64,000 nt of DNA, from the NCBI RefSeq assembly GCF_000252855.1, contig NC_017045.1, positions 1,798,001 to 1,862,000 of the forward strand. Reading direction: 5' to 3'. Shown piece by piece: positions 1 through 64,000 of the stretch (position 1 is its first letter; every line of letters begins with the position of its first letter). The position numbers and the translations under genes were made by a program. The DNA comes from Riemerella anatipestifer ATCC 11845 = DSM 15868. GTDB lineage: Bacteria; Bacteroidota; Bacteroidia; Flavobacteriales; Weeksellaceae. Below the pieces are notes generated by a model. The model saw only the letters and a program-made list of their open reading frames with translations. It searched no databases and was not told the origin of the DNA.

Positions 1-8
1 TAAGTCTA

Positions 9-47
9 AAAATCACTTCTTAATTTAGAATTAGGAAGTGATTTTTT
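9..47. terminator. Bidirectional intrinsic terminator
   Basis: An inverted repeat with arms AATCACTTC and GAAGTGATT is followed by a T run on the plus strand and flanked by A residues that would give a T run on the minus strand. It closes the upstream gene, which is outside the window, and separates it from the recombinase gene. Confidence 0.75.
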
Positions 48-75
48 ATTTATCTTTGATGGATATTTTTCCAAT

Positions 76-951
76 ATGGTTGAGAAATTTTTAGATTATA
101 TTACAATTGAGAAAAGATATTCTTTAAATACACTGGCTAGTTATAGTAGAGATTTACAAGATTTCTCTGATTTTGTTAAAGAAACTGAAGGGGTGGACAC
201 CTTAATAAGTGTAGATAAAAAAGTAATAAGAAATTTTGTAGTTTATCTTAGTGAAAATAATCTGAGCAAGAGAACCATTAACAGAAAATTATCTGCATTA
301 AGGAGTTTTTATATCTATCTTGTTAAATTGGGGATTATTTCTGCATCTCCTATGGAAACGGTGTCTTCTTTGAAATTTTATGGAGAAAAGCAAATTCCTT
401 TTTCTCAAAAGGAAATGGAAAATTTGCAAAATCTCTTAAACGAAGAAAAGTTATTACTAAATAAACTTATTATAGAGCTACTTTACCAAACAGGAATGCG
501 TAAGTCGGAGTTGTGTAGGCTTGCATTAAAAGATGTGGATTTTATTCAGAATAGGATACGGGTTGTAGGTAAGGGTAATAAGATGAGAGAGATACCTATT
601 TCAGAAAATATAAAAAGAGAATTAAAACTGTATCTTGAAAAAGAAAGAAAGCCTACTAAAGAGAATTTGGATTATTTTTTTGTTCGAGAAAGTGGTCAAA
701 AACTAACGGGGAAATTTGTATATTCTGTGGTAAATGACTATCTTAGTGCTGTAACTTCCAAAAAAAAGAAAAGTCCTCATGTGTTAAGGCATAGTTTTGC
801 GACGCATGTTTTGGAAAATGGTGCGGAAATTGCTCAGGTAAAAGAGATTTTAGGACACGCGAGTTTAGCATCTACTCAGGTGTATACATCAACAGATGTT
901 AATAAGTTGAAAAAGGTGCTTAACTCGTTTCATCCTAGAGGAAAGAAATAA
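76..951 (+). CDS. xerC: Tyrosine recombinase of the XerC/XerD family
   Basis: A site-specific recombinase of 291 aa, the usual Xer length. The N-terminal core-binding domain (about residues 1-90) has the SAM-like fold pattern. The C-terminal catalytic domain carries the whole active site: R142 (in TGMRKSEL), K166, H235 and R238 (in HVLRH), H261 (in LGHAS) and the nucleophile Y270. The family resolves chromosome dimers at dif with a partner Xer protein and FtsK. The position just before hpf and the tuf/secE/nusG cluster suggests the chromosomal housekeeping recombinase rather than a phage integrase; no attachment site or mobile genes adjoin it. XerC versus XerD cannot be decided from one sequence. 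Confidence 0.88.
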   Translation: MVEKFLDYITIEKRYSLNTLASYSRDLQDFSDFVKETEGVDTLISVDKKVIRNFVVYLSENNLSKRTINRKLSALRSFYIYLVKLGIISASPMETVSSLKFYGEKQIPFSQKEMENLQNLLNEEKLLLNKLIIELLYQTGMRKSELCRLALKDVDFIQNRIRVVGKGNKMREIPISENIKRELKLYLEKERKPTKENLDYFFVRESGQKLTGKFVYSVVNDYLSAVTSKKKKSPHVLRHSFATHVLENGAEIAQVKEILGHASLASTQVYTSTDVNKLKKVLNSFHPRGKK

Positions 952-978
952 GATAATAACTTTATAAAAAATAACTTT

Positions 979-1269
979 ATGAAAATTACTGTTCAAGCAA
1001 TGGGGCTTACGCCTCATCAACCATTAGAGGAGTATTTAGATAAAAAACTAAATAAATTAGATACTTTTTATGATAAAATTTTAGAGTGTCAGGTTTTTTT
1101 GAAAGTAGAAAATACATCAGAAAAAGAAAATAAAACAGCGGAGGTTATTTTGGCTGTACCGGGAGATGATATTGTGGTGAAGAAGACTTGTGCTACATTT
1201 GAAGAAGCAATAGATAAATGTCATGATATTGCTAAAAAATTGTTAATCAAGAAGAAAGAGAAAAATTAA
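979..1269 (+). CDS. hpf: Short-form ribosome hibernation promoting factor (HPF/RaiA)
   Basis: A 96-aa protein with the beta-alpha-beta-beta-beta-alpha pattern of the S30AE (HPF/YfiA) family and no C-terminal dimerisation extension, so the short form. The family binds the decoding region of the 30S subunit and inactivates ribosomes in stationary phase. It starts 27 nt after the recombinase stop, so the two genes are probably cotranscribed. The lysine-rich C-terminus (KKLLIKKKEKN) fits rRNA contact. Confidence 0.85.
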   Translation: MKITVQAMGLTPHQPLEEYLDKKLNKLDTFYDKILECQVFLKVENTSEKENKTAEVILAVPGDDIVVKKTCATFEEAIDKCHDIAKKLLIKKKEKN

Positions 1270-1298
1270 AATATTTTTTCATTTTTTTTGATAAAATA

Positions 1299-1331
1299 TT
1301 TGTTTATTTCAAAAAAAGTGTTGTATATTTG
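1299..1331 (+). promoter_or_regulatory. Promoter for the tRNA-Thr/tRNA-Tyr unit
   Basis: A TTTG at 1299-1302 and TATATTTG at 1324-1331, separated by 21 nt, match the Bacteroidetes -33 (TTTG) and -7 (TAnnTTTG) elements. Transcription should begin a few bases later and read the two following tRNAs. Confidence 0.7.
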
Positions 1332-1377
1332 CAACCGCAAAAGAGAACAGTTGTTTACTTGAAATATACAAATATTT

Positions 1378-1451
1378 GCCTCCATAGCTCAGTTGGCCAG
1401 AGCACGTGATTTGTAATCTCGGGGTCGTGGGTTCGAATCCCTCTGGAGGCT
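1378..1451 (+). tRNA. tRNA-Thr (anticodon TGT)
   Basis: A 74-nt cloverleaf with acceptor arms GCCTCCA and TGGAGGC, TAGCTCAG D-arm, anticodon TGT in a TTTGTAA loop and a GGTTCGAATCC T-arm. CCA is not encoded. Confidence 0.95.
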
Positions 1452-1467
1452 CATAAAAAAAATTGCT

Positions 1468-1550
1468 GGGGAGATACCAGAGTGGCCAAATGGGACGGAC
1501 TGTAACTCCGTTGTCGTGAGACTTCGCAGGTTCGAATCCTGCTCTCCCCA
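1468..1550 (+). tRNA. tRNA-Tyr (anticodon GTA)
   Basis: An 83-nt class II tRNA with acceptor arms GGGGAGA and TCTCCCC, anticodon GTA, a long variable arm and a GGTTCGAATCC T-arm. It follows tRNA-Thr by 16 nt and is probably processed from the same transcript. Confidence 0.95.
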
Positions 1551-1577
1551 CATTTTTTTAAAAAAATATTTGAAATA

Positions 1578-1609
1578 TTTGCGGGTTTAAATAAAAGTTT
1601 TTAAATTTG
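1578..1609 (+). promoter_or_regulatory. Promoter for the tRNA-Gly unit
   Basis: TTTG at 1578-1581 and TAAATTTG at 1602-1609, 20 nt apart, fit the -33/-7 consensus of the primary sigma factor of Bacteroidetes. Confidence 0.65.
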
Positions 1610-1644
1610 CACACCGTTACCAACAAAGTAATTAAAATATAAAT

Positions 1645-1717
1645 GCGGAAGTAGCTCAGTTGGTAGAGCGTCAGCCTTCCAAGCTGAATGTCGCGGGTTC
1701 GACCCCCGTCTTCCGCT
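1645..1717 (+). tRNA. tRNA-Gly (anticodon TCC)
   Basis: A 73-nt cloverleaf with acceptor arms GCGGAAG and CTTCCGC, anticodon TCC and a GGTTCGACCCC T-arm. Confidence 0.95.
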
Positions 1718-1722
1718 CTAAG

Positions 1723-1754
1723 AAATCACAACCATTGCGGCTTGTGATTTTTTT
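1723..1754 (+). terminator. Intrinsic terminator between tRNA-Gly and tRNA-Thr(GGT)
   Basis: Arms AAATCACAA and TTGTGATTT are followed by a T run. It sits only 5 nt before the next tRNA. I see no separate promoter there, so tRNA-Thr(GGT) probably depends on readthrough or an unrecognised promoter. Confidence 0.65.
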
Positions 1755-1758
1755 ATAA

Positions 1759-1830
1759 GCCGATATAGCTCAGCGGTAGAGCGCTTCCTTGGTAAGGAAG
1801 AGGTCTCGGGTTCAAGTCCCGATATTGGCT
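1759..1830 (+). tRNA. tRNA-Thr (anticodon GGT)
   Basis: A 72-nt cloverleaf with acceptor arms GCCGATA and TATTGGC (one G-U pair), anticodon GGT and a GGTTCAAGTCC T-arm. This is the second threonine isoacceptor in the cluster. Confidence 0.93.
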
Positions 1831-1833
1831 CTG

Positions 1834-1860
1834 AATCTCTCAGTAATGAGAGATTTTTTT
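1834..1860 (+). terminator. Intrinsic terminator after the tRNA cluster
   Basis: Arms AATCTCT and AGAGATT followed by seven or more T residues. Confidence 0.7.
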
Positions 1861-1923
1861 GTTTTTATTAGTTTCTCATTGTAGGGTTTATTATTTTTGT
1901 AAATCTAATAAAATCTAATAAAA

Positions 1924-2946
1924 ATGTATAAAGCAGTCATTCGTCCGTTATTATTTCGTTTTGACCCAGAAGAGGTTCATCATTTCACCTTTAAGTTTAT
2001 AAAAACTCTTTTTAAGATTCCGTTCATTTCTTCTTTAGTGAACTCTCGCTATGTGATAGAGAATCCCAAATTAGAAAGGGAGGTTTTTGGATTAAAGTTT
2101 AAAAATCCTGTAGGTTTAGCGGCGGGGTTTGATAAGGATGCTAAACTTTATAAAGAACTTTCAGCGTTTGGTTTTGGTTTTGTAGAGATAGGTACAGTTA
2201 CGCCCAAGTCTCAGGTTGGAAATGAAAAAAAGAGATTGTTTAGATTGAAGGAAGATGAAGCGATTATCAATAGGATGGGTTTTAATAATGGAGGTGTAGA
2301 AGATGTTGTGGAAAGACTTAAAGCGAATGATAAGGATGTGATTATAGGGGGCAATATAGGGAAAAATAAAATTACTGATAACGCTCATGCGGAGGAGGAT
2401 TATATTGTATGTTTTAATGCACTCTATGATTATGTAGACTATTTTGTGGTTAATGTAAGCTCGCCTAATACCCCTAATCTAAGAGATTTGCAAGAGAAAG
2501 AGCCACTTACTAAGCTACTAAATTTGCTTCAAATAGAAAATCAAAATAAGGTAAAACGGAAACCTATCTTACTGAAAATAGCGCCGGATCTTACAGATTC
2601 GCAACTTTTGGATGTGATAGATATAGTTAAAGAGACCAATACAGCAGGGGTCATAGCAACCAATACTACTATAAGTAGAGAAGGGGTGAAATCAATTACT
2701 AAAAATGAAGTAGGCGGATTGTCTGGAAAACCTCTTAGAGAAAGAGCGACGGAGGTAATTAGATTTCTGTCAGAAAAAAGTGGAGGTGCTTTTCCTATTA
2801 TTGGGGTTGGAGGAATTCATTCTGAAGAGGATGCTTTAGAAAAATTAAAGGCAGGAGCTAGTTTAGTACAGCTTTATACTGGTTTTGTATATGAGGGACC
2901 AGCTTTAGTAAAAAAGATAAATAAGAAGATTTTATCAGAACTATAG
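1924..2946 (+). CDS. pyrD: Dihydroorotate dehydrogenase (quinone), class 2
   Basis: Oxidises dihydroorotate to orotate in de novo pyrimidine synthesis, passing electrons to membrane quinone. The 340-aa length is typical of class 2. An N-terminal amphipathic stretch ([20 protein letters not shown], residues 1-20) matches the membrane-associating helix. The family motifs [32 protein letters not shown] and the C-terminal phosphate-binding [11 protein letters not shown] are all visible. The serine in VSSPNT is the expected class 2 catalytic base. It stands alone between the tRNA cluster and tuf. Confidence 0.95.
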
Positions 2947-3038
2947 GAGTTATATACTTTATATGTTTTTTGAAATTTAATTATGTAGTGGAAAAGTATA
3001 GATTAAAATTAGGATGATAAAATTTTAATGAAAATGTT

Positions 3039-3066
3039 TTTGTTTTCAAAAAAAATACTATATTTG
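3039..3066 (+). promoter_or_regulatory. Promoter of tuf
   Basis: TTTG at 3039-3042 and TATATTTG at 3059-3066. The 16-nt spacer is shorter than the usual 17-23, but the -7 element is perfect and 50-odd nt upstream of the tuf start. Confidence 0.65.
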
Positions 3067-3119
3067 CAGACCGAAAAGGTATTTAAAATAAAAAAATAGT
3101 AAAATTAAATATTAAAATC

Positions 3120-4307
3120 ATGGCAAAGGAAACGTTTAATCGTAACAAACCGCACTTAAACATTGGTACTATTGGTCACGTAGACCACGGTAAAACTACC
3201 TTGACTGCGGCTATTTCTAAAGTATTAGCAGATAAAGGTCTTGCTGAAGTGAAAGATTTCTCTTCTATTGACTCTGCTCCAGAGGAAAAAGAAAGAGGTA
3301 TTACAATTAATACTGCTCACATCGAGTATGAAACTGAAAACAGACACTACGCTCACGTAGACTGTCCTGGTCACGCCGACTATGTTAAGAACATGGTAAC
3401 TGGTGCTGCACAGATGGATGGTGCTATCCTAGTGGTAGCTGCTACTGATGGTCCTATGCCACAGACAAGAGAGCATATCTTATTATGTCGTCAGGTAAAT
3501 GTACCTAGAATTGTAGTGTTCATGAACAAAGTAGATATGGTAGATGATCCGGAGCTTCTTGAGCTTGTTGAGCTTGAAGTAAGAGATTTGCTTTCTACTT
3601 ATGAATATGATGGAGATAACTCTCCTGTAATCCAAGGTTCTGCTTTAGGTGCTCTTAACGGAGAGGCTAAGTGGGTAGCTACTGTAGATGCTTTAATGGA
3701 AGCAGTGGATACTTGGATTGAGCAGCCAGTAAGAGATCAAGATAAACCATTCTTGATGCCAATAGAAGATGTATTCTCTATTACAGGTAGAGGTACTGTA
3801 GCAACTGGTAGAATTGAGTCTGGTGTTATCAATACTGGTGACCCTGTAGATATCGTAGGTATGGGAGATGAGAAATTAACATCTACTGTAACTGGGGTTG
3901 AGATGTTTAGAAAAATCTTAGACAGAGGTGAGGCTGGTGATAACGTAGGATTACTTTTAAGAGGTATCGAAAAAACAGATATCAAGAGAGGTATGGTTAT
4001 CGCAAAACAAGGTTCTGTAACTCCACACAAAAAATTCAAAGCAGAGGTTTATATCCTTTCTAAAGAAGAAGGTGGTCGTCACACTCCTTTCCATAATAAA
4101 TATCGTCCTCAGTTCTATGTAAGAACTACAGACGTTACAGGTGAGATTTTCTTACCAGAAGGAGTAGAGATGGTAATGCCAGGTGATAACTTAACTATTA
4201 CTGTAGAATTATTACAACCAATCGCTCTTAACGTAGGTCTTAGATTTGCAATTAGAGAAGGTGGTAGAACTGTAGGTGCTGGTCAGGTAACTGAAATCCT
4301 AGACTAA
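3120..4307 (+). CDS. tuf: Elongation factor Tu
   Basis: The GTPase that delivers aminoacyl-tRNA to the ribosome. It has 395 aa, full length. G1 GHVDHGKT is at residues 19-26, DCPGHADY (G3) near residues 81-88 and NKVD (G4) near residue 136; the beta-barrel domains II and III follow. It has its own promoter and terminator, separate from the tRNA-Trp/secE/nusG unit downstream. Confidence 0.98.
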
Positions 4308-4331
4308 TCTAGTTCTAAAACAACAATAAAT

Positions 4332-4373
4332 AAAAGAGCTTTCAGATAAATGAAAGTTTTCTGAGAGCTCTTT
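4332..4373 (+). terminator. Terminator after tuf
   Basis: A stem formed by AAAGAGCT and AGAGCTCTTT, with an internal CTTTCA/TGAAAG pairing, is followed by a T-rich tract. Confidence 0.65.
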
Positions 4374-4392
4374 ATTTTTATTAAATTAACTT

Positions 4393-4463
4393 ACGGGCAT
4401 CGTCCAATGGTAGGATACCGGTCTCCAAAACCGTTGATCTGGGTTCGAATCCTAGTGCCCGTG
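4393..4463 (+). tRNA. tRNA-Trp (anticodon CCA)
   Basis: A 71-nt cloverleaf with acceptor arms ACGGGCA and TGCCCGT, discriminator G as expected for Trp, and anticodon CCA. It lies 13 nt before secE, the conserved tuf-trnW-secE-nusG order of Bacteroidetes. Confidence 0.95.
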
Positions 4464-4476
4464 CAAATTGTTTAAA

Positions 4477-4683
4477 ATGAGTTCGTTAGTAAGCTTTTTA
4501 AAAGATTCGTATATAGAGTTTAAAGATAAGGTGGAATGGCCTAAGTGGGTAGATTTACAATCTTCTACTACAGTTGTTGCTGTATCTACTTTGATATTAG
4601 CTTTGTTTACTTTTGGTGTTGATACTCTTTTTAGTAGATCAATCAATAATCTTTTTAGTTTACTTATTAACTTGTTTAATTAA
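4477..4683 (+). CDS. secE: Preprotein translocase subunit SecE
   Basis: A 68-aa single-span component of the SecYEG channel. An amphipathic helix with the conserved EFKDKVEWPKW pattern (about residues 12-24) precedes one transmembrane segment (about 34-55). I chose ATG at 4477 over an upstream in-frame TTG because it gives the normal SecE N-terminus. It sits between tRNA-Trp and nusG in the conserved order. Confidence 0.92.
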   Translation: MSSLVSFLKDSYIEFKDKVEWPKWVDLQSSTTVVAVSTLILALFTFGVDTLFSRSINNLFSLLINLFN

Positions 4684-4702
4684 TTTAAATTGTTTTTATC
4701 CG

Positions 4703-5245
4703 ATGAGTGAGCTTAAATGGTATGTGCTGAAAGCAGTAAGCGGACAGGAAAATAAAGTGAAGAGCTATATAGAAAATGAAATCCAAAGATTTAAGTTAGA
4801 GGATTTTGTTTCTCAGATAGTTATTCCTATGGAGAAAACAATTCAAATGAGAAATGGAAAGAAGGTGCAAAAAGAAAAACCTTACTATCCTGGTTATTTA
4901 ATGGTGGAAGCTAATCTTAAGGGAGAAGTGCCTCATATTATAAAGAATATACCAGGTGTTATTTCTTTTCTGAGCCTTACTAAAGGAGGAGATCCTGTTC
5001 CTATGAGAAAGTCTGAGGTAAATAGAATGTTAGGTAGGATGGATGAGTTGTCACAGTTTGCTACAGATGTTGATATTCCTTATGTAGTAGGAGAGAGTGT
5101 TAAGGTGATTGATGGACCTTTTAATGGGTTTAATGGAACAATAGAGAAGATTCATGAGGATAAAAAGAAATTAGAAGTTATGGTTCTTATCTTCGGTAGA
5201 AAAACCCCTCTTGAACTTAATTATATGCAAGTAGAAAAAATATAA
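4703..5245 (+). CDS. nusG: Transcription termination/antitermination factor NusG
   Basis: A 180-aa protein with an N-terminal NGN domain (KWYVLKAVSGQENKVKSY onward) and a C-terminal KOW domain (GPFNGFNGTIEKI). It binds RNA polymerase and links transcription with Rho or the ribosome. The ATG at 4703 gives the standard N-terminus; the longer open frame upstream overlaps secE and is not used. It is 19 nt after secE. Confidence 0.95.
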   Translation: MSELKWYVLKAVSGQENKVKSYIENEIQRFKLEDFVSQIVIPMEKTIQMRNGKKVQKEKPYYPGYLMVEANLKGEVPHIIKNIPGVISFLSLTKGGDPVPMRKSEVNRMLGRMDELSQFATDVDIPYVVGESVKVIDGPFNGFNGTIEKIHEDKKKLEVMVLIFGRKTPLELNYMQVEKI

Positions 5246-5267
5246 ACTTGTGTTTTTATAGTAAAAT

Positions 5268-5298
5268 AAACCACTTCGTTATTTCGAGGTGGTTTTTA
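5268..5298 (+). terminator. Terminator after nusG
   Basis: AAACCAC and GGTGGTTT arms around a short loop, followed by a T-rich tract. It separates secE-nusG from the ribosomal protein operon. Confidence 0.6.
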
Positions 5299-5319
5299 AT
5301 TTTAAAAAATATAAATTTA

Positions 5320-5351
5320 TTTGTGTGCTAAAAAAAAAATATATAATTTTG
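5320..5351 (+). promoter_or_regulatory. Promoter of rplKAJL
   Basis: TTTG at 5320-5323 and TAATTTTG at 5344-5351 with 20 nt between. It leaves a 5' leader of about 115 nt before rplK, which may carry ribosomal-protein control, although I recognise no specific motif. Confidence 0.65.
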
Positions 5352-5472
5352 CACCTCGTAATCTGAGAAGAAGTGTATTCAGGTGAGAGAGTTACATTTT
5401 CTACTTAAACTCAGGTTATTAAAAAGAATGCTTCCACATTTTTTATATTTTTAATTTTTTTAAAAAACAAAC

Positions 5473-5916
5473 ATGGCAAAGAAAGTCTTTAAAATGGTTA
5501 AGCTCCAGGTGAAAGGTGGTGCTGCTAATCCTTCACCTCCAGTAGGACCTGCTTTAGGTTCTGCAGGGGTAAATATCATGGAGTTTTGTAAGCAATTCAA
5601 CGGAAGAACTCAGGATAAACCAGGACAGGTATTACCTGTAGTAATTACAGTGTATGAAGATAAATCATTTGATTTCGTAATTAAAACTCCTCCTGCAGCT
5701 GTGCAGCTTTTGGAAGCTTCTAAAGTGAAAAAAGGTTCAGGACAGCCTAACAGAGAGAAAGTAGGTAGCGTATCTTGGGAGCAAGTACAGAAAATAGCAG
5801 AAGATAAGATGTCAGATTTAAACTGCTTCACTCTTGATTCTGCAATGAGTATGGTTGCTGGTACAGCTAGATCTATGGGATTAAAGGTAACAGGAACTAA
5901 ACCTACTAACGCTTAA
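5473..5916 (+). CDS. rplK: 50S ribosomal protein L11
   Basis: A 147-aa protein, the usual length. The N-terminal domain contains [11 protein letters not shown] and the C-terminal rRNA-binding domain ends in ARSMGLKV. It forms the GTPase-associated centre with 23S helices 43/44. First gene of the rplK-rplA-rplJ-rplL operon. Confidence 0.97.
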
Positions 5917-5927
5917 AATTAAATCAA

Positions 5928-6620
5928 ATGGCAAGATTAACTAAAAAGCAAAAAGAAGTTTCTACTAAGATAGAAAAAAATAAGTTTTACACCCTTGAAG
6001 AAGCTTCGGCTTTAGTAAAGGAGGTAAGTACTGCAAAGTTTGATGCTTCTGTAGATATCGCTGTGAGATTGGGTGTTGACCCGAGAAAAGCGAATCAAAT
6101 GGTAAGAGGGGTTGTTTCTCTTCCTCATGGAACAGGTAAAGATGTTAAAGTTCTAGCTTTAGTAACTCCAGATAAGGAAGCTGAAGCAAAAGAAGCAGGT
6201 GCAGATTTTGTAGGTCTTGATGAGTATCTAGAGAAAATCAAAGGTGGTTGGACAGATGTGGATGTTATTGTTACTATGCCTGCTGTAATGGGGAAATTAG
6301 GTCCTCTAGGTAGAGTGTTAGGTCCAAGAGGTCTTATGCCAAACCCTAAATCAGGAACTGTAACTATGGAAGTAGGAAAGGCGGTTTCTGAGGTTAAGGC
6401 TGGTAAAATAGACTTTAAAGTGGATAAGTATGGTATCGTACATGCTGCTATAGGTAAGGTGTCTTTTGATGCTGAAAAAATTAAAGAAAATGCCCAAGAA
6501 TTGGTGCAGACTTTAATAAAACTTAAGCCTACAGCTGCTAAAGGAACTTATATGAAGAGTATTTACATCTCTCCTACAATGGGACCTGGTATAGCAATCG
6601 ATACTAAATCTGTAAACTAA
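5928..6620 (+). CDS. rplA: 50S ribosomal protein L1
   Basis: A 230-aa protein of the L1 stalk with the signature MPNPKSGTV. It starts 11 nt after rplK. In other bacteria L1 represses its own operon by binding the leader. Confidence 0.97.
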
Positions 6621-6633
6621 AATCTGTAAGACA

Positions 6634-7137
6634 ATGACTAAAGAAGAAAAAGTATTAGTAATACAAGAGATAAAAGAATTGCTACAAGATGCTAAGAATG
6701 TATATGTAGCAAGCCTTGAAGGAATGAATGCTTCTGCGACTTCAGATTTTAGAAGAAGAGCCTTCAAGAATAATATTAAGTTAAAAGTAGTAAAAAATAC
6801 TTTACTTAGAAAAGCAATGGAGCAAATGGAAGGAGTAGATTACTCTGAGATGTTTGCAACATTTAAAGGTAATTCTGCTTTAATGATTTCAGAGACGGCT
6901 AATGCTCCTGCTAAGCTGATTAAAGACTTTAGAAAAAATGCAGAATTTCCTGCACTAAAAGCAGCTTACTTAGATGAAACATTCTATATTGGAGATGACA
7001 AACTAGGTGCTCTTGCAAGTCTTAAGTCTAAGGAAGAGATGCTTGGAGAAATCATTGGATTACTTCAGTCTCCAATCAGAAATATTCTTTCTGCTCTTCA
7101 AAATCAAGACAAAATGAAGGAAGAAGGTGCTGAGTAA
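6634..7137 (+). CDS. rplJ: 50S ribosomal protein L10
   Basis: A 167-aa stalk-base protein that anchors L7/L12 dimers through its C-terminal helix. It lies 13 nt after rplA, so there is no room for the separate L10 leader found in some bacteria between these genes. Confidence 0.96.
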   Translation: MTKEEKVLVIQEIKELLQDAKNVYVASLEGMNASATSDFRRRAFKNNIKLKVVKNTLLRKAMEQMEGVDYSEMFATFKGNSALMISETANAPAKLIKDFRKNAEFPALKAAYLDETFYIGDDKLGALASLKSKEEMLGEIIGLLQSPIRNILSALQNQDKMKEEGAE

Positions 7138-7210
7138 GCCTTTTTCACTGATTAACAAAGAAACACTCAAAAAATAATATAAATCGTTTAACAACAAAAA
7201 CATTAAGAAA

Positions 7211-7579
7211 ATGTCAGATTTAAAAAATTTAGCGGAAACGCTTGTAAACCTTACAGTAAAAGATGTAAATGAATTAGCTCAAATTCTTAAAGATGAGTAC
7301 GGTATCGAACCTGCTGCTGCTACAGTAGTTGCTGCTGCTGGTGGTGCTGGAGAAGCTGCTGAAGAAAAAACTGAGTTTGATGTAATATTAAAATCAGCTG
7401 GAGCTTCTAAATTAGCTATCGTTAAGTTAGTAAAAGATTTAACAGGTGCTGGTCTTAAAGAAGCTAAAGATATCGTAGATGGTGCTCCTGCTCCAATTAA
7501 AGAAGGAGTTTCTAAAGACGAAGCTGAGGCTCTTAAAAAGCAACTAGAAGAAGCTGGTGCAGAAGTAGAGTTGAAGTAA
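7211..7579 (+). CDS. rplL: 50S ribosomal protein L7/L12
   Basis: A 122-aa stalk protein. An N-terminal dimerisation helix is followed by an Ala/Gly-rich hinge (about residues 36-52) and the C-terminal factor-binding domain with [13 protein letters not shown] and [12 protein letters not shown] strong terminator follows, and rpoB, normally next, is 6 kb away. Confidence 0.97.
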
Positions 7580-7596
7580 TAATATTTTAAATAAAA

Positions 7597-7637
7597 CCAA
7601 AAGAAGGCTACAACAAACTGTTGTAGCCTTCTTTTGG
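7597..7637 (+). terminator. Strong terminator after rplL
   Basis: A near-perfect hairpin with arms of about 18 bp (from CCAAAAGAAGGCTACAACA to its complement) around AACTG. It ends the ribosomal protein operon before the inserted surface-protein genes. Confidence 0.85.
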
Positions 7638-7719
7638 CATAATGTTTGTGATCTAACAAGAATGTTTAAAATAATTCAAATTTTTAAATGGAATCAAGTT
7701 ACAAAAATTCACGAATAGT

Positions 7720-9228
7720 ATGAAAAAAATAAAAATATATTCTTTAGGGCTTTTCCTTTGTTTTATTGGACAGCCATTTTTTTCCCAGAGTATAGATTCT
7801 GATGGAGATGGTGTTGCAGATATTATAGATTTAGATTCTGATAATGATGGGATTCCAGACTCTATTGAGAAAAAATTTTGCAATCTACCAAACAATCCTA
7901 CTAGTAGTGCTACAGGAACTGGAGCTTATAAAGGGCAATTGGTTTTCTTTGATTGGTCTGGTGCTACACTGAATAGTACTACGGGAACAATAAGTCGTTC
8001 TACAACTTTAAATGGAGTTACTTATACTGCTACTATTTCAGGGTTTACAGGAAATACATCTTTTGTTGGTAATGATATAGATGCTTGGGCTGGTAATTCA
8101 GGTATAGCAGGATTGTATAATTTTGGTGGAGCAGCTTTTAGGGAAGGTTTTTATTCTAAACCTGAGCCTTTGAATCCCAATAGGAAAGCTTCATTTAATG
8201 TGACTTTTACTAGTTCAGATCCTAGAATACGATTTCAAATCATACCGATGGATACGGAAACTACTTTTTTGGATATAGAAAGGATTATATTTAGAACTAA
8301 CGGAACACCATTTTCTTTTTTGGAGGATAATGGGGCGGCTTATACTATAACAGGCGTAGGGACACAAACTTTAGTATATACAAATACCGAGCAGCAGAGA
8401 ACCGCTAGTGGAAGATATGGTAACGCTCTATTTGCATCGGATGCTACGGTGTTGAATGTTACGATGGAATGGATTAATGGAGGTAAAGGAGGGCAAGGAG
8501 TTGCTTTTGCAATTAGACCTTATTGTGATATAGATGGAGATGGTTTGCCAAATTATTTGGATTTAGATTCAGATTCGGATGGGTGTCCAGATGCTGTAGA
8601 GGGGGCAGACGATGTAAATATGCCCCATTTAGCAACTGCCGATATGACGGTGCCTTTTGTTGCTAGAAAATGGTCTATCATAGCTAATGCAAAAGGGAAG
8701 GTATCTACTACAGGTACGGATATAGTGTCTAGTCAGAGTTCCGCTTTGGGAGTTCCAGAGATAGTGAATACAGCTGTGAACAATTCTTCTTCAATTCAAG
8801 GGGTAGCACATGTGGATACGATGCCTGTAGGGCAAGGCTTAAATAATAATGCACCGTATGATGCTTCAATTAATGATAGATGTTTTTGTACATTGAAAAA
8901 TGTTAATCCATCATCAACTCCATTAGAAACCAAAGTTGGTATTACGGCGTTGGGTAGGGCTGGAAATACAGATGTAGATAATTGGCCTATGTCTAGAGCT
9001 GGTGGGCATATTGCTCTAGAATCAGATACTAAGGGCTTTACTATTACAAGAATGAGTACAACTCAAATACAAGCAATAGCAAATCCTGTTATAGGAATGA
9101 TGGTTTATGATACTACTGAAAATTGTTTAAAAGCTTATGTGGAAATACAGGCTTCTCCAAGTGTTGTAAGGGGGTGGAAGTGTATGAATAAGGCAGGGTG
9201 TCCACAAGGAGAGATGTTTAATAGATAA
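7720..9228 (+). CDS. Secreted protein with thrombospondin-type-3-like calcium repeats
   Basis: A 502-aa exported protein. A signal peptide (about residues 1-22) is followed by [19 protein letters not shown], the Asp-rich calcium-binding type 3 repeat pattern, which recurs near residue 270 as [19 protein letters not shown]. The C-terminal ~90 residues (LGRAG...NWPM...TKGF...[10 protein letters not shown]...GWKC) are shared with the protein at 10435-12651. No T9SS or LPXTG sorting motif is obvious. It is followed 15 nt later by a short secreted partner. Probably a surface adhesin or matrix component; the function is inference. Confidence 0.75.
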
Positions 9229-9243
9229 GTGAGGAAAGAGAAT

Positions 9244-9807
9244 ATGAAAAAAATAATATACATAGCCACAGTTATTGTCTCAAGCTTAAGTTTAAAAGCA
9301 CAAGTTAATATAGGCGCAGGTAACTTAAATGGAGGTTCTACAGAATCATCAGTATTATTAGAGTTTAATAATTTAGAAAAAAAGGGGGTTATATTGCCTT
9401 GGGTAAAATCTGTATCAGAAGCTAATTTGCTGGATAATACAGCATCTCCAAATGGAACTTTTGTGCTGGATAGAAGTGATAAATATGTAAAAGCGAAGAT
9501 TAATAATACTTGGCAGAATCTAAACTATTTAGCAAATAATACCAATATTATACCTGTAAATACAATTGACGCCAATAAAACAGAAAGAGTAGAAGCTCAA
9601 GTAATTATAGGTTCTCCTAATAGTAGTGCTAAGGGAATACTAGTGTTAGAAAGTATTGCTAAGGCAATGGTGTTACCTAAATTCAGAAATGTACATAAAA
9701 GTATAGTGAATCCAGCTCCAGGGATGGTGGTTTTTGATGATACCCCAGGTAAAGAGCAAATATGTGTTTACAATGGTACAGAATGGAGTTTTTGGACTTG
9801 GAAATAA
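9244..9807 (+). CDS. Short secreted partner protein, paralogue of the 12710 gene
   Basis: A 187-aa exported protein with a signal peptide ending near SLKAQ. It is related along its length to the protein at 12710-13276: both have SSVLLEF, a KG(V/L)(I/V)LP motif, a LVLES...KAMVLP motif, an NP..GM segment and a C-terminal NG(T/Q)(E/T)WSFW. I chose ATG at 9244; an in-frame GTG at 9229 would add five residues. Function unknown. Pairing with a long repeat protein twice in a row suggests the two partners act together. Confidence 0.7.
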   Translation: MKKIIYIATVIVSSLSLKAQVNIGAGNLNGGSTESSVLLEFNNLEKKGVILPWVKSVSEANLLDNTASPNGTFVLDRSDKYVKAKINNTWQNLNYLANNTNIIPVNTIDANKTERVEAQVIIGSPNSSAKGILVLESIAKAMVLPKFRNVHKSIVNPAPGMVVFDDTPGKEQICVYNGTEWSFWTWK

Positions 9808-9874
9808 AATATTAGTTTTAAAATTAAAAGATTATATCTACAGGGGTTTATAGAATACATTCTAATAGAAAATA

Positions 9875-10399
9875 TTGAATAAGAATAGAATCATAGAAGT
9901 AAAATATTTTAGACCACCATTTTTAATATGGTGGTTGTTTTTATCTGTACAGATGTTTTCTCAAATACATGTACAAGGAGGAGCTACAGTAATAGACTAT
10001 ACAAATAAGAAAAATAATGATACAGAAGTAAAGATTATTGAGAATACATCTCAGAAAAGTATAAAACAAAAGTTCTCAAAAAAAACACTAAACAATAGGG
10101 AGGATAAGACGGTTTCAAAGAGAAACGCAAAGGGAAACAACATAAGAAGTAATATTGTAAAGAATTATTTTGAATCTAAGGAAACTACCAATAATTACTA
10201 TTTTAGTACGAATAGTGTGAATAGTAAAAAGGGGATTTTTTCTGGAAGTTCTAGTTTTTTCGCAGATTTACAGAGTATCATTACCTTTAATAGAGTTGAT
10301 ATCTATGCAATTATATTTTTTGTTTTACTTTTTGTTTTTATTAAAAATAAATTCAATTTTTATATATGGAGTCGTCCTCCTCCAATAGTTTTTTGTTAG
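9875..10399 (+). CDS. Hypothetical membrane or exported protein
   Basis: I do not recognise this 174-aa protein. It has an N-terminal hydrophobic segment (about residues 15-30, LIWWLFLSVQMFSQ, signal-like), a Lys/Asn-rich polar middle and a second hydrophobic segment near the end (YAIIFFVLLFVFI). The only plausible start is TTG at 9875. It lies between the two long/short secreted-protein pairs, so a role in their assembly or anchoring is possible but unproven. Confidence 0.5.
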   Translation: MNKNRIIEVKYFRPPFLIWWLFLSVQMFSQIHVQGGATVIDYTNKKNNDTEVKIIENTSQKSIKQKFSKKTLNNREDKTVSKRNAKGNNIRSNIVKNYFESKETTNNYYFSTNSVNSKKGIFSGSSSFFADLQSIITFNRVDIYAIIFFVLLFVFIKNKFNFYIWSRPPPIVFC

Positions 10400-10434
10400 T
10401 ATGAATAGTTAACTATTAATTTAAATGATAAAAA

Positions 10435-12651
10435 ATGATAAAAAAAATACAATTAAAATTATATATATTCCTTACTATGTTAGGGATTTTTACATCTTAT
10501 AATGCTCAAAGTTGGGTTATATGGGATAATTTAGGAGATGGCACAACTGCTGGGGCTTCTACTATTGGAGTAGGGAGTGCTACCAGTAACCCTATAACAG
10601 GTAAGGTTACAGTGGTGCCATCTTTTGGTGCAGCCGCGGGTAAACTTAATATCTTTTCTGCAGGTTCTGGGTTAATTCAGCCCCCATCAGGACTGTACAA
10701 CAATTTTGCAGGAGCTTCTATTTCAAACAATGTTTTAAAATTAGAGAGTTCACAATATGCTAATGAACTTGTTTCAATTACATTTAATTTTGAAAAAGAG
10801 GTTATTATAGAGGATTTAGTTGTAACAGATTTAGATAAAAATATTAAAACATCTATTTTTGATAATTCTCAGGAGTGGGATGATTCTTTTGATATAACAT
10901 TAGATAATGGTGCTACTTTCACTTCTGTGTCTTATGGAGTTTCTAATGGAGGGAATATTGCACAGGGATATGCAGGTGCTACTATCACAACTTCTAGTTT
11001 TGATGCAGGAACCTATAGAAGTAGTGATTCTAGAGGTTCAGAATGGATAAGATGGGTAAAATCTAGCGCTCCTACAAAAACAATAAAAATAACTTTTAAG
11101 TTACCAAATGATTTACCTAGAACAAGAGCTGCAATGTCTTATTATGCTATAAAGGTATCCTCGGCAAATCTTATTGATGCAGTAGATGATAATTTTGGAG
11201 TAGTCAGTTCAGGAGGTAAGACAGGAAGCGTTTTCGCTAATGACAAATCATCAGATGGTAGTGTTCCGACTTCGTTGAATACGGATGTTAGTTTAGTTAA
11301 TTTAGGAGGTTTGACGGGCGCCACGATAAACCCAGATGGAACGATAAACATACCAGCAAATGCAGCAGCAGGGAATTATGTATTAACTTATAGGATTTGT
11401 TCTCCGAAGGGTCAGACTACAAATTGTGATACAGCAACGGTTACATTAGTAGTTCCTAATCAGACGGATGCAGTAGATGATAATTTTGGAGTAGTCAGTT
11501 CAGGAGGTAAGACAGGAAGTGTTTTCGCTAATGACAAATCATCAGATGGTAGTGTTCCGACTTCGTTGAATACGGATGTTAGTTTAGTTAATTTAGGAGG
11601 TTTAACGGGCGCGACGATAAACCCAGATGGAACGATAAACATACCAGCAAACGCAGCAGCAGGGAATTATGTATTAACTTATAGGATTTGTTCTCCGAAG
11701 GGTCAGACTACCAATTGTGATACAGCCACGGTTACATTAGTAGTTCCTAATCAGACGGATGCAGTAGATGATAATTTTGGAGTAGTCAGTTCAGGAGGTA
11801 AGACAGGAAGCGTTTTCGCTAATGACAAATCATCAGATGGTAGTGTTCCGACTTCGTTGAATACGGATGTTAGTTTAGTTAATTTGGGCGGCTTAACAGG
11901 CGCAACGATAAACCCAGACGGAACGATAAACATACCAGCAAACGCAGCAGCGGGGAATTATGTATTAACTTATAGGATTTGCTCTCCGAAGGGTCAGACT
12001 ACAAATTGTGATACAGCAACGGTTACATTAGTAGTTCCTAATCAGACGGATGCAGTAGATGATAATTTTGGAGTAGTCAGTTCAGGAGGTAAGACAGGAA
12101 GTGTTTTCGCTAATGACAAATCATCAGATGGTAGTGTTCCGACTTCGTTGAATACGGATGTTAGTTTAGTTAATTTAGGAGGTTTAACGGGCGCGACGAT
12201 AAACCCAGATGGAACGATAAACATACCAGCAAATGCAGCAGCAGGGAATTATGTATTAACTTATAGGATTTGTTCTCCGAAGGGTCAGACTACCAATTGT
12301 GATACAGCCACGGTTACATTGTCTATTGCAGCTAGCAAATGTTACAATTCACCAACAGATAATAGTAGTTCTGTGCCAGTAAATCACGGGGTTACTGTTT
12401 TAGGAAGAGCAGGTGTTGATAATGGTAACTGGCCGATGATTAGAAATTCTGCATATACTGTATTGGAAGGTAAAACAAAAGGTTTTGTACTTACAAGAAA
12501 CTCTAATCCAGAGGGAACTATTGTAAACCCTGTAGTGGGGATGATGGTTTTTGATACAGATGAAAATTCTGGGAAGGGCTGTTTAAAAATTTATACAGGC
12601 TCAGGAGTAGGAGAGGGTTGGAAATGTTTTAATACTCAAACTTGTCCATAG
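10435..12651 (+). CDS. Large secreted protein with four 97-aa Ig-like tandem repeats
   Basis: A 738-aa exported protein with a signal peptide to about residue 24 (SYNAQ), a ~220-aa N-terminal domain, four tandem 97-aa modules (starting AVDDNFGVVSSGG and containing NPDGTINIPANAAAGNYVL), and a C-terminal ~90-aa domain shared with the 7720-9228 protein. The modules resemble the cadherin/Ig-like repeats common in flavobacterial surface adhesins. Each carries a likely disulphide pair of cysteines (RIC...NCD). The short partner at 12710 follows. Probably an adhesin; this is an inference from architecture. Confidence 0.75.
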   Translation: MIKKIQLKLYIFLTMLGIFTSYNAQSWVIWDNLGDGTTAGASTIGVGSATSNPITGKVTVVPSFGAAAGKLNIFSAGSGLIQPPSGLYNNFAGASISNNVLKLESSQYANELVSITFNFEKEVIIEDLVVTDLDKNIKTSIFDNSQEWDDSFDITLDNGATFTSVSYGVSNGGNIAQGYAGATITTSSFDAGTYRSSDSRGSEWIRWVKSSAPTKTIKITFKLPNDLPRTRAAMSYYAIKVSSANLIDAVDDNFGVVSSGGKTGSVFANDKSSDGSVPTSLNTDVSLVNLGGLTGATINPDGTINIPANAAAGNYVLTYRICSPKGQTTNCDTATVTLVVPNQTDAVDDNFGVVSSGGKTGSVFANDKSSDGSVPTSLNTDVSLVNLGGLTGATINPDGTINIPANAAAGNYVLTYRICSPKGQTTNCDTATVTLVVPNQTDAVDDNFGVVSSGGKTGSVFANDKSSDGSVPTSLNTDVSLVNLGGLTGATINPDGTINIPANAAAGNYVLTYRICSPKGQTTNCDTATVTLVVPNQTDAVDDNFGVVSSGGKTGSVFANDKSSDGSVPTSLNTDVSLVNLGGLTGATINPDGTINIPANAAAGNYVLTYRICSPKGQTTNCDTATVTLSIAASKCYNSPTDNSSSVPVNHGVTVLGRAGVDNGNWPMIRNSAYTVLEGKTKGFVLTRNSNPEGTIVNPVVGMMVFDTDENSGKGCLKIYTGSGVGEGWKCFNTQTCP
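11176..12320 (+). repeat. Four 291-bp tandem repeats inside the adhesin-like gene
   Basis: Copies begin at 11176, 11467, 11758 and 12049, exactly 291 bp (97 codons) apart and nearly identical in DNA. The fourth is cut short where the C-terminal domain begins. Copies 1 and 3 share some variants (GGAAGCG, ACAAATTGTG, CAGCAACGG) and copies 2 and 4 share the alternatives (GGAAGTG, ACCAATTGTG, CAGCCACGG), which points to duplication of a two-unit block. Confidence 0.95.
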
Positions 12652-12709
12652 TATAAATCGTAAATTTGATTTAGGACAATTTTTGTCCGAATGATAAAAA
12701 AAGGAAATA

Positions 12710-13276
12710 ATGAAAAAAATATTATCAATATCAGCAATGTGTTTATCCACTTTTGTTTTTTCACAAGTTAGGATAGGTTCGGCATCTTCAAATGTTTTAA
12801 GTAGTTCTTCGGTATTGCTTGAATTTGGAGATACTAAAGATAAAGGTTTGGTGCTACCTTATGTAGAGGTTTTGCCAACAGAGGGGAGTCAACAAGCAAA
12901 AGGAGGAACATTAGTTTTTGATATAACTTCTACGGGAGAATATAGAGTTAAAGTTAAGAATGAAAACAGTGGGTGGAGTGATTTGAGCGGTCAGTCAGGG
13001 TATAGTTCTTTAGTGGAATCTAGAGTTAAAACTCCTCAGAGAGGTTTCTCTGATATAACGGGAGCAAAGACTATAATAGGAACTTCGGAAACGACAACAG
13101 ATGGAGTTTTAGTTTTAGAATCTGCTGATAAGGCTATGGTTTTACCAATCGTAGATGATTACAAAAATATAAAAAATCCATCAGCGGGAATGATAGCTTT
13201 TTTAAAGGGAGCTACTGCGTCGGGACATCGTTTGCTAGTTTTCAATGGTCAAACTTGGAGTTTTTGGAAACCTTAA
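12710..13276 (+). CDS. Short secreted partner protein, paralogue of the 9244 gene
   Basis: A 188-aa exported protein with a signal peptide to about residue 19 (STFVFSQ). It shares the whole layout of the 9244-9807 protein: SSSVLLEF, KGLVLP, GVLVLESADKAMVLP, NPSAGM and a C-terminal NGQTWSFW. It follows the 738-aa repeat protein by 58 nt. Function unknown; probably a surface partner of the long protein. Confidence 0.7.
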   Translation: MKKILSISAMCLSTFVFSQVRIGSASSNVLSSSSVLLEFGDTKDKGLVLPYVEVLPTEGSQQAKGGTLVFDITSTGEYRVKVKNENSGWSDLSGQSGYSSLVESRVKTPQRGFSDITGAKTIIGTSETTTDGVLVLESADKAMVLPIVDDYKNIKNPSAGMIAFLKGATASGHRLLVFNGQTWSFWKP

Positions 13277-13301
13277 GATTTAACATATAAATCTTTGTTA
13301 T

Positions 13302-13336
13302 AAGAGCGATTTCATGAAAATGAAGTCGCTTTTTTG
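13302..13336 (+). terminator. Terminator after the surface-protein cluster
   Basis: Arms around GAAA (AAGAGCGATTTCAT and ATGAAGTCGCTT with one mismatch) followed by six T residues. It isolates rpoBC from the cluster. Confidence 0.7.
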
Positions 13337-13346
13337 TAAGATGGAG

Positions 13347-13379
13347 TTTTGGTTGTTTCTTTTAAATTATATATCTTTG
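13347..13379 (+). promoter_or_regulatory. Promoter of rpoBC
   Basis: TTTTG ending at 13351 and TATCTTTG at 13372-13379, 20 nt apart. rpoBC thus has its own promoter instead of being read from rplKAJL. Confidence 0.7.
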
Positions 13380-13645
13380 CAGTTCATTTTGAGTGATATA
13401 CACTTCTGAAATATAAAATAAAAATACAAAACTCTTAATCCTTAGGGATTTAGGGTTTTGTTCTGTTGTGTTTCAAGGTGTTATCCTCCTAATGAGAAAA
13501 TTGAAAATATTTTGCACTACGCCGTGAAAAGATATACCGGAGTTGCAGTTAGAAAGTTTTTTAGGAAATGATGTCTAAATAGCTTTCTGATATTTTTAAA
13601 AAGAGTAACAAAATATTTTTAAACCAACAATCTTCTAAAAGTTTT
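13380..13645 (+). other. Long rpoB leader
   Basis: About 260 nt of transcribed, probably non-coding leader. It includes an AATCC/GGATT hairpin near 13438-13451 and an AGAAAG...CTTTCT pairing at about 13550-13588 just before the start. I see no convincing small ORF. The leader may attenuate or autoregulate rpoBC. Confidence 0.4.
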
Positions 13646-16600
13646 ATGAGTAAATCAAAGACGACACAAAAAGCTCAGGGAAATCAAAGAATTAATTTCT
13701 CGTCTGCTAAAGGAAGAGTGGAGACGCCAGACTTTTTGGATATCCAAATTCAATCCTTTAAGGAGTTCTTTCAGCTAGACACACTTCCGGAGCAGAGAGT
13801 GAACGAAGGACTTTACAAAACCTTCCAAGAAAATTTCCCAATTACAGATTCTAGAAACCAGTTTGTACTAGAATTTTTAGATTACTTAGTAGATTCTCCT
13901 CGCTACTCTATAGATGAGTGTGTAGAGAGAGGGCTTACTTATTCTGTGCCATTAAAGGCAAGATTAAAACTATATTGTACAGACCCAGAGTACGATGATT
14001 TCCAAACGGTAATCCAAGATGTATATCTAGGTACGGTACCTTATATGACGCCTAGTGGTTCATTTATCATCAATGGTGCAGAGCGTGTGGTAGTAACACA
14101 GTTGCATAGATCTCCAGGGGTGTTCTTCGGGCAGACTTACCACGCTAATGGTACTAAATTATACTATTCTAGAATTATCCCATTTAAAGGGTCTTGGATG
14201 GAATTTACTACGGATATTAACAGCGTAATGTACGCTTATATAGACCGTAAGAAAAAATTACCATTAACCACTTTACTTAGAGCTATCGGTTACGAATCTG
14301 ATAAAGAAATTCTTCAGATATTTGACTTGGCAGAAGAGGTTAAAGTGTCTAAAGCGGCTCTTAAAAAAGTAGAAGGTAGAACTTTAGCAGCTAGAGTTCT
14401 TAATACTTGGTTTGAAGATTTCGTAGATGAAGATACAGGTGAGGTAGTTTCTGTAGAAAGAAACGAAATTATCTTAGATAGAGAAACCGTTCTTGAAAAA
14501 GAACATTTAGATTTGATTTTGGAGGCTGGTGTTAAAACCATTTTAATCCATAATGAAAACACTAAGGAGTTCTCTATCATTCAAAATACATTACAAAAAG
14601 ACCCTACCAACTCAGAGAAAGAAGCGGTAGAGTATATCTATCGTCAGTTGAGAAATGCAGATCCACCTGATGAAGAAACTGCAAGAGGAATTATAGAAAA
14701 GCTATTCTTCTCAGAGCAGAGATATTCTTTAGGAGAGGTAGGTCGTTACAGATTGAACAAAAAGCTAGGTCTTAGCGTAGACGAAAGTGTAGAGGTGCTT
14801 ACTAAAGAGGACATCATTAGTATTGTAAAACACTTAATAGAGTTAGCTAACTCTAAAGCAGAGGTAGATGATATAGACCACCTTTCTAATAGAAGAATTA
14901 GAACGGTAGGAGAGCAGTTGGCAGGTCAGTTTGGAGTAGGTCTTTCTAGAATTGCAAGAACAATCCGTGAGAGAATGAATGTTCGTGATAACGAATTGTT
15001 TAGCCCAACAGATTTAGTTAACGCTAAAACATTAACATCGGTAATTAACTCGTTCTTTGGAACTAACCAGCTTTCTCAGTTCATGGATCAAACCAATCCA
15101 CTTTCTGAGATTACACATAAGAGAAGATTATCAGCTTTAGGACCTGGTGGTCTTTCTAGAGAAAGAGCAGGTTTTGAGGTTCGAGATGTTCACCATACAC
15201 ACTACGGAAGAATTTGTCCAATTGAGACGCCGGAAGGACCGAACATTGGTTTGATTTCTTCTTTAGGTATTTATGCTAAAATCAATAATCTAGGTTTCAT
15301 AGAAACGCCTTATCGTAAGGTAGAAAATGGTAAAGTAGATTTAGATGCGGCACCTATATACCTTAACGCAGAAGATGAGGAAGCTAAAATTATTGCTCAA
15401 GCGAACGTGGAGCTTGCTGATGATGGTAAGTTTGAAACAGAGAGAATTATTGCTCGTTTAGATGGAGATTACCCAGTGGTAGAACCAGAGCAAGTAGATT
15501 TAATAGATGTAGCTCCTAACCAGATTTCTGGTATTTCGGCATCACTTATTCCTTTCCTAGAGCACGATGATGCTAACCGTGCCTTGATGGGATCTAACAT
15601 GATGCGTCAGGCAGTACCATTATTAAAACCTCAAGCACCTATCGTAGGTACAGGTCTAGAGAAGCAAGTGGCTAGAGACTCTAGAATTTTAATCAATGCT
15701 GAAGGAACTGGTGTTGTAGAGTATGTAGATGCGGAGAGAATCGTTATAAAATACGATAGAACTGAAGATGAAGATATTGTAAGCTTCGAATCAGCTACTA
15801 AAACTTATCATTTAACTAAGTTCAGAAAAACCAACCAATCTACTACCATTACTCTTAAACCTATTGTAAGGGTAGGAGATACAGTAGAAAAAGGACAAGT
15901 GCTTTGTGATGGTTACGCTACAGAAAACGGAGAGTTAGCATTAGGTAGAAACTTAGTGGTAGCGTTTATGCCTTGGAAAGGGTATAACTTCGAGGATGCA
16001 ATTGTAATCAACGAAAAAGTAGTTCGTGAGGACTGGTTTACCTCTATCCACGTAGATGAATATTCATTAGAGGTAAGAGATACCAAACTAGGTATGGAGG
16101 AGCTTACAGCAGATATTCCTAATATATCTGAAGATGCTACAAAAGACCTAGATGAAAACGGTATGATAAGAATCGGAGCAGAGGTAAAACCTGGTGATAT
16201 TCTTATTGGTAAAATCACGCCTAAAGGAGAGTCTGATCCTACTCCAGAAGAGAAGTTATTAAGAGCTATCTTCGGAGATAAAGCAGGAGATGTAAAAGAC
16301 GCTTCTTTAAAGGCAGATTCTTCATTAAGAGGGGTAGTGATAGACAAAAAGCTATTCTCTAGAAACATTAAGGATAAGAAGAAGAGAACAGAAGAGAAAA
16401 TCAAACTAGAAGAAATAGAAAACCAATATAAAGCCAAGTTCAACGAGCTTAGAACGGTTCTTTTAGATAAATTAAACACTATTGTTAATGGTAAAACATC
16501 TCAAGGAGTTAAAAACGACTTAGGAGAAGAAATCATTGGTAAAGGTGCTAAGTTCTCTATGAAATTACTTCAGTCAGTAGAAGATTATGTAAATGTAAGC

Positions 16601-17473
16601 GGTTCTGACTGGACAGTAGATGCGGATAAAAACGAGTTAATTAAGCAATTAATTCACAACTATAAGATTAAGTACAACGATTTACAAGGAGTTAAAAACC
16701 GTGAGAAGTACGCTATTTCAATCGGAGACGAGCTTCCTTCAGGAATCATTAAGTTGGCCAAAGTTTACATCGCTAAGAAGAGAAAGTTAAATGTAGGAGA
16801 TAAGATGGCAGGGCGTCACGGTAACAAAGGTATCGTATCTAGAATCGTTCGTGAGGAAGATATGCCTTTCTTAGAAGACGGTACGCCAGTTGACATCGTA
16901 CTTAACCCGCTAGGGGTACCTTCTCGTATGAACATCGGTCAGATTTACGAAACGGTACTTGGTTGGGCAGGTAAGCAATTAGGCTTGAAGTTCGCAACGC
17001 CTATCTTTGATGGTGCTAAACTAGACCAAATTACAGAGTACACCGAAAAAGCAGGGCTACCTATCTACGGAAACACTTATCTGTATGACGGCGGTACAGG
17101 GGAGAGATTTACTCAACCAGCTACTGTAGGTGTGATTTATATGTTGAAACTTGGTCACATGGTAGATGATAAGATGCATGCTCGTTCTATTGGTCCTTAC
17201 TCTCTCATCACGCAGCAGCCATTAGGAGGTAAAGCCCAATTTGGTGGTCAGCGTTTCGGAGAGATGGAGGTTTGGGCACTAGAAGCATTCGGTGCGTCTA
17301 ACATCTTGAGAGAAATCCTAACAGTGAAGTCAGATGATGTGATTGGTAGAGCTAAAACTTACGAAGCTATTGCGAAAGGAGAGGCAATGCCAGAACCTGG
17401 TATTCCAGAATCTTTCAATGTATTGCTTCACGAGTTACAAGGTTTAGGATTAGATGTAAGGTTAGAGGAATAA
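13646..17473 (+). CDS. rpoB: DNA-directed RNA polymerase subunit beta
   Basis: A 1275-aa catalytic subunit that is full length for Bacteroidetes. The rifampicin-region pattern [20 protein letters not shown] is seen at about residues 478-497. The highly conserved [12 protein letters not shown] (near residue 1052) and the C-terminal [12 protein letters not shown] block are intact. It is followed 82 nt later by rpoC. Confidence 0.98.
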
Positions 17474-17555
17474 TAGACACGAGATATGAGATACAAGATA
17501 AAAGAATACCATCTTCTCTTGGTTCTCGGTTCTCTTAATCTTTAAAAGAAACAAA

Positions 17556-20500
17556 ATGTCAAATAAAAATAAAACAAGTAGATTTAATAAAATCTCGATA
17601 GGTTTAGCTTCACCAGAGTCTATTTTACAAGATTCAAGAGGGGAAGTATTAAAACCAGAAACCATTAACTATAGAACGCACAAACCTGAAAGAGACGGGC
17701 TTTTCTGTGAGAAAATATTCGGTCCTGTAAAGGATTACGAGTGTGCTTGTGGAAAATATAAGCGTATCCGTTATAAAGGCATTGTCTGCGACCGATGCGG
17801 TGTAGAAGTAACGGAGAAAAAAGTGCGTAGAGAGCGTATAGGACACATCAATTTGGTAGTTCCTGTAGCTCATATTTGGTACTTCCGTTCGTTACCAAAC
17901 AAGATAGGTTATCTTTTAGGATTACCATCTAAGAAGTTAGATATGATTATCTACTACGAAAGATATGTGGTAATTCAGCAAGGTATCGCTAAAAAATTAG
18001 ATGGTTCTGATTTCGAGGAAATGGAATTCTTAACCGAGGAAGAATATCTAGATATTTTAGATACACTTCCTGCGGAAAATCAATACTTAGATGACTCTGA
18101 CCCTAATAAGTTTATCGCTAAAATGGGAGCAGAGGCTGTGGAAGAATTATTAAAGAGAATAGATTTAGATGCTCTTTCTTATGATTTAAGACACAAAGCT
18201 CACAACGAAACATCTAAGCAAAGAAGAACAGAAGCACTTAAAAGGTTATCAGTAGTAGAAGCACTTAGAGATGCTAACACGAGAATGATTAATCGTCCAG
18301 AGTGGATGGTGATGCGTGTGCTTCCTGTAATACCACCAGAGTTAAGACCATTAGTGCCACTAGATGGTGGACGTTTTGCGACATCAGACCTTAACGACCT
18401 TTACAGAAGAGTAATTATCAGAAACAACCGTCTTAAGAGACTTCTAGAAATTAAAGCTCCTGAGGTTATCTTAAGAAACGAGAAGCGTATGCTTCAAGAA
18501 GCGGTAGATTCTTTATTTGATAATACAAGAAAATCTTCTGCGGTTAAATCTGAGTCTAACAGACCATTAAAATCTCTTTCTGATTCATTAAAAGGTAAGC
18601 AAGGGCGTTTCCGTCAAAACTTACTTGGTAAAAGGGTTGACTACTCTGCTCGTTCGGTAATTGTGGTAGGTCCTACCTTACAACTACACGAGTGTGGTAT
18701 CCCTAAAGATATGGCGGCAGAGCTTTATAAGCCGTTCATCATCAGAAAACTAATCGAGAGAGGTATCGTAAAAACGGTAAAATCTGCGAAGAGAATTATA
18801 GATAGAAAAGAACCTGTGGTGTATGACATTCTAGAAAATGTAATGAAAGGTCACCCAGTACTTCTTAACCGTGCACCTACGCTTCACCGTTTAGGTATTC
18901 AGGCATTCCAACCTAAAATGATTGAAGGTAAAGCGATACAACTACATCCATTGGTAACTACGGCATTCAACGCCGACTTTGATGGTGACCAGATGGCGGT
19001 GCACTTACCTTTAGGTCCAGAAGCTATTTTAGAGGCTCAACTTTTAATGTTAGGTTCTCAGAATATCTTGAACCCTGCTAACGGTTCTCCAATTACGGTA
19101 CCATCACAGGACATGGTACTTGGGCTTTACTTTATGACTAAAGAAGCTCACTCTACGGAGGATTATAAAGTGAAGGGAGAAGGTTTAACTTTCTATTCTC
19201 CAGAGGAAGCAGAAATTGCCTATAATGAAGGACAAGTAACGCTTAATGCTAAAGTTAAGTGTAAACTTCCTGTAAAAAATGAAAACGGAGAATTAGTAAC
19301 TAAACTGATTGAAACTACTGTTGGTAGAATTTTATTCAATCAGATAGTACCTGAACAAATAGGATTCATCAATGAACTTTTAACGAAGAAATCATTAAGA
19401 AATGTAATTGGTAGAATCTTAGCAGAAACTGATTTCCCAACTACAGTTCAGTTCTTGGATAGAATGAAAGATTTAGGATACTCTAACGCATTCAAAGGAG
19501 GTCTATCGTTCAGCTTAGCTGATATTGTGGTGCCAGAAGAGAAGAAACAAATGATAGCTTCGGCGGTAGAAAGTGTAGATGATATTAAGGCTAACTATAA
19601 CATGGGTCTTATCACTGATACTGAGCGTTATAACCAAGTGATTGATGTTTGGACAAATACTAACGCTAACCTTACCGAAATGATTATGCAGAGAATGAAG
19701 ACCGACCAAGGTGGTTTTAACTCTGTATATATGATGCTAGATTCTGGTGCGAGGGGTTCTAAAGAGCAGATTCGTCAGTTATCAGGTATGCGTGGTCTAA
19801 TGGCAAAACCTCAAAAAGCAGGTTCGGTAGGTGCAGAGATTATCGAAAACCCTATTGTGGCTAACTTTAAAGAGGGTCTTTCTATCCTTGAATACTTTAT
19901 CTCTACTCACGGTGCTCGTAAAGGTCTTGCGGATACGGCTCTTAAAACGGCGGATGCTGGTTACTTAACGAGAAGATTGGTAGATGTAGCTCAAGACGTT
20001 ATCATTACTGAAGACGATTGTGGTACACTAAGAGGTGTGGAAGTAACACCACTTAAAAAGAATGACGAAATAGTAGAGAAATTATCTGAAAGAATTTTAG
20101 GTAGAATTTCTTTACATGATATATATGACCCAGAAACAGACGAGTTAATCGTAGAAGCTGATGTTCTTATAGATGAAGAATTAGCTAAGAAGATAGAAGA
20201 GGCTGGTATAGAGTCTGTGGAGGTTCGTTCACCTTTAACTTGTGAATCTAAGAGAGGTATCTGTGCTAAATGTTACGGTAGAAACTTAGCAACAGGTAAG
20301 ATGATTCATATGGGAGAAGCTGTGGGTGTTATTGCAGCACAGTCTATCGGGGAGCCAGGTACACAGCTTACCTTGAGAACCTTCCACCAAGGGGGAACAG
20401 CGGGTAACGTTTCCGAAAATCCGTCTATCGTAGCTAAGAGAGATGGTATTGTAGAAATGGACGAAATTAGAACGGTAACTTCTGAAGATGAAGAAGGTAA

Positions 20501-21824
20501 CCAAGCTGAAATCGTGGTGTCTCGTTCTACCGAATTCCGTTTGGTAGCAGATAATGCTAATAGAACGCCTATTATGGTGGCGAACTTACCTTACGGTTCA
20601 ATACTTTCTGTAAAGCCAGGGGATAAAGTGAAGAAAGGAGACCTTATCGCAAGATGGGATCCGTATAACGCGGTAATCATTGCCGAAACTTCTGGTAAGG
20701 TAGAGTATGAAGATATTATCAAAGGAGTGTCTTTCCAATTAGAAATTGACGAACAGACAGGCTTTGAAGAAAAGGTAATCTCTGAATCTAGAAATAAAAA
20801 AGCGGTACCTACTCTTAGAGTGGTAGATTCTAAAGGAGTAGAGCAAAAATCTTACAACTTACCTGTGGGAGCACACTTAATGGTAAACGATGGAGAGAAG
20901 ATTAAAGCTGGTAAGATTTTAATTAAAATCCCAAGAAAATCTGCAAAAGCAGGGGATATCACGGGAGGTCTTCCTAGAGTAACGGAACTTTTCGAAGCTA
21001 GAAATCCTTCTAATCCTGCGGTAGTAACCGAAATTGACGGGGTAGTATCTTACGGAAAAATCAAGAGAGGTAACCGTGAGCTTATCGTAGAGTCTAAATC
21101 TGGAGAAATTAAGAAATACTTGGTGAAGTTATCTAACCAAATCTTAGTTCAAGAAAATGACTTCGTAAGAGCAGGGTCTCCATTGTCAGATGGTTCTGTA
21201 ACGCCTAATGATATTTTAGCAATTAAAGGTCCTACAGCGGTACAAGAATATCTGGTAAACGAAATCCAAGAGGTATACCGTTTACAAGGGGTGAAGATTG
21301 ATGACAAGCACTTTGAAATCATCGTTCGCCAAATGATGACGAAAGTAGAAATTGTAGATGGTGGAGATACTCAGTTCTTAGAAGGTAGTCTAGAACATAA
21401 GCAAGACTTTATCGAAGAGAACGAAAGGGTGTTTGGCATGAAGGTGGTTACCGACCCAGGAGACTCTCAAGTGCTTAAAGCAGGTCAGATGATAACAGCG
21501 AGAGAGCTAAGAGATGAAAACTCTAAGCTTAAGAGAGAAGACTTAAAGCTGGTAGAAGTTCGTGAAGCACTTACAGCTACAGCGCACCCAGTTTTACAAG
21601 GTATCACAAGAGCGGCTCTACAAACTAAGTCATTTATGTCTGCGGCATCTTTCCAAGAAACTACTAAGGTACTTAACGAAGCAGCGGTATCAGGTAAAGT
21701 AGATGAGCTGAATGGTCTTAAAGAAAATGTAATTGTAGGGCACAGAATTCCTGCAGGAACAGGTCTTAAAGATTATCAGAACTTTATCGTAGGTTCTAAC
21801 AAAGAATTTGAAGACTTAAACTAA
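17556..21824 (+). CDS. rpoC: DNA-directed RNA polymerase subunit beta'
   Basis: A 1422-aa subunit. The N-terminal zinc ribbon ([20 protein letters not shown]) is visible. The catalytic magnesium loop NADFDGD is at residues 472-478. The second zinc site ([13 protein letters not shown]) and the trigger-loop region follow. Together with RpoB it forms the active centre. No terminator is evident before the next promoter. Confidence 0.98.
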
Positions 21825-21838
21825 TTTAAAAAAAATAG

Positions 21839-21869
21839 TTTGAAAGGTAGAAGATATTTATTATCTTTG
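21839..21869 (+). promoter_or_regulatory. Promoter of the DUF3467 gene
   Basis: TTTG at 21839-21842 and TATCTTTG at 21862-21869, spacer 19 nt. Confidence 0.65.
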
Positions 21870-21906
21870 TACCTTTCAAACTAAATAATAACTAAATAAT
21901 AATTTT

Positions 21907-22215
21907 ATGGACAACAATCAAAACCAAGATCCAAACAACATCAACATTGAACTTAACGAAATGGTAGCAGCTGGTGTATATGCTAACTTAGCTTTGGTAA
22001 ACCACTCTCCATCTGAGTTTGTTTTAGATTTCATTCAGTTAATGCCAGGTGTTCAACAAGCTAAAGTAAGATCTAGGGTAATTTTAGCACCATTACATGC
22101 TAAAAGAGTTCTAAATGCTTTACAGCAAAATATTGCTAACTATGAGCAACAGTTTGGAGAAATTAAAGAGGTTGAACCTTTTGTATTAGGTGGGAATAAT
22201 ACGCCTCAAGCGTAA
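21907..22215 (+). CDS. DUF3467 family protein
   Basis: A 102-aa soluble protein with the DUF3467 pattern (GVYANLALVNHSPSEFVLDFIQLMPG...KVRSRVILAPLHAKR). It is widespread next to rpoC in Bacteroidetes, but its function is not established. No catalytic residues are evident. It has its own promoter and terminator. Confidence 0.8.
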   Translation: MDNNQNQDPNNINIELNEMVAAGVYANLALVNHSPSEFVLDFIQLMPGVQQAKVRSRVILAPLHAKRVLNALQQNIANYEQQFGEIKEVEPFVLGGNNTPQA

Positions 22216-22241
22216 TAAGTATTTACCTTTAAAATAATTAG

Positions 22242-22275
22242 AGTCTTATCTCAAATAAAAAGGTAAGACTTTTTT
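22242..22275 (+). terminator. Terminator after the DUF3467 gene
   Basis: Arms AGTCTTA and TAAGACT followed by TTTTTT. Confidence 0.65.
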
Positions 22276-22292
22276 GATTGAAAAATAGAGAT

Positions 22293-24449
22293 ATGAATAA
22301 ATTAACCGTTTTTATCACTTTTTTATTAGTAACAAAAGCTATTGCACAGAATGTAGAAAAAGAAAAGGTTGTAGACAGTGTTGTCATAAGTGCAAGGCAA
22401 AAAGTAAAACAAGAAAGAAAGGAATTCTTTAAACAAGCTCAATCTACGGAGATTATATCCGCTTATGAGGTGGAAAGGAATAATCCTCATTTTATAGAGC
22501 AATCACTAGGAACAATGGCTGGTGTTCAGGTAGAAAAAAGAACTCAGTTTGGAGGACAAAGAATTGTTCTGAGAGGTTATGGTAACGATCAGAAATTCAA
22601 TAACTGGGGTGTGAAGTTCTACCTCAATTCGGCTCCAATTACCAATGCTGACGGCGTTACTATTTTAGAAGATATAGATTTTTCTCTTATCAATAATATT
22701 GAGGTCGTTAAAGGTCCTGCCTCTACACTTTATGGTGGAGGTACAGGTGGAGCCGTGAGGTTCTATATGCGTCCAGAAACTAAAAAAGGGACTCATTTAT
22801 CAGAGTCTTTGGCTTTTGGTTCGTTTGGTTTGTTTCAGTCTAATACCAAGGTAGAAACTATAACGGATAACGCAAATATTATGTTTAACTATGGGCATAT
22901 AGGGAGTGATGGCTACCGTCCTAGAGGCAATACTAGGAAAAATAACTATGCTTTTATGGGAAACTTTAAGTTGGCTCAAGCCCATAGTTTAATGGTGTAT
23001 GCGAGTCATAATAATTCCTATGAAGGCGTTACAGGACAAATTTCTCTTCAAGATTATTATGATGGTAAAGACCCTGGCAATGCAGCCTATGCAAGAAAAA
23101 ATGCAGCAAACCATTTCATAGCCACTAGAACTATTATAGGACATCAATGGAAAATCAATCCTAATGTTACCTATAATACCTCATTATTTTATCATCATTT
23201 AGATACTAAGCGAACGGCTGCAGGAGCGGCAGAAAACTCTCAACAACCAAGCTATGGTGTGAGGTCTGAGCTAAAATGGAATTATCCTATTTCTGAAGAT
23301 TTTAAAAATGAAATGGAAGCAGGTGGAGAATATCTTATTTCTAGAGCTTTAATCTCTAATTATCGTTTTGATGGCAGTTTGGATAAACCAGATTTACAGA
23401 CTCGACCATTATCTAAAAGAGGTACTTATTTTAAGTATGATAATTATAATTTTTCGGTATTTCTTACCAATAGATTAACCTATCAACCTTTAGACTTATC
23501 TCTTCTTTTGGGTGTGAGTGGTAATAAGCAAGGTTATGATAGAACAGATTTGTTGGCTTATCCAGGTTTATTAGATGGTTACAAACAAGATACCTCTTTC
23601 AAAAAAGATTTTTCTATGGTTTTAACGCCTCATATAGCGTTACAAAAAAAATGGAAAAATCAATTATTTAATTTAAGCTATAGTGAGGGTTATAACGCAC
23701 CTACAGCTTCCACAGCATTTGTTTCTGCTACAGGAAAAACTAATGATTTACTCAAAGCAGAGCGTGCTAAAATGTGGGATTTTTCAGTACACGGATTGTT
23801 AGGAAAAACGAAATTTGATTATCAAATATCCTTGTTTGATATCAGAGTTCAAGATAAGCTAACACAGCTTTGGGCTAGCGATGGTGCTGGAGATATGTAC
23901 TCTTACTGGGGGAATACAGGGAATCAGTTCAATAGAGGACTAGAGTTGAGTCTAGGCTACTCTTATACATCTAATAATTTTATAAATAAAGTGTTACCGT
24001 ATTTTAATCTTTCTAAATATGATTTTAAATATCAGTCTTTTAGTATGTTAGGAGAAGATTATTCAGGTAAAAAGGTGGTAGGCATACCTTCGGTAAAATA
24101 TTCTTTAGGGTTGGATTTTGATACGCGTTTTGGACTTTATGTTAGAAATACATTTAATTATTTAAGCGATGTTTATACTGATTTTGCCAACGAAATCAAT
24201 GTAAAAGGTTTTCATCAGTACAATGCCAAGATAGGTTATAAAAAGGAGTTTGGGAAATGGAGTTTAGACGCTTATGTAGCAGGGAATAATTTAACGAATA
24301 GAGTCAACTATGCCTTTCTATTTGTAGGGAATGCGATAGGCGACACTGATTTAGGTAATGGCTATCCTGTTGGGGTAACTACAGATGTTAATCCAGGACC
24401 TGCGAGAGCTTATTTCTTCGGAGGGACTACCATTAAGTATAGCTTTTAG
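22293..24449 (+). CDS. TonB-dependent outer-membrane receptor
   Basis: A 718-aa outer-membrane receptor with a signal peptide to about residue 19 (TKAIAQ). The plug domain carries VVDSVVISARQ (TonB-box-like), then VEVVKGP-type motif IEVVKGPASTLYGGGTGGAV. A 22-strand barrel ends in the typical aromatic C-terminus (KYSF). It takes up an iron chelate or another scarce nutrient using TonB energy; the substrate cannot be named. I chose ATG at 22293 because it gives a clean signal peptide. It is a single gene with a terminator behind. Confidence 0.85.
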   Translation: MNKLTVFITFLLVTKAIAQNVEKEKVVDSVVISARQKVKQERKEFFKQAQSTEIISAYEVERNNPHFIEQSLGTMAGVQVEKRTQFGGQRIVLRGYGNDQKFNNWGVKFYLNSAPITNADGVTILEDIDFSLINNIEVVKGPASTLYGGGTGGAVRFYMRPETKKGTHLSESLAFGSFGLFQSNTKVETITDNANIMFNYGHIGSDGYRPRGNTRKNNYAFMGNFKLAQAHSLMVYASHNNSYEGVTGQISLQDYYDGKDPGNAAYARKNAANHFIATRTIIGHQWKINPNVTYNTSLFYHHLDTKRTAAGAAENSQQPSYGVRSELKWNYPISEDFKNEMEAGGEYLISRALISNYRFDGSLDKPDLQTRPLSKRGTYFKYDNYNFSVFLTNRLTYQPLDLSLLLGVSGNKQGYDRTDLLAYPGLLDGYKQDTSFKKDFSMVLTPHIALQKKWKNQLFNLSYSEGYNAPTASTAFVSATGKTNDLLKAERAKMWDFSVHGLLGKTKFDYQISLFDIRVQDKLTQLWASDGAGDMYSYWGNTGNQFNRGLELSLGYSYTSNNFINKVLPYFNLSKYDFKYQSFSMLGEDYSGKKVVGIPSVKYSLGLDFDTRFGLYVRNTFNYLSDVYTDFANEINVKGFHQYNAKIGYKKEFGKWSLDAYVAGNNLTNRVNYAFLFVGNAIGDTDLGNGYPVGVTTDVNPGPARAYFFGGTTIKYSF

Positions 24450-24470
24450 TAGAATATTCCATATTATTTT

Positions 24471-24516
24471 TAGAACCGTTTTAGAAGGGAAATGCCCAAC
24501 TGAAACGGTTTTTTTA
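24471..24516 (+). terminator. Terminator after the TonB receptor gene
   Basis: Arms GAACCGTTTTAG and CTGAAACGGTTTT around an internal stem, followed by T residues. Confidence 0.6.
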
Positions 24517-24519
24517 TGC

Positions 24520-24527
24520 TATCTTTG
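24520..24527 (+). promoter_or_regulatory. -7 element upstream of the ABC-F gene
   Basis: A perfect TATCTTTG 24 nt before the ATG. No clear -33 TTG is seen; the terminator of the previous gene overlaps that position. Confidence 0.5.
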
Positions 24528-24551
24528 CACTCAATTTCAATTTTCTAGAGA

Positions 24552-26429
24552 ATGAATTACATCACTGCTGAAAATCTTACCAAATCTTACGGAATTAAAA
24601 CTCTATTTCAAGATATTTCTTTTAACATCAATGAAGGAGATAAAATTGCCATTGTTGCCAAAAATGGAAGTGGGAAATCTACCCTTCTAAAAATTATTTT
24701 AGGAAAAGAAATTCCAGATAGCGGTTCGGTATTGGTAAATAAAGATATACAAGTGGTGCTTTTTGACCAAGAAATTACTTTCGATGCGGAGGATACGGTG
24801 GAAGAGTTTATGATGAAGCTAGATTCAGATCCTATAAATGCTGTTAGAAATTACCATCTGTCATTACAATCTACAGATACAGCGTTTATTGAGAAGGCTC
24901 TCGCAGATATGGAAATTCATAAAGCGTGGGATTTAGAAAATGAAATGAAACAAATCCTCTTTCAACTCAAAATTACAGACCTTAATGCCAAAATGGGAAC
25001 ACTGTCAGGAGGGCAAGTGAAAAGAGTTGCATTAGCGAAATTGCTTACAGAAACTAGAGCTGAGCATAAACATACGCTTTTAATTATGGACGAGCCTACC
25101 AACCATTTAGATGTGGATATGGTGGAGTGGCTGGAAAATTACCTTTCCAAAGCGAGGATTACTCTTTTGTTAGTAACGCACGATAGATACTTTTTAGATA
25201 GTGTTTGCGATGTGATTTGGGAGATGGAAGATCAGCAACTATACATACATCAAGGGAGTTATGCGACTTATCTAGAAAATAAAATGATTAGGGAAGAAAA
25301 CCTACAATCTACCATAGATAAAGCCAATAATCTTTACCGCAAAGAATTGGAATGGATGAGAAGGCAGCCCAAAGCACGAACTACAAAATCTAAAAGTAGA
25401 ATAGAGGCTTTCTACGAAACAGAAAAGGTCGCTAAGACAGATACTAGAAAAGACAGTTTGGAGCTAGACTTTAAAATGGAACGCTTGGGTAAAAAGATTC
25501 TTGAGCTTAGAAATATCAACAAAAAGTATGATGATAAAGTGATATTAAAGGATTTTTCTTATCAGTTTCAGCGAGGCGAAAAGGTGGGGATTGTGGGGCA
25601 AAATGGAGCGGGTAAATCCACATTACTTAATATTATCCAAGGGTTAGAAAACTATGATAGTGGAGAGATAGAAACAGGAGAAACCATAAAATTTGGTTAT
25701 TTTTCTCAAAAAGGACTTACCTATAAGGAAGACGAAAGAGTAATTGATTTCATCAAAGAAATATCCGAAAACTTTCCATTAGCTAATGGAAGAACTATTT
25801 CTGCATCGCAATTTTTACGATTATTTTTGTTTGATGACCAAGCACAATACTCACCCATTTCTAAACTTTCTGGAGGAGAGAAGAGAAGGCTACATTTGAT
25901 GTATGTATTGTATCAAAACCCTAACTTTTTAATTTTTGATGAGCCTACCAATGATTTAGATTTGCCTACTTTAAGTGTTTTGGAAAATTTTTTACAAAAC
26001 TTTCAAGGTACATTAGCCATAGTATCTCACGATAGATATTTTATGGATAGGGTGGTAGACCATGTTTTGGCATTTGAGGGAGATGGTAAAGTAAGAGATT
26101 TTACAGGCAACTTTACGGAATATAAAACCGCTAAAGATTTAGAGCTAAAACAAAATAATAAGGAAAAAGAAAAGGTGGAAATTCCTCAGACAGAAAGAAA
26201 AGAACCTTTACCTAAGAAAAAACTATCTTTTAAAGAACAGAGAGAACTAGAAGAAATAGAAAAACAGTTACCAAAGCTAGAAGAAGAAAGAGAAGTTATA
26301 CTCGCAAAGCTCAACGGAGAAACAGATTATGAGAAAGTGGCTAGCCTATCAGAACTGTTAGAAAAAAACGCCAAAGAGTTAGAGAGAATAGAGATGAGGT
26401 GGCTAGAATTACAAGAAGTCTTATCATAA
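24552..26429 (+). CDS. ABC-F family ATPase, Uup-like
   Basis: A 625-aa protein with two ABC domains and no membrane spans. Walker A sites are KNGSGKST (about residues 37-44) and QNGAGKST (about 353-360). The signatures are LSGGQ and LSGGE; Walker B sequences are LLIMDEPTNHLD and FLIFDEPTNDLD. A linker helix joins the domains. A charged C-terminal coiled coil (about residues 540-625) is typical of the Uup branch. These proteins act on ribosomes or branched DNA. Resistance function is not indicated. Confidence 0.85.
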   Translation: MNYITAENLTKSYGIKTLFQDISFNINEGDKIAIVAKNGSGKSTLLKIILGKEIPDSGSVLVNKDIQVVLFDQEITFDAEDTVEEFMMKLDSDPINAVRNYHLSLQSTDTAFIEKALADMEIHKAWDLENEMKQILFQLKITDLNAKMGTLSGGQVKRVALAKLLTETRAEHKHTLLIMDEPTNHLDVDMVEWLENYLSKARITLLLVTHDRYFLDSVCDVIWEMEDQQLYIHQGSYATYLENKMIREENLQSTIDKANNLYRKELEWMRRQPKARTTKSKSRIEAFYETEKVAKTDTRKDSLELDFKMERLGKKILELRNINKKYDDKVILKDFSYQFQRGEKVGIVGQNGAGKSTLLNIIQGLENYDSGEIETGETIKFGYFSQKGLTYKEDERVIDFIKEISENFPLANGRTISASQFLRLFLFDDQAQYSPISKLSGGEKRRLHLMYVLYQNPNFLIFDEPTNDLDLPTLSVLENFLQNFQGTLAIVSHDRYFMDRVVDHVLAFEGDGKVRDFTGNFTEYKTAKDLELKQNNKEKEKVEIPQTERKEPLPKKKLSFKEQRELEEIEKQLPKLEEEREVILAKLNGETDYEKVASLSELLEKNAKELERIEMRWLELQEVLS

Positions 26430-26486
26430 GTGTCAGTTTGGTATAATTATTGTTCTTAGCATAATAAATTAATTTAAACTATATTT

Positions 26487-27056
26487 ATGAAAAAATTATT
26501 TTTAGGAGCTGTGGTATTTGCAGCAGGGTTGTTTGGTACAGTTAACGCACAGATTCAAGAAGGAAACTGGATGGTAGGTGGTCAGGTAGCTAAGATGAGA
26601 TTTACCAATGGGGTAAATTTAAATCTGACGCCTCAAGTAGGTTACTTTGTGAAAGACAACTGGGCTGTAGGTGCACAGGTAAATTTAGAAGTAGCTAGTG
26701 CTGGAGGAGCTACTGGTACTACCACTAATTGGACATTGGGTGGATTTACAAGATATTACTTCGGAAGTAATGAGGTTGAAAGCTTACTTAAAAATGGTAG
26801 ATTCTTCGCAGAAGGTACTGTAGGCTTCGGTGGAATCAATAACAGTGCTGGAAGTACAACTAATGGTGTTAACTTAGGTGTAGGAGCTGGTTACTCTTAT
26901 TTTATTACTAAAAATGTAAGTTTAGATGCTTTATTGAAGTTTGATACCGTAACTGGTGGTGGTAATACAGCAGGTAACGGAAACCTAGGACTTAATGTAG
27001 GATTCCAAATTTACTTGCCTACTTCTAAGGTAAAAGCGGCTTTAAAAGATCAATAG
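26487..27056 (+). CDS. Outer-membrane beta-barrel protein
   Basis: A 189-aa protein with a signal peptide cleaved after about residue 21 (TVNAQ) and alternating beta strands with glycine turns, ending near an aromatic/leucine strand. It resembles small porin or OmpW/OmpX-like barrels common in Flavobacteriia. Its precise role is unknown. Confidence 0.7.
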   Translation: MKKLFLGAVVFAAGLFGTVNAQIQEGNWMVGGQVAKMRFTNGVNLNLTPQVGYFVKDNWAVGAQVNLEVASAGGATGTTTNWTLGGFTRYYFGSNEVESLLKNGRFFAEGTVGFGGINNSAGSTTNGVNLGVGAGYSYFITKNVSLDALLKFDTVTGGGNTAGNGNLGLNVGFQIYLPTSKVKAALKDQ

Positions 27057-27077
27057 TAGAATTCTAAATCTAAAAGA

Positions 27078-27116
27078 TAAAAGCGAGAGGATATTCATTA
27101 TCTTCTCGCTTTTTAT
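27078..27116 (+). terminator. Terminator after the outer-membrane protein gene
   Basis: Arms AAAAGCGAGA and TCTCGCTTTTT around an AT-rich stem, T-rich end. Confidence 0.7.
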
Positions 27117-27201
27117 TTATTGAATAAAAAAATAGAGAAACTTACTAGGTCTATTGTTAAAAAATACCGAAATTTGTATCAGAATAAAAGCAAGAAATAA
27201 G

Positions 27202-27852
27202 ATGTTTACAGTATTATCAGAAGAGTTTTCATTAGTTACAGAATGGATTAACGATTTAAGAAATGTTTCCGTACAAACGGACAGAATGAAGTTTCGTAGA
27301 AATATGGAAAGAATAGGTGAAATAGCCGCTTTTGAAATTAGTAAACATTTGCCTTATAAAGAAGTAGAGATTACCACACCACTAGATAAAATTGCTTCAA
27401 GAGAAATAGAAACTCAACCTGTTATTACAACTATTTTGAGAGCGGGCGTACCTTTGTTTCAAGGGGTGTTAAATTATTTTGATAAAGCAGATTGTGGTTT
27501 TGTAGCAGCGTATAGAAAGCACGATGCTAATGATTATTTTAGTATAAAACAAGATTATCTTACTTGTCCTAATATTGAGGGGCGACCACTTATTGTGGCA
27601 GACCCAATGCTAGCCACAGGAGCTTCGCTAATTGAAGCTATTAAAGATTTACTTACTAATGGGAATCCTTCACAAATTCATATAGTAGCCGCTATAGCGA
27701 GCAAAGAAGGAGTGGAAACTCTTCAAAAAGTATATCCAGAAGCCTATATTTGGGTAGGTGCAGTAGATGAAAAACTGACAGACAAAGGCTACATTACTCC
27801 AGGGTTAGGAGATGCTGGGGATTTAAGTTACGGAGAAAAATTACAGCGATAG
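27202..27852 (+). CDS. upp: Uracil phosphoribosyltransferase
   Basis: Converts uracil and PRPP to UMP in pyrimidine salvage. It has 216 aa. The PRPP-binding loop LIVADPMLATGASL and the C-terminal uracil-binding GLGDAGDLSYG are both intact. ATG at 27202 gives the family N-terminus (MFTVLSEEFSLV); longer upstream reading is not needed. Confidence 0.94.
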   Translation: MFTVLSEEFSLVTEWINDLRNVSVQTDRMKFRRNMERIGEIAAFEISKHLPYKEVEITTPLDKIASREIETQPVITTILRAGVPLFQGVLNYFDKADCGFVAAYRKHDANDYFSIKQDYLTCPNIEGRPLIVADPMLATGASLIEAIKDLLTNGNPSQIHIVAAIASKEGVETLQKVYPEAYIWVGAVDEKLTDKGYITPGLGDAGDLSYGEKLQR

Positions 27853-27886
27853 GGTTGATTACAAATTTTTAAAAATCTTAACTGAT

Positions 27887-27930
27887 AAAACTTCTGTGTA
27901 TGAGCTTTTTTCATATGTAGAAGTTTTTTT
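27887..27930 (+). terminator. Terminator after upp
   Basis: Arms AAAACTTCT and AGAAGTTTT with a further ATATG/CATAT-type inner pairing, followed by a T run. The next -7 element TATCTTTG (27930-27937) begins directly at its end. Confidence 0.6.
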
Positions 27931-27937
27931 ATCTTTG
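27930..27937 (+). promoter_or_regulatory. -7 element upstream of the enoyl-CoA hydratase gene
   Basis: TATCTTTG located 19 nt before the ATG. The upstream -33 is not clear. Confidence 0.45.
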
Positions 27938-27956
27938 GGAATAATAAACTTACTTT

Positions 27957-28757
27957 ATGTACAAATTAATAGATGTAGATAACCATTTTGAAGGAAAGCT
28001 TCAAATCGCATATATCAATCAGCCAGAATCGTTTAATAGTCTTAATAAGGTTGTTTTAGAAGAGTTATTGCACTTTATAAAAGCTTGTGACGCAGATTCT
28101 AGTGTACGCTGTATTGCAATTAGTGGCAAAGGTAAGGCGTTTTGTTCTGGTCAGAATTTAAAGGAGGCTTTAGATTATAAAGCAGAAGCCAATGAGGAAC
28201 GCTTTATCCAAAGGATTGTGATAGATTATTATAATCCGTTAGTGAAGGCTATTGTCTATGCTAAAAAACCAGTAATTGCATTGGTTAATGGTCCTGCGGT
28301 TGGTGCAGGAGCAATGTTAGCTCTCATCTGTGATTTTGCAGTGGCGTCAGAGTCAGCGTATTTTTCCTTAGCTTTTTCTAATATAGGACTAGTGCCAGAT
28401 ACGGCAGGTACTTACTATTTGCCTAAACTTTTAGGGCGTTCCTTAGCGAGTTATTTGGCATTTACAGGGAAGAAGCTATCTGCTAAAGAGTCTTTAGAAA
28501 GAGGTTTGGTGGTAGATGTTTTTTCAGATGCTACTTTTTCGGAACAATCTTTACAAGTCCTAGAACATATTACTCATCAGCCTACTGTGGCATTGGGGCT
28601 TACAAAAAAAGCCTTTAATAAATCTTATCAGAATAGTCTATCGGAGCAGTTAGATTTGGAGAGTATTCTCCAGCAAGATGCTGCAGAAACTTGGGATTTT
28701 CAAGAGGGGATAGCCGCTTTTTTAGCAAAAAGAAAACCTCAGTATAAAGGTAAGTAA
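27957..28757 (+). CDS. Enoyl-CoA hydratase/isomerase, PaaG-like
   Basis: A 266-aa crotonase-family enzyme. The oxyanion-hole segments are AFCSGQNLKEAL and NGPAVGAGAMLALICDFAVAS. The segment NIGLVPDTAGTYYLPKLLG carries the Asp typical of PaaG-type isomerases in place of the second glutamate of hydratases. It may act in phenylacetate or fatty-acid breakdown. No other paa genes adjoin it, so the substrate stays open. Confidence 0.8.
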   Translation: MYKLIDVDNHFEGKLQIAYINQPESFNSLNKVVLEELLHFIKACDADSSVRCIAISGKGKAFCSGQNLKEALDYKAEANEERFIQRIVIDYYNPLVKAIVYAKKPVIALVNGPAVGAGAMLALICDFAVASESAYFSLAFSNIGLVPDTAGTYYLPKLLGRSLASYLAFTGKKLSAKESLERGLVVDVFSDATFSEQSLQVLEHITHQPTVALGLTKKAFNKSYQNSLSEQLDLESILQQDAAETWDFQEGIAAFLAKRKPQYKGK

Positions 28758-28792
28758 GCATTAAAATTTTTCAATTCATCTTTTATAAGTAT

Positions 28793-29653
28793 ATGGTATT
28801 ATCTATGACAGGCTTTGGGAGAGCCGAAGGTACTTTTGAGAATAAAAAAATAAGTATAGATATTAAATCTGTTAATAGTAAAGGTTTAGACATCAATCTC
28901 AGAATGCCCTCAATATATAGGGAAAAAGAATTTCTGATTAAAAAAATAATCTCAGAAATGGTTTTAAGAGGGAAAGTTGACTGTTGTATCAATGTAGAAA
29001 ATTTGGTTAAAGAGAGCCAATTGGTACTAAATAAAGAGATAATTCAAAACTATATCGCTCAATTTAAAGAGGTGGTTTCAGAGAATACACCAGACTTTGA
29101 ACTTCTAAAAATGGCGATGAAGTTGCCTGATGCTACGACTTACAATGCGGAGGAAATGTCAGAAGAAGAGTGGAGTTTTATAGAACGATTATTGTTAGAA
29201 GCCATCAATAACTTTACAGAGTTTAGAAAAACCGAAGGACTGTCTTTGCAAGAAGAATTACAAAAAAATATTATCAATATAGGTTTGAATTTAGAAAAGG
29301 TAACACCGTTTGAGGCAGAACGATTGGTTAATATTAAAGAAAAATATCAGAAAGCGTTTCAAGATTTTGAGAATGTAGATGAAACCAGATTCTACCAAGA
29401 GATGGCTTATTATACCGAAAAGTTAGATGTTTCGGAAGAAAAAGTAAGGTTGGCTCAGCATCTTAAATACTACCAAGATACAATGCTTCAAGATGAATTT
29501 AATGGTAAAAAATTAGGTTTTATAGCACAAGAAATAGGGCGAGAAATCAATACATTAGGCTCCAAAGCTAACCACGCAGAAATTCAGAAATTGGTAGTAT
29601 TGATGAAAGACGATTTGGAAAAAATTAAAGAACAAACGCTTAATGTATTGTAA
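28793..29653 (+). CDS. yicC: YicC/YloC family endoribonuclease
   Basis: A 286-aa protein. The N-terminus MTGFGRAEG and C-terminal GFIAQEIGREINTLGSKANHAEIQKLVVLMKDDLEKIKEQ are family hallmarks. YicC proteins have been described as RNases or RNase adaptors involved in small-RNA turnover. Adjacent to gmk (22 nt), the conserved yicC-gmk order. Confidence 0.92.
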   Translation: MVLSMTGFGRAEGTFENKKISIDIKSVNSKGLDINLRMPSIYREKEFLIKKIISEMVLRGKVDCCINVENLVKESQLVLNKEIIQNYIAQFKEVVSENTPDFELLKMAMKLPDATTYNAEEMSEEEWSFIERLLLEAINNFTEFRKTEGLSLQEELQKNIINIGLNLEKVTPFEAERLVNIKEKYQKAFQDFENVDETRFYQEMAYYTEKLDVSEEKVRLAQHLKYYQDTMLQDEFNGKKLGFIAQEIGREINTLGSKANHAEIQKLVVLMKDDLEKIKEQTLNVL

Positions 29654-29675
29654 ACGATAATAAAAAGGTAAAACA

Positions 29676-30236
29676 TTGGATAAAGTTATTATATTTTCGG
29701 CACCATCGGGGAGTGGTAAAACCACATTGGTAAAGTATTGTTTAGAGAAATTTTCCAATTTGGAGTTTTCTATATCTGCCACTACAAGACAGCCGAGAGG
29801 TACAGAGCAAGATGGTAAAGATTATCATTTTTTAAGTTTAGAAAGGTTTAAACAACTGATTTCAGAAGAGGCTTTTGTGGAGTACGAAGAAGTCTATACG
29901 GATAAATTTTATGGCACATTAAAATCGGAAGTGGAGCGTATTTGGAAGTCAGGCAACACCGTTATTTTTGATGTAGATGTAGTGGGAGGTGTTAATCTTA
30001 AAAATATTTTTGGGGAGAAAGCTCTTTCTATATTCATTGCACCGCCAAGTATTAAGGAGCTAAAAAACAGACTTATTTCTAGAGGGACTGATGATGAGGC
30101 AACTATTAAAATCAGAGTAGATAAAGCTGCGGAAGAACTTTCTTATCAAGATAAATTTGACAAAATTATCATTAACGATGATTTATCCGTAGCTCAAAAG
30201 GAAGTAGAACAAGTGATTCATCAATTTTTAAACTAA
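29676..30236 (+). CDS. gmk: Guanylate kinase
   Basis: Phosphorylates GMP to GDP. It has 186 aa with P-loop SAPSGSGKTTL near the N-terminus and the GMP-binding region TTRQPRGTEQDGKDYHF. The start is TTG, giving MDKVIIFSAPSGSGKTT; no in-frame ATG would preserve the P-loop. It overlaps the next gene by 1 nt (TAATG). Confidence 0.94.
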   Translation: MDKVIIFSAPSGSGKTTLVKYCLEKFSNLEFSISATTRQPRGTEQDGKDYHFLSLERFKQLISEEAFVEYEEVYTDKFYGTLKSEVERIWKSGNTVIFDVDVVGGVNLKNIFGEKALSIFIAPPSIKELKNRLISRGTDDEATIKIRVDKAAEELSYQDKFDKIIINDDLSVAQKEVEQVIHQFLN

Positions 30237-30685
30237 TGGAAGAAAATAAAAAAAATACCAAGACTAATCTCCCAGTTCCAGATTTTTTGAAATATCAAGA
30301 GTTTCAGATGCCGGCAGACGACCGTCTAGAAGAAGAAATATTGAAACTGAAGCGAGAGAAACAAATTCCGATATTAGCTCATAACTTGTATGGGGCGGTA
30401 TTTTTAAAAAAAGTATCAGACGCTTCGGGCAATCTTTTGGAAATAGCAAAAAAAATAGAAGACGGAAAATGGACAAAAGTTCTATTTTCAGGGACGATGT
30501 TCCAAGCAGGGGTTCTTAAAGGTCTATTCCCAAACATTGCTTTTTGGATACCTAAGGAAGTGAGTAAAGGTACTTTGGAAGAAGATTTTTATGATACTTT
30601 AAGAGAAGTTTACCTTAGTCTTAAGTATGAATATCCAATCGTGGAATTAGAAGACGATTCTCTTTTGGTAAATTATCAAAAATAA
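30236..30685 (+). CDS. NadA-like domain protein, possibly degenerate
   Basis: A 149-aa protein that looks like one domain of quinolinate synthase (NadA). PILAHNLYG resembles the NadA ILAHNY block, VSDASGNLLEIAKKI resembles its D-(F/Y)-x-GDSL-x-LA block, and VLFSGTMFQAGVLKGLFPN resembles its (I/V)FCGVxFMAETAKIL block. True NadA has about 300 residues, three such domains and three cysteines for a 4Fe-4S cluster; none of those cysteines is present here. It is translationally coupled to gmk and followed by folB. The function is unknown; it could be a relic or a repurposed domain. Confidence 0.5.
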   Translation: MEENKKNTKTNLPVPDFLKYQEFQMPADDRLEEEILKLKREKQIPILAHNLYGAVFLKKVSDASGNLLEIAKKIEDGKWTKVLFSGTMFQAGVLKGLFPNIAFWIPKEVSKGTLEEDFYDTLREVYLSLKYEYPIVELEDDSLLVNYQK

Positions 30686-30691
30686 ACAGTT

Positions 30692-31054
30692 ATGGTGTCA
30701 AAAATCATTTTAGAGGATATTAAAATCTATGCCTACCATGGAGTTTTGCCAGAAGAGAATGTAGTAGGGACTTATTATCTAGTTAATTTAGAGTGTGATG
30801 TGGATTTATGGAATGCAGCTCAAACGGATAATTTAGAAGATACCATCAGCTATGCAGAGCTTAATGATATAGTATATCAGGAGATGAGCGTTAGCTCTAA
30901 ATTGTTAGAGCATGTGGCAGGACGAATTATTAAAACTATTCTGGCTAAATATCCTCAGATTACGCATATTAAGGTTAAAATTACCAAGCAAGCACCACCT
31001 ATGAGAGGAGAAGTTCAAGGGGCTAGTGTGGTATTAGAGAAAGATAATAAATAA
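30692..31054 (+). CDS. folB: Dihydroneopterin aldolase
   Basis: A 120-aa enzyme of folate synthesis that cleaves dihydroneopterin to 6-hydroxymethyl-dihydropterin and glycolaldehyde. The pattern IYAYHGVLPEE near the N-terminus, ISYAELNDIV and the C-terminal KITKQAPPM are family motifs. It starts 6 nt after the NadA-like gene, in the gmk operon. Confidence 0.92.
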   Translation: MVSKIILEDIKIYAYHGVLPEENVVGTYYLVNLECDVDLWNAAQTDNLEDTISYAELNDIVYQEMSVSSKLLEHVAGRIIKTILAKYPQITHIKVKITKQAPPMRGEVQGASVVLEKDNK

Positions 31055-31162
31055 TAAAGTTCTTTAAATCATAGGATTAAAATACTTTGTTTGAAAAACT
31101 CCATAAAATTTTGAACATATAATATAATTAAGTTATTTTTGAAGAAAAATAAAATATACAAA

Positions 31163-31540
31163 ATGAATACACCAGCAGAACTAAAGTACACTAAAGACCA
31201 CGAATGGGTAAAAATTGAAGGTAACATAGCTACAGTCGGCATTACAGATTTTGCACAGTCTGAGCTAGGGGATATTGTTTTCGTAGATGTAGATACTGTA
31301 GATGAAACTTTGAATTCAGGTGAGGTCTTCGGTAGCGTAGAAGCGGTTAAAACTGTTTCAGACCTTTACTTACCATTAGCAGGAAAAGTAGTGGAGTTCA
31401 ACGAAGCGTTAGAAGATGAGCCAGAATTGGTAAACACAGACCCTTACGGAAAAGGTTGGATTATAAAACTAGAAATTGCAGAAGGCGTAGACCAATCAGA
31501 ATTATTATCTTCTGAACAATATCAAGAAGTCATTGGTTAA
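31163..31540 (+). CDS. gcvH: Glycine cleavage system H protein
   Basis: A 125-aa lipoyl carrier of the glycine cleavage complex. The lipoylation site is K63 in [12 protein letters not shown], and the N-terminus [14 protein letters not shown] is typical. I chose ATG at 31163. It overlaps the next gene by 8 nt. Confidence 0.95.
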
Positions 31541-31889
31541 AAAATATCACCGTATTATAAAAATAGTAATGCCCATTTATTGGGCATTACTTACTTATGT
31601 CCTTCTCAAACCTGTAGGAGAACACAAGGACTATTGGTTCTTGTTTCAAGGGATAGATAAAGTAGTTCATTTTAGTATGTTTTTTGTGTTAGGCTTTCTA
31701 TTTCGTTGGGCGTATCCCAAGGCTAGTGTATATGCCTACTATTTTATCCTTGTTGCTTACGCTATTCTTACCGAAAGTTTTCAGCAAGTTATGGCACTTG
31801 GGCGTTCTGCTGAGTGGCTAGACCTTTTAGCAGATATCATAGGCTTGGTACTAGCTTATTATGTATATACTAAAGCTACAAGAAAGTAA
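31533..31889 (+). CDS. VanZ-like membrane protein
   Basis: A 118-aa protein with about four transmembrane segments and the VanZ-type [18 protein letters not shown] motif. The TTG at 31533 overlaps gcvH; an ATG at 31569 is a possible alternative start. In flavobacteria VanZ-like proteins often follow gcvH; the function is unknown and no glycopeptide resistance is implied. Confidence 0.7.
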
Positions 31890-31920
31890 AATTTTAAATT
31901 CATAAATAGATAAATTCTTT

Positions 31921-31952
31921 AAGCTCGGTGATATGGTCATCGGGCTTTTTTT
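31921..31952 (+). terminator. Terminator after the gcvH operon
   Basis: Arms AAGCTCGGTGA and TCATCGGGCTT (one mismatch) followed by seven T residues. It marks the left boundary of the accessory island. Confidence 0.7.
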
Positions 31953-31997
31953 GAACAATTAAAAAAGGATGTGTACTCAAAATAAAAAAACAAGAAC

Positions 31998-32010
31998 GAC
32001 ATATTTTGAC
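31998..32010. promoter_or_regulatory. GACA-N5-TGAC motif upstream of the island
   Basis: The 13-mer GACATATTTTGAC closely matches GACATATTTTGTC at 38367-38379, in front of the WYL regulator gene. Two more GACATAT half-sites follow at 32033 and 32131. Candidate operator; binding is untested. Confidence 0.35.
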
Positions 32011-32082
32011 GATACAAAGTAGTAATATTGCAGACATATAGGATTTTAGCCTGCGTATATAGGTCTGTTTGATAATAAATAT

Positions 32083-32090
32083 TATCTTTG
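32083..32090 (+). promoter_or_regulatory. -7 element for the candidate RNA/island transcript
   Basis: TATCTTTG; TTTG at 32068-32071 is nearby, but the 11-nt spacing is shorter than usual. Transcription from here would enter the structured region at 32140. Confidence 0.4.
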
Positions 32091-32139
32091 TGCAAACATA
32101 AGATAATTATGAAAAGATAATAATTAAAACGACATATAG

Positions 32140-32334
32140 AGCATAAGGTGCTTACCATTATTTCATTCGGTTAAATCTGGTACATTTAAACAAAGAGATG
32201 AAGTATAATGGGCAAAGGCATGGTTGCTCCCTTTTATAGGGACGCAGGCTGTTTTTTCCTATTTTCATCTCAGGTTTACCAGAACCCAACCGAATAATAT
32301 GGACAAAAGCAAGTGCTGTGTCCTTTTTGTTTTT
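32140..32334 (+). ncRNA. Candidate rod-shaped structured RNA (or MITE)
   Basis: A long nested inverted repeat fills this gene-free stretch. The outer arms AGCATAAGGTGCTT and AAGCAAGTGCT lead to ATTCGGTT...CTGGTA at 32165-32182, which pairs with TACCAG...AACCGAAT at 32277-32295. Inside, GAGATGAA pairs with TTCATCTC, and GCTCCCT with AGGGACGC. A T-rich tract follows at 32322-32334. The result is a rod with internal bulges, the size of a 6S-like RNA. I see no known family consensus, and a miniature inverted-repeat element is an alternative. The rest of 31890-32359 holds no convincing gene. Confidence 0.35.
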
Positions 32335-32359
32335 AGTAAAATCAACGAAAAATAAGATT

Positions 32360-32557
32360 ATGGCAGTATTATGGCGTGTTACAGTAAAGAAAAAATACGG
32401 GACCGTAGCCTCGGGTATGTGGATAGAGTTGCTCTTCCAAAACAATAGCCAAATCCCAATGCAGGAAGATATCAGAAATGCACTGAATGCAAAGTATGGT
32501 AAAAACACTCTAAACGGAACTATACCTAAAGAGTTTTTGGAAATTGTGAAATTGTAA
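32360..32557 (+). CDS. Small protein, paralogue of the next gene
   Basis: A 65-aa protein that I do not recognise. The pattern W-x-V-T near the N-terminus, a GM-W/S-x-E segment and (A/F)NAKYG near residue 42 are shared with the 68-aa product of the next gene 36 nt downstream. I chose ATG at 32360, which aligns with the paralogue. Soluble, no membrane segment. Confidence 0.6.
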   Translation: MAVLWRVTVKKKYGTVASGMWIELLFQNNSQIPMQEDIRNALNAKYGKNTLNGTIPKEFLEIVKL

Positions 32558-32593
32558 AAAAATAAATAAACTAACTTTTAAAATAAAATAATT

Positions 32594-32800
32594 ATGTCAA
32601 CACATTTATGGAATGTTACCGCAAAGCGTGATGTTAACAAAATTGCAAAGGGAATGAGTGCAGAAATCGTCATTCGTAATACATCTAGAAAACCCAATCA
32701 AAAAGAGGTAATAGAGGCGTTTAATGCTAAATATGGTGCGGGTACAGCACTCAGTGGACTCAGTATTTCTGTTAATTTTGAAATTGTGGAGGTAAAATAG
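32594..32800 (+). CDS. Small protein, paralogue of the previous gene
   Basis: A 68-aa unrecognised protein. LWNVTAKRD, AKGMSAEIVIRN and EAFNAKYG align with the 65-aa neighbour. It ends with FEIVEVK, against FLEIVKL in the neighbour. The tandem arrangement suggests duplication, and the pair may form a heterodimer. First part of a closely spaced four-gene unit. Confidence 0.6.
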   Translation: MSTHLWNVTAKRDVNKIAKGMSAEIVIRNTSRKPNQKEVIEAFNAKYGAGTALSGLSISVNFEIVEVK

Positions 32801-32825
32801 GGTTTAATTTTTAAATAATAAGGAT

Positions 32826-33074
32826 ATGTCATTTGGAAACAAAAATTTAGGAAAAGGTTCTTTTAGTGATAGAGCATCAAAAAAAGTAGAGGCTTCATTT
32901 ACTAATGAAGCTAATCAAATGGTTGATGAAATTTCTAGCAAAGGAAAGAAAATCGCTGAACAAAATGAAAAAGTAGTTAAAGACACATTGAAAATAGGAG
33001 CAGGATGTATAATGTTAACAATTTTGTCTATTCTAGGCTTTGTAGGTTTTATAATTTATTTAATAGTTTCGTAG
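32826..33074 (+). CDS. Small tail-anchored membrane protein
   Basis: An 82-aa unrecognised protein. A polar, probably coiled-coil N-terminal part (residues 1-58) precedes one C-terminal hydrophobic segment (about 60-81, ending in IIYLIVS), so it should sit in the inner membrane with its bulk in the cytoplasm. It lies 25 nt after the paralogue pair and 3 nt before the 726-aa gene. Confidence 0.55.
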   Translation: MSFGNKNLGKGSFSDRASKKVEASFTNEANQMVDEISSKGKKIAEQNEKVVKDTLKIGAGCIMLTILSILGFVGFIIYLIVS

Positions 33075-33077
33075 AAT

Positions 33078-35258
33078 ATGAAAAATCTGATAATTGATTC
33101 TGTTAAAAATAATAAACATAATATTTCAAGTTCAGATTGTTATTTTTTAATATATGGAGCATTAAAAAATAAAGAAAACAATAGTATGTCTGCAGATCTT
33201 GAAAAGTCTATTAGAGCGTGGAACAATTTTGACAAAAATGAAACTTTATATAGTATATTTTATTCAACAAAATTTGTGAAAGGAGGTTTTTTATCAGCTG
33301 ATAGAGTCTATCATTTTACTACTTGTTTTACTGATGAAGGAATACGCATTTTAGGAACAACTCAAACGGATGGATGGCTAAAAGAGGATGATGCAAAAAT
33401 TGATATTTTTTGGGATGAAATAGAAAATATCAAATATAATCCTTCAATAAATATACAGGATGAAAATACAAAACCTAATTCTTTTTTTATACCTGGAGAT
33501 CAAACAGTGTCACTACTAGGTCTTAACGAAGTTTTAGATGGCTATTATATCTATTCAAAAGAAGATAATAGTTACTTAATAGTGCCTAGTATCTATTTTG
33601 GAGAAGATAAGAATCTTTCTCCACTGCTAAATGAGTTAGTACAAAAGATAAATTTTGAGCGTGAGAAAAACACAGAGAAGATACAGGAAGCTGAGAATAA
33701 AGTCAAAATTTTATTAAAATCAGGTGACGAAAACACACTCTTAACTACTATTGAAAGAGTAGAAGATTTAATACCCGATTATTTGTATCATTATGCAAAA
33801 ATTTATGCTTTTTGTAAAAAGGGGTTAGCTGAAGATGCTAATTTATACTTTAATAAGTTAGTGCAAATAGAGAGTAAACTATTGACAAAGGATAAAACGC
33901 CTGATTTTTTAAAATATTATCATTTATCAAAAGCAGAAATAGATTGTTTGAATGGTAGTTTATATAGCTCAGCTCAAAACTTCTATGAAGCAAAAGAAAT
34001 TGAGGCAAGCTCTGAAAATGTTGATTATGAATTTATTCAAAAAATAGACAATAAATATCAGCAACTTTATCAAGGATATATTGATAATTTCGAGCAGGTT
34101 AACTATAATGATAGAAAAATTATAACGCTTACAAAGCAAGAAAAACTATATGAGGGAGAGCATTTAAAAGTATTAAATGTTAATATGCTTCCTCAAATCA
34201 AATTTCCTGTAAGCCACCCTAAAACGGATACTACTTATATATGTCACCCACATAAAACTAGTATATATTTGCCTATAGAAGACTATGACCACGAGCTGTT
34301 AATGGATAGGATAAATGAATATTTTTATTTATTACAGAGCTTAGGGGCAACCTCTATCATTATTAGGAATACTAAAGGACAAAAGAAAGATAAAAATATT
34401 TTCTCAAGTTCTAAAATGGAAGGGCGTATTCAAACGGAAGGAGCAACAAAGATGATAGCAGATGTTAATGCAGGTGGAGGTATGAATCATGATTCAAGTC
34501 GTTACGACTCCGAGGCAAATATTTCTAAATTTGGGAGAGAACAGTTTTTTAACCCTACAAAAGCACCATTTATTCCAGATGATTTACTTTGGTTTCATCA
34601 TGAACCTTCTTGGCAAAGGCTAGCACAACAGCGTCTTAATGGAGATTTATTAGAACATAATGAATTTATATCAAGTGCTAAAAATCAAATCATTAGTCAG
34701 GAAGAAATTAATAAAATTAATGCAGACTTAAAGGTGGTTATACCTAAAGGTGGGGCTAGTGTTAAATACAATAAAAACAACACAGACACTGCGATTTTAA
34801 AGTTAAACGAAGAGGAGGAATGGAAAATATATGTAAAATTCAAGCCTATTAGTGAGTTCGGAAATAAAGAAATAGGTGCCGATAGTTATTCAGAAACAAA
34901 GTTAATTTCGAATGTAACTTTAAATGAACATTTAGACGAGAATGAAGAAAAGTATATGGAAGAGGTTAAATTTATAATTGAACACGATGGGGTTATTGGA
35001 GACAGAGATAGAAGAATACTTGAACGTTTTAGAGTAAGATTTGGTATATCAGAAGAAAAAGCAGCTGAATTAGAACATCGGGTACTTAATCAAGTTGATT
35101 ATCAATTTACAGAAGAAGAAAAAGAATATATTGAAGAATATAAATCTCTAATAAGTGATAGTAAAGAAATAGATGATAAAACAAGAAGGCTTTTAAATAG
35201 ATTGGCACAGCTACTAGGTATAGATGAAGATAGAGCATCTGAGTTAGAAAGTCTATGA
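33078..35258 (+). CDS. Large protein of unknown function with C-terminal helical repeats
   Basis: A 726-aa protein I do not recognise. It has no signal peptide or membrane span. Residues ~70-190 look beta-rich. Residues ~200-350 are helical, with a TPR-like look (LYHYAKIYAFCKKGLAEDANLYFNKL region). A middle alpha/beta region contains the conserved-looking AGGGMNHD and WFHHEPSWQRLAQQRL. The last ~95 residues hold two related ~45-aa helical units, each ending in the pattern RRxLxRxxxxxGI(S/D)ExxAxELE. It is the last gene of the unit started at 32360 and probably its main effector or scaffold. Confidence 0.6.
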   Translation: MKNLIIDSVKNNKHNISSSDCYFLIYGALKNKENNSMSADLEKSIRAWNNFDKNETLYSIFYSTKFVKGGFLSADRVYHFTTCFTDEGIRILGTTQTDGWLKEDDAKIDIFWDEIENIKYNPSINIQDENTKPNSFFIPGDQTVSLLGLNEVLDGYYIYSKEDNSYLIVPSIYFGEDKNLSPLLNELVQKINFEREKNTEKIQEAENKVKILLKSGDENTLLTTIERVEDLIPDYLYHYAKIYAFCKKGLAEDANLYFNKLVQIESKLLTKDKTPDFLKYYHLSKAEIDCLNGSLYSSAQNFYEAKEIEASSENVDYEFIQKIDNKYQQLYQGYIDNFEQVNYNDRKIITLTKQEKLYEGEHLKVLNVNMLPQIKFPVSHPKTDTTYICHPHKTSIYLPIEDYDHELLMDRINEYFYLLQSLGATSIIIRNTKGQKKDKNIFSSSKMEGRIQTEGATKMIADVNAGGGMNHDSSRYDSEANISKFGREQFFNPTKAPFIPDDLLWFHHEPSWQRLAQQRLNGDLLEHNEFISSAKNQIISQEEINKINADLKVVIPKGGASVKYNKNNTDTAILKLNEEEEWKIYVKFKPISEFGNKEIGADSYSETKLISNVTLNEHLDENEEKYMEEVKFIIEHDGVIGDRDRRILERFRVRFGISEEKAAELEHRVLNQVDYQFTEEEKEYIEEYKSLISDSKEIDDKTRRLLNRLAQLLGIDEDRASELESL

Positions 35259-35269
35259 GAATTGCAGAT

Positions 35270-35300
35270 AAGGAGTTCTATTATATAGAACTCCTTTGTT
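35270..35300 (+). terminator. Terminator after the 726-aa gene
   Basis: Perfect arms AAGGAGTTCTA and TAGAACTCCTT with a short loop, followed by a T-rich stretch. Confidence 0.75.
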
Positions 35301-35342
35301 TCTAATAAACAAATTTAATCATCAAAATATAAATTGCTTAAA

Positions 35343-36389
35343 ATGAAACCCAACATCACCTCTGTTATAATTATCAATGTTATAGTATTTTTTGTACTTT
35401 TAATTGTTACCAAACTTGTAAAGTTAGAAGAGCTACCCACCCAAACGATAGGGGTGTTATTTGGTGGTGTAATAACCGCTTTAATAACATATTTTTTACT
35501 TATTGGGCAAACCCAAGCCGAAGAACATAAAGAAAGAAATGTAAAAGTTTTTGAGGAAAAATCCCAAAGATTTAACACATTTATCAATAAACTTTGGGAA
35601 ATATGGGACGATAGAACGGTAGAGCTGGAGGAACTCAATGAACTCATTAAATTAGTTTCACGAGATGTTGTGCTATATACTAAACCCGAAACGGTGGATA
35701 TTATACTCAGTAATCTTATAGATATTGCAGAACACGCAAAACCAGATAAAACCAATAGCAGAGATGCGGAGGTTACAAAACTAATCCAGCAGAAGATTTT
35801 CAACATAATCAATGAACTTGCAAAAGATATTGGTTTAGGTGGAGAAATAAAACCACAGATTAGGAGTAAGCTAAATCTTCTTGAAGAAAAAGTAATCCCT
35901 TATTTAATTCAAAAAGACTTTAAACAGTCATTTTTGGAGCATTTTAAAAACACTATATTTAACAATGACGATAATAGTATTACAAAGATTGATTACAAAA
36001 AACAGGGCGACAAACTATATATAGAATGTAGAATAAAAGAGTCTAATGTTTATTTAAAAATAGGTCCTTTAGATAGAGAGCCTCACCAAGATATCTTATT
36101 TACCTTCTTTGTGGAGTTTTACCAAAACAGGCAATACCAAATCTACCGAGATGCCACTAAGGGTTGGCGTAAAGATTGCCTAAAAGGCTCTGTTCAGTGG
36201 GAAAAAGGTTCTAACTATATTAACTTTTCAGACTCTAAACAATTAAAAGAAGAGTATCAAATTATCAATCGTTCCGACTATTCTACTAATAGCTTAGCAG
36301 AAAGAGCATTAGACTTATATCAACATTGGAACTTTAATGGTAAAAATATTGAAGATATTATCCAAGAAGTTGAGAAAAATAACTTATAA
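35343..36389 (+). CDS. Membrane protein with two N-terminal spans and a cytoplasmic domain
   Basis: A 348-aa protein I do not recognise. Two hydrophobic segments (about residues 7-26 and 35-56) anchor a long charged, mostly helical cytoplasmic part; the C-terminal third (about 220-330) looks alpha/beta. I chose ATG at 35343 over TTG at 35334. Its 3' end overlaps the convergent gene on the other strand by 6 nt. The topology resembles membrane-sensor components of phage-defence loci, but this is only an analogy. Confidence 0.55.
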   Translation: MKPNITSVIIINVIVFFVLLIVTKLVKLEELPTQTIGVLFGGVITALITYFLLIGQTQAEEHKERNVKVFEEKSQRFNTFINKLWEIWDDRTVELEELNELIKLVSRDVVLYTKPETVDIILSNLIDIAEHAKPDKTNSRDAEVTKLIQQKIFNIINELAKDIGLGGEIKPQIRSKLNLLEEKVIPYLIQKDFKQSFLEHFKNTIFNNDDNSITKIDYKKQGDKLYIECRIKESNVYLKIGPLDREPHQDILFTFFVEFYQNRQYQIYRDATKGWRKDCLKGSVQWEKGSNYINFSDSKQLKEEYQIINRSDYSTNSLAERALDLYQHWNFNGKNIEDIIQEVEKNNL

Positions 36390-36986
36390 AATTTTCATAT
36401 ACGCCTTTAGTTCCTCATACTTTTCATTCGTATTTTTAGGTTGGCTACTTGGGTGCGGTACTACAAAAATGGGATAATCGCACTCATAAGATAATAAGTG
36501 GAGATTACCTTTTTTATAGTAAGCCTTTTTAGGAAAATTATTCCATAAGCGGTGTCCCCAGAATATAATCAGATGAGGTTGTAGTTTCTTTAATACCTCT
36601 TTAAAAGCAGGTTCACTTTTTATAAACTCTTCTGTGGTTGGGGATTCACGAGGACCGCCCATAGGGAACTGCACGAAATTATAAAACGCTAAATTTTGCC
36701 ACACTTCCACAGTCTCCAAATCATCAAGCTTCTTCCCAGATAACAGGTTAGAAAATCTAGTAAAAGTATTCATCCAAGTTTCAAACGAGCCACTACCGTT
36801 TTTATAGGCTATAAATCGCTGTATTACCTCTTGGGTTACGCCACCGATTTTAGAAGTATTCCCTTCATTAAACGCTTTTAAATCTTCATCGCCAAAATAG
36901 TGGCTTTCTCCTAAAACTAAAATTTTAAACGGGTTTTTATGATAAGACTTGCCAACAAATGGCTGAAACTTTATTTCGTTTTTCAT
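36384..36986 (-). CDS. Uracil-DNA-glycosylase-fold protein
   Basis: A 200-aa protein of the UDG-like superfamily. The N-terminal ILVLGESHY replaces the usual G-x-x-P water-activating motif, PHLIIFWGHRLW is in the expected core-strand position, and IFVVPHPSS corresponds to the C-terminal H-P-S motif. The ESHY start places it nearer to the less-characterised UDG-like branch than to classic Ung, so glycosylase activity is not certain. I chose ATG at 36986, which is 13 codons inside the longest frame and directly behind a perfect -7 element. Confidence 0.65.
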   Translation of the reverse strand: MKNEIKFQPFVGKSYHKNPFKILVLGESHYFGDEDLKAFNEGNTSKIGGVTQEVIQRFIAYKNGSGSFETWMNTFTRFSNLLSGKKLDDLETVEVWQNLAFYNFVQFPMGGPRESPTTEEFIKSEPAFKEVLKKLQPHLIIFWGHRLWNNFPKKAYYKKGNLHLLSYECDYPIFVVPHPSSQPKNTNEKYEELKAYMKIL

Positions 36987-37000
36987 AATATAATTTTTAG

Positions 37001-37026
37001 CAAAGGTAAATAATGGTGGTGACAAA
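37001..37026 (-). promoter_or_regulatory. Promoter of the UDG-fold gene
   Basis: On the minus strand TACCTTTG (37001-37008) is preceded by TTTTG at 37023-37027, spacing 14 nt. The -33 region overlaps the GACAAAATCTGAC motif. Confidence 0.5.
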
Positions 37027-37033
37027 ATCTGAC
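37021..37033. promoter_or_regulatory. GACA-N5-TGAC motif at the UDG-fold promoter
   Basis: GACAAAATCTGAC, a 13-mer of the same layout as the motif upstream of the WYL gene. It overlaps the -33 region of the minus-strand promoter. Confidence 0.3.
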
Positions 37034-37056
37034 CGTTAAATTAAATATTTCACTAC

Positions 37057-37069
37057 GACATATTCCGTC
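37057..37069. promoter_or_regulatory. GACATAT motif upstream of the RNA ligase gene
   Basis: GACATATTCCGTC shares 11 of 13 positions with GACATATTTTGTC at 38367. It lies 37 nt before the ligase start, in the divergent promoter region. Confidence 0.35.
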
Positions 37070-37105
37070 TGCTTTAATCCTTTTCTTTGTATCAAAATAC
37101 AATAT

Positions 37106-37819
37106 ATGAAAACTTTTAACATCAAAAACTACGGTTCCATAGGGCATTTTCCTAATTCTAAACTCGGAACAGGCGACCACCATATAGGTGCTGGGCATGT
37201 ACGACTTTTAACCGAAAGGAAAAGAGATGCTTGGGATACCGTATTTGTACACGAGAAATACGATGGCTCTAATGTGGGAATCATTAAATGGAATAACCAA
37301 ATACTGGCACTAACACGCTCTGGAAGACTGGCAAAAGACAGTAGGTTTAAACAACATCAACTGTTTGCCTTATGGGTAGAAAGACGAAAAGTAACCTTTG
37401 AATCTATGCTCCAAGAGGGCGAAAGAGTTGTGGGCGAATGGCTCGCACAAGCCCATGGCATACGCTATAAAATAAATACTGAACCTATTGTTTTTTTTGA
37501 CTATTTTAGCCCCAAAAATAAGCGTTGGACACAAAATAATCTATTAGAAAAACTGGACCACTACGAACTGAACAGCCCAAGACTGCTCCATAGAGGAGAT
37601 GCCATTTCTACTGAACTTTTAATTCCGATACTGAACCAAAAAACACCCACGATAGAAAGCGTAGAACTACCAGAAGGTATGGTATATAGAATGGAAAGAA
37701 AGGACGAAGTAGATTTTCTCGCTAAATGGGTACGCCCAGATTTTTGCAATGGACAATACAATATCCACACAGAAAACGACACTCCTGTTTGGAATGTTCC
37801 CATAGAAAACCTTGAGTAA
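37106..37819 (+). CDS. Rnl2-like RNA ligase
   Basis: A 237-aa ATP-dependent nucleotidyltransferase. All core motifs are present: motif I EKYDGSN with the catalytic lysine K51, motif III VVGEWLAQ with E111, motif IV PEGMVYRME and motif V FLAKWVRP. The KxDGSN form and the length fit the Rnl2/RNA-editing-ligase family rather than DNA ligases, and there is no separate OB domain. It would seal 3'-OH/5'-phosphate nicks in RNA. The next gene, a PLD nuclease, starts 18 nt later. Confidence 0.8.
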   Translation: MKTFNIKNYGSIGHFPNSKLGTGDHHIGAGHVRLLTERKRDAWDTVFVHEKYDGSNVGIIKWNNQILALTRSGRLAKDSRFKQHQLFALWVERRKVTFESMLQEGERVVGEWLAQAHGIRYKINTEPIVFFDYFSPKNKRWTQNNLLEKLDHYELNSPRLLHRGDAISTELLIPILNQKTPTIESVELPEGMVYRMERKDEVDFLAKWVRPDFCNGQYNIHTENDTPVWNVPIENLE

Positions 37820-37837
37820 TAGAACAATGTATAAATT

Positions 37838-38362
37838 ATGATAATCTATATTAAAAACGAAGACCACTATTACCAAGTTATAGAAAAAGCTTTAAATGTT
37901 CGGCGTTCCCTCTGGATAGGCACAGCAGACATAAAAGACCTTTATATAAAGGAAGGCATTAAAGGAACACAACCCTTTTTGGCAGGATTATCTAAGTTGA
38001 TACAAAGAAATGTTGAGGTTAGGCTATTATTCGCAAAAGAGCCTGGACGAAATTTCAAAAACGATTTTGATAAATACCCACTACTTATAGAGCATCTAGA
38101 AAAAGCCACTTGCCCTAGAGTTCATTTTAAAATATTGGTTTTTGACTGTAATGAAGTTTATATCGGTTCTGCCAATCTTACAGGAGCAGGATTGGGAATG
38201 AAATCCGAACGGAATAGAAATTTTGAAGCAGGAATTCTTACCAACGAAACCGAACTTGTACAAAATGCTATGCAACAGTTTGATGATGTATGGACGGGAT
38301 TACACTGTAAAAATTGCGGACGAAAAAACTACTGCGAACTACCCATTGACCAAATGTTTTAA
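37838..38362 (+). CDS. Single-HKD phospholipase D-family nuclease
   Basis: A 174-aa protein with one HKD motif: H96, K98 and D103 (VHFKILVFD), followed by GSANLT (S111, N113). Single-motif members such as Nuc and BfiI work as dimers and cut nucleic acid. A C-terminal cysteine cluster (HCKNCGRKNYC, residues 156-166) may bind zinc or an iron-sulphur cluster. No signal peptide is present, so it acts in the cytoplasm. It is cotranscribed with the RNA ligase. Confidence 0.75.
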   Translation: MIIYIKNEDHYYQVIEKALNVRRSLWIGTADIKDLYIKEGIKGTQPFLAGLSKLIQRNVEVRLLFAKEPGRNFKNDFDKYPLLIEHLEKATCPRVHFKILVFDCNEVYIGSANLTGAGLGMKSERNRNFEAGILTNETELVQNAMQQFDDVWTGLHCKNCGRKNYCELPIDQMF

Positions 38363-38366
38363 TGCT

Positions 38367-38379
38367 GACATATTTTGTC
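38367..38379. promoter_or_regulatory. GACATATTTTGTC inverted motif before the WYL gene
   Basis: A near-palindrome, GACA-N5-TGTC, located 36 nt before the start of the WYL regulator and overlapping its promoter region. It is the best copy of a motif found at three other places in the island. Candidate autoregulatory operator. Confidence 0.4.
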
Positions 38380-38391
38380 GTAGTAAAAGTA

Positions 38392-38399
38392 TATTTTTG
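38392..38399 (+). promoter_or_regulatory. -7 element of the WYL regulator gene
   Basis: TATTTTTG, 16 nt before the ATG. TTTTG at 38373-38377 could serve as -33 (spacing 14). Confidence 0.45.
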
Positions 38400-38414
38400 T
38401 AAAAAACAATTATT

Positions 38415-39326
38415 ATGGTAATTGAGCAAATATTTAGACTAAAGTATATAGAAGAATTTTTGAAAAGACGAAAAGATAGAGGAGCTTCTTACCAAGAGAT
38501 TTTTGAATACTTATCCGAACGCTTTATAAATGAAGATTTAGATTTAAGTTTTACCAATCGTACTTTCCTCAGAGATAAAAAACTAATTGAAAAATTATCA
38601 GGAATAAATATTAGCTATGATAAAAATAAAAAAGTCTATATTATTTCTGATGACGAACCAGAAGAATATTTTGAATCGTTATTATTGTTAAATGCGTACC
38701 GCTCCTCAAAAAAGAATGCAGATATTTTGCTCTTCGAAAATCGTTCACCTAGAGGTATTACCGAAAATCTTGAAGATTTACTAAATGCAATTAACAAACA
38801 CAGAATCATCAGCTTTAAACATTATAGCTTATGGAATAATGATGAAATTCCCAAACTGAAAAAAATAAAACCTTACGCTCTTAAAGAATTTAGATACCGT
38901 TGGTATGTCTTAGGTCAAGCCTATGATGATGGTAAAACTTCCAAAGAAATTACGGCATATGGTTTAGATAGGATAAGCGATTTAGAAGTAGCCTCCTCCT
39001 CATTTGTTCCTGAAATTATAGACATAGAAAATCTTTATAAAGACTCCTTTGGTATTGTGTTGCCTAACGGAATGCCTCCCGAGAAAATAATCCTTTCTTT
39101 TGATAAGCAACAGGGTAGTTATGTTAAAAAACTACCTATACATCATTCTCAAAAAGTGGAAAAGGAAACGGATACAGAAACCATCGTTAGTGTATTTCTA
39201 GTTCCTACTTACGATTTTTGGCAAGAAATTTTATCATATGGTAAAAGAGTAAAAGTACTACAACCAAAATCTTTTGTAGATATTATCAAAAGCGAACTGA
39301 AAGAATCATTGATAAACTATACTTAG
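38415..39326 (+). CDS. WYL-domain transcriptional regulator
   Basis: A 303-aa protein with an N-terminal helix-turn-helix-like region (about residues 1-75) and a WYL domain (about 130-220) carrying KIKPYALKEFRYRWYVLGQ and YGLDRISDLEV, followed by a C-terminal WCX-like extension. WYL proteins sense nucleic-acid or nucleotide ligands and often control phage-defence and CRISPR loci or DNA repair. It is the last gene of the island and probably controls it through the GACA-N5-TGTC motifs. Confidence 0.8.
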   Translation: MVIEQIFRLKYIEEFLKRRKDRGASYQEIFEYLSERFINEDLDLSFTNRTFLRDKKLIEKLSGINISYDKNKKVYIISDDEPEEYFESLLLLNAYRSSKKNADILLFENRSPRGITENLEDLLNAINKHRIISFKHYSLWNNDEIPKLKKIKPYALKEFRYRWYVLGQAYDDGKTSKEITAYGLDRISDLEVASSSFVPEIIDIENLYKDSFGIVLPNGMPPEKIILSFDKQQGSYVKKLPIHHSQKVEKETDTETIVSVFLVPTYDFWQEILSYGKRVKVLQPKSFVDIIKSELKESLINYT

Positions 39327-39452
39327 TTTTAGACATAATCTAAAAATTGTCACATATTATAAGGTAGATATATATCTAGATTATGTTCAATTTTTTTTTT
39401 CTTTTGTATATCAGTCGATTATATATTATGGATAAAAAAAGGATGTAAAACA

Positions 39453-39485
39453 TTTGGAGTTAATGACAAAGAATTTATATTTTTG
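39453..39485 (+). promoter_or_regulatory. rRNA operon promoter P1
   Basis: TTTG at 39453-39456 and TATTTTTG at 39478-39485, 21 nt apart. The stretch 39327-39786 holds the two rRNA promoters and leader, and no gene. Confidence 0.65.
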
Positions 39486-39620
39486 CACCCTCGATACGAG
39501 AGAGTAGGAGTGGATTGATAGATTAAATACTTAATAGTAATAAGCCTTAAGAATAAGGAGGAGTGTTGCGAGGGGTGTTTATTGGTGTTGAAAAAAATAA
39601 TTAAAATTTTTTCAAAAACA

Positions 39621-39652
39621 TTTGGTCAATTAAAAAAAACTTTTTACTTTTG
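39621..39652 (+). promoter_or_regulatory. rRNA operon promoter P2
   Basis: TTTGG at 39621-39625 and TACTTTTG at 39645-39652, spacer 20 nt, about 135 nt before the 16S gene. Confidence 0.65.
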
Positions 39653-39722
39653 CGCTCGCAAATCGGAACTGAGATGATCAGTGAGAGGTTTAGCGAGAAG
39701 AATAGAGAACATTGAAAGATAC

Positions 39723-39753
39723 TATAACAACCAAGTAAGGAAAAAACCAAAGC
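39723..39753 (+). other. 5' arm of the 16S processing stem
   Basis: This stretch (TATAACAACCAAGTAA and ACCAAAGC parts) is complementary, with few mismatches, to 41354-41380 behind 16S. The pair brackets the gene as an RNase III-type precursor stem. Confidence 0.65.
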
Positions 39754-39786
39754 GTAACAAAACTTTGAGTGAGACAGGAAAAACAT

Positions 39787-41305
<1,519 letters not shown>

Positions 41306-41501
41306 GAGACTCGTTTGGAGTATAAACAAAATTAAGAAAGCTTACTTAAAGTAGCTTTGGTTTTTTTACTGGTTGGTATATAAAAGAAATAACCCCTAAG
41401 ATTAGTATCAGGGATAAGAAAGAGATTAGAAACTAGAAGTTGGAAGTTAGAAAAAGGATGCAAGTCTAAATTCTAACAATCTAAACTCTGACATCTAAGA
41501 C

Positions 41502-41575
41502 AGTCTCGTAGCTCAGCTGGTTAGAGCGCTACACTGATAATGTAGAGGTCGGCAGTTCGAGCCTGCCCGAGACTA
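41502..41575 (+). tRNA. tRNA-Ile (anticodon GAT)
   Basis: A 74-nt cloverleaf in the 16S-23S spacer with acceptor arms AGTCTCG and CGAGACT and anticodon GAT. Confidence 0.96.
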
Positions 41576-41591
41576 CTAATTTAAGATAGAG

Positions 41592-41665
41592 GGGGAATTA
41601 GCTCAGCTGGCTAGAGCGCCTGCCTTGCACGCAGGAGGTCAAGGGTTCGACTCCCTTATTCTCCA
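41592..41665 (+). tRNA. tRNA-Ala (anticodon TGC)
   Basis: A 74-nt cloverleaf with acceptor arms GGGGAAT and ATTCTCC and anticodon TGC. The Ile-Ala spacer pair is standard for Bacteroidetes rRNA operons. Confidence 0.96.
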
Positions 41666-41758
41666 CAAGGGTTAGATATTTAATTTAAAAGTGACGGATG
41701 GAGCCAAATACAACATCAGTTCATTAAATATTTAGCGAGCGTAAAGCACATTGACATT

Positions 41759-41806
41759 AACGGTAAAAGACATCACAAAGAGAAAACCGAGCACTTATAA
41801 GTGCTT
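41759..41806 (+). other. 5' arm of the 23S processing stem
   Basis: CATCACAAAGAGAAAACC and GCACTTATAAG in this stretch pair with GGTTTTGTCTTTGTGATG and CTTATAAGTGC at 44597-44632, an extended stem around 23S for precursor cleavage. Confidence 0.7.
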
Positions 41807-41830
41807 GAGTAACCAAAAATATTAGGAAAG

Positions 41831-44577
<2,747 letters not shown>

Positions 44578-44686
44578 AATGGGTTATGTTAAATAAGCCT
44601 TATAAGTGCGAGCAAGGTTTTGTCTTTGTGATGAAAATTACCGATAAAAAGAATTAGGACACACTAATTTTTATATAAAGAACTTT

Positions 44687-44796
<110 letters not shown>

Positions 44797-44804
44797 ATTT
44801 TTGA

Positions 44805-44838
44805 AAAGCCTCTAGCAGTAATGCTAGAGGCTTTTTTT
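44805..44838 (+). terminator. Terminator of the rRNA operon
   Basis: Arms AAAGCCTCTAGCA and TGCTAGAGGCTTT around GTAA, followed by T residues. Confidence 0.85.
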
Positions 44839-44839
44839 G

Positions 44840-45200
44840 TTTGGAGTGTTCAGGAAGGAGGAGTGTTGTCTTATCAGACGCCACCTCGGCGTAGCCTAAG
44901 ACAACGGAGTGTTGTATGGTAAAGCAACACATCGGCGTAGGATTATAAAACTCCTTGCACCGTTTTGATTAAAACGGTGCGAGAGATAGGATAACTTCTC
45001 GCAGTGTTTTCTGAAAGTTTAAAAGAGTTGGAACTAAGCGATTGAAATTTGTATTATGAATGCCGTTGCGTGAGGGCGAAGGGCATTGTTGGAGCTCATC
45101 TTACAAAGGTGTAAGGGATAGGTGTGGGCTTTGTAAGATAGCGACTGCCCGTAGACCGACCCTAGAAGAGGCTTTAGAATTGGCAAAGGGACACGCCAAA
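44840..45200. repeat. Palindrome-rich intergenic stretch, REP-like
   Basis: There is no credible gene here. It holds GTTGTCTTA/TAAGACAAC with an inner ACGCC/GGCGT pair (about 44863-44903), GCACCGTTTT/AAAACGGTGC (44957-44980) and CTTACAAA/TTTGTAAG (about 45099-45138). The TTGGAGC...ATAGCGACTGCCCGTAGACCGACCC...GACACGCC layout resembles flavobacterial REP-like elements. Transcribed or mobile status is unknown. Confidence 0.4.
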
Positions 45201-45233
45201 AAAAACTCACTCCACAGAATAATGGAGCGAGTT
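45196..45233 (-). terminator. Terminator of the TPP-regulated receptor gene
   Basis: Arms AACTCACTCCA and TGGAGCGAGTT; on the minus strand the stem ends in a run of eight T residues. Confidence 0.75.
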
Positions 45234-45258
45234 GTAATTGTTAGCGGATTATGTAATC

Positions 45259-47376
45259 TTACTGAAATTTAATGTTCATTCCGAACATAAAATTAGTACC
45301 CGCTTGTGGGAAGAAGTAGGCATCTGGTGCCCAAACATAACCATTGTTAGCGTATTTCCTATTAAATAAGTTATTTACAAGTAAGCTAAAATCTATATTG
45401 GTTCTGTTGAGTTTTAAGTTATATTTTACATTTACATCAGCTAGGTAATAATCAGATAAACTATAATTTATGTTTTGTGTATTATCTAGGTATTGTTTCC
45501 CTATATATTGTTGAGTAAGTCCTACTAAAAACTGTGGACTAAGTTGGTAATTTAAACCGATATTTCCTATAATATTTGGAGAGAATGAAATATCTGTGTC
45601 TTTTAAAACTACTTTTTCTCCTTTTTCGTTTTGTGAGTCTAGTTCTTTAATTTTATTTCTACTGATGGTTGCATTAGCGGTTAAGTGGAGCTGTTCTGTA
45701 ATTCGAGTGGAAGTGCCTATTTCTAGACCTAAACGATAGCTGTTCTTTACATTTTGTGGTATAAATGCACCTACATCATTGATGAGCCCTGAAAGTACCA
45801 ACTGGTTTTTATAAAGCATATAGTAGGCATTGGTGGTGAGGGAAAAACTACCCCATTGTTTTTCTATACCAAATTCCCAGTCATTGAGGCGTTCTGATAC
45901 AGTTTGAGGATTATTTACAAGTGCCGCTCTGTTTGGCTCTCTATTAGCAACGGCATAGGAAAGAAATACTTTTCCTTTCGGAATACGATAGTTGATTCCT
46001 GCTTTTGGATTGAAGAATAACCAGTTTTTATTAAAGTTTAACCCATCTTCTTTCCCTGTGAGGATTTTGGTATCATATTCAATATTTCTTAGTTGCAAAT
46101 CTCCAAATATCTCCCACTGATTGAGTTTAAAAATGGCTTTAGCAAATCCTGAAACTTCGTTTTTCAAGGAACGATTGCGGTAATATTCGTGTTCGTGTAT
46201 ATTGGTAAATTGTACGCCTGTAACATTACCAAAGTGCCAACCGTAGTATTGATTTCCTACCAACCCGAAGTTTAAGTCTAGGTTATCTAATGAACCGTAA
46301 AGATTAGATACAATACCATAAAAATCGTTATCTAGCCATTTTTTTCTGATGAAATCGGTTCGGCTGATTTCATTGCCGTTGATGGAAATGTTAGGAAGGT
46401 TATACCTAGAGAACTTATTGTCTTGTCTATAATTTTCGTAATAGCCTGCTCCTTTAGTGTAGTGTAGTGTAGTTTCTAAATTCCAATTGGAGTTAAATTT
46501 CTGTTGCCAAAGTAATTGGTAGTGGTTTTGTTGATAGTTATCGGTTTCATTGTCATAGTATCCGATTATTTGACTCCAATCTTTGCTATATATGGCTCCA
46601 GAGGGATTATACCTTCGGTTTTCTTGCATCGTCTTCGCATTGATGCCGTTCCATGCATGGTAAGTTTGTTCTTTTCCACCAAACATTTTAAGCCTTAATC
46701 TAGTTTTTCCTTCTTCAAAAAGAGCTGTGAAATTATAAGAGCTTAAATCTGAAAATGCTCGGTCTATGTAACCGTCTGAATGTATCGTGGTATATCTCCC
46801 CATAACGGAAAGCCTGTTGTTCCAAAATTTACCAGAGCCTATTTCCGCTGAATATTTGTAGGTGTTAAATGAACCATAGCTGTTGTCTGAACGAAGATAA
46901 AAATGTTCTTCTGGCTCTCTTGAAATGATATTAACACTAGCTCCAAATGCCGCCGCACCGTTAGAAGAAGTACCCACTCCTCTTTGTATCACAATTTGTG
47001 AGGCTGAGCTGGTAAGGTCTGGAACATTAACGAAAAAAGTTCCTTGAGATTCAGAATCGTTGTATGGGACGCCGTTCATCATCACATTTACAGAAGTGCC
47101 TGCCGTACCTCTAATTCTAAAACCTGTATAGCCTACACCATTACCTGCATCGGAGGTAGAAACTACAGACATTTGATTCTTTAATAAAATAGGTAAATCT
47201 TGTCCCAAGTTTTTAGCACCCAATTCTTTTTCTACATTGATGATGTCTTTGGAGATAGGAAGCCTTTTGGTAAAAGTTACTTCTGCCACTTCTGTGGTCT
47301 TTGTAGAGTCTTTTGGGGTTTGCTGTGCCCCAACTACGGAACTTGCGAAAAGTCCATAAAAAACAAATCCTTTCAT
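45259..47376 (-). CDS. TonB-dependent receptor, probably for thiamine compounds
   Basis: A 705-aa outer-membrane receptor with a signal peptide (about residues 1-17, SSVVGAQQ), a TonB-box-like VAEVTFTKR and a plug with RGVGTSSNGAAAFGASVNI. It ends with a barrel whose last residue pattern is MNIKFQ. The gene lies directly behind a TPP riboswitch on the same strand, so the substrate is likely thiamine, TPP or a thiamine precursor. That assignment comes from the regulation, not from the protein itself. Confidence 0.85.
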   Translation of the reverse strand: MKGFVFYGLFASSVVGAQQTPKDSTKTTEVAEVTFTKRLPISKDIINVEKELGAKNLGQDLPILLKNQMSVVSTSDAGNGVGYTGFRIRGTAGTSVNVMMNGVPYNDSESQGTFFVNVPDLTSSASQIVIQRGVGTSSNGAAAFGASVNIISREPEEHFYLRSDNSYGSFNTYKYSAEIGSGKFWNNRLSVMGRYTTIHSDGYIDRAFSDLSSYNFTALFEEGKTRLRLKMFGGKEQTYHAWNGINAKTMQENRRYNPSGAIYSKDWSQIIGYYDNETDNYQQNHYQLLWQQKFNSNWNLETTLHYTKGAGYYENYRQDNKFSRYNLPNISINGNEISRTDFIRKKWLDNDFYGIVSNLYGSLDNLDLNFGLVGNQYYGWHFGNVTGVQFTNIHEHEYYRNRSLKNEVSGFAKAIFKLNQWEIFGDLQLRNIEYDTKILTGKEDGLNFNKNWLFFNPKAGINYRIPKGKVFLSYAVANREPNRAALVNNPQTVSERLNDWEFGIEKQWGSFSLTTNAYYMLYKNQLVLSGLINDVGAFIPQNVKNSYRLGLEIGTSTRITEQLHLTANATISRNKIKELDSQNEKGEKVVLKDTDISFSPNIIGNIGLNYQLSPQFLVGLTQQYIGKQYLDNTQNINYSLSDYYLADVNVKYNLKLNRTNIDFSLLVNNLFNRKYANNGYVWAPDAYFFPQAGTNFMFGMNIKFQ

Positions 47377-47415
47377 TCTTAATTAAATTTTTTAGGTTAA
47401 AATTTAGTTGGAATA

Positions 47416-47530
47416 AAAGGGGTTATATAATTATACGATACTCCCAAATCGTGGGAGAAATTTCCCTAAACAGCATTACCTGTTCTAGGTTCATTGGGTA
47501 TAATCTCAGCCTATTACAGCACCCCTTTAT
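47416..47530 (-). promoter_or_regulatory. TPP riboswitch (THI box)
   Basis: Read on the minus strand, GGGGTGC is followed by GGCTGAGA, then ACCC, TGAACCTAGAACAGGTAATGCTG-like sequence (with TGAACCT and AGGTAATGCTG) and AGGGAAA, the order of the conserved THI-box elements. The aptamer spans about 47458-47530. The AAAGGGG at its 5' side can instead pair with CCCCTTT near 47416-47422, just before the gene, a plausible switching partner. A CTCCC/GGGAG hairpin (47441-47457) lies between. Confidence 0.88.
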
Positions 47531-47583
47531 TTTCGTTTGCGAATATAAGCAAAAAAATATAAACTATTGGATACATAATAAAA

Positions 47584-47610
47584 ATCCTCTTAGTGGTATG
47601 CTAAGAGGAT
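47584..47610 (-). terminator. Terminator of the asnS-rpoN operon
   Basis: Arms ATCCTCTTAG and CTAAGAGGAT around a short loop; on the minus strand it leads into a short T-rich stretch. Confidence 0.7.
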
Positions 47611-47623
47611 GATTGTATGTGGT

Positions 47624-49093
47624 TTATAGTTCTTTTCTTAATCTTGCTACAGGGATATTTAGCTGGTCTCTGTATTTGGCTATGGTTCTTCTAGCAATGT
47701 TGTAGCCTTTGTCTTTAAGAATTTTAACTAAAGCATCATCAGTATAGGGTTTTCTTTTGTTCTCGTTATCTACTACTTCTTGTAAGAACGTTTTAATTTC
47801 TTTGGTAGAAACTTCCTCACCATCTTCGTTGGTTAGGCTGTCAGAGAACAAATCTTTAAGTAGTACAATGCCGTTTGGCGTATCTGCATATTTACTCTTG
47901 ACTACTCTAGAAATGGTAGAAATATCAAATCCTGTAATGTCTGCAACATCTTTTAAAATCATTGGTTTTAAGGATTTGTCATCACCCGTTAAGAAATACT
48001 CGTGTTGTAGTTTTACAATAGCAGAAATGGTTTGCATTAAAGTATTTTGCCTTTGGTTGATGGCATCTATGTACCACTTAGCTGCATCTAGTTTTTGTTT
48101 GATGAATAGTGCCGCTTGTTTGTGGTCTTTAGACTCTTTATCGTGAGAATAAGTGTCTAAAATATCACGATACTCACTAGAAACCCTTAGTTGTGGTGCA
48201 TTTTTGCTATTGAGTAGAGGAGTTACTTTATTATCTTTAACCTGAATAGTGAAATCAGGAATAATCTCTTGGTTGATGGTAATGGTTTGTGTATCAAAGT
48301 TACCACCCAAACGAGGTGAAAGATTACTGATTTCGTCTAAGGCTTCTTTTAATTCTTCCTCTGAGCAGTCTAGCCTTTGCATTATTTTTTTGTAATGCTT
48401 ATTGGTAAGTGCTTCAAACTGAGTTTTAAGAATTTCCTCTGCGAGTTCTGTGTTTTTGTTAGGTGCGGTTTGCAGTTTAGAACGGATTTGTAATAGCAAA
48501 CACTCCTGTAAATCTCTAGCACCTACTCCTGGAGGGTCAAGTTTTTGTACTCTGTTAAGGAGAATTTCTTCCACTCTTTCTTCCGTGGTATAAATTCCTT
48601 GCGAGAAAGCTAAATCATCTACGATAGCTTTAAGCTCTCTACGAATGTATCCATCATTATCTAAGTTCCCAATAAGATATTCGGCGATTGCCAACTCTTC
48701 TCCAGAGATGTGTCTTAGTCTGATTTGCTCTATCAGATAGTCATAGATGGTTTGTCCTTCGGTGAGTACACTTTGTTGGTCAAACTCTTCATCATCAGGA
48801 GAGTAGTTGCTAGACGCTGTTTTGTAAGACGGTTCATCGTCAAACAAGTATTCATTTACATCAAAATCTGTTTCTATGCTATCAGAATCCTCATCGTTTA
48901 GTTTGTCTAATTCTGAGAATTCTTCTCCATAATCGGCTTCTTCTTCTACCTTTTCCAAGGCAGGGTTTTCCTCTAGCTCTCTTTCTAACTCTTCTTCAAA
49001 ATCAAGAGTGTGCAGCTGTATCAGTTTCATCAGCTGTATTTGTTGAGGCGCGAGTTTCTGCCCTAGTTTGAGTTGTAAATTTTGCTTTAGCAT
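47624..49093 (-). CDS. rpoN: RNA polymerase sigma-54 factor
   Basis: A 489-aa alternative sigma factor. Region I is Gln/Leu-rich (LQLKLGQKLAPQQIQLMKLIQ), followed by an acidic region II (about residues 45-90). The core-binding and DNA-binding region III ends in the RpoN box ARRTIAKYRDQLNIP. It needs an AAA+ activator, not present in this window. It lies 2 nt after asnS, so the two are cotranscribed. Confidence 0.96.
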   Translation of the reverse strand: MLKQNLQLKLGQKLAPQQIQLMKLIQLHTLDFEEELERELEENPALEKVEEEADYGEEFSELDKLNDEDSDSIETDFDVNEYLFDDEPSYKTASSNYSPDDEEFDQQSVLTEGQTIYDYLIEQIRLRHISGEELAIAEYLIGNLDNDGYIRRELKAIVDDLAFSQGIYTTEERVEEILLNRVQKLDPPGVGARDLQECLLLQIRSKLQTAPNKNTELAEEILKTQFEALTNKHYKKIMQRLDCSEEELKEALDEISNLSPRLGGNFDTQTITINQEIIPDFTIQVKDNKVTPLLNSKNAPQLRVSSEYRDILDTYSHDKESKDHKQAALFIKQKLDAAKWYIDAINQRQNTLMQTISAIVKLQHEYFLTGDDKSLKPMILKDVADITGFDISTISRVVKSKYADTPNGIVLLKDLFSDSLTNEDGEEVSTKEIKTFLQEVVDNENKRKPYTDDALVKILKDKGYNIARRTIAKYRDQLNIPVARLRKEL

Positions 49094-49095
49094 GA

Positions 49096-50544
49096 TTAAA
49101 ATTCAGCGTTTTTAGGTGTTCTAGGGAATGGGATTACATCACGAATGTTCGTCATTCCAGTTACAAACAGCACCAATCTTTCTAGTCCTAAACCAAACCC
49201 AGCGTGAGGTACAGAACCGAATTTTCTAGTATCTAGATACCACCATAATTCGTGTTCATCTACATTCATGTCTGCCATTTTTTGTTTTAGAACTTCTAGA
49301 CGCTCTTCTCTCTGTGAACCTCCAATGATTTCTCCAATACCAGGGAAAAGCACGTCCATTGCCGCCACTGTTTTTTGGTCTTCGTTAAGACGCATATAAA
49401 AGGCTTTGATTTCTTTAGGGTAATCAAATAAAACCACAGGACATTCAAAATGTTTCTCTACGAGATAACGCTCGTGCTCCGACTGGAGGTCTGCTCCCCA
49501 TTTTTCCACAGGGAACTGGAATTTTCCTTTTTTATTGTCTTTAGAATTGAGTAGTATTTCTATCGCTTCTGTATAGCTTACACGCTTAAAGCGTTTTTTT
49601 ACTACATTTTCTAGTTTTTCTATTAGACCTTCTTTCGCTCTATCCTTTTCAGGTTTTTGTTTTTGCTCTTCAGCAAAGCGTTTGTCTAGTAGCTCTAAAT
49701 CATCTTTACAATGGTCTAGTACATACTGGATAACATACTTTAAGAAAGATTCTGCTAAATCTATGTTGTCTTCTAAATTATTGAAAGCCACTTCAGGCTC
49801 TACCATCCAGAATTCGGCTAAGTGTCTTGTAGTATTAGAGTTTTCTGCACGGAATGTAGGTCCAAAAGTATAGACTCTCCCAAGCCCCATTGCTGCAGTC
49901 TCGGCTTCTAGCTGTCCAGATACGGTAAGATTCGTTTTCTTACCAAAGAAATCTTGTGTATAATCTACCTCTCCGTCTTCGTTTTTAGGAACCTTATTAA
50001 GGTCAAAGTTGCTCACTCCAAACATTTCTCCAGCACCTTCGGCATCAGCCCCTGTAATGATAGGCGTATTGATGTAGAAAAACTGGTTTTGGTTAAAGAA
50101 TTGGTGAATGGCAAAACTCACGGCACTTCTCACACGGAACACCGCACCAAACAGATTAGTTCTGAAACGAAGGTGTGCTTGTTCTCTTAGCTTTTCTAGA
50201 GTGTGTCTTTTAGGCTGAAGTATGGTAGATTGTAATTCTTCGGATAGGTTTTCTCCTAGTAATTCTATTTTTTTAGCAATAATCTCTACCGACTGCCCCG
50301 CCCCTTGGCTTTCTACCACTTCGCCTGTTACTTTTAGCGATGAAGCGGTGTGGATATTTTTAATAATCTCATCATCAAACTTCTCAAAATCTACTACGAT
50401 CTGGAGGTTGTTAAGCGTAGAACCGTCATTAAGAGCAATAAACCTGTTTGAACGGAATGCTCTTACCCAACCTTCTATGGTAATGTCGTGATGAAGAATA
50501 GTTTTATAGTTTGATAAAATATCTTTTATAGTTTGTTTTTCCAT
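49096..50544 (-). CDS. asnS: Asparaginyl-tRNA synthetase
   Basis: A 482-aa class II synthetase. The N-terminal OB-fold anticodon-binding domain ([17 protein letters not shown]) is followed by a class II core with [10 protein letters not shown] (motif 2) and the C-terminal [15 protein letters not shown] (motif 3). First gene of the asnS-rpoN operon. Confidence 0.96.
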
Positions 50545-50566
50545 TGTATAATATGCTGTTTAGGTG

Positions 50567-50574
50567 CAAAGATA
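50567..50574 (-). promoter_or_regulatory. -7 element of the asnS-rpoN operon
   Basis: TATCTTTG on the minus strand, 22 nt before the asnS start. No clear -33 TTG at the usual distance. Confidence 0.5.
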
Positions 50575-50651
50575 AAAAAAAGGTTTCATTCTAGGAGGGT
50601 TTAAAAATGACAAATCTCCATTTAGAAAATTGGGGTAATGCTTTCATAATA

Positions 50652-50685
50652 AAAAGCCTTCCCTTGTCTTGTGGGGAAGGCTTTA
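50652..50685 (-). terminator. Terminator of the CoA-transferase/hmgA unit
   Basis: Arms AAAAGCCTTCCC and GGGGAAGGCTTT around TTGTCTTGT. It lies between the CoA-transferase stop and asnS. Confidence 0.7.
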
Positions 50686-50708
50686 GTATCGTTTCTTAAC
50701 GGAGTTTA

Positions 50709-51989
50709 TTACAGCTCTACTTTGAATCTTTCAAATGCTGCTTTATCTAACATCTCTCTATCATCAGGGTGAGCAATTTCTATAAGCGCTTTAGCTCTTT
50801 CTCTAAGGCTCTTTCCGTAAAGGTACGCCGTACCATATTCTGTAATCACATAGTGGATATGCCCTCTTGTAGTTACCACACCAGCCCCTGGTTTTAGTAG
50901 AGGAACAATTCTAGGCACCCCTTTTTTAGTACGAGAAGAAATGGCGATGATAGGCTTACCACCTTCACTTAGAGCGGCTCCTCTCATAAAGTCCATCTGT
51001 CCACCAATACCACTGAATTGGTAAGTCCCAATAGAGTCGGCACAAACTTGCCCTGTTAAATCTACCTCTATGGCAGAGTTAATCGCCGTCATTTTTTGGT
51101 TCTTCATAATTTCGATAGGGTGGTTCACCTTTAATACATCTAGGAACGCAATAGACGGGTTGTCATTGATGAAGTCATACAATCTTTTAGTACCGAAGCA
51201 GAAACTTGTAATGGTGCGGTTCTCGTGAGCTCCTTTGTATTTGTTATTGATGACATCATTCTTAATTAAATCTATTACCCCATCACTCAACATTTCTGTG
51301 TGTATCCCTAAATCTTTATGGTTGGCAAGGCACTGTAATACCGCATCTGGTATAGTACCTATCCCCATTTGTAGGGTAGATCTGTCGTCTATAAGCTCGG
51401 CAACATTCTTTCCTATTTGGCGTTCTACATCGGTTACTTTAGAGCCATAGTCTATGGTTAAAAGCTCCTCTTCGTGCCAAATCATTTTGTCTATCCTTTG
51501 TACATGTATCATACCATCTCCGTGGGTTCTTGGCATTTTAGGGTTTACCACTGCAATAATGCTCTTGGCACTATCTATGGCACTTCTAGCCACATCTATA
51601 GAAGTCCCTAAAGTACAGTAGCCGTGCACATCAGGAGGTGATACCGTAACGATAGCCACATCTAGCGGAAGCACCTTATTTTTGAACAACAACGGAATTT
51701 CACTCAAGAACACAGGAACAAAATCTCCTCTCCCGCAGTTTACCGCTTCTCTTACTGGCGTAGATACGAATAAAGACTTAATGTAGAAGCTGTCTTTGTA
51801 CTGTGGCTTTGCAATCTCCATATTCCCTTGTTGGGTGATGGAAACCACCTCTACATTTCTAAGTCTATCGGCTTGTCTTGCCATTTCATCTATAAGAACA
51901 TTGGGGGTACAGGCACTACCGTGCAAAAATACACGGTCGCCACTTTTAACGATAGATATAGCCTCTTCGGCTGATACATAATGATGCAT
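50709..51989 (-). CDS. Acetyl-CoA hydrolase/transferase family protein
   Basis: A 426-aa family I CoA-transferase of the 4-hydroxybutyrate/acetate CoA-transferase group. VFLHGSACTP near the N-terminus, LQMGIGTIPDAVL in the middle, and SGIGGQMDFMRGA with the C-terminal TEYGTAYLYGKSLRERAKALIEIAHPD are family motifs. It moves CoA between acyl groups or hydrolyses acetyl-CoA. It follows hmgA by 26 nt, so a role in handling acetoacetate or acetate from tyrosine breakdown is plausible. Confidence 0.85.
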   Translation of the reverse strand: MHHYVSAEEAISIVKSGDRVFLHGSACTPNVLIDEMARQADRLRNVEVVSITQQGNMEIAKPQYKDSFYIKSLFVSTPVREAVNCGRGDFVPVFLSEIPLLFKNKVLPLDVAIVTVSPPDVHGYCTLGTSIDVARSAIDSAKSIIAVVNPKMPRTHGDGMIHVQRIDKMIWHEEELLTIDYGSKVTDVERQIGKNVAELIDDRSTLQMGIGTIPDAVLQCLANHKDLGIHTEMLSDGVIDLIKNDVINNKYKGAHENRTITSFCFGTKRLYDFINDNPSIAFLDVLKVNHPIEIMKNQKMTAINSAIEVDLTGQVCADSIGTYQFSGIGGQMDFMRGAALSEGGKPIIAISSRTKKGVPRIVPLLKPGAGVVTTRGHIHYVITEYGTAYLYGKSLRERAKALIEIAHPDDREMLDKAAFERFKVEL

Positions 51990-52015
51990 TGTATATTATA
52001 TTTTTAGTTTAAACT

Positions 52016-53179
52016 TTAGTTATTTTCATCTTCTAGCCAACTGGTTTTGTAGCTGGTGTCTTCTACTTTAATGGCTTCCTCTGTAATCTTAAGCGGACGG
52101 AATGGGTCCACCATTACAGCGTACTCTTCGGTGGATTTTTTACCTATGCTTCGCTCCATAGCTCCAGGGTGAGGCCCATGTACAATACCGCCTGGGTGTA
52201 GGGTGAAATCCATTAAATCAATATGGTTTCTACTCATAAAGTCGCCTTCGGTGTAGAAGAGTACCTCATCGCTATCGATGTTAGAGTGGTTGTAAGGAGC
52301 AGGTATGGCGTCTGGGTGGTAGTCGTAAAGCCTTGCCACAAAAGAGCAAACCACAAAGTTATGCCCTTCAAAGTTCTGATGTACTGGTGGCGGCTGGTGG
52401 ATACGCCCCGTGATAGGCTCAAAGTTTTTGATGTTGAACTTATACGGATAAAAATAGCCGTCCCAACCTACCACATCAAATGGGTGTGTGGCATAGATAA
52501 AATCGGTGATGTGATTTTCTTTCTTTACTTTAATAAGGAAATCTCCCTTTTCATCTATAGGTGGTACAAAAGTAGGGGCTATGATGTCTCTCTCGCAGAA
52601 CGGCGAATGCTCTAGCAACTGCCCAAACTCATTGCGGTAGCGTTTAGGCGTATAGATAGGGGAGTGGCTTTCTAAAAAGAAGAGTACCGTGTCTTCTGTT
52701 TCAAAAGAGATTTGGTAAATCGTCCCTCTAGGGATAATAAGATAGTCGCCTACGGAAAAATCTAAATTCCCTACAAAGGTTTTAAGAACCCCTTTACCTT
52801 GATGCACAAACAACAGCTCATCGCACTCTGCATTTTTGTAGAAATAGTCCATAGACTGTTGGGGCTTGGCAAGTCCCATTTTAAGGTCGTTATTAAGGAG
52901 TAATACCTTTCTACTGTCTAGGAAATCTTTTTCGGGAGTTACATTCATCCCCTTAAACATTCTAGGGGTAATGTTTTTCTCTACCGCTATTTTGGGCGAT
53001 ACATCTTTAGGAGCTCCTATAGATTTAATTTGAGTGGGTCTGTGGATATGGTATAATAAAGAAGCTATCCCATGAAACCCTTCTGTACCAAAAAGCTGTT
53101 CGTAATAGAACTGCCCTTCTTTAGATTTAAAAACGGTGTGTCTTTTTTGTGGAATGTCTCCTAGCTGGATGTATCTCAT
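52016..53179 (-). CDS. hmgA: Homogentisate 1,2-dioxygenase
   Basis: A 387-aa iron-dependent ring-cleavage enzyme of phenylalanine/tyrosine degradation. The double-cupin layout with the C-terminal conserved AIPAPYNHSNIDSDEVLFY and LHPGGIVHGPHPG (iron-ligand histidines) is visible. It produces maleylacetoacetate. No maleylacetoacetate isomerase or hydrolase gene is in the window. Confidence 0.9.
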   Translation of the reverse strand: MRYIQLGDIPQKRHTVFKSKEGQFYYEQLFGTEGFHGIASLLYHIHRPTQIKSIGAPKDVSPKIAVEKNITPRMFKGMNVTPEKDFLDSRKVLLLNNDLKMGLAKPQQSMDYFYKNAECDELLFVHQGKGVLKTFVGNLDFSVGDYLIIPRGTIYQISFETEDTVLFFLESHSPIYTPKRYRNEFGQLLEHSPFCERDIIAPTFVPPIDEKGDFLIKVKKENHITDFIYATHPFDVVGWDGYFYPYKFNIKNFEPITGRIHQPPPVHQNFEGHNFVVCSFVARLYDYHPDAIPAPYNHSNIDSDEVLFYTEGDFMSRNHIDLMDFTLHPGGIVHGPHPGAMERSIGKKSTEEYAVMVDPFRPLKITEEAIKVEDTSYKTSWLEDENN

Positions 53180-53203
53180 TGCTACTGTTTTCAGAATTTA
53201 CTC

Positions 53204-53211
53204 CAAAAATA
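53204..53211 (-). promoter_or_regulatory. -7 element of hmgA
   Basis: TATTTTTG on the minus strand, 24 nt before the hmgA start; no clear -33. Confidence 0.4.
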
Positions 53212-53283
53212 CGCAAAAATACCGAAACCTAGTGGGTTTTTAAGTGGCAAAATAAGGGAAGAGGTTTAGGCTAAGACCAAAAA

Positions 53284-53327
53284 CTTTTGCAAAAACTTGC
53301 ACACTTCTGCAAAAGGTTATAAGTTTG
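53284..53327 (+). promoter_or_regulatory. Promoter with overlapping inverted repeat
   Basis: TTG at 53297-53299 and TAAGTTTG at 53320-53327 are 20 nt apart. The arms CTTTTGCA (53284-53291) and TGCAAAAG (53308-53315) straddle the -33 element, a likely operator. It would transcribe the long leader before the 53856 gene. Confidence 0.45.
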
Positions 53328-53416
53328 CCCTAGTTTTATGACACGCAATATCAGTAACATACAAACAAGTGTAAAAAAGTGCCCCAATTATTTGGTAGTT
53401 CCAAATAATTGTGTAA

Positions 53417-53438
53417 ACACACACACACACACACACAC
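53417..53438. repeat. (AC)11 dinucleotide tract
   Basis: Eleven uninterrupted AC units in the putative leader between hmgA and the secreted-protein cluster. Such tracts slip during replication. The rest of 53440-53855 holds a weak stem-loop near 53513-53539 followed by T residues, and AT-rich filler; a 76-codon frame at 53576 is not convincing. Confidence 0.9.
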
Positions 53439-53855
53439 AGATAGTTTCGTGGGTATGCGTCCGACTATTTAGAAAATTCTTTAGACTTTTACCGTTAAAC
53501 CAAAATACCGTTCCGCCAACTTTTGTTGGGGGCTTTTTTCGTTTACACCATTCTAATTTTAGCTTTCATACATACTTGCTAAAAGCACCATTGTTTTGTC
53601 TCATAACATGGTCGTTCTTGTTGGGTGCTTTTAGTGTTCAGGGGGAGCGTTACGCTCTTTCTGTTTTAGCCTTCCTCCTCGTTTTGTGTGTGTTGAGAGG
53701 GGGGAGGCGTTTTTTTAGGTTAGAGGTGAGATATGAGAGTTTAGAACTTAGTACAGCCTCATCAACCTTTAAACCGAACCTCCAACCTCTAAAATCCAAT
53801 CTCTAACCTCTATAATCTTAAACAATTAAATATCAACAATTTTAAATTAAATATT

Positions 53856-54542
53856 ATGAAAACAAAGACTACAAAATTAAGTGTATGTGCCTTTTTAGGT
53901 TTAGGTTTAATGGCTTATGGTCAGTATGACGGTAAAGTAGGCATCAATGAATCTCAGCCCAAAGCCACTTTGGAAATAAAACCGAATACGGCTAACAGTC
54001 TAAGCACAGCTTCTACTGTAGAAGGGGTGCTAATTCCTAGGGTCAGCCGTTTGAGGGCTGCCAACATGGGGACTGGTGTAGCAGAATCTACTTTGCTTTA
54101 CATTAGCTCTGTGGCAGATGGTACTGCTTCGGGCACCACGGCTAATGTAGATGCTACGGGCTTTTACTTCTTTAAAGGAGGGGTTTGGGTAAAGTTGGGA
54201 GCAGAAGCTACTAGTAGCACAGGAGGAGCTACGCTACAATCTATTACTGGTAATATTAGAGAAGTAGCACATGCTAATATTGCAGAATGGAGCGTGCCTA
54301 ATACTTTTGCTTTAGCACAAACTGGAGACCAGCAAATAGCCCTTCCAGACCCTAAAAAATATATAGGTAAAATAATTTCTGTAAACAATCAGCACAATAC
54401 TGCATTAGCTTACTCTGGAACCAATCAGCCTAAGAATGTTAACGCTTTGGCTTCTGGCAAAGCCCATATCCTCATGGCAGGATTACAAGATCCAAACGAT
54501 GAAAATAGTGCTATTTGGTACCTTATCGGCGGTAGCTACTAG
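53856..54542 (+). CDS. Secreted protein of unknown function
   Basis: A 228-aa exported protein with a signal peptide to about residue 22 (LGLMAYGQ). The section KVGINESQPKATLEIK and EGVLIPRVSR, then FYFFKGGVWVKLG, follows the same plan as the short secreted proteins at 9244 and 12710 and is typical of flavobacterial surface proteins. The C-terminal half differs. It starts a three-gene unit with the lectin-like and HU-like genes. Confidence 0.65.
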   Translation: MKTKTTKLSVCAFLGLGLMAYGQYDGKVGINESQPKATLEIKPNTANSLSTASTVEGVLIPRVSRLRAANMGTGVAESTLLYISSVADGTASGTTANVDATGFYFFKGGVWVKLGAEATSSTGGATLQSITGNIREVAHANIAEWSVPNTFALAQTGDQQIALPDPKKYIGKIISVNNQHNTALAYSGTNQPKNVNALASGKAHILMAGLQDPNDENSAIWYLIGGSY

Positions 54543-54569
54543 CCTAAAATTATCTTAAACTATATCGTT

Positions 54570-55898
54570 ATGAACAAAATCATTTTACTAGGGCTATTAG
54601 CTTTTTTTACAGCTAATGCCCAAATTCAAGTTCAAAATCAATCTGCTAATACTATAGGAGGAGAAAATCCCTTTATGGACGCTTCCTACTTTAACCAATT
54701 TTCTAATACTCTAGGAAAGGGGTTGTATTTTCCTACTACCAATCTAACCACTTGGGAATTTAAACTCTCCTCAATTGACCCAGGTAAGTTTTCTAACTAC
54801 TTTGATGGTATGGTGGTGTATAACTCGGGAACAGGGCTTACGGTATCTAATACCGGTAAAGGTGGCAAACAAGTGAGTGTAAGCCCAGGGTTCTACTATT
54901 TTAAAAACCCTAACCAAACTTTTCCTACAGGCAGTGTTGCTAATGGGGAATGGGTAAGATTGAGTAGTGACGGAGGGGTATCTACTAATCTCTACACCGC
55001 AGATGGCACTCTAGCAGGTAACAGAACGGTAACTCTAGAGGCTAATAATCTAGTATTTAAGGGAGCAGGGAATATAGGGATTGGTACTGATGCCCCAACT
55101 ACTAAGCTAGATGTGGCTGGAGGGGTAAGAATAGCAGACGGTACCCAAGGTGAGAATAAAGTTTTGGTGTCAGATGCAACTGGAAAAGCCAGTTGGAAAA
55201 TAATAAACCAAGTACAGAATATTAGTGTAACTTCTACAATTGACCCTAATGTACTAGGATATTTTCCTGACCCTACTAAAACAGTATATACAGCGGCAAG
55301 TAGTGTGACTTATAACGGTAAGACTGCTACAAAAGGTCCCCATTTATTAAATTATATAGATCCGTATGGTAACTATCACTCCTACACTACTTATATATCG
55401 CCTAATAATATCACATGGTATGAGGCTTATAATATGGCTAAAAACTTAGGAGGGTATTTAGCAACGTTTACAAGTGATGAAGAATGGAAAATTGTTGAAA
55501 TGGGACTTTTAAATAATAATACCACATTCAATACAGTAGGGGCTTGGATAGGTATGGTAAAATACAGCTGGTATGCCGGTTCGGCATTACAACCCAATCC
55601 GGAAATGAAATGGATTACGGGAGAGCAACCTTTTCATGACTATGCTTCGGGTGGTACTTCTGCTGTAAGAAAATCGAATTGGTTTAATACTGGAGAAGTA
55701 GGAGGTGGTGTGGAACCAAATAATGATGCCGGTAATGAAGGTTTTGTCCATACATGGCCTAAAGATATAGGGTTCACCAAAACCTATAATGGCTATACTT
55801 CTTTACATCCATGGAATGATATTCCTGCAAATCCAGATAATGTAATTGACAGAGCCAATGTAAAAGCCTTTATTATAGAATTTATAGGCCGTCCCTAA
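54570..55898 (+). CDS. Secreted protein with a C-type-lectin-like domain
   Basis: A 442-aa exported protein with a signal peptide to about residue 17 (FTANAQ). The N-terminal half has IGIGTDAPTTKLDVAGGVRIADGTQ, a repeat-type segment found in trimeric or tail-like surface proteins. The C-terminal ~160 residues fit a C-type-lectin-like domain: ITWYEAYNMAKNLGGYLATFTSDEEW, AWIGM, WITGEQPF, EPNNDAGNEGFVHTW and HPWNDIP. EPNN resembles the EPN sugar/calcium motif. Probably binds a glycan or host ligand. Confidence 0.7.
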   Translation: MNKIILLGLLAFFTANAQIQVQNQSANTIGGENPFMDASYFNQFSNTLGKGLYFPTTNLTTWEFKLSSIDPGKFSNYFDGMVVYNSGTGLTVSNTGKGGKQVSVSPGFYYFKNPNQTFPTGSVANGEWVRLSSDGGVSTNLYTADGTLAGNRTVTLEANNLVFKGAGNIGIGTDAPTTKLDVAGGVRIADGTQGENKVLVSDATGKASWKIINQVQNISVTSTIDPNVLGYFPDPTKTVYTAASSVTYNGKTATKGPHLLNYIDPYGNYHSYTTYISPNNITWYEAYNMAKNLGGYLATFTSDEEWKIVEMGLLNNNTTFNTVGAWIGMVKYSWYAGSALQPNPEMKWITGEQPFHDYASGGTSAVRKSNWFNTGEVGGGVEPNNDAGNEGFVHTWPKDIGFTKTYNGYTSLHPWNDIPANPDNVIDRANVKAFIIEFIGRP

Positions 55899-55919
55899 AA
55901 ATTTCAAAACTTATATATT

Positions 55920-56639
55920 ATGAACACTTTAAAAGCATGGTTGCGTCCCAACCTACTCACCAAAGACGACCCTAACGATTTTGTAGCCGTGCCACTTCTA
56001 GGTGGTAGCCTCGGCATCACAGAAATCATAGATGCCCTCAAAAAAGAGGGTATGGAGATACAAACCGAAACGGCGGTAGATATTATCACTCGCTTTAACC
56101 GCAAAGCCTCAGAGTTGGTACTCAACGGCTATAGTGTAAATACAGGGCTGGTGTATATGCGTCCTGCCATTAAGGGCGTATTTTACGACAAGACTTGGGA
56201 TAAGGAGAAGCACTCCGTATATGTCAATGTCAATCAAGGCACCGACCTAAGAAAAGCTGCCAACGATACCAAGGTAGAAATCCTAGGCGAGCAGTCCAGC
56301 CCAATGAGTGTGTTCAGCATTACCGACAAAGCCACAGGCAAAGCAGATGGTACACTCACCAAAGGCAAGAATGCCGAAATCAAAGGTACTTACATTAAAA
56401 TAGATGGGGACAACCCTAAAAACGGTATTGTCTTTAAAAACTTAGACACTCAGCAAGAAGTGAAACTCTCAGCAGAGCATATTGTCCTTAATGAGCCGTC
56501 AAGGTTACTCATTCTCGTTCCTACAGATTTAGAAGCGGGTAACTATGAACTCAGCATCACCACGCAAAGCAGTAAAGGCACTACCTTACTGAAAGAACCC
56601 CGAACCGAAACACTAAGCACGCCTATTACTATTGTGTAG
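55920..56639 (+). CDS. HU-like DNA-binding/DUF4469 family protein
   Basis: A 239-aa protein without signal peptide. Residues 1-130 resemble the HU/IHF-like domain found in Bacteroidetes (start LKAWLRPNLLTKDDPNDFVA, then NTGLVYMRPAIKGVF and VYVNVNQGTDLRKA). Residues ~140-239 form an Ig-like DUF4469 domain (KGTYIKIDGDNPKNGIVF...AGNYELSITTQ). Function unknown. It follows the lectin-like gene by 21 nt. Confidence 0.7.
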   Translation: MNTLKAWLRPNLLTKDDPNDFVAVPLLGGSLGITEIIDALKKEGMEIQTETAVDIITRFNRKASELVLNGYSVNTGLVYMRPAIKGVFYDKTWDKEKHSVYVNVNQGTDLRKAANDTKVEILGEQSSPMSVFSITDKATGKADGTLTKGKNAEIKGTYIKIDGDNPKNGIVFKNLDTQQEVKLSAEHIVLNEPSRLLILVPTDLEAGNYELSITTQSSKGTTLLKEPRTETLSTPITIV

Positions 56640-56664
56640 TGTGTTTTTGGCACTTCTAAATAAA

Positions 56665-56698
56665 GACCGCCCTTCCTTAATGCTAAGGAAGGGCGGTC
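56665..56698. terminator. Terminator after the DUF4469 gene
   Basis: A perfect hairpin with 15-bp arms from GACCGCCCTTCCTTA and its complement. Confidence 0.7.
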
Positions 56699-56715
56699 GC
56701 TTTATAAGAGGAAGA

Positions 56716-56808
56716 CACTTCACTGCCTAAGGCGAAGGCTCTTCTCTCGGTAAGGAGAAGAGCCTTCCCTCGTACGAGGGAACCGACTTCGCCTGTACTA
56801 AGGAAGTG
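56716..56808. repeat. Three-way-junction palindromic element
   Basis: Outer arms CACTTC...GGCGAAG (56716-56737) pair with CTTCGCC...GAAGTG (56787-56808). They enclose two hairpins: GGCTCTTCTC/GAGAAGAGCC (56737-56764) and the perfect palindrome TTCCCTCGTACGAGGGAA (56765-56782). It looks like a REP-type or structured-RNA element; no gene overlaps it. Confidence 0.5.
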
Positions 56809-56840
56809 AGGTATTTTCTGTAATAGAATAAATAGGAAGC

Positions 56841-56880
56841 AAAATCCCTGCTCTGTACCGTACAGAGCAGGGATTTTTTT
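56841..56880. terminator. Terminator at the distal end of the CRISPR array
   Basis: Near-perfect arms AAAATCCCTGCTCTGTA and its complement around CCG, with T residues on both strands. It could end the array transcript, which runs on the minus strand and passes the last repeat at 56893. Confidence 0.7.
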
Positions 56881-56892
56881 ATGCCCTTAGGT

Positions 56893-58851
56893 GTTGTGAA
56901 TACCCTTCAGAATGATGGCAGTCCCAACACTAGTAAAATAATAACGATATGAGAAATTGTTGTGAATACCCTTCAAATGCTTATGCATTCACAAACTCCG
57001 CTGAAAATATAACGAAGCGTGAGCTAAAATGAGAGCAGTCCCAACACAACAGCAATGCAAGAAAGTATAGGAAATGTTGTGAGTACCCTTCAAATGTTAC
57101 GCATTCACGAACTCCGCTGAAACAACAACAAAGTCGTGAGTAAAATGAGAGCAGTCCCAACTTCGAGGGCGATTAGCTGGACTTAATCGGCGTTGTGAAT
57201 ACCCTTCAAATGCTTAAGTATTCACGAACTCCGCTGAAAATATAACGAAGCTGTGAGTAAAATGAGAGTAGTCCCAACAGACCTAGCAGATGACGGTAAA
57301 CTAAACGGGTTGTGAGTACCCTTCAAATGTTACGCATTCACGAACTCCGCTGAAAACTTACAACAAAGCTGTGAGCTAAACTGAGAGCAGTCCCAACTTT
57401 CTGTGTTTTGTGCTGTAGCCTTAATATGTTGTTAATACCCTTCAAATGCTACGCATTCACGAACTCCGCTGAAACAACAACAAAGCTTGTGAGCTAAACT
57501 GAGAGCAGTCCCAACACTCACAACAACTTAAAATACCAAAATAAAGTTGTGAATACCCTTCAAATGTTATGCATTCACGAACTCTGCTGAAAACGACAAC
57601 AAAGTTGTGAGCTAAACTGAGAGCAGTCCCAACAATCAGACTTAGCAGATACTCGTGAAAAAAGTTGTGAGTACCCTTCAAATGTTACGCATTCACGAAC
57701 TCCGCTGAAAATACAACGAAGCTGTGAGCTAAAATGAGAGCAGTCCCAACTTGGACGAATAATACGCCATTGTTTAACTCGTTGTGAATACCCTTCAAAT
57801 GCTATGCATTCACGAACTCCGCTGAAACTACAACAAAGCTGTGAGCTAAAATGAGAGCAGTCCCAACGGAAGGTAGAATTGAATGTTTTCATGATCTGTT
57901 GTGAATACCCTTCAAAGTGAGAGCAGTCCCAACATAGCAGTAGAACCATCAAACGCTGTGGCTGTTGTGAATACCCTTCAAAGTGAGAGCAGTCCCAACC
58001 GGCAACAAAAGAAGGAGAAGAACAAAGCAGTTGTGAATACCCTTCAAAGTGAGAGCAGTCCCAACAGCAACATATACGAAAATCCAGAAATCTTAGTTGT
58101 GAATACCCTTCAAAGTGAGAGCAGTCCCAACTGTGCTTCCTACAACGAGTAGCGTTCCTTTGTTGTGAATACCCTTCAAAGTGAGAGCAGTCCCAACTTA
58201 ACTAAGTTACCTAGAAGTATAAATGAAGTTGTGAATACCCTTCAAAATGAGAGCAGTCCCAACTCTGCATCTACGAAGGTGATGAGGAAAAGGGTTGTGA
58301 ATACCCTTCAAAATGAGAGCAGTCCCAACCAATAGGACCTATTATATTTACAACAACAGGTTGTGAATACCCTTCAAAATGAGAGCAGTCCCAACATTTT
58401 GAAAATATAGAGGCGATAAGCCTTTGTTGTGAATACCCTTCAAAATGAGAGCAGTCCCAACTAAGAACTTTGTAGATGAAAGTGGTAATCTGTTGTGAAT
58501 ACCCTTCAAACTGAGAGCAGTCCCAACATTCTAAAAGGTACAGAGAATGAAGCTAAAGTTGTGAATACCCTTCAAACTGAGAGCAATCCCAACTCAACCA
58601 ATTTAATCTGCAACTCTGAAATGGTTGTGAATACCCTTCAAACTGAGAGCAGTCCCAACTGATAGGAATATTTCTTATTCTATTTTTTAGTTGTGAATAC
58701 CCTTCAAAATGAGAGCAGTCCCAACTCACAAACGGAAAAATATGTTTATTCCGTTGGTTGTGAATACCCTTCAAAATGAGAGCAGTCCCAACTTAGGAGC
58801 AAATAAGCTGTATTTATTGGTGTTGTGAATACCCTTCAAATGCTGTGCATT
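56893..58851 (-). CRISPR. Type VI-B CRISPR array with short and long repeats
   Basis: It contains 23 spacers, nearly all exactly 30 nt (one 31, one 29). Read on the plus strand, 14 repeats of 36 nt begin GTTGTGAATACCCTTCAAA and end GAGAGCAGTCCCAAC (57898-58792). Eight long repeats of 86-89 nt (56959-57867) have the same two ends with ~51 nt inserted. The distal end has a degenerate 36-nt copy (56893-56928); the cas-proximal end has a truncated copy (58822-58851). In the Cas13b system the crRNA is spacer followed by repeat, which fits transcription on the minus strand, downstream of csx28. 58852-58920 is the presumed leader. Confidence 0.97.
56959..57867 (-). repeat. Block of eight long CRISPR repeats
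   Basis: Long repeats start at 56959, 57076, 57192, 57309, 57428, 57546, 57664 and 57781. Within each, the repeat start TTGTGAAT is partly complementary to ATTCAC(A/G)A inside the insert, so an alternative hairpin to that of the 36-nt repeat is possible. Inserts vary slightly in length and sequence. Confidence 0.9.
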
Positions 58852-58920
58852 ATTGTTATGATAGGGTATTGTCTTTTTTGGGTGCTTGTTTTATCTCGAT
58901 GTTTCAAAGAACGCTTTTCT

Positions 58921-59457
58921 TTACAACGCTTTTAAATCGCGTTGTTCTATTTTTAGGCATTGCCTAATGCTTTGGCTCAACTTATGATGCAGCACCTTCA
59001 TTCTGGTAGCCGCCTCTTCGTTTTTTAGTCGGAACTCCGCCTCGGTGCTGTTTTGCTCTGCAAGTAGGAGCTTATGAACGATACTACGGTACTCAAAAAA
59101 CTTTTTGGTGACTTCCTCAGATAAGAAGAGCCCACAGCCCTCCCCATAAAATAGTTCTGGGAGCTCCCTTAGAAAGGCTTGGGCATTGGCTCGGTTAATA
59201 TAATGAATTTTATCCTTTTGCCCTTTGGGAACTTCCCATTTTAAGAGGTTTTTGGGGTTGTCTTGGTCGGTCATATACGCCAGCAGACGGTACATCTGCT
59301 TATGGGCATGGAGTATATCCTCGTACTTTTGGCGTTCAATGTTGCCCTTAAGCTCTTGCCTAATCTTACGGGACAACACAATGGTAGATACAATGGCAGA
59401 CACAATGACGGCAATGGTAGGAGTTACTATTTTTAAAACTTCTAATATCCAATACAT
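58921..59457 (-). CDS. csx28: Csx28, membrane-anchored accessory protein of type VI-B2
   Basis: A 178-aa protein, the family length. One N-terminal transmembrane segment (about residues 8-29) is followed by a helical cytoplasmic domain. A HEPN-type RxxxxH motif is present as R152-H157 (RMKVLH). Csx28 enhances Cas13b-mediated interference and has been reported to form a membrane pore; HEPN RNase activity is not established. It starts 6 nt after the cas13b stop and ends about 70 nt before the array. Confidence 0.88.
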   Translation of the reverse strand: MYWILEVLKIVTPTIAVIVSAIVSTIVLSRKIRQELKGNIERQKYEDILHAHKQMYRLLAYMTDQDNPKNLLKWEVPKGQKDKIHYINRANAQAFLRELPELFYGEGCGLFLSEEVTKKFFEYRSIVHKLLLAEQNSTEAEFRLKNEEAATRMKVLHHKLSQSIRQCLKIEQRDLKAL

Positions 59458-59463
59458 ACTATT

Positions 59464-62400
59464 CTAAATTTGAGATTTAACAATTTCGCAATATTCACGC
59501 AAGACTTTTAGCAATGCTTCGGCAATGCCTAAGCCGTCTTTTTCTTCGGTGGTTGGCTGGGCAACCGTAAAGAGCGGAATAGGAGCGTGGAGGGCTTCCT
59601 TGTAAAAAGGGTATTGGTTATGGCAGAAGGCATTGCGTACCGAGGCGATAAAGGCGATATGCTCGTCCGTAACCATGGATGAAGCAGCATACTCTTTCTT
59701 CCATTCTTCCAATAATGCACGAAACTCATTCTCTAAACTGGAGAGACTGGTGTGTTTGTTCAGTAGTTTCTCTTCCAAGCTCAGGGTTTCTTTAAAGGCA
59801 TCTACCCTTAGCGATTGGTAAATCTCCAACTCCCGCCTTAATCTGAGCTGACTAATCGGGTGCTTTTGGGTATCGTTCTCCTCTTTGATAAAGCTAAACA
59901 AACCGTTAAGACGGCGGTCTTTTACCAAGGCTTTAAAGTTCCCCATTTTAAGGGCTTTGGTATGCTCTTCTCGGATATAGACGGTTCTTATCGGTGTTTT
60001 ATGGTATTGTACTTCCCCAAATGCAGTGGCAGGATAGACTTTTACAGGCAACACCATAGGCAAGGTTTGGTTCAGCGGATTGAGCTTGGCGTCTGCTTCC
60101 TGAACATTGACCGCCAAGTTCTCTAATTTGAGCTGGTGGTAGTTCAGATTCAGTTCTTTAAAGTGATTTTTTGTCAGCTCTAAGGTCATCAGCCAAAGCA
60201 TAACATCTTGGTTTCTGTAGAGCCTAAGTTTCTTCTCCAAATGTTGCCAGCGTTTGTAGAGGAGGTAGTCTTTCCATCGGTCAGAAGTATGCAACTCCAG
60301 CCTCTGAGACTCCGTAGGGCTTTGGGGTTTGTTCTGTTGCCAATATTCGTAGTGTTCTTCCCTCTTTAGCAGCGGTGCCTTGGCTTCTAACTTGTACGAA
60401 AGGTTGTAAAAACTCTGGTGCTTGTCTTGGTACTTTTCCTTAAAGTACAGTGTAATGGCTCTGGAGATAAAGCCTACTCTGCCGTGTTTTTTAATCTCCT
60501 TTCTAATAGGTTTGGATAGCATGAGGTCTTCCGAAAGGGTCTCTCTAATCGCTTCGGTAAACAGCCCTCTTGGCAGACTAATGCCCCCTTGTTCCCAACC
60601 TTTAACCAGATTTTTTCTATTCTCTTTCGGTATTTTAAGAAGTAGGCAGTACTGGTACGGCTCCCAAGGTTGGTTTTTGATAGCTTCTAAGAATTTTTCT
60701 CTTTGTTCCAGATACTGTTGGTAAAAGTCCACCAGATTCCTACACGCTTTCCAATTGAATTTATTTAGGAACGGGTGCGGGTTGGTATTTCCGATGAGGT
60801 TGGTTTGCTTAAAGTAGCCTTCTAGTCTGTTCTTTTCGCCTCCGTACAAGGCTAATGCTCTTCGGATAAACCAAAATTCCGTGCTGTTGGCTTTACTGCT
60901 CTTTATAGGTTGGTTTTGAGCATCGTAAGCCACAGGCTGAAATCGCATAAAGTCTTTCACCAGCCAATCAGCCAATACGCCTGTCTTGATGAGCTTTTCT
61001 CGTCTCTTTCCGAGCTTTGGAGAGCTTTTTAGTTTGGTGTTGAGGCGGTGGGAGAGCAGCTTGGTTTCGGCTATTAGTTTTTCTATTTTGATTTTGGCTT
61101 TTTCCGAAAGGTCGGGTTGTTTATTTTGCAGTAAGCCCAACATTTGTTTTGGAAAGGCGCCTAAAGGAAGGCGACCTTGGTTGGCTTTTTCTAAATCTTC
61201 AATCGTGTTGATGCGTTCTTCTTCAAAGTCTTTGTAAATCCTTTGGATATGTCTAACGGTTTCCTTCAACAAGTCTTCCGATTTACCAGTTAAATGCTGG
61301 TAGAACATCAGAGGTAACAATTCGTGGACACTGATAAAAGCATGAGCTACAAAACCGGAATTATAGGGATATTTGGCTATGCGGTTGGCACCGTCTTTTA
61401 TCTCCAACGAAGGGTACAACTCTTTAGAAGTTCCTAAGCGGAAGCCGATTTTGTTATCGGTAATGTGGTAGTGCGGAGTGGTTTTACTAATAAATGGCTG
61501 ATTGGAAGTCTCTTTATAGTCAAGGTCTTTGGTGAGAGCCTTCCACTCTTGAGGACGATTTATCTCTGTGAAATCTTGTAGCCTACCGAAGCTCAATAGG
61601 GTTCGGGTCAGGTGGCGTTTCTCTTGTTCATCGCCTATTTTCTTGTCGTAAATACAGTAATGGTAAGTGCCTAAATCCACTTGAAACCTTATGGACTTAA
61701 AAGACTCATTGAGGTCTAAATAGCGTAGAGCAAAATAAGGGAAACGGTCTTGATGTCTGATCAAGGTATCTTTAAAAGGGTTTTGTTCTTCCTCAATTTC
61801 GTCCAAAAAGCCATCAGCTTCTACCTGAAAATGTTTTTTATTCTCTTCGGAGAGTTTTTCATAGAGCAGTTTAGGGCAACGGCTCAGTTCAGAAAGCATA
61901 TCCAAGAGCATTTGGTTATGGTCGTATCGGCTCTCTAACCTTAATTTAGGAAGGAGTATGCGGCTTCTGCAAAACACTTCGGTGGTCATTTTTTCTCTTT
62001 GTTTATGACTGGCTTTAAAACCACTGACTTTTTTCAGCATCCAGTAGGCATCGCGTTTATCCAAAAATAGATTAGTGAAAAACAATAGCCCTGATTCTGT
62101 AAAAAAGCCGTCTTTTTCGAAGCGGTAGCGGTTGAAGTCAGGGTTGTCTTGCTTGTTTTTACCTTTTCTGTTTAGATGGGCAAAGTCCCGAGTGAGGTTG
62201 ACGGTAAAGTGGGCTTTGTAGTCCTCTTTTACCATTCGTAAAGAAGCATCAAAGGCTTTGTAAAGATGTTTAAAAATATCTTTTTCTGCATCGGGTTTTT
62301 TGTGTTTGTAGTGGCTATAGTAGTTCCTAAGACTGTGGAGTTGATTTACAAGGATTTCCAACGCCTCAATCAATTTGCTTGGATTAAGAGCCTCGGCTTG

Positions 62401-62751
62401 AGATTGGGCTTCGCTTTCTTTCTCTTTCTGCTGCTCTTTTTGGTGCCCCTTCTTTTTTCCCTCTTTTTTAGGAGGGTGGTAGCACATTGCCGTCAGGAAC
62501 GGGAAGTGTTTTAGGATAAGTTCCGTTAGTTGGCTCTTTTTGAGTAAATCGTGGTCGTTGTTGAGTATGTTATTCCATGTCTCACAGACAACATCTACGA
62601 TTTTGTCATCATTTGAAGGGGTCTTAAGCCCCAACTGTTCGTTGATATGGCAGATGGTGATAAAAGCATTATGCCTTGCAATGTTAAGGAAGGCTCCCCA
62701 AAAGAACTTGTGTTTCAGTGTGTAAACATTCGGTAGTAAAGGTTTTTCCAT
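59464..62751 (-). CDS. cas13b: CRISPR-associated RNA-guided RNase Cas13b
   Basis: A 1095-aa class 2 effector that binds crRNA and cleaves target RNA. The two HEPN motifs are at the ends, as in Cas13b and unlike Cas13a: R142-NYYS-H147 in LHSLRNYYSHYKH, and R1039-NAFC-H1044 in SVRNAFCHNQ. A charged low-complexity insert (about residues 94-122) precedes HEPN1. The array repeats (ending CAAC, starting GTTG) fit the Cas13b crRNA. It is followed by csx28. A perfect promoter is not visible; TAACTTTA on the minus strand is one base off the -7 consensus. Confidence 0.96.
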   Translation of the reverse strand: MEKPLLPNVYTLKHKFFWGAFLNIARHNAFITICHINEQLGLKTPSNDDKIVDVVCETWNNILNNDHDLLKKSQLTELILKHFPFLTAMCYHPPKKEGKKKGHQKEQQKEKESEAQSQAEALNPSKLIEALEILVNQLHSLRNYYSHYKHKKPDAEKDIFKHLYKAFDASLRMVKEDYKAHFTVNLTRDFAHLNRKGKNKQDNPDFNRYRFEKDGFFTESGLLFFTNLFLDKRDAYWMLKKVSGFKASHKQREKMTTEVFCRSRILLPKLRLESRYDHNQMLLDMLSELSRCPKLLYEKLSEENKKHFQVEADGFLDEIEEEQNPFKDTLIRHQDRFPYFALRYLDLNESFKSIRFQVDLGTYHYCIYDKKIGDEQEKRHLTRTLLSFGRLQDFTEINRPQEWKALTKDLDYKETSNQPFISKTTPHYHITDNKIGFRLGTSKELYPSLEIKDGANRIAKYPYNSGFVAHAFISVHELLPLMFYQHLTGKSEDLLKETVRHIQRIYKDFEEERINTIEDLEKANQGRLPLGAFPKQMLGLLQNKQPDLSEKAKIKIEKLIAETKLLSHRLNTKLKSSPKLGKRREKLIKTGVLADWLVKDFMRFQPVAYDAQNQPIKSSKANSTEFWFIRRALALYGGEKNRLEGYFKQTNLIGNTNPHPFLNKFNWKACRNLVDFYQQYLEQREKFLEAIKNQPWEPYQYCLLLKIPKENRKNLVKGWEQGGISLPRGLFTEAIRETLSEDLMLSKPIRKEIKKHGRVGFISRAITLYFKEKYQDKHQSFYNLSYKLEAKAPLLKREEHYEYWQQNKPQSPTESQRLELHTSDRWKDYLLYKRWQHLEKKLRLYRNQDVMLWLMTLELTKNHFKELNLNYHQLKLENLAVNVQEADAKLNPLNQTLPMVLPVKVYPATAFGEVQYHKTPIRTVYIREEHTKALKMGNFKALVKDRRLNGLFSFIKEENDTQKHPISQLRLRRELEIYQSLRVDAFKETLSLEEKLLNKHTSLSSLENEFRALLEEWKKEYAASSMVTDEHIAFIASVRNAFCHNQYPFYKEALHAPIPLFTVAQPTTEEKDGLGIAEALLKVLREYCEIVKSQI

Positions 62752-62828
62752 AGTTATCTATTTAGTTGCCTAAAGTTAATTATTTTTTCAAAACTTCTAT
62801 TGTGATTAATATATCTCATCGCCAAAAC

Positions 62829-62862
62829 ATAAAAGCACAAAACGAAAGTTCTGTGCTTTTAT
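62829..62862. terminator. Terminator between glk and cas13b
   Basis: Arms AAAAGCAC and GTGCTTTT with an inner AAC/GTT pair around GAAA. On the minus strand it ends the glucokinase transcript before cas13b. Confidence 0.65.
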
Positions 62863-62882
62863 ATTACTTGATGTTATTTATT

Positions 62883-63932
62883 CTAGTGTTTTCCAAAAGC
62901 ACCGTAGTAAGCCGCTCCTGTAAGAATGGCGTTCTCATTCTTTAGAAGATAGATAGGGGTACTTTTTAAGATGTTTTCCATTTTGTCGCTAATCACAAAA
63001 GTTTGGTAGAAACTTGGCATTTTGAGTAGTGCTTCTATCTTTACCGCAAGGCTTCCTGCTAAAATAAGCCCTCCTGTTGCTTTTAGTTTTAGAACGAGGT
63101 TACTCGCTTCTCTAGCAATGAAATCAACATACGCCTCTACGGTTAAAGCACAAGCTCTGTTTTCGCCATTGAGTGCCGCATCTATGATGACTTCGTGGCA
63201 GTCCCCTTTCTCTAGTTTTTGTGTAAGCCATTCTGGTTCTTCTTGTCGTCTCATATCTCTTACAAAACGATACACATTGAATAATCCCTCATGAGATAAC
63301 ACTGACTCCCAACTTACGATGCCGTGTATCGCCTTTAAAAAACGATAAAGCTCTAGTTCGTCTTCTGCTCTAGGAGAAAATTCGGAGTGCCCACCTTCGG
63401 TTGCAAAAGGGCGTAAACATTCTCCGTCCCAGAACATACCTGCTTCGCCTAAACCTCTCCCAGGAGCTAAAATAGCTACATTACCTTTAGTAGTGCTGCT
63501 GTTCTTGTGTAGGGTGCAGAAGTCTTTATCTTCCGTACCTTTAAGTCCGTAGGCCATTGCTTCTAAGTCGTTGATAAGCGTAATGTGTTCTACTTCGGTT
63601 CTACTTCTAATGAGTTCTATATCTAAATCAAAAGGAAGGTTTTCGGTAGTGCATTTGCCATTTAAAACAGGACCTGGTACTGCTATAGAAATTCTAGAGG
63701 GTTTGCTTAAACCATACTCTTCTAAGAAAAGGTTTAGAATATCACTAAAAAGCCCAAAATCTTGGGTATTGTACTCTTTTTTAGCTTTTAATTCTAATTT
63801 TCCGTTCTCAGAAACATAGTAGCCTAAGGTAGTGTCCTTCTGTTTTACATCGGTCGCAACGAGGCTTATGTTTTGGTTTTCAGTTGATTTTTCTCCAGGT
63901 AAATGGAGCGGGAATTTATTTTGAAAAGGCAT
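62883..63932 (-). CDS. glk: Glucokinase
   Basis: A 349-aa protein of the Glk (proteobacterial-type) family that phosphorylates glucose. ISIAVPGPVLNGKCTTENLPFDLD contains the phosphate-handling loop, TLINDLEAMAYGL the sugar-binding Asp region, PGRGLGEAGMFWDG the glycine-rich turn and TEGGHSEFSPR the conserved EGGH segment. The C-terminal GLILAGSLAVKI and GAAYYGA are typical. No ROK cysteine motif is seen. Confidence 0.88.
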   Translation of the reverse strand: MPFQNKFPLHLPGEKSTENQNISLVATDVKQKDTTLGYYVSENGKLELKAKKEYNTQDFGLFSDILNLFLEEYGLSKPSRISIAVPGPVLNGKCTTENLPFDLDIELIRSRTEVEHITLINDLEAMAYGLKGTEDKDFCTLHKNSSTTKGNVAILAPGRGLGEAGMFWDGECLRPFATEGGHSEFSPRAEDELELYRFLKAIHGIVSWESVLSHEGLFNVYRFVRDMRRQEEPEWLTQKLEKGDCHEVIIDAALNGENRACALTVEAYVDFIAREASNLVLKLKATGGLILAGSLAVKIEALLKMPSFYQTFVISDKMENILKSTPIYLLKNENAILTGAAYYGAFGKH

Positions 63933-64000
63933 ATCTAATATGTTTTAAGTGAGGTTTCAAATATAACAGAATATTTTGTTTTATGAAAATAAAAGTAAGA

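Follow-up and report, generated by a model that had tools for sequence, protein, structure and literature searches.

Short and long repeats in the type VI-B2 CRISPR array of Riemerella anatipestifer: a conserved structured insert biased towards the leader-distal end

The CRISPR array situated at positions 56893-58851 of the window (the whole stretch of 64,000 nucleotides that was analysed) contains repeats of two very different lengths, which raises the question whether the order of the two forms records how the array has grown. A sequence-only reading had ascribed the array to a type VI-B system and had proposed a single change of repeat type during growth, with the older spacers on long repeats. 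The ascription is correct: the locus is a chromosomal type VI-B2 CRISPR-Cas system of Riemerella anatipestifer, a duck pathogen (window genome 2,164,087 bp), since it encodes a member of the Cas13b family with both HEPN motifs intact and a member of the Csx28 family, and lacks cas1 and cas2, the single Cas1 match of the whole genome lying about 830 kb away.

59464..62751, minus strand: cas13b, 1095 aa, type VI-B RNA-guided RNase (NCBIfam NF038190, 865.7 bits over 12-1088)
58921..59457, minus strand: csx28, 178 aa (NCBIfam NF040556, 256.2 bits), marker of subtype VI-B2

Both models score far over their cut-offs, csx28 starts 6 nt downstream of cas13b, and 36-nt repeats with spacers of about 30 nt lie beside these genes. 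The two R-X4-H motifs of Cas13b (RNYYSH with R142/H147 and RNAFCH with R1039/H1044) consist of residues that are invariant in an alignment of seven proteins, and the Cas13b of the nearest other genome, R. anatipestifer CCUG25054, is 96% identical. RNA cleavage and pre-crRNA processing by the Riemerella protein are predicted from its sequence.

The array was examined base by base and all repeats were parsed. The crRNA strand is the minus strand, which also encodes cas13b and csx28, and the repeat reads GTTGGGACTGCTCTCA(T/G/C)TTTGAAGGGTATTCACAAC. Starting from the leader, a truncated first repeat precedes 14 short repeats, then come eight long ones, and a short repeat that is degenerate closes the array:

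58852..58920, minus strand: leader, 69 nt from the csx28 stop to the array, delimited from the sequence
58822..58851, minus strand: truncated first repeat, reduced to the 3'-terminal 30 nt of the long form (97% identical to long-repeat positions 58-87)
57898..58792, minus strand: leader-proximal block, 14 short repeats, each exactly 36 nt long, and their spacers
56959..57867, minus strand: leader-distal block, eight long repeats (86-89 nt) with 30-nt spacers, established by parse, alignment and folding
56893..56928, minus strand: terminal degenerate short repeat, an ATTCTG variant, GTTGGGACTGCCATCATTCTGAAGGGTATTCACAAC, kept in three Riemerella genomes
56841..56877, minus strand: intrinsic-terminator-like palindrome with a 17-pair stem, about 15 nt past the last repeat, by consensus match alone

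The full parse agrees with the sequence-only reading in counts and lengths (14 repeats of 36 nt, eight of 86-89 nt), in the ends common to both forms (GTTGGGACTGCTCTCA...GAAGGGTATTCACAAC), in the long repeat being a short one plus about 51 nt, and in the nearly constant spacers, 21 of 23 being exactly 30 nt long, one 31 nt and one 29 nt. The long repeats do form one block on the side far from the cas genes (57867-56959), but a fifteenth, degenerate short repeat beyond this block had been overlooked, as had the fact that the leader-side element at 58822-58851 is a partial repeat of the long and not of the short type. The form switches only twice in 23 repeats, against 10.4 switches expected by shuffling (p<0.001). 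Between the array end and a HU-like DUF4469 gene (window 56665-56877), several strong palindromes are found, the terminator-like hairpin among them.

Long repeats had been said to be previously described for Cas13b arrays, and as summarised in PMC8209922 they were first reported by Smargon et al. 2017, with a length of 88 nt and a crRNA of 118 nt. As far as that summary goes, the window resembles the earlier system in that a 36-nt repeat is split by an intervening sequence (giving 86-89 nt in the window) and mixed with short repeats in one array, and it differs in being a VI-B2 system with Csx28, in its unbroken long block and in its truncated first repeat of long type. The Bergeyella zoohelcum array was re-parsed; its insert is homologous to that of the window and was included in the alignment and covariance model described below. 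For R. anatipestifer, the window array is most likely CRISPR2 of Zhu et al. 2016 (PMC5006608). In that survey, a terminal block called 'large spacers' is described for about 20 strains, the long units following one another at the end of the array in nearly all strains that possess CRISPR2. CRISPR2 is called an orphan there and in a 2018 study (PMC6008519), and neither cas13b/csx28 nor the long repeat was recognised at CRISPR2 by Zhu et al. The 'large spacers' would correspond to our long repeats, in which case the block arrangement is species-wide and already on record under another name. The converse, that ordinary 36-nt repeats with some long spacers have been misread, as CRISPR finders gave for CRISPR2, would suit the published list, in which spacers measure 29-82 nt and the large ones come last in the array (PMC5006608). 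It is refuted by the alignment and can practically be dismissed: the extra 51 nt or so are homologous in all long units and in other genera and contain covarying pairs, and a 30-nt spacer remains beside them.

Concerning its structure, the insert sits in the apical loop of the 36-nt repeat and forms two hairpins, with a core yTCaC...GGAGTTCrTGAAT followed by a small hairpin, while both repeat forms retain the same outer Cas13b repeat stem. Single long-repeat sequences fold better than their shuffles (z -2.5 to -5.2). The consensus structure, built on 49 distinct long-repeat copies, comprises the repeat stem and the two insert hairpins, and 97.6% of its pair cells are kept. Changes on both sides are found in 49 pair cells compared with 15 in shuffles, the covariation of 0.229 (0.154 when shuffled) was reached by 0 of 500 shuffles, and sliding the partner by 1-3 columns reduces pairing to 39-49%. 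The covarying insert pairs span Riemerella, Bergeyella, Flavobacterium and a Bacteroidetes MAG. A covariance model separates the two forms cleanly (long repeats 75-105 bits, short repeats at most 44 bits). Short repeats are exactly 36 nt in all arrays, and long ones range from 85 to 89 nt. Nucleotide diversity (pi) is 0.09-0.16 per site in the insert, whereas the repeat ends that flank it in those copies have 0.01-0.04. The insert is bordered on either side by a TTT...TTT homology. Rfam yielded no match to the insert or the long repeat above the gathering score. By sequence search and covariance model, the long repeat was not found elsewhere in the window genome, and no template copy of the insert was found there either. 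A promoter within the insert, as in II-C repeats, was considered and rejected, the Bacteroidota TAnnTTTG box not being kept (judged by eye) and the matches of a sigma-70-like scan falling mostly across repeat/spacer junctions. Because the outer stem is the same and the insert is confined to the apical loop, both forms are expected to yield crRNAs that carry a 30-nt guide at the 5' end and are about 66 nt long from short and about 117 nt long from long repeats; processing of both would follow published work on the long form summarised in PMC8209922, which according to that summary comes from systems other than Riemerella.

Homologous long repeats are found in three Riemerella genomes, in Bergeyella zoohelcum, in four Flavobacterium genomes (one with two arrays), in one other Flavobacteriaceae MAG and in one Bacteroidetes MAG. 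All arrays examined from Prevotella, Porphyromonas, Chryseobacterium and Bergeyella cardium consist of short repeats, with no long ones. Eleven arrays with long repeats (the window and ten others) were compared, each ordered from the leader (S, short; L, long):

Window: 14S-8L-S
R. anatipestifer CCUG25054: 7L-2S-L-S-L-S-7L-4S-L-S
Third Riemerella genome: S-2L-3S-2L-S
Bergeyella zoohelcum: 10S-6L-S-2L-S-6L-2S (14 long, 14 short)
Bacteroidetes MAG: 20S-L-3S-L-5S
F. jejuense: 15S-L
Flavobacterium J27: L-2S-L-10S-L-S-3L
Flavobacteriaceae PBR18: 20S-L
Flavobacterium G800, two arrays: 6S-L-S-L and 6S-L-2S-L
Flavobacterium G857: 4S-2L-S

In one Flavobacterium genome, two VI-B arrays flank cas13b (L099 6318-6985 and 10733-11466), and the long repeat comes last in both. 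In Bergeyella zoohelcum, two units of spacer and long repeat are duplicated in tandem (L020 6911-7470), the spacers of each pair being identical.

Across these arrays, the long form is biased to the leader-distal end: its mean relative position exceeds 0.5 in nine of eleven (0.63-1.00), with one tie and a value of 0.42 in CCUG25054 (sign test p=0.02 over arrays; 8:1, p=0.04 over genomes). In the window, the repeat ends are more decayed the farther they lie from the leader (rho 0.55, p=0.007), and a marker at nt 17 clusters in runs (7 versus 15.1 expected, p=1e-4). CCUG25054 shows no such gradient (rho 0.04), and in the Bacteroidetes MAG it runs the other way (rho -0.46), so growth polarity is not uniformly visible. 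Canonical spacer acquisition at the leader end was demonstrated for a VI-B array of Flavobacterium columnare (PMC8092290), and on this ground it is fair to take long repeats as tending to be older. For the window, we infer from position and decay that the short leader-side block is probably the younger and the long block the older. The proposal of older spacers on long repeats thus stands as a tendency, but CCUG25054 and J27 carry long repeats on the leader side. Repeat type is therefore no age clock; the long form has long belonged to these VI-B systems, with its structure conserved, and it tends to the older array end but is no strict mark of age.

Could the window nevertheless have arisen by one serial switch, in which an array growing at its leader end on long repeats lost the insert from its first repeat once, all later repeats being short? 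Its block order with only two switches would be expected, pure short blocks adjoin the leader in eight of eleven arrays, and in the first G800 array six leader-side short repeats and one long repeat have ACTACC, whereas the older ones have ACTGCC. Against these stand arrays in which long and short repeats alternate repeatedly (both of G800, Bergeyella, J27, CCUG25054), and within the window 'long first, short later' does not describe the order completely, as the array ends in a short repeat, which would be older than the long block, and its leader-side first repeat is itself of long type. Nor do the long-repeat inserts show serial likeness, consecutive copies differing by 7.29 as compared with 6.64 when permuted, such that their divergence gives no signal of age order. 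We regard this course of events as rather unlikely.

A single change from long to short is in fact contradicted by the interleaving of both forms in CCUG25054, in the third Riemerella genome and in J27, and by markers that go with the type. CCUG25054 has the opposite layout to the window, seven long repeats adjoining the leader and nine type switches following, the highest number per array; in J27, the first repeat is long. In Bergeyella, ATGTTG short copies recur amid long copies, which all have ATTTTA; in J27, ATTGTA is found in five of six long copies and ATTTTG in all short copies; and in the Bacteroidetes MAG, both long copies possess ATGTTA and the short copies ATTTTG. In these three arrays, the markers track repeat type and not position. 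That short repeats arose from long ones by simple deletion was considered as well, and is contradicted by the exact 36-nt length and by these type-specific markers. The pattern suggests that short and long repeats are two lineages that coexist, interleaved, in arrays of several Bacteroidota, and we infer that the two are templated separately, although type-specific markers could also come from structural selection on the long form. Coexistence may have come about by recombination, by internal insertion or by a master-copy process. The wider proposition that the insert is a functional RNA module under selection in several Bacteroidota families, that short and long lineages are copied separately, and that growth proceeds partly by means other than duplication of the first repeat, is put forward only tentatively.

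In a master-copy process, a long first repeat would be single-stranded at acquisition, and gap filling would either copy or skip the hairpin insert, yielding long or short copies, until loss of the insert left only short ones. The first repeat is long in J27 and long-derived in the three Riemerella genomes, both forms alternate right up to the leader in three of these four arrays, leader blocks are purely short wherever the first repeat is short, and the TTT...TTT homology around a hypervariable insert would suit such skipping. However, plain deletion does not give exact 36-nt repeats with type-specific markers (J27, Bacteroidetes MAG), and in the window 14 short copies come after a long-derived first repeat; we consider this mechanism improbable.

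Were arrays to recombine with one another, or spacers to be inserted at internal repeats, each new repeat would copy its neighbour, and position would then tell little of age. The comparison of related strains, from which the sequence-only reading had expected the age order to emerge, bears on this point: the three Riemerella genomes have both array ends in common and 0 spacers in common. Near-identical long repeats (one difference) are found in different Riemerella strains beside different spacers, and type and marker are locally clustered. The canonical leader-end acquisition in F. columnare (PMC8092290) speaks against such a course, and something else would have to account for the distal bias of long repeats, so that this explanation, too, appears possible rather than probable.

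As for present growth of the array, the first repeat lacks the 5' part in all three Riemerella genomes, the same truncation being present in CCUG25054 (L018) and in the third genome (L019). The leader, nearly identical in the two other Riemerella genomes, contains AATACCCT (58863-58870), which is able to pair with AGGGTATT in the first repeat; the predicted hairpin has an 8-pair stem of -12.4 kcal/mol (z -4.1). The predicted pairing is reminiscent of a hairpin between leader and repeat by which extraneous crRNA is blocked in VI-B2 systems (Migur et al. 2026, PMC13187072). Unlike the intact first repeat of that study, that of the window has no hairpin of its own to compete, and the loss of its 5' part alone should abolish extraneous crRNA. 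First repeats with the 3' half kept and the 5' half lost or scrambled, separated from the first full repeat by the length of one spacer, occur in several VI-B arrays, namely of Chryseobacterium, Pedobacter, the Bacteroidetes MAG and Riemerella (L024, L025, L026, L049, L056; window 58822-58851). Guide-repeat systems have been argued to be unable to use such disabling mutations of the first repeat (PMC13187072).

A first repeat without its 5' part cannot be duplicated as a whole repeat, and the window array is therefore probably no longer growing. The truncation fits the published failure of CRISPR2 acquisition, none having been seen in the strain examined (PMC6008519); CRISPR2 is also described as stable, with strain differences that are mostly losses (PMC5006608). 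In the third Riemerella genome, Cas1 was not found, and cas13b (L019 8041-13336) is split at about codon 330 by a transposase-like gene (named by eye) that is present in two inverted copies. Common array ends without any common spacer in the three genomes are not easily explained by a simple frozen array.

Concerning the origin of the spacers, one on a short repeat of the window has phage matches:

58066..58095, minus strand: spacer on a short repeat, 93-97% match to Riemerella phages PJN03, CRP19 and GDF21

Its target in CRP19 falls within a gene encoded on the opposite strand, which makes the guide antisense to the mRNA. A spacer on a long repeat of CCUG25054 (L018:7287-7316) matches phage GDF21 between genes, just outside the annotated ones, in an all-reverse gene cluster running opposite to the guide. 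Antisense orientation is thus found for one window spacer and one CCUG25054 spacer, a small sample; guides of phage origin occur on both repeat forms and have the polarity that is expected for RNA targeting. The spacers at window 58462-58491 and L019 13979-14008 have 19 nt in common at an 11-nt offset (AGATTACCACTTTCATCTA), as if they were independent captures of one target.

Taken as a whole, the reading that we favour with reasonable confidence is that leader-side short repeats are probably younger and long repeats older, that repeat type is no clock, that two repeat lineages coexist, and that the window array is probably frozen. Mixed repeat lengths are a known phenomenon; what the analysis adds is that the insert is structured and conserved, that long repeats lean to the distal end with clear exceptions, and that the first repeat is truncated. 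A conserved two-hairpin module within the Cas13b crRNA repeat turns the purpose of the long crRNA into a testable question. How VI-B arrays without cas1 gain spacers, with a repeat length unlike that of a co-resident II-C system, has been stated as open (PMC8092290), and arrays with two repeat lengths and marker differences are natural recordings of spacer gain.
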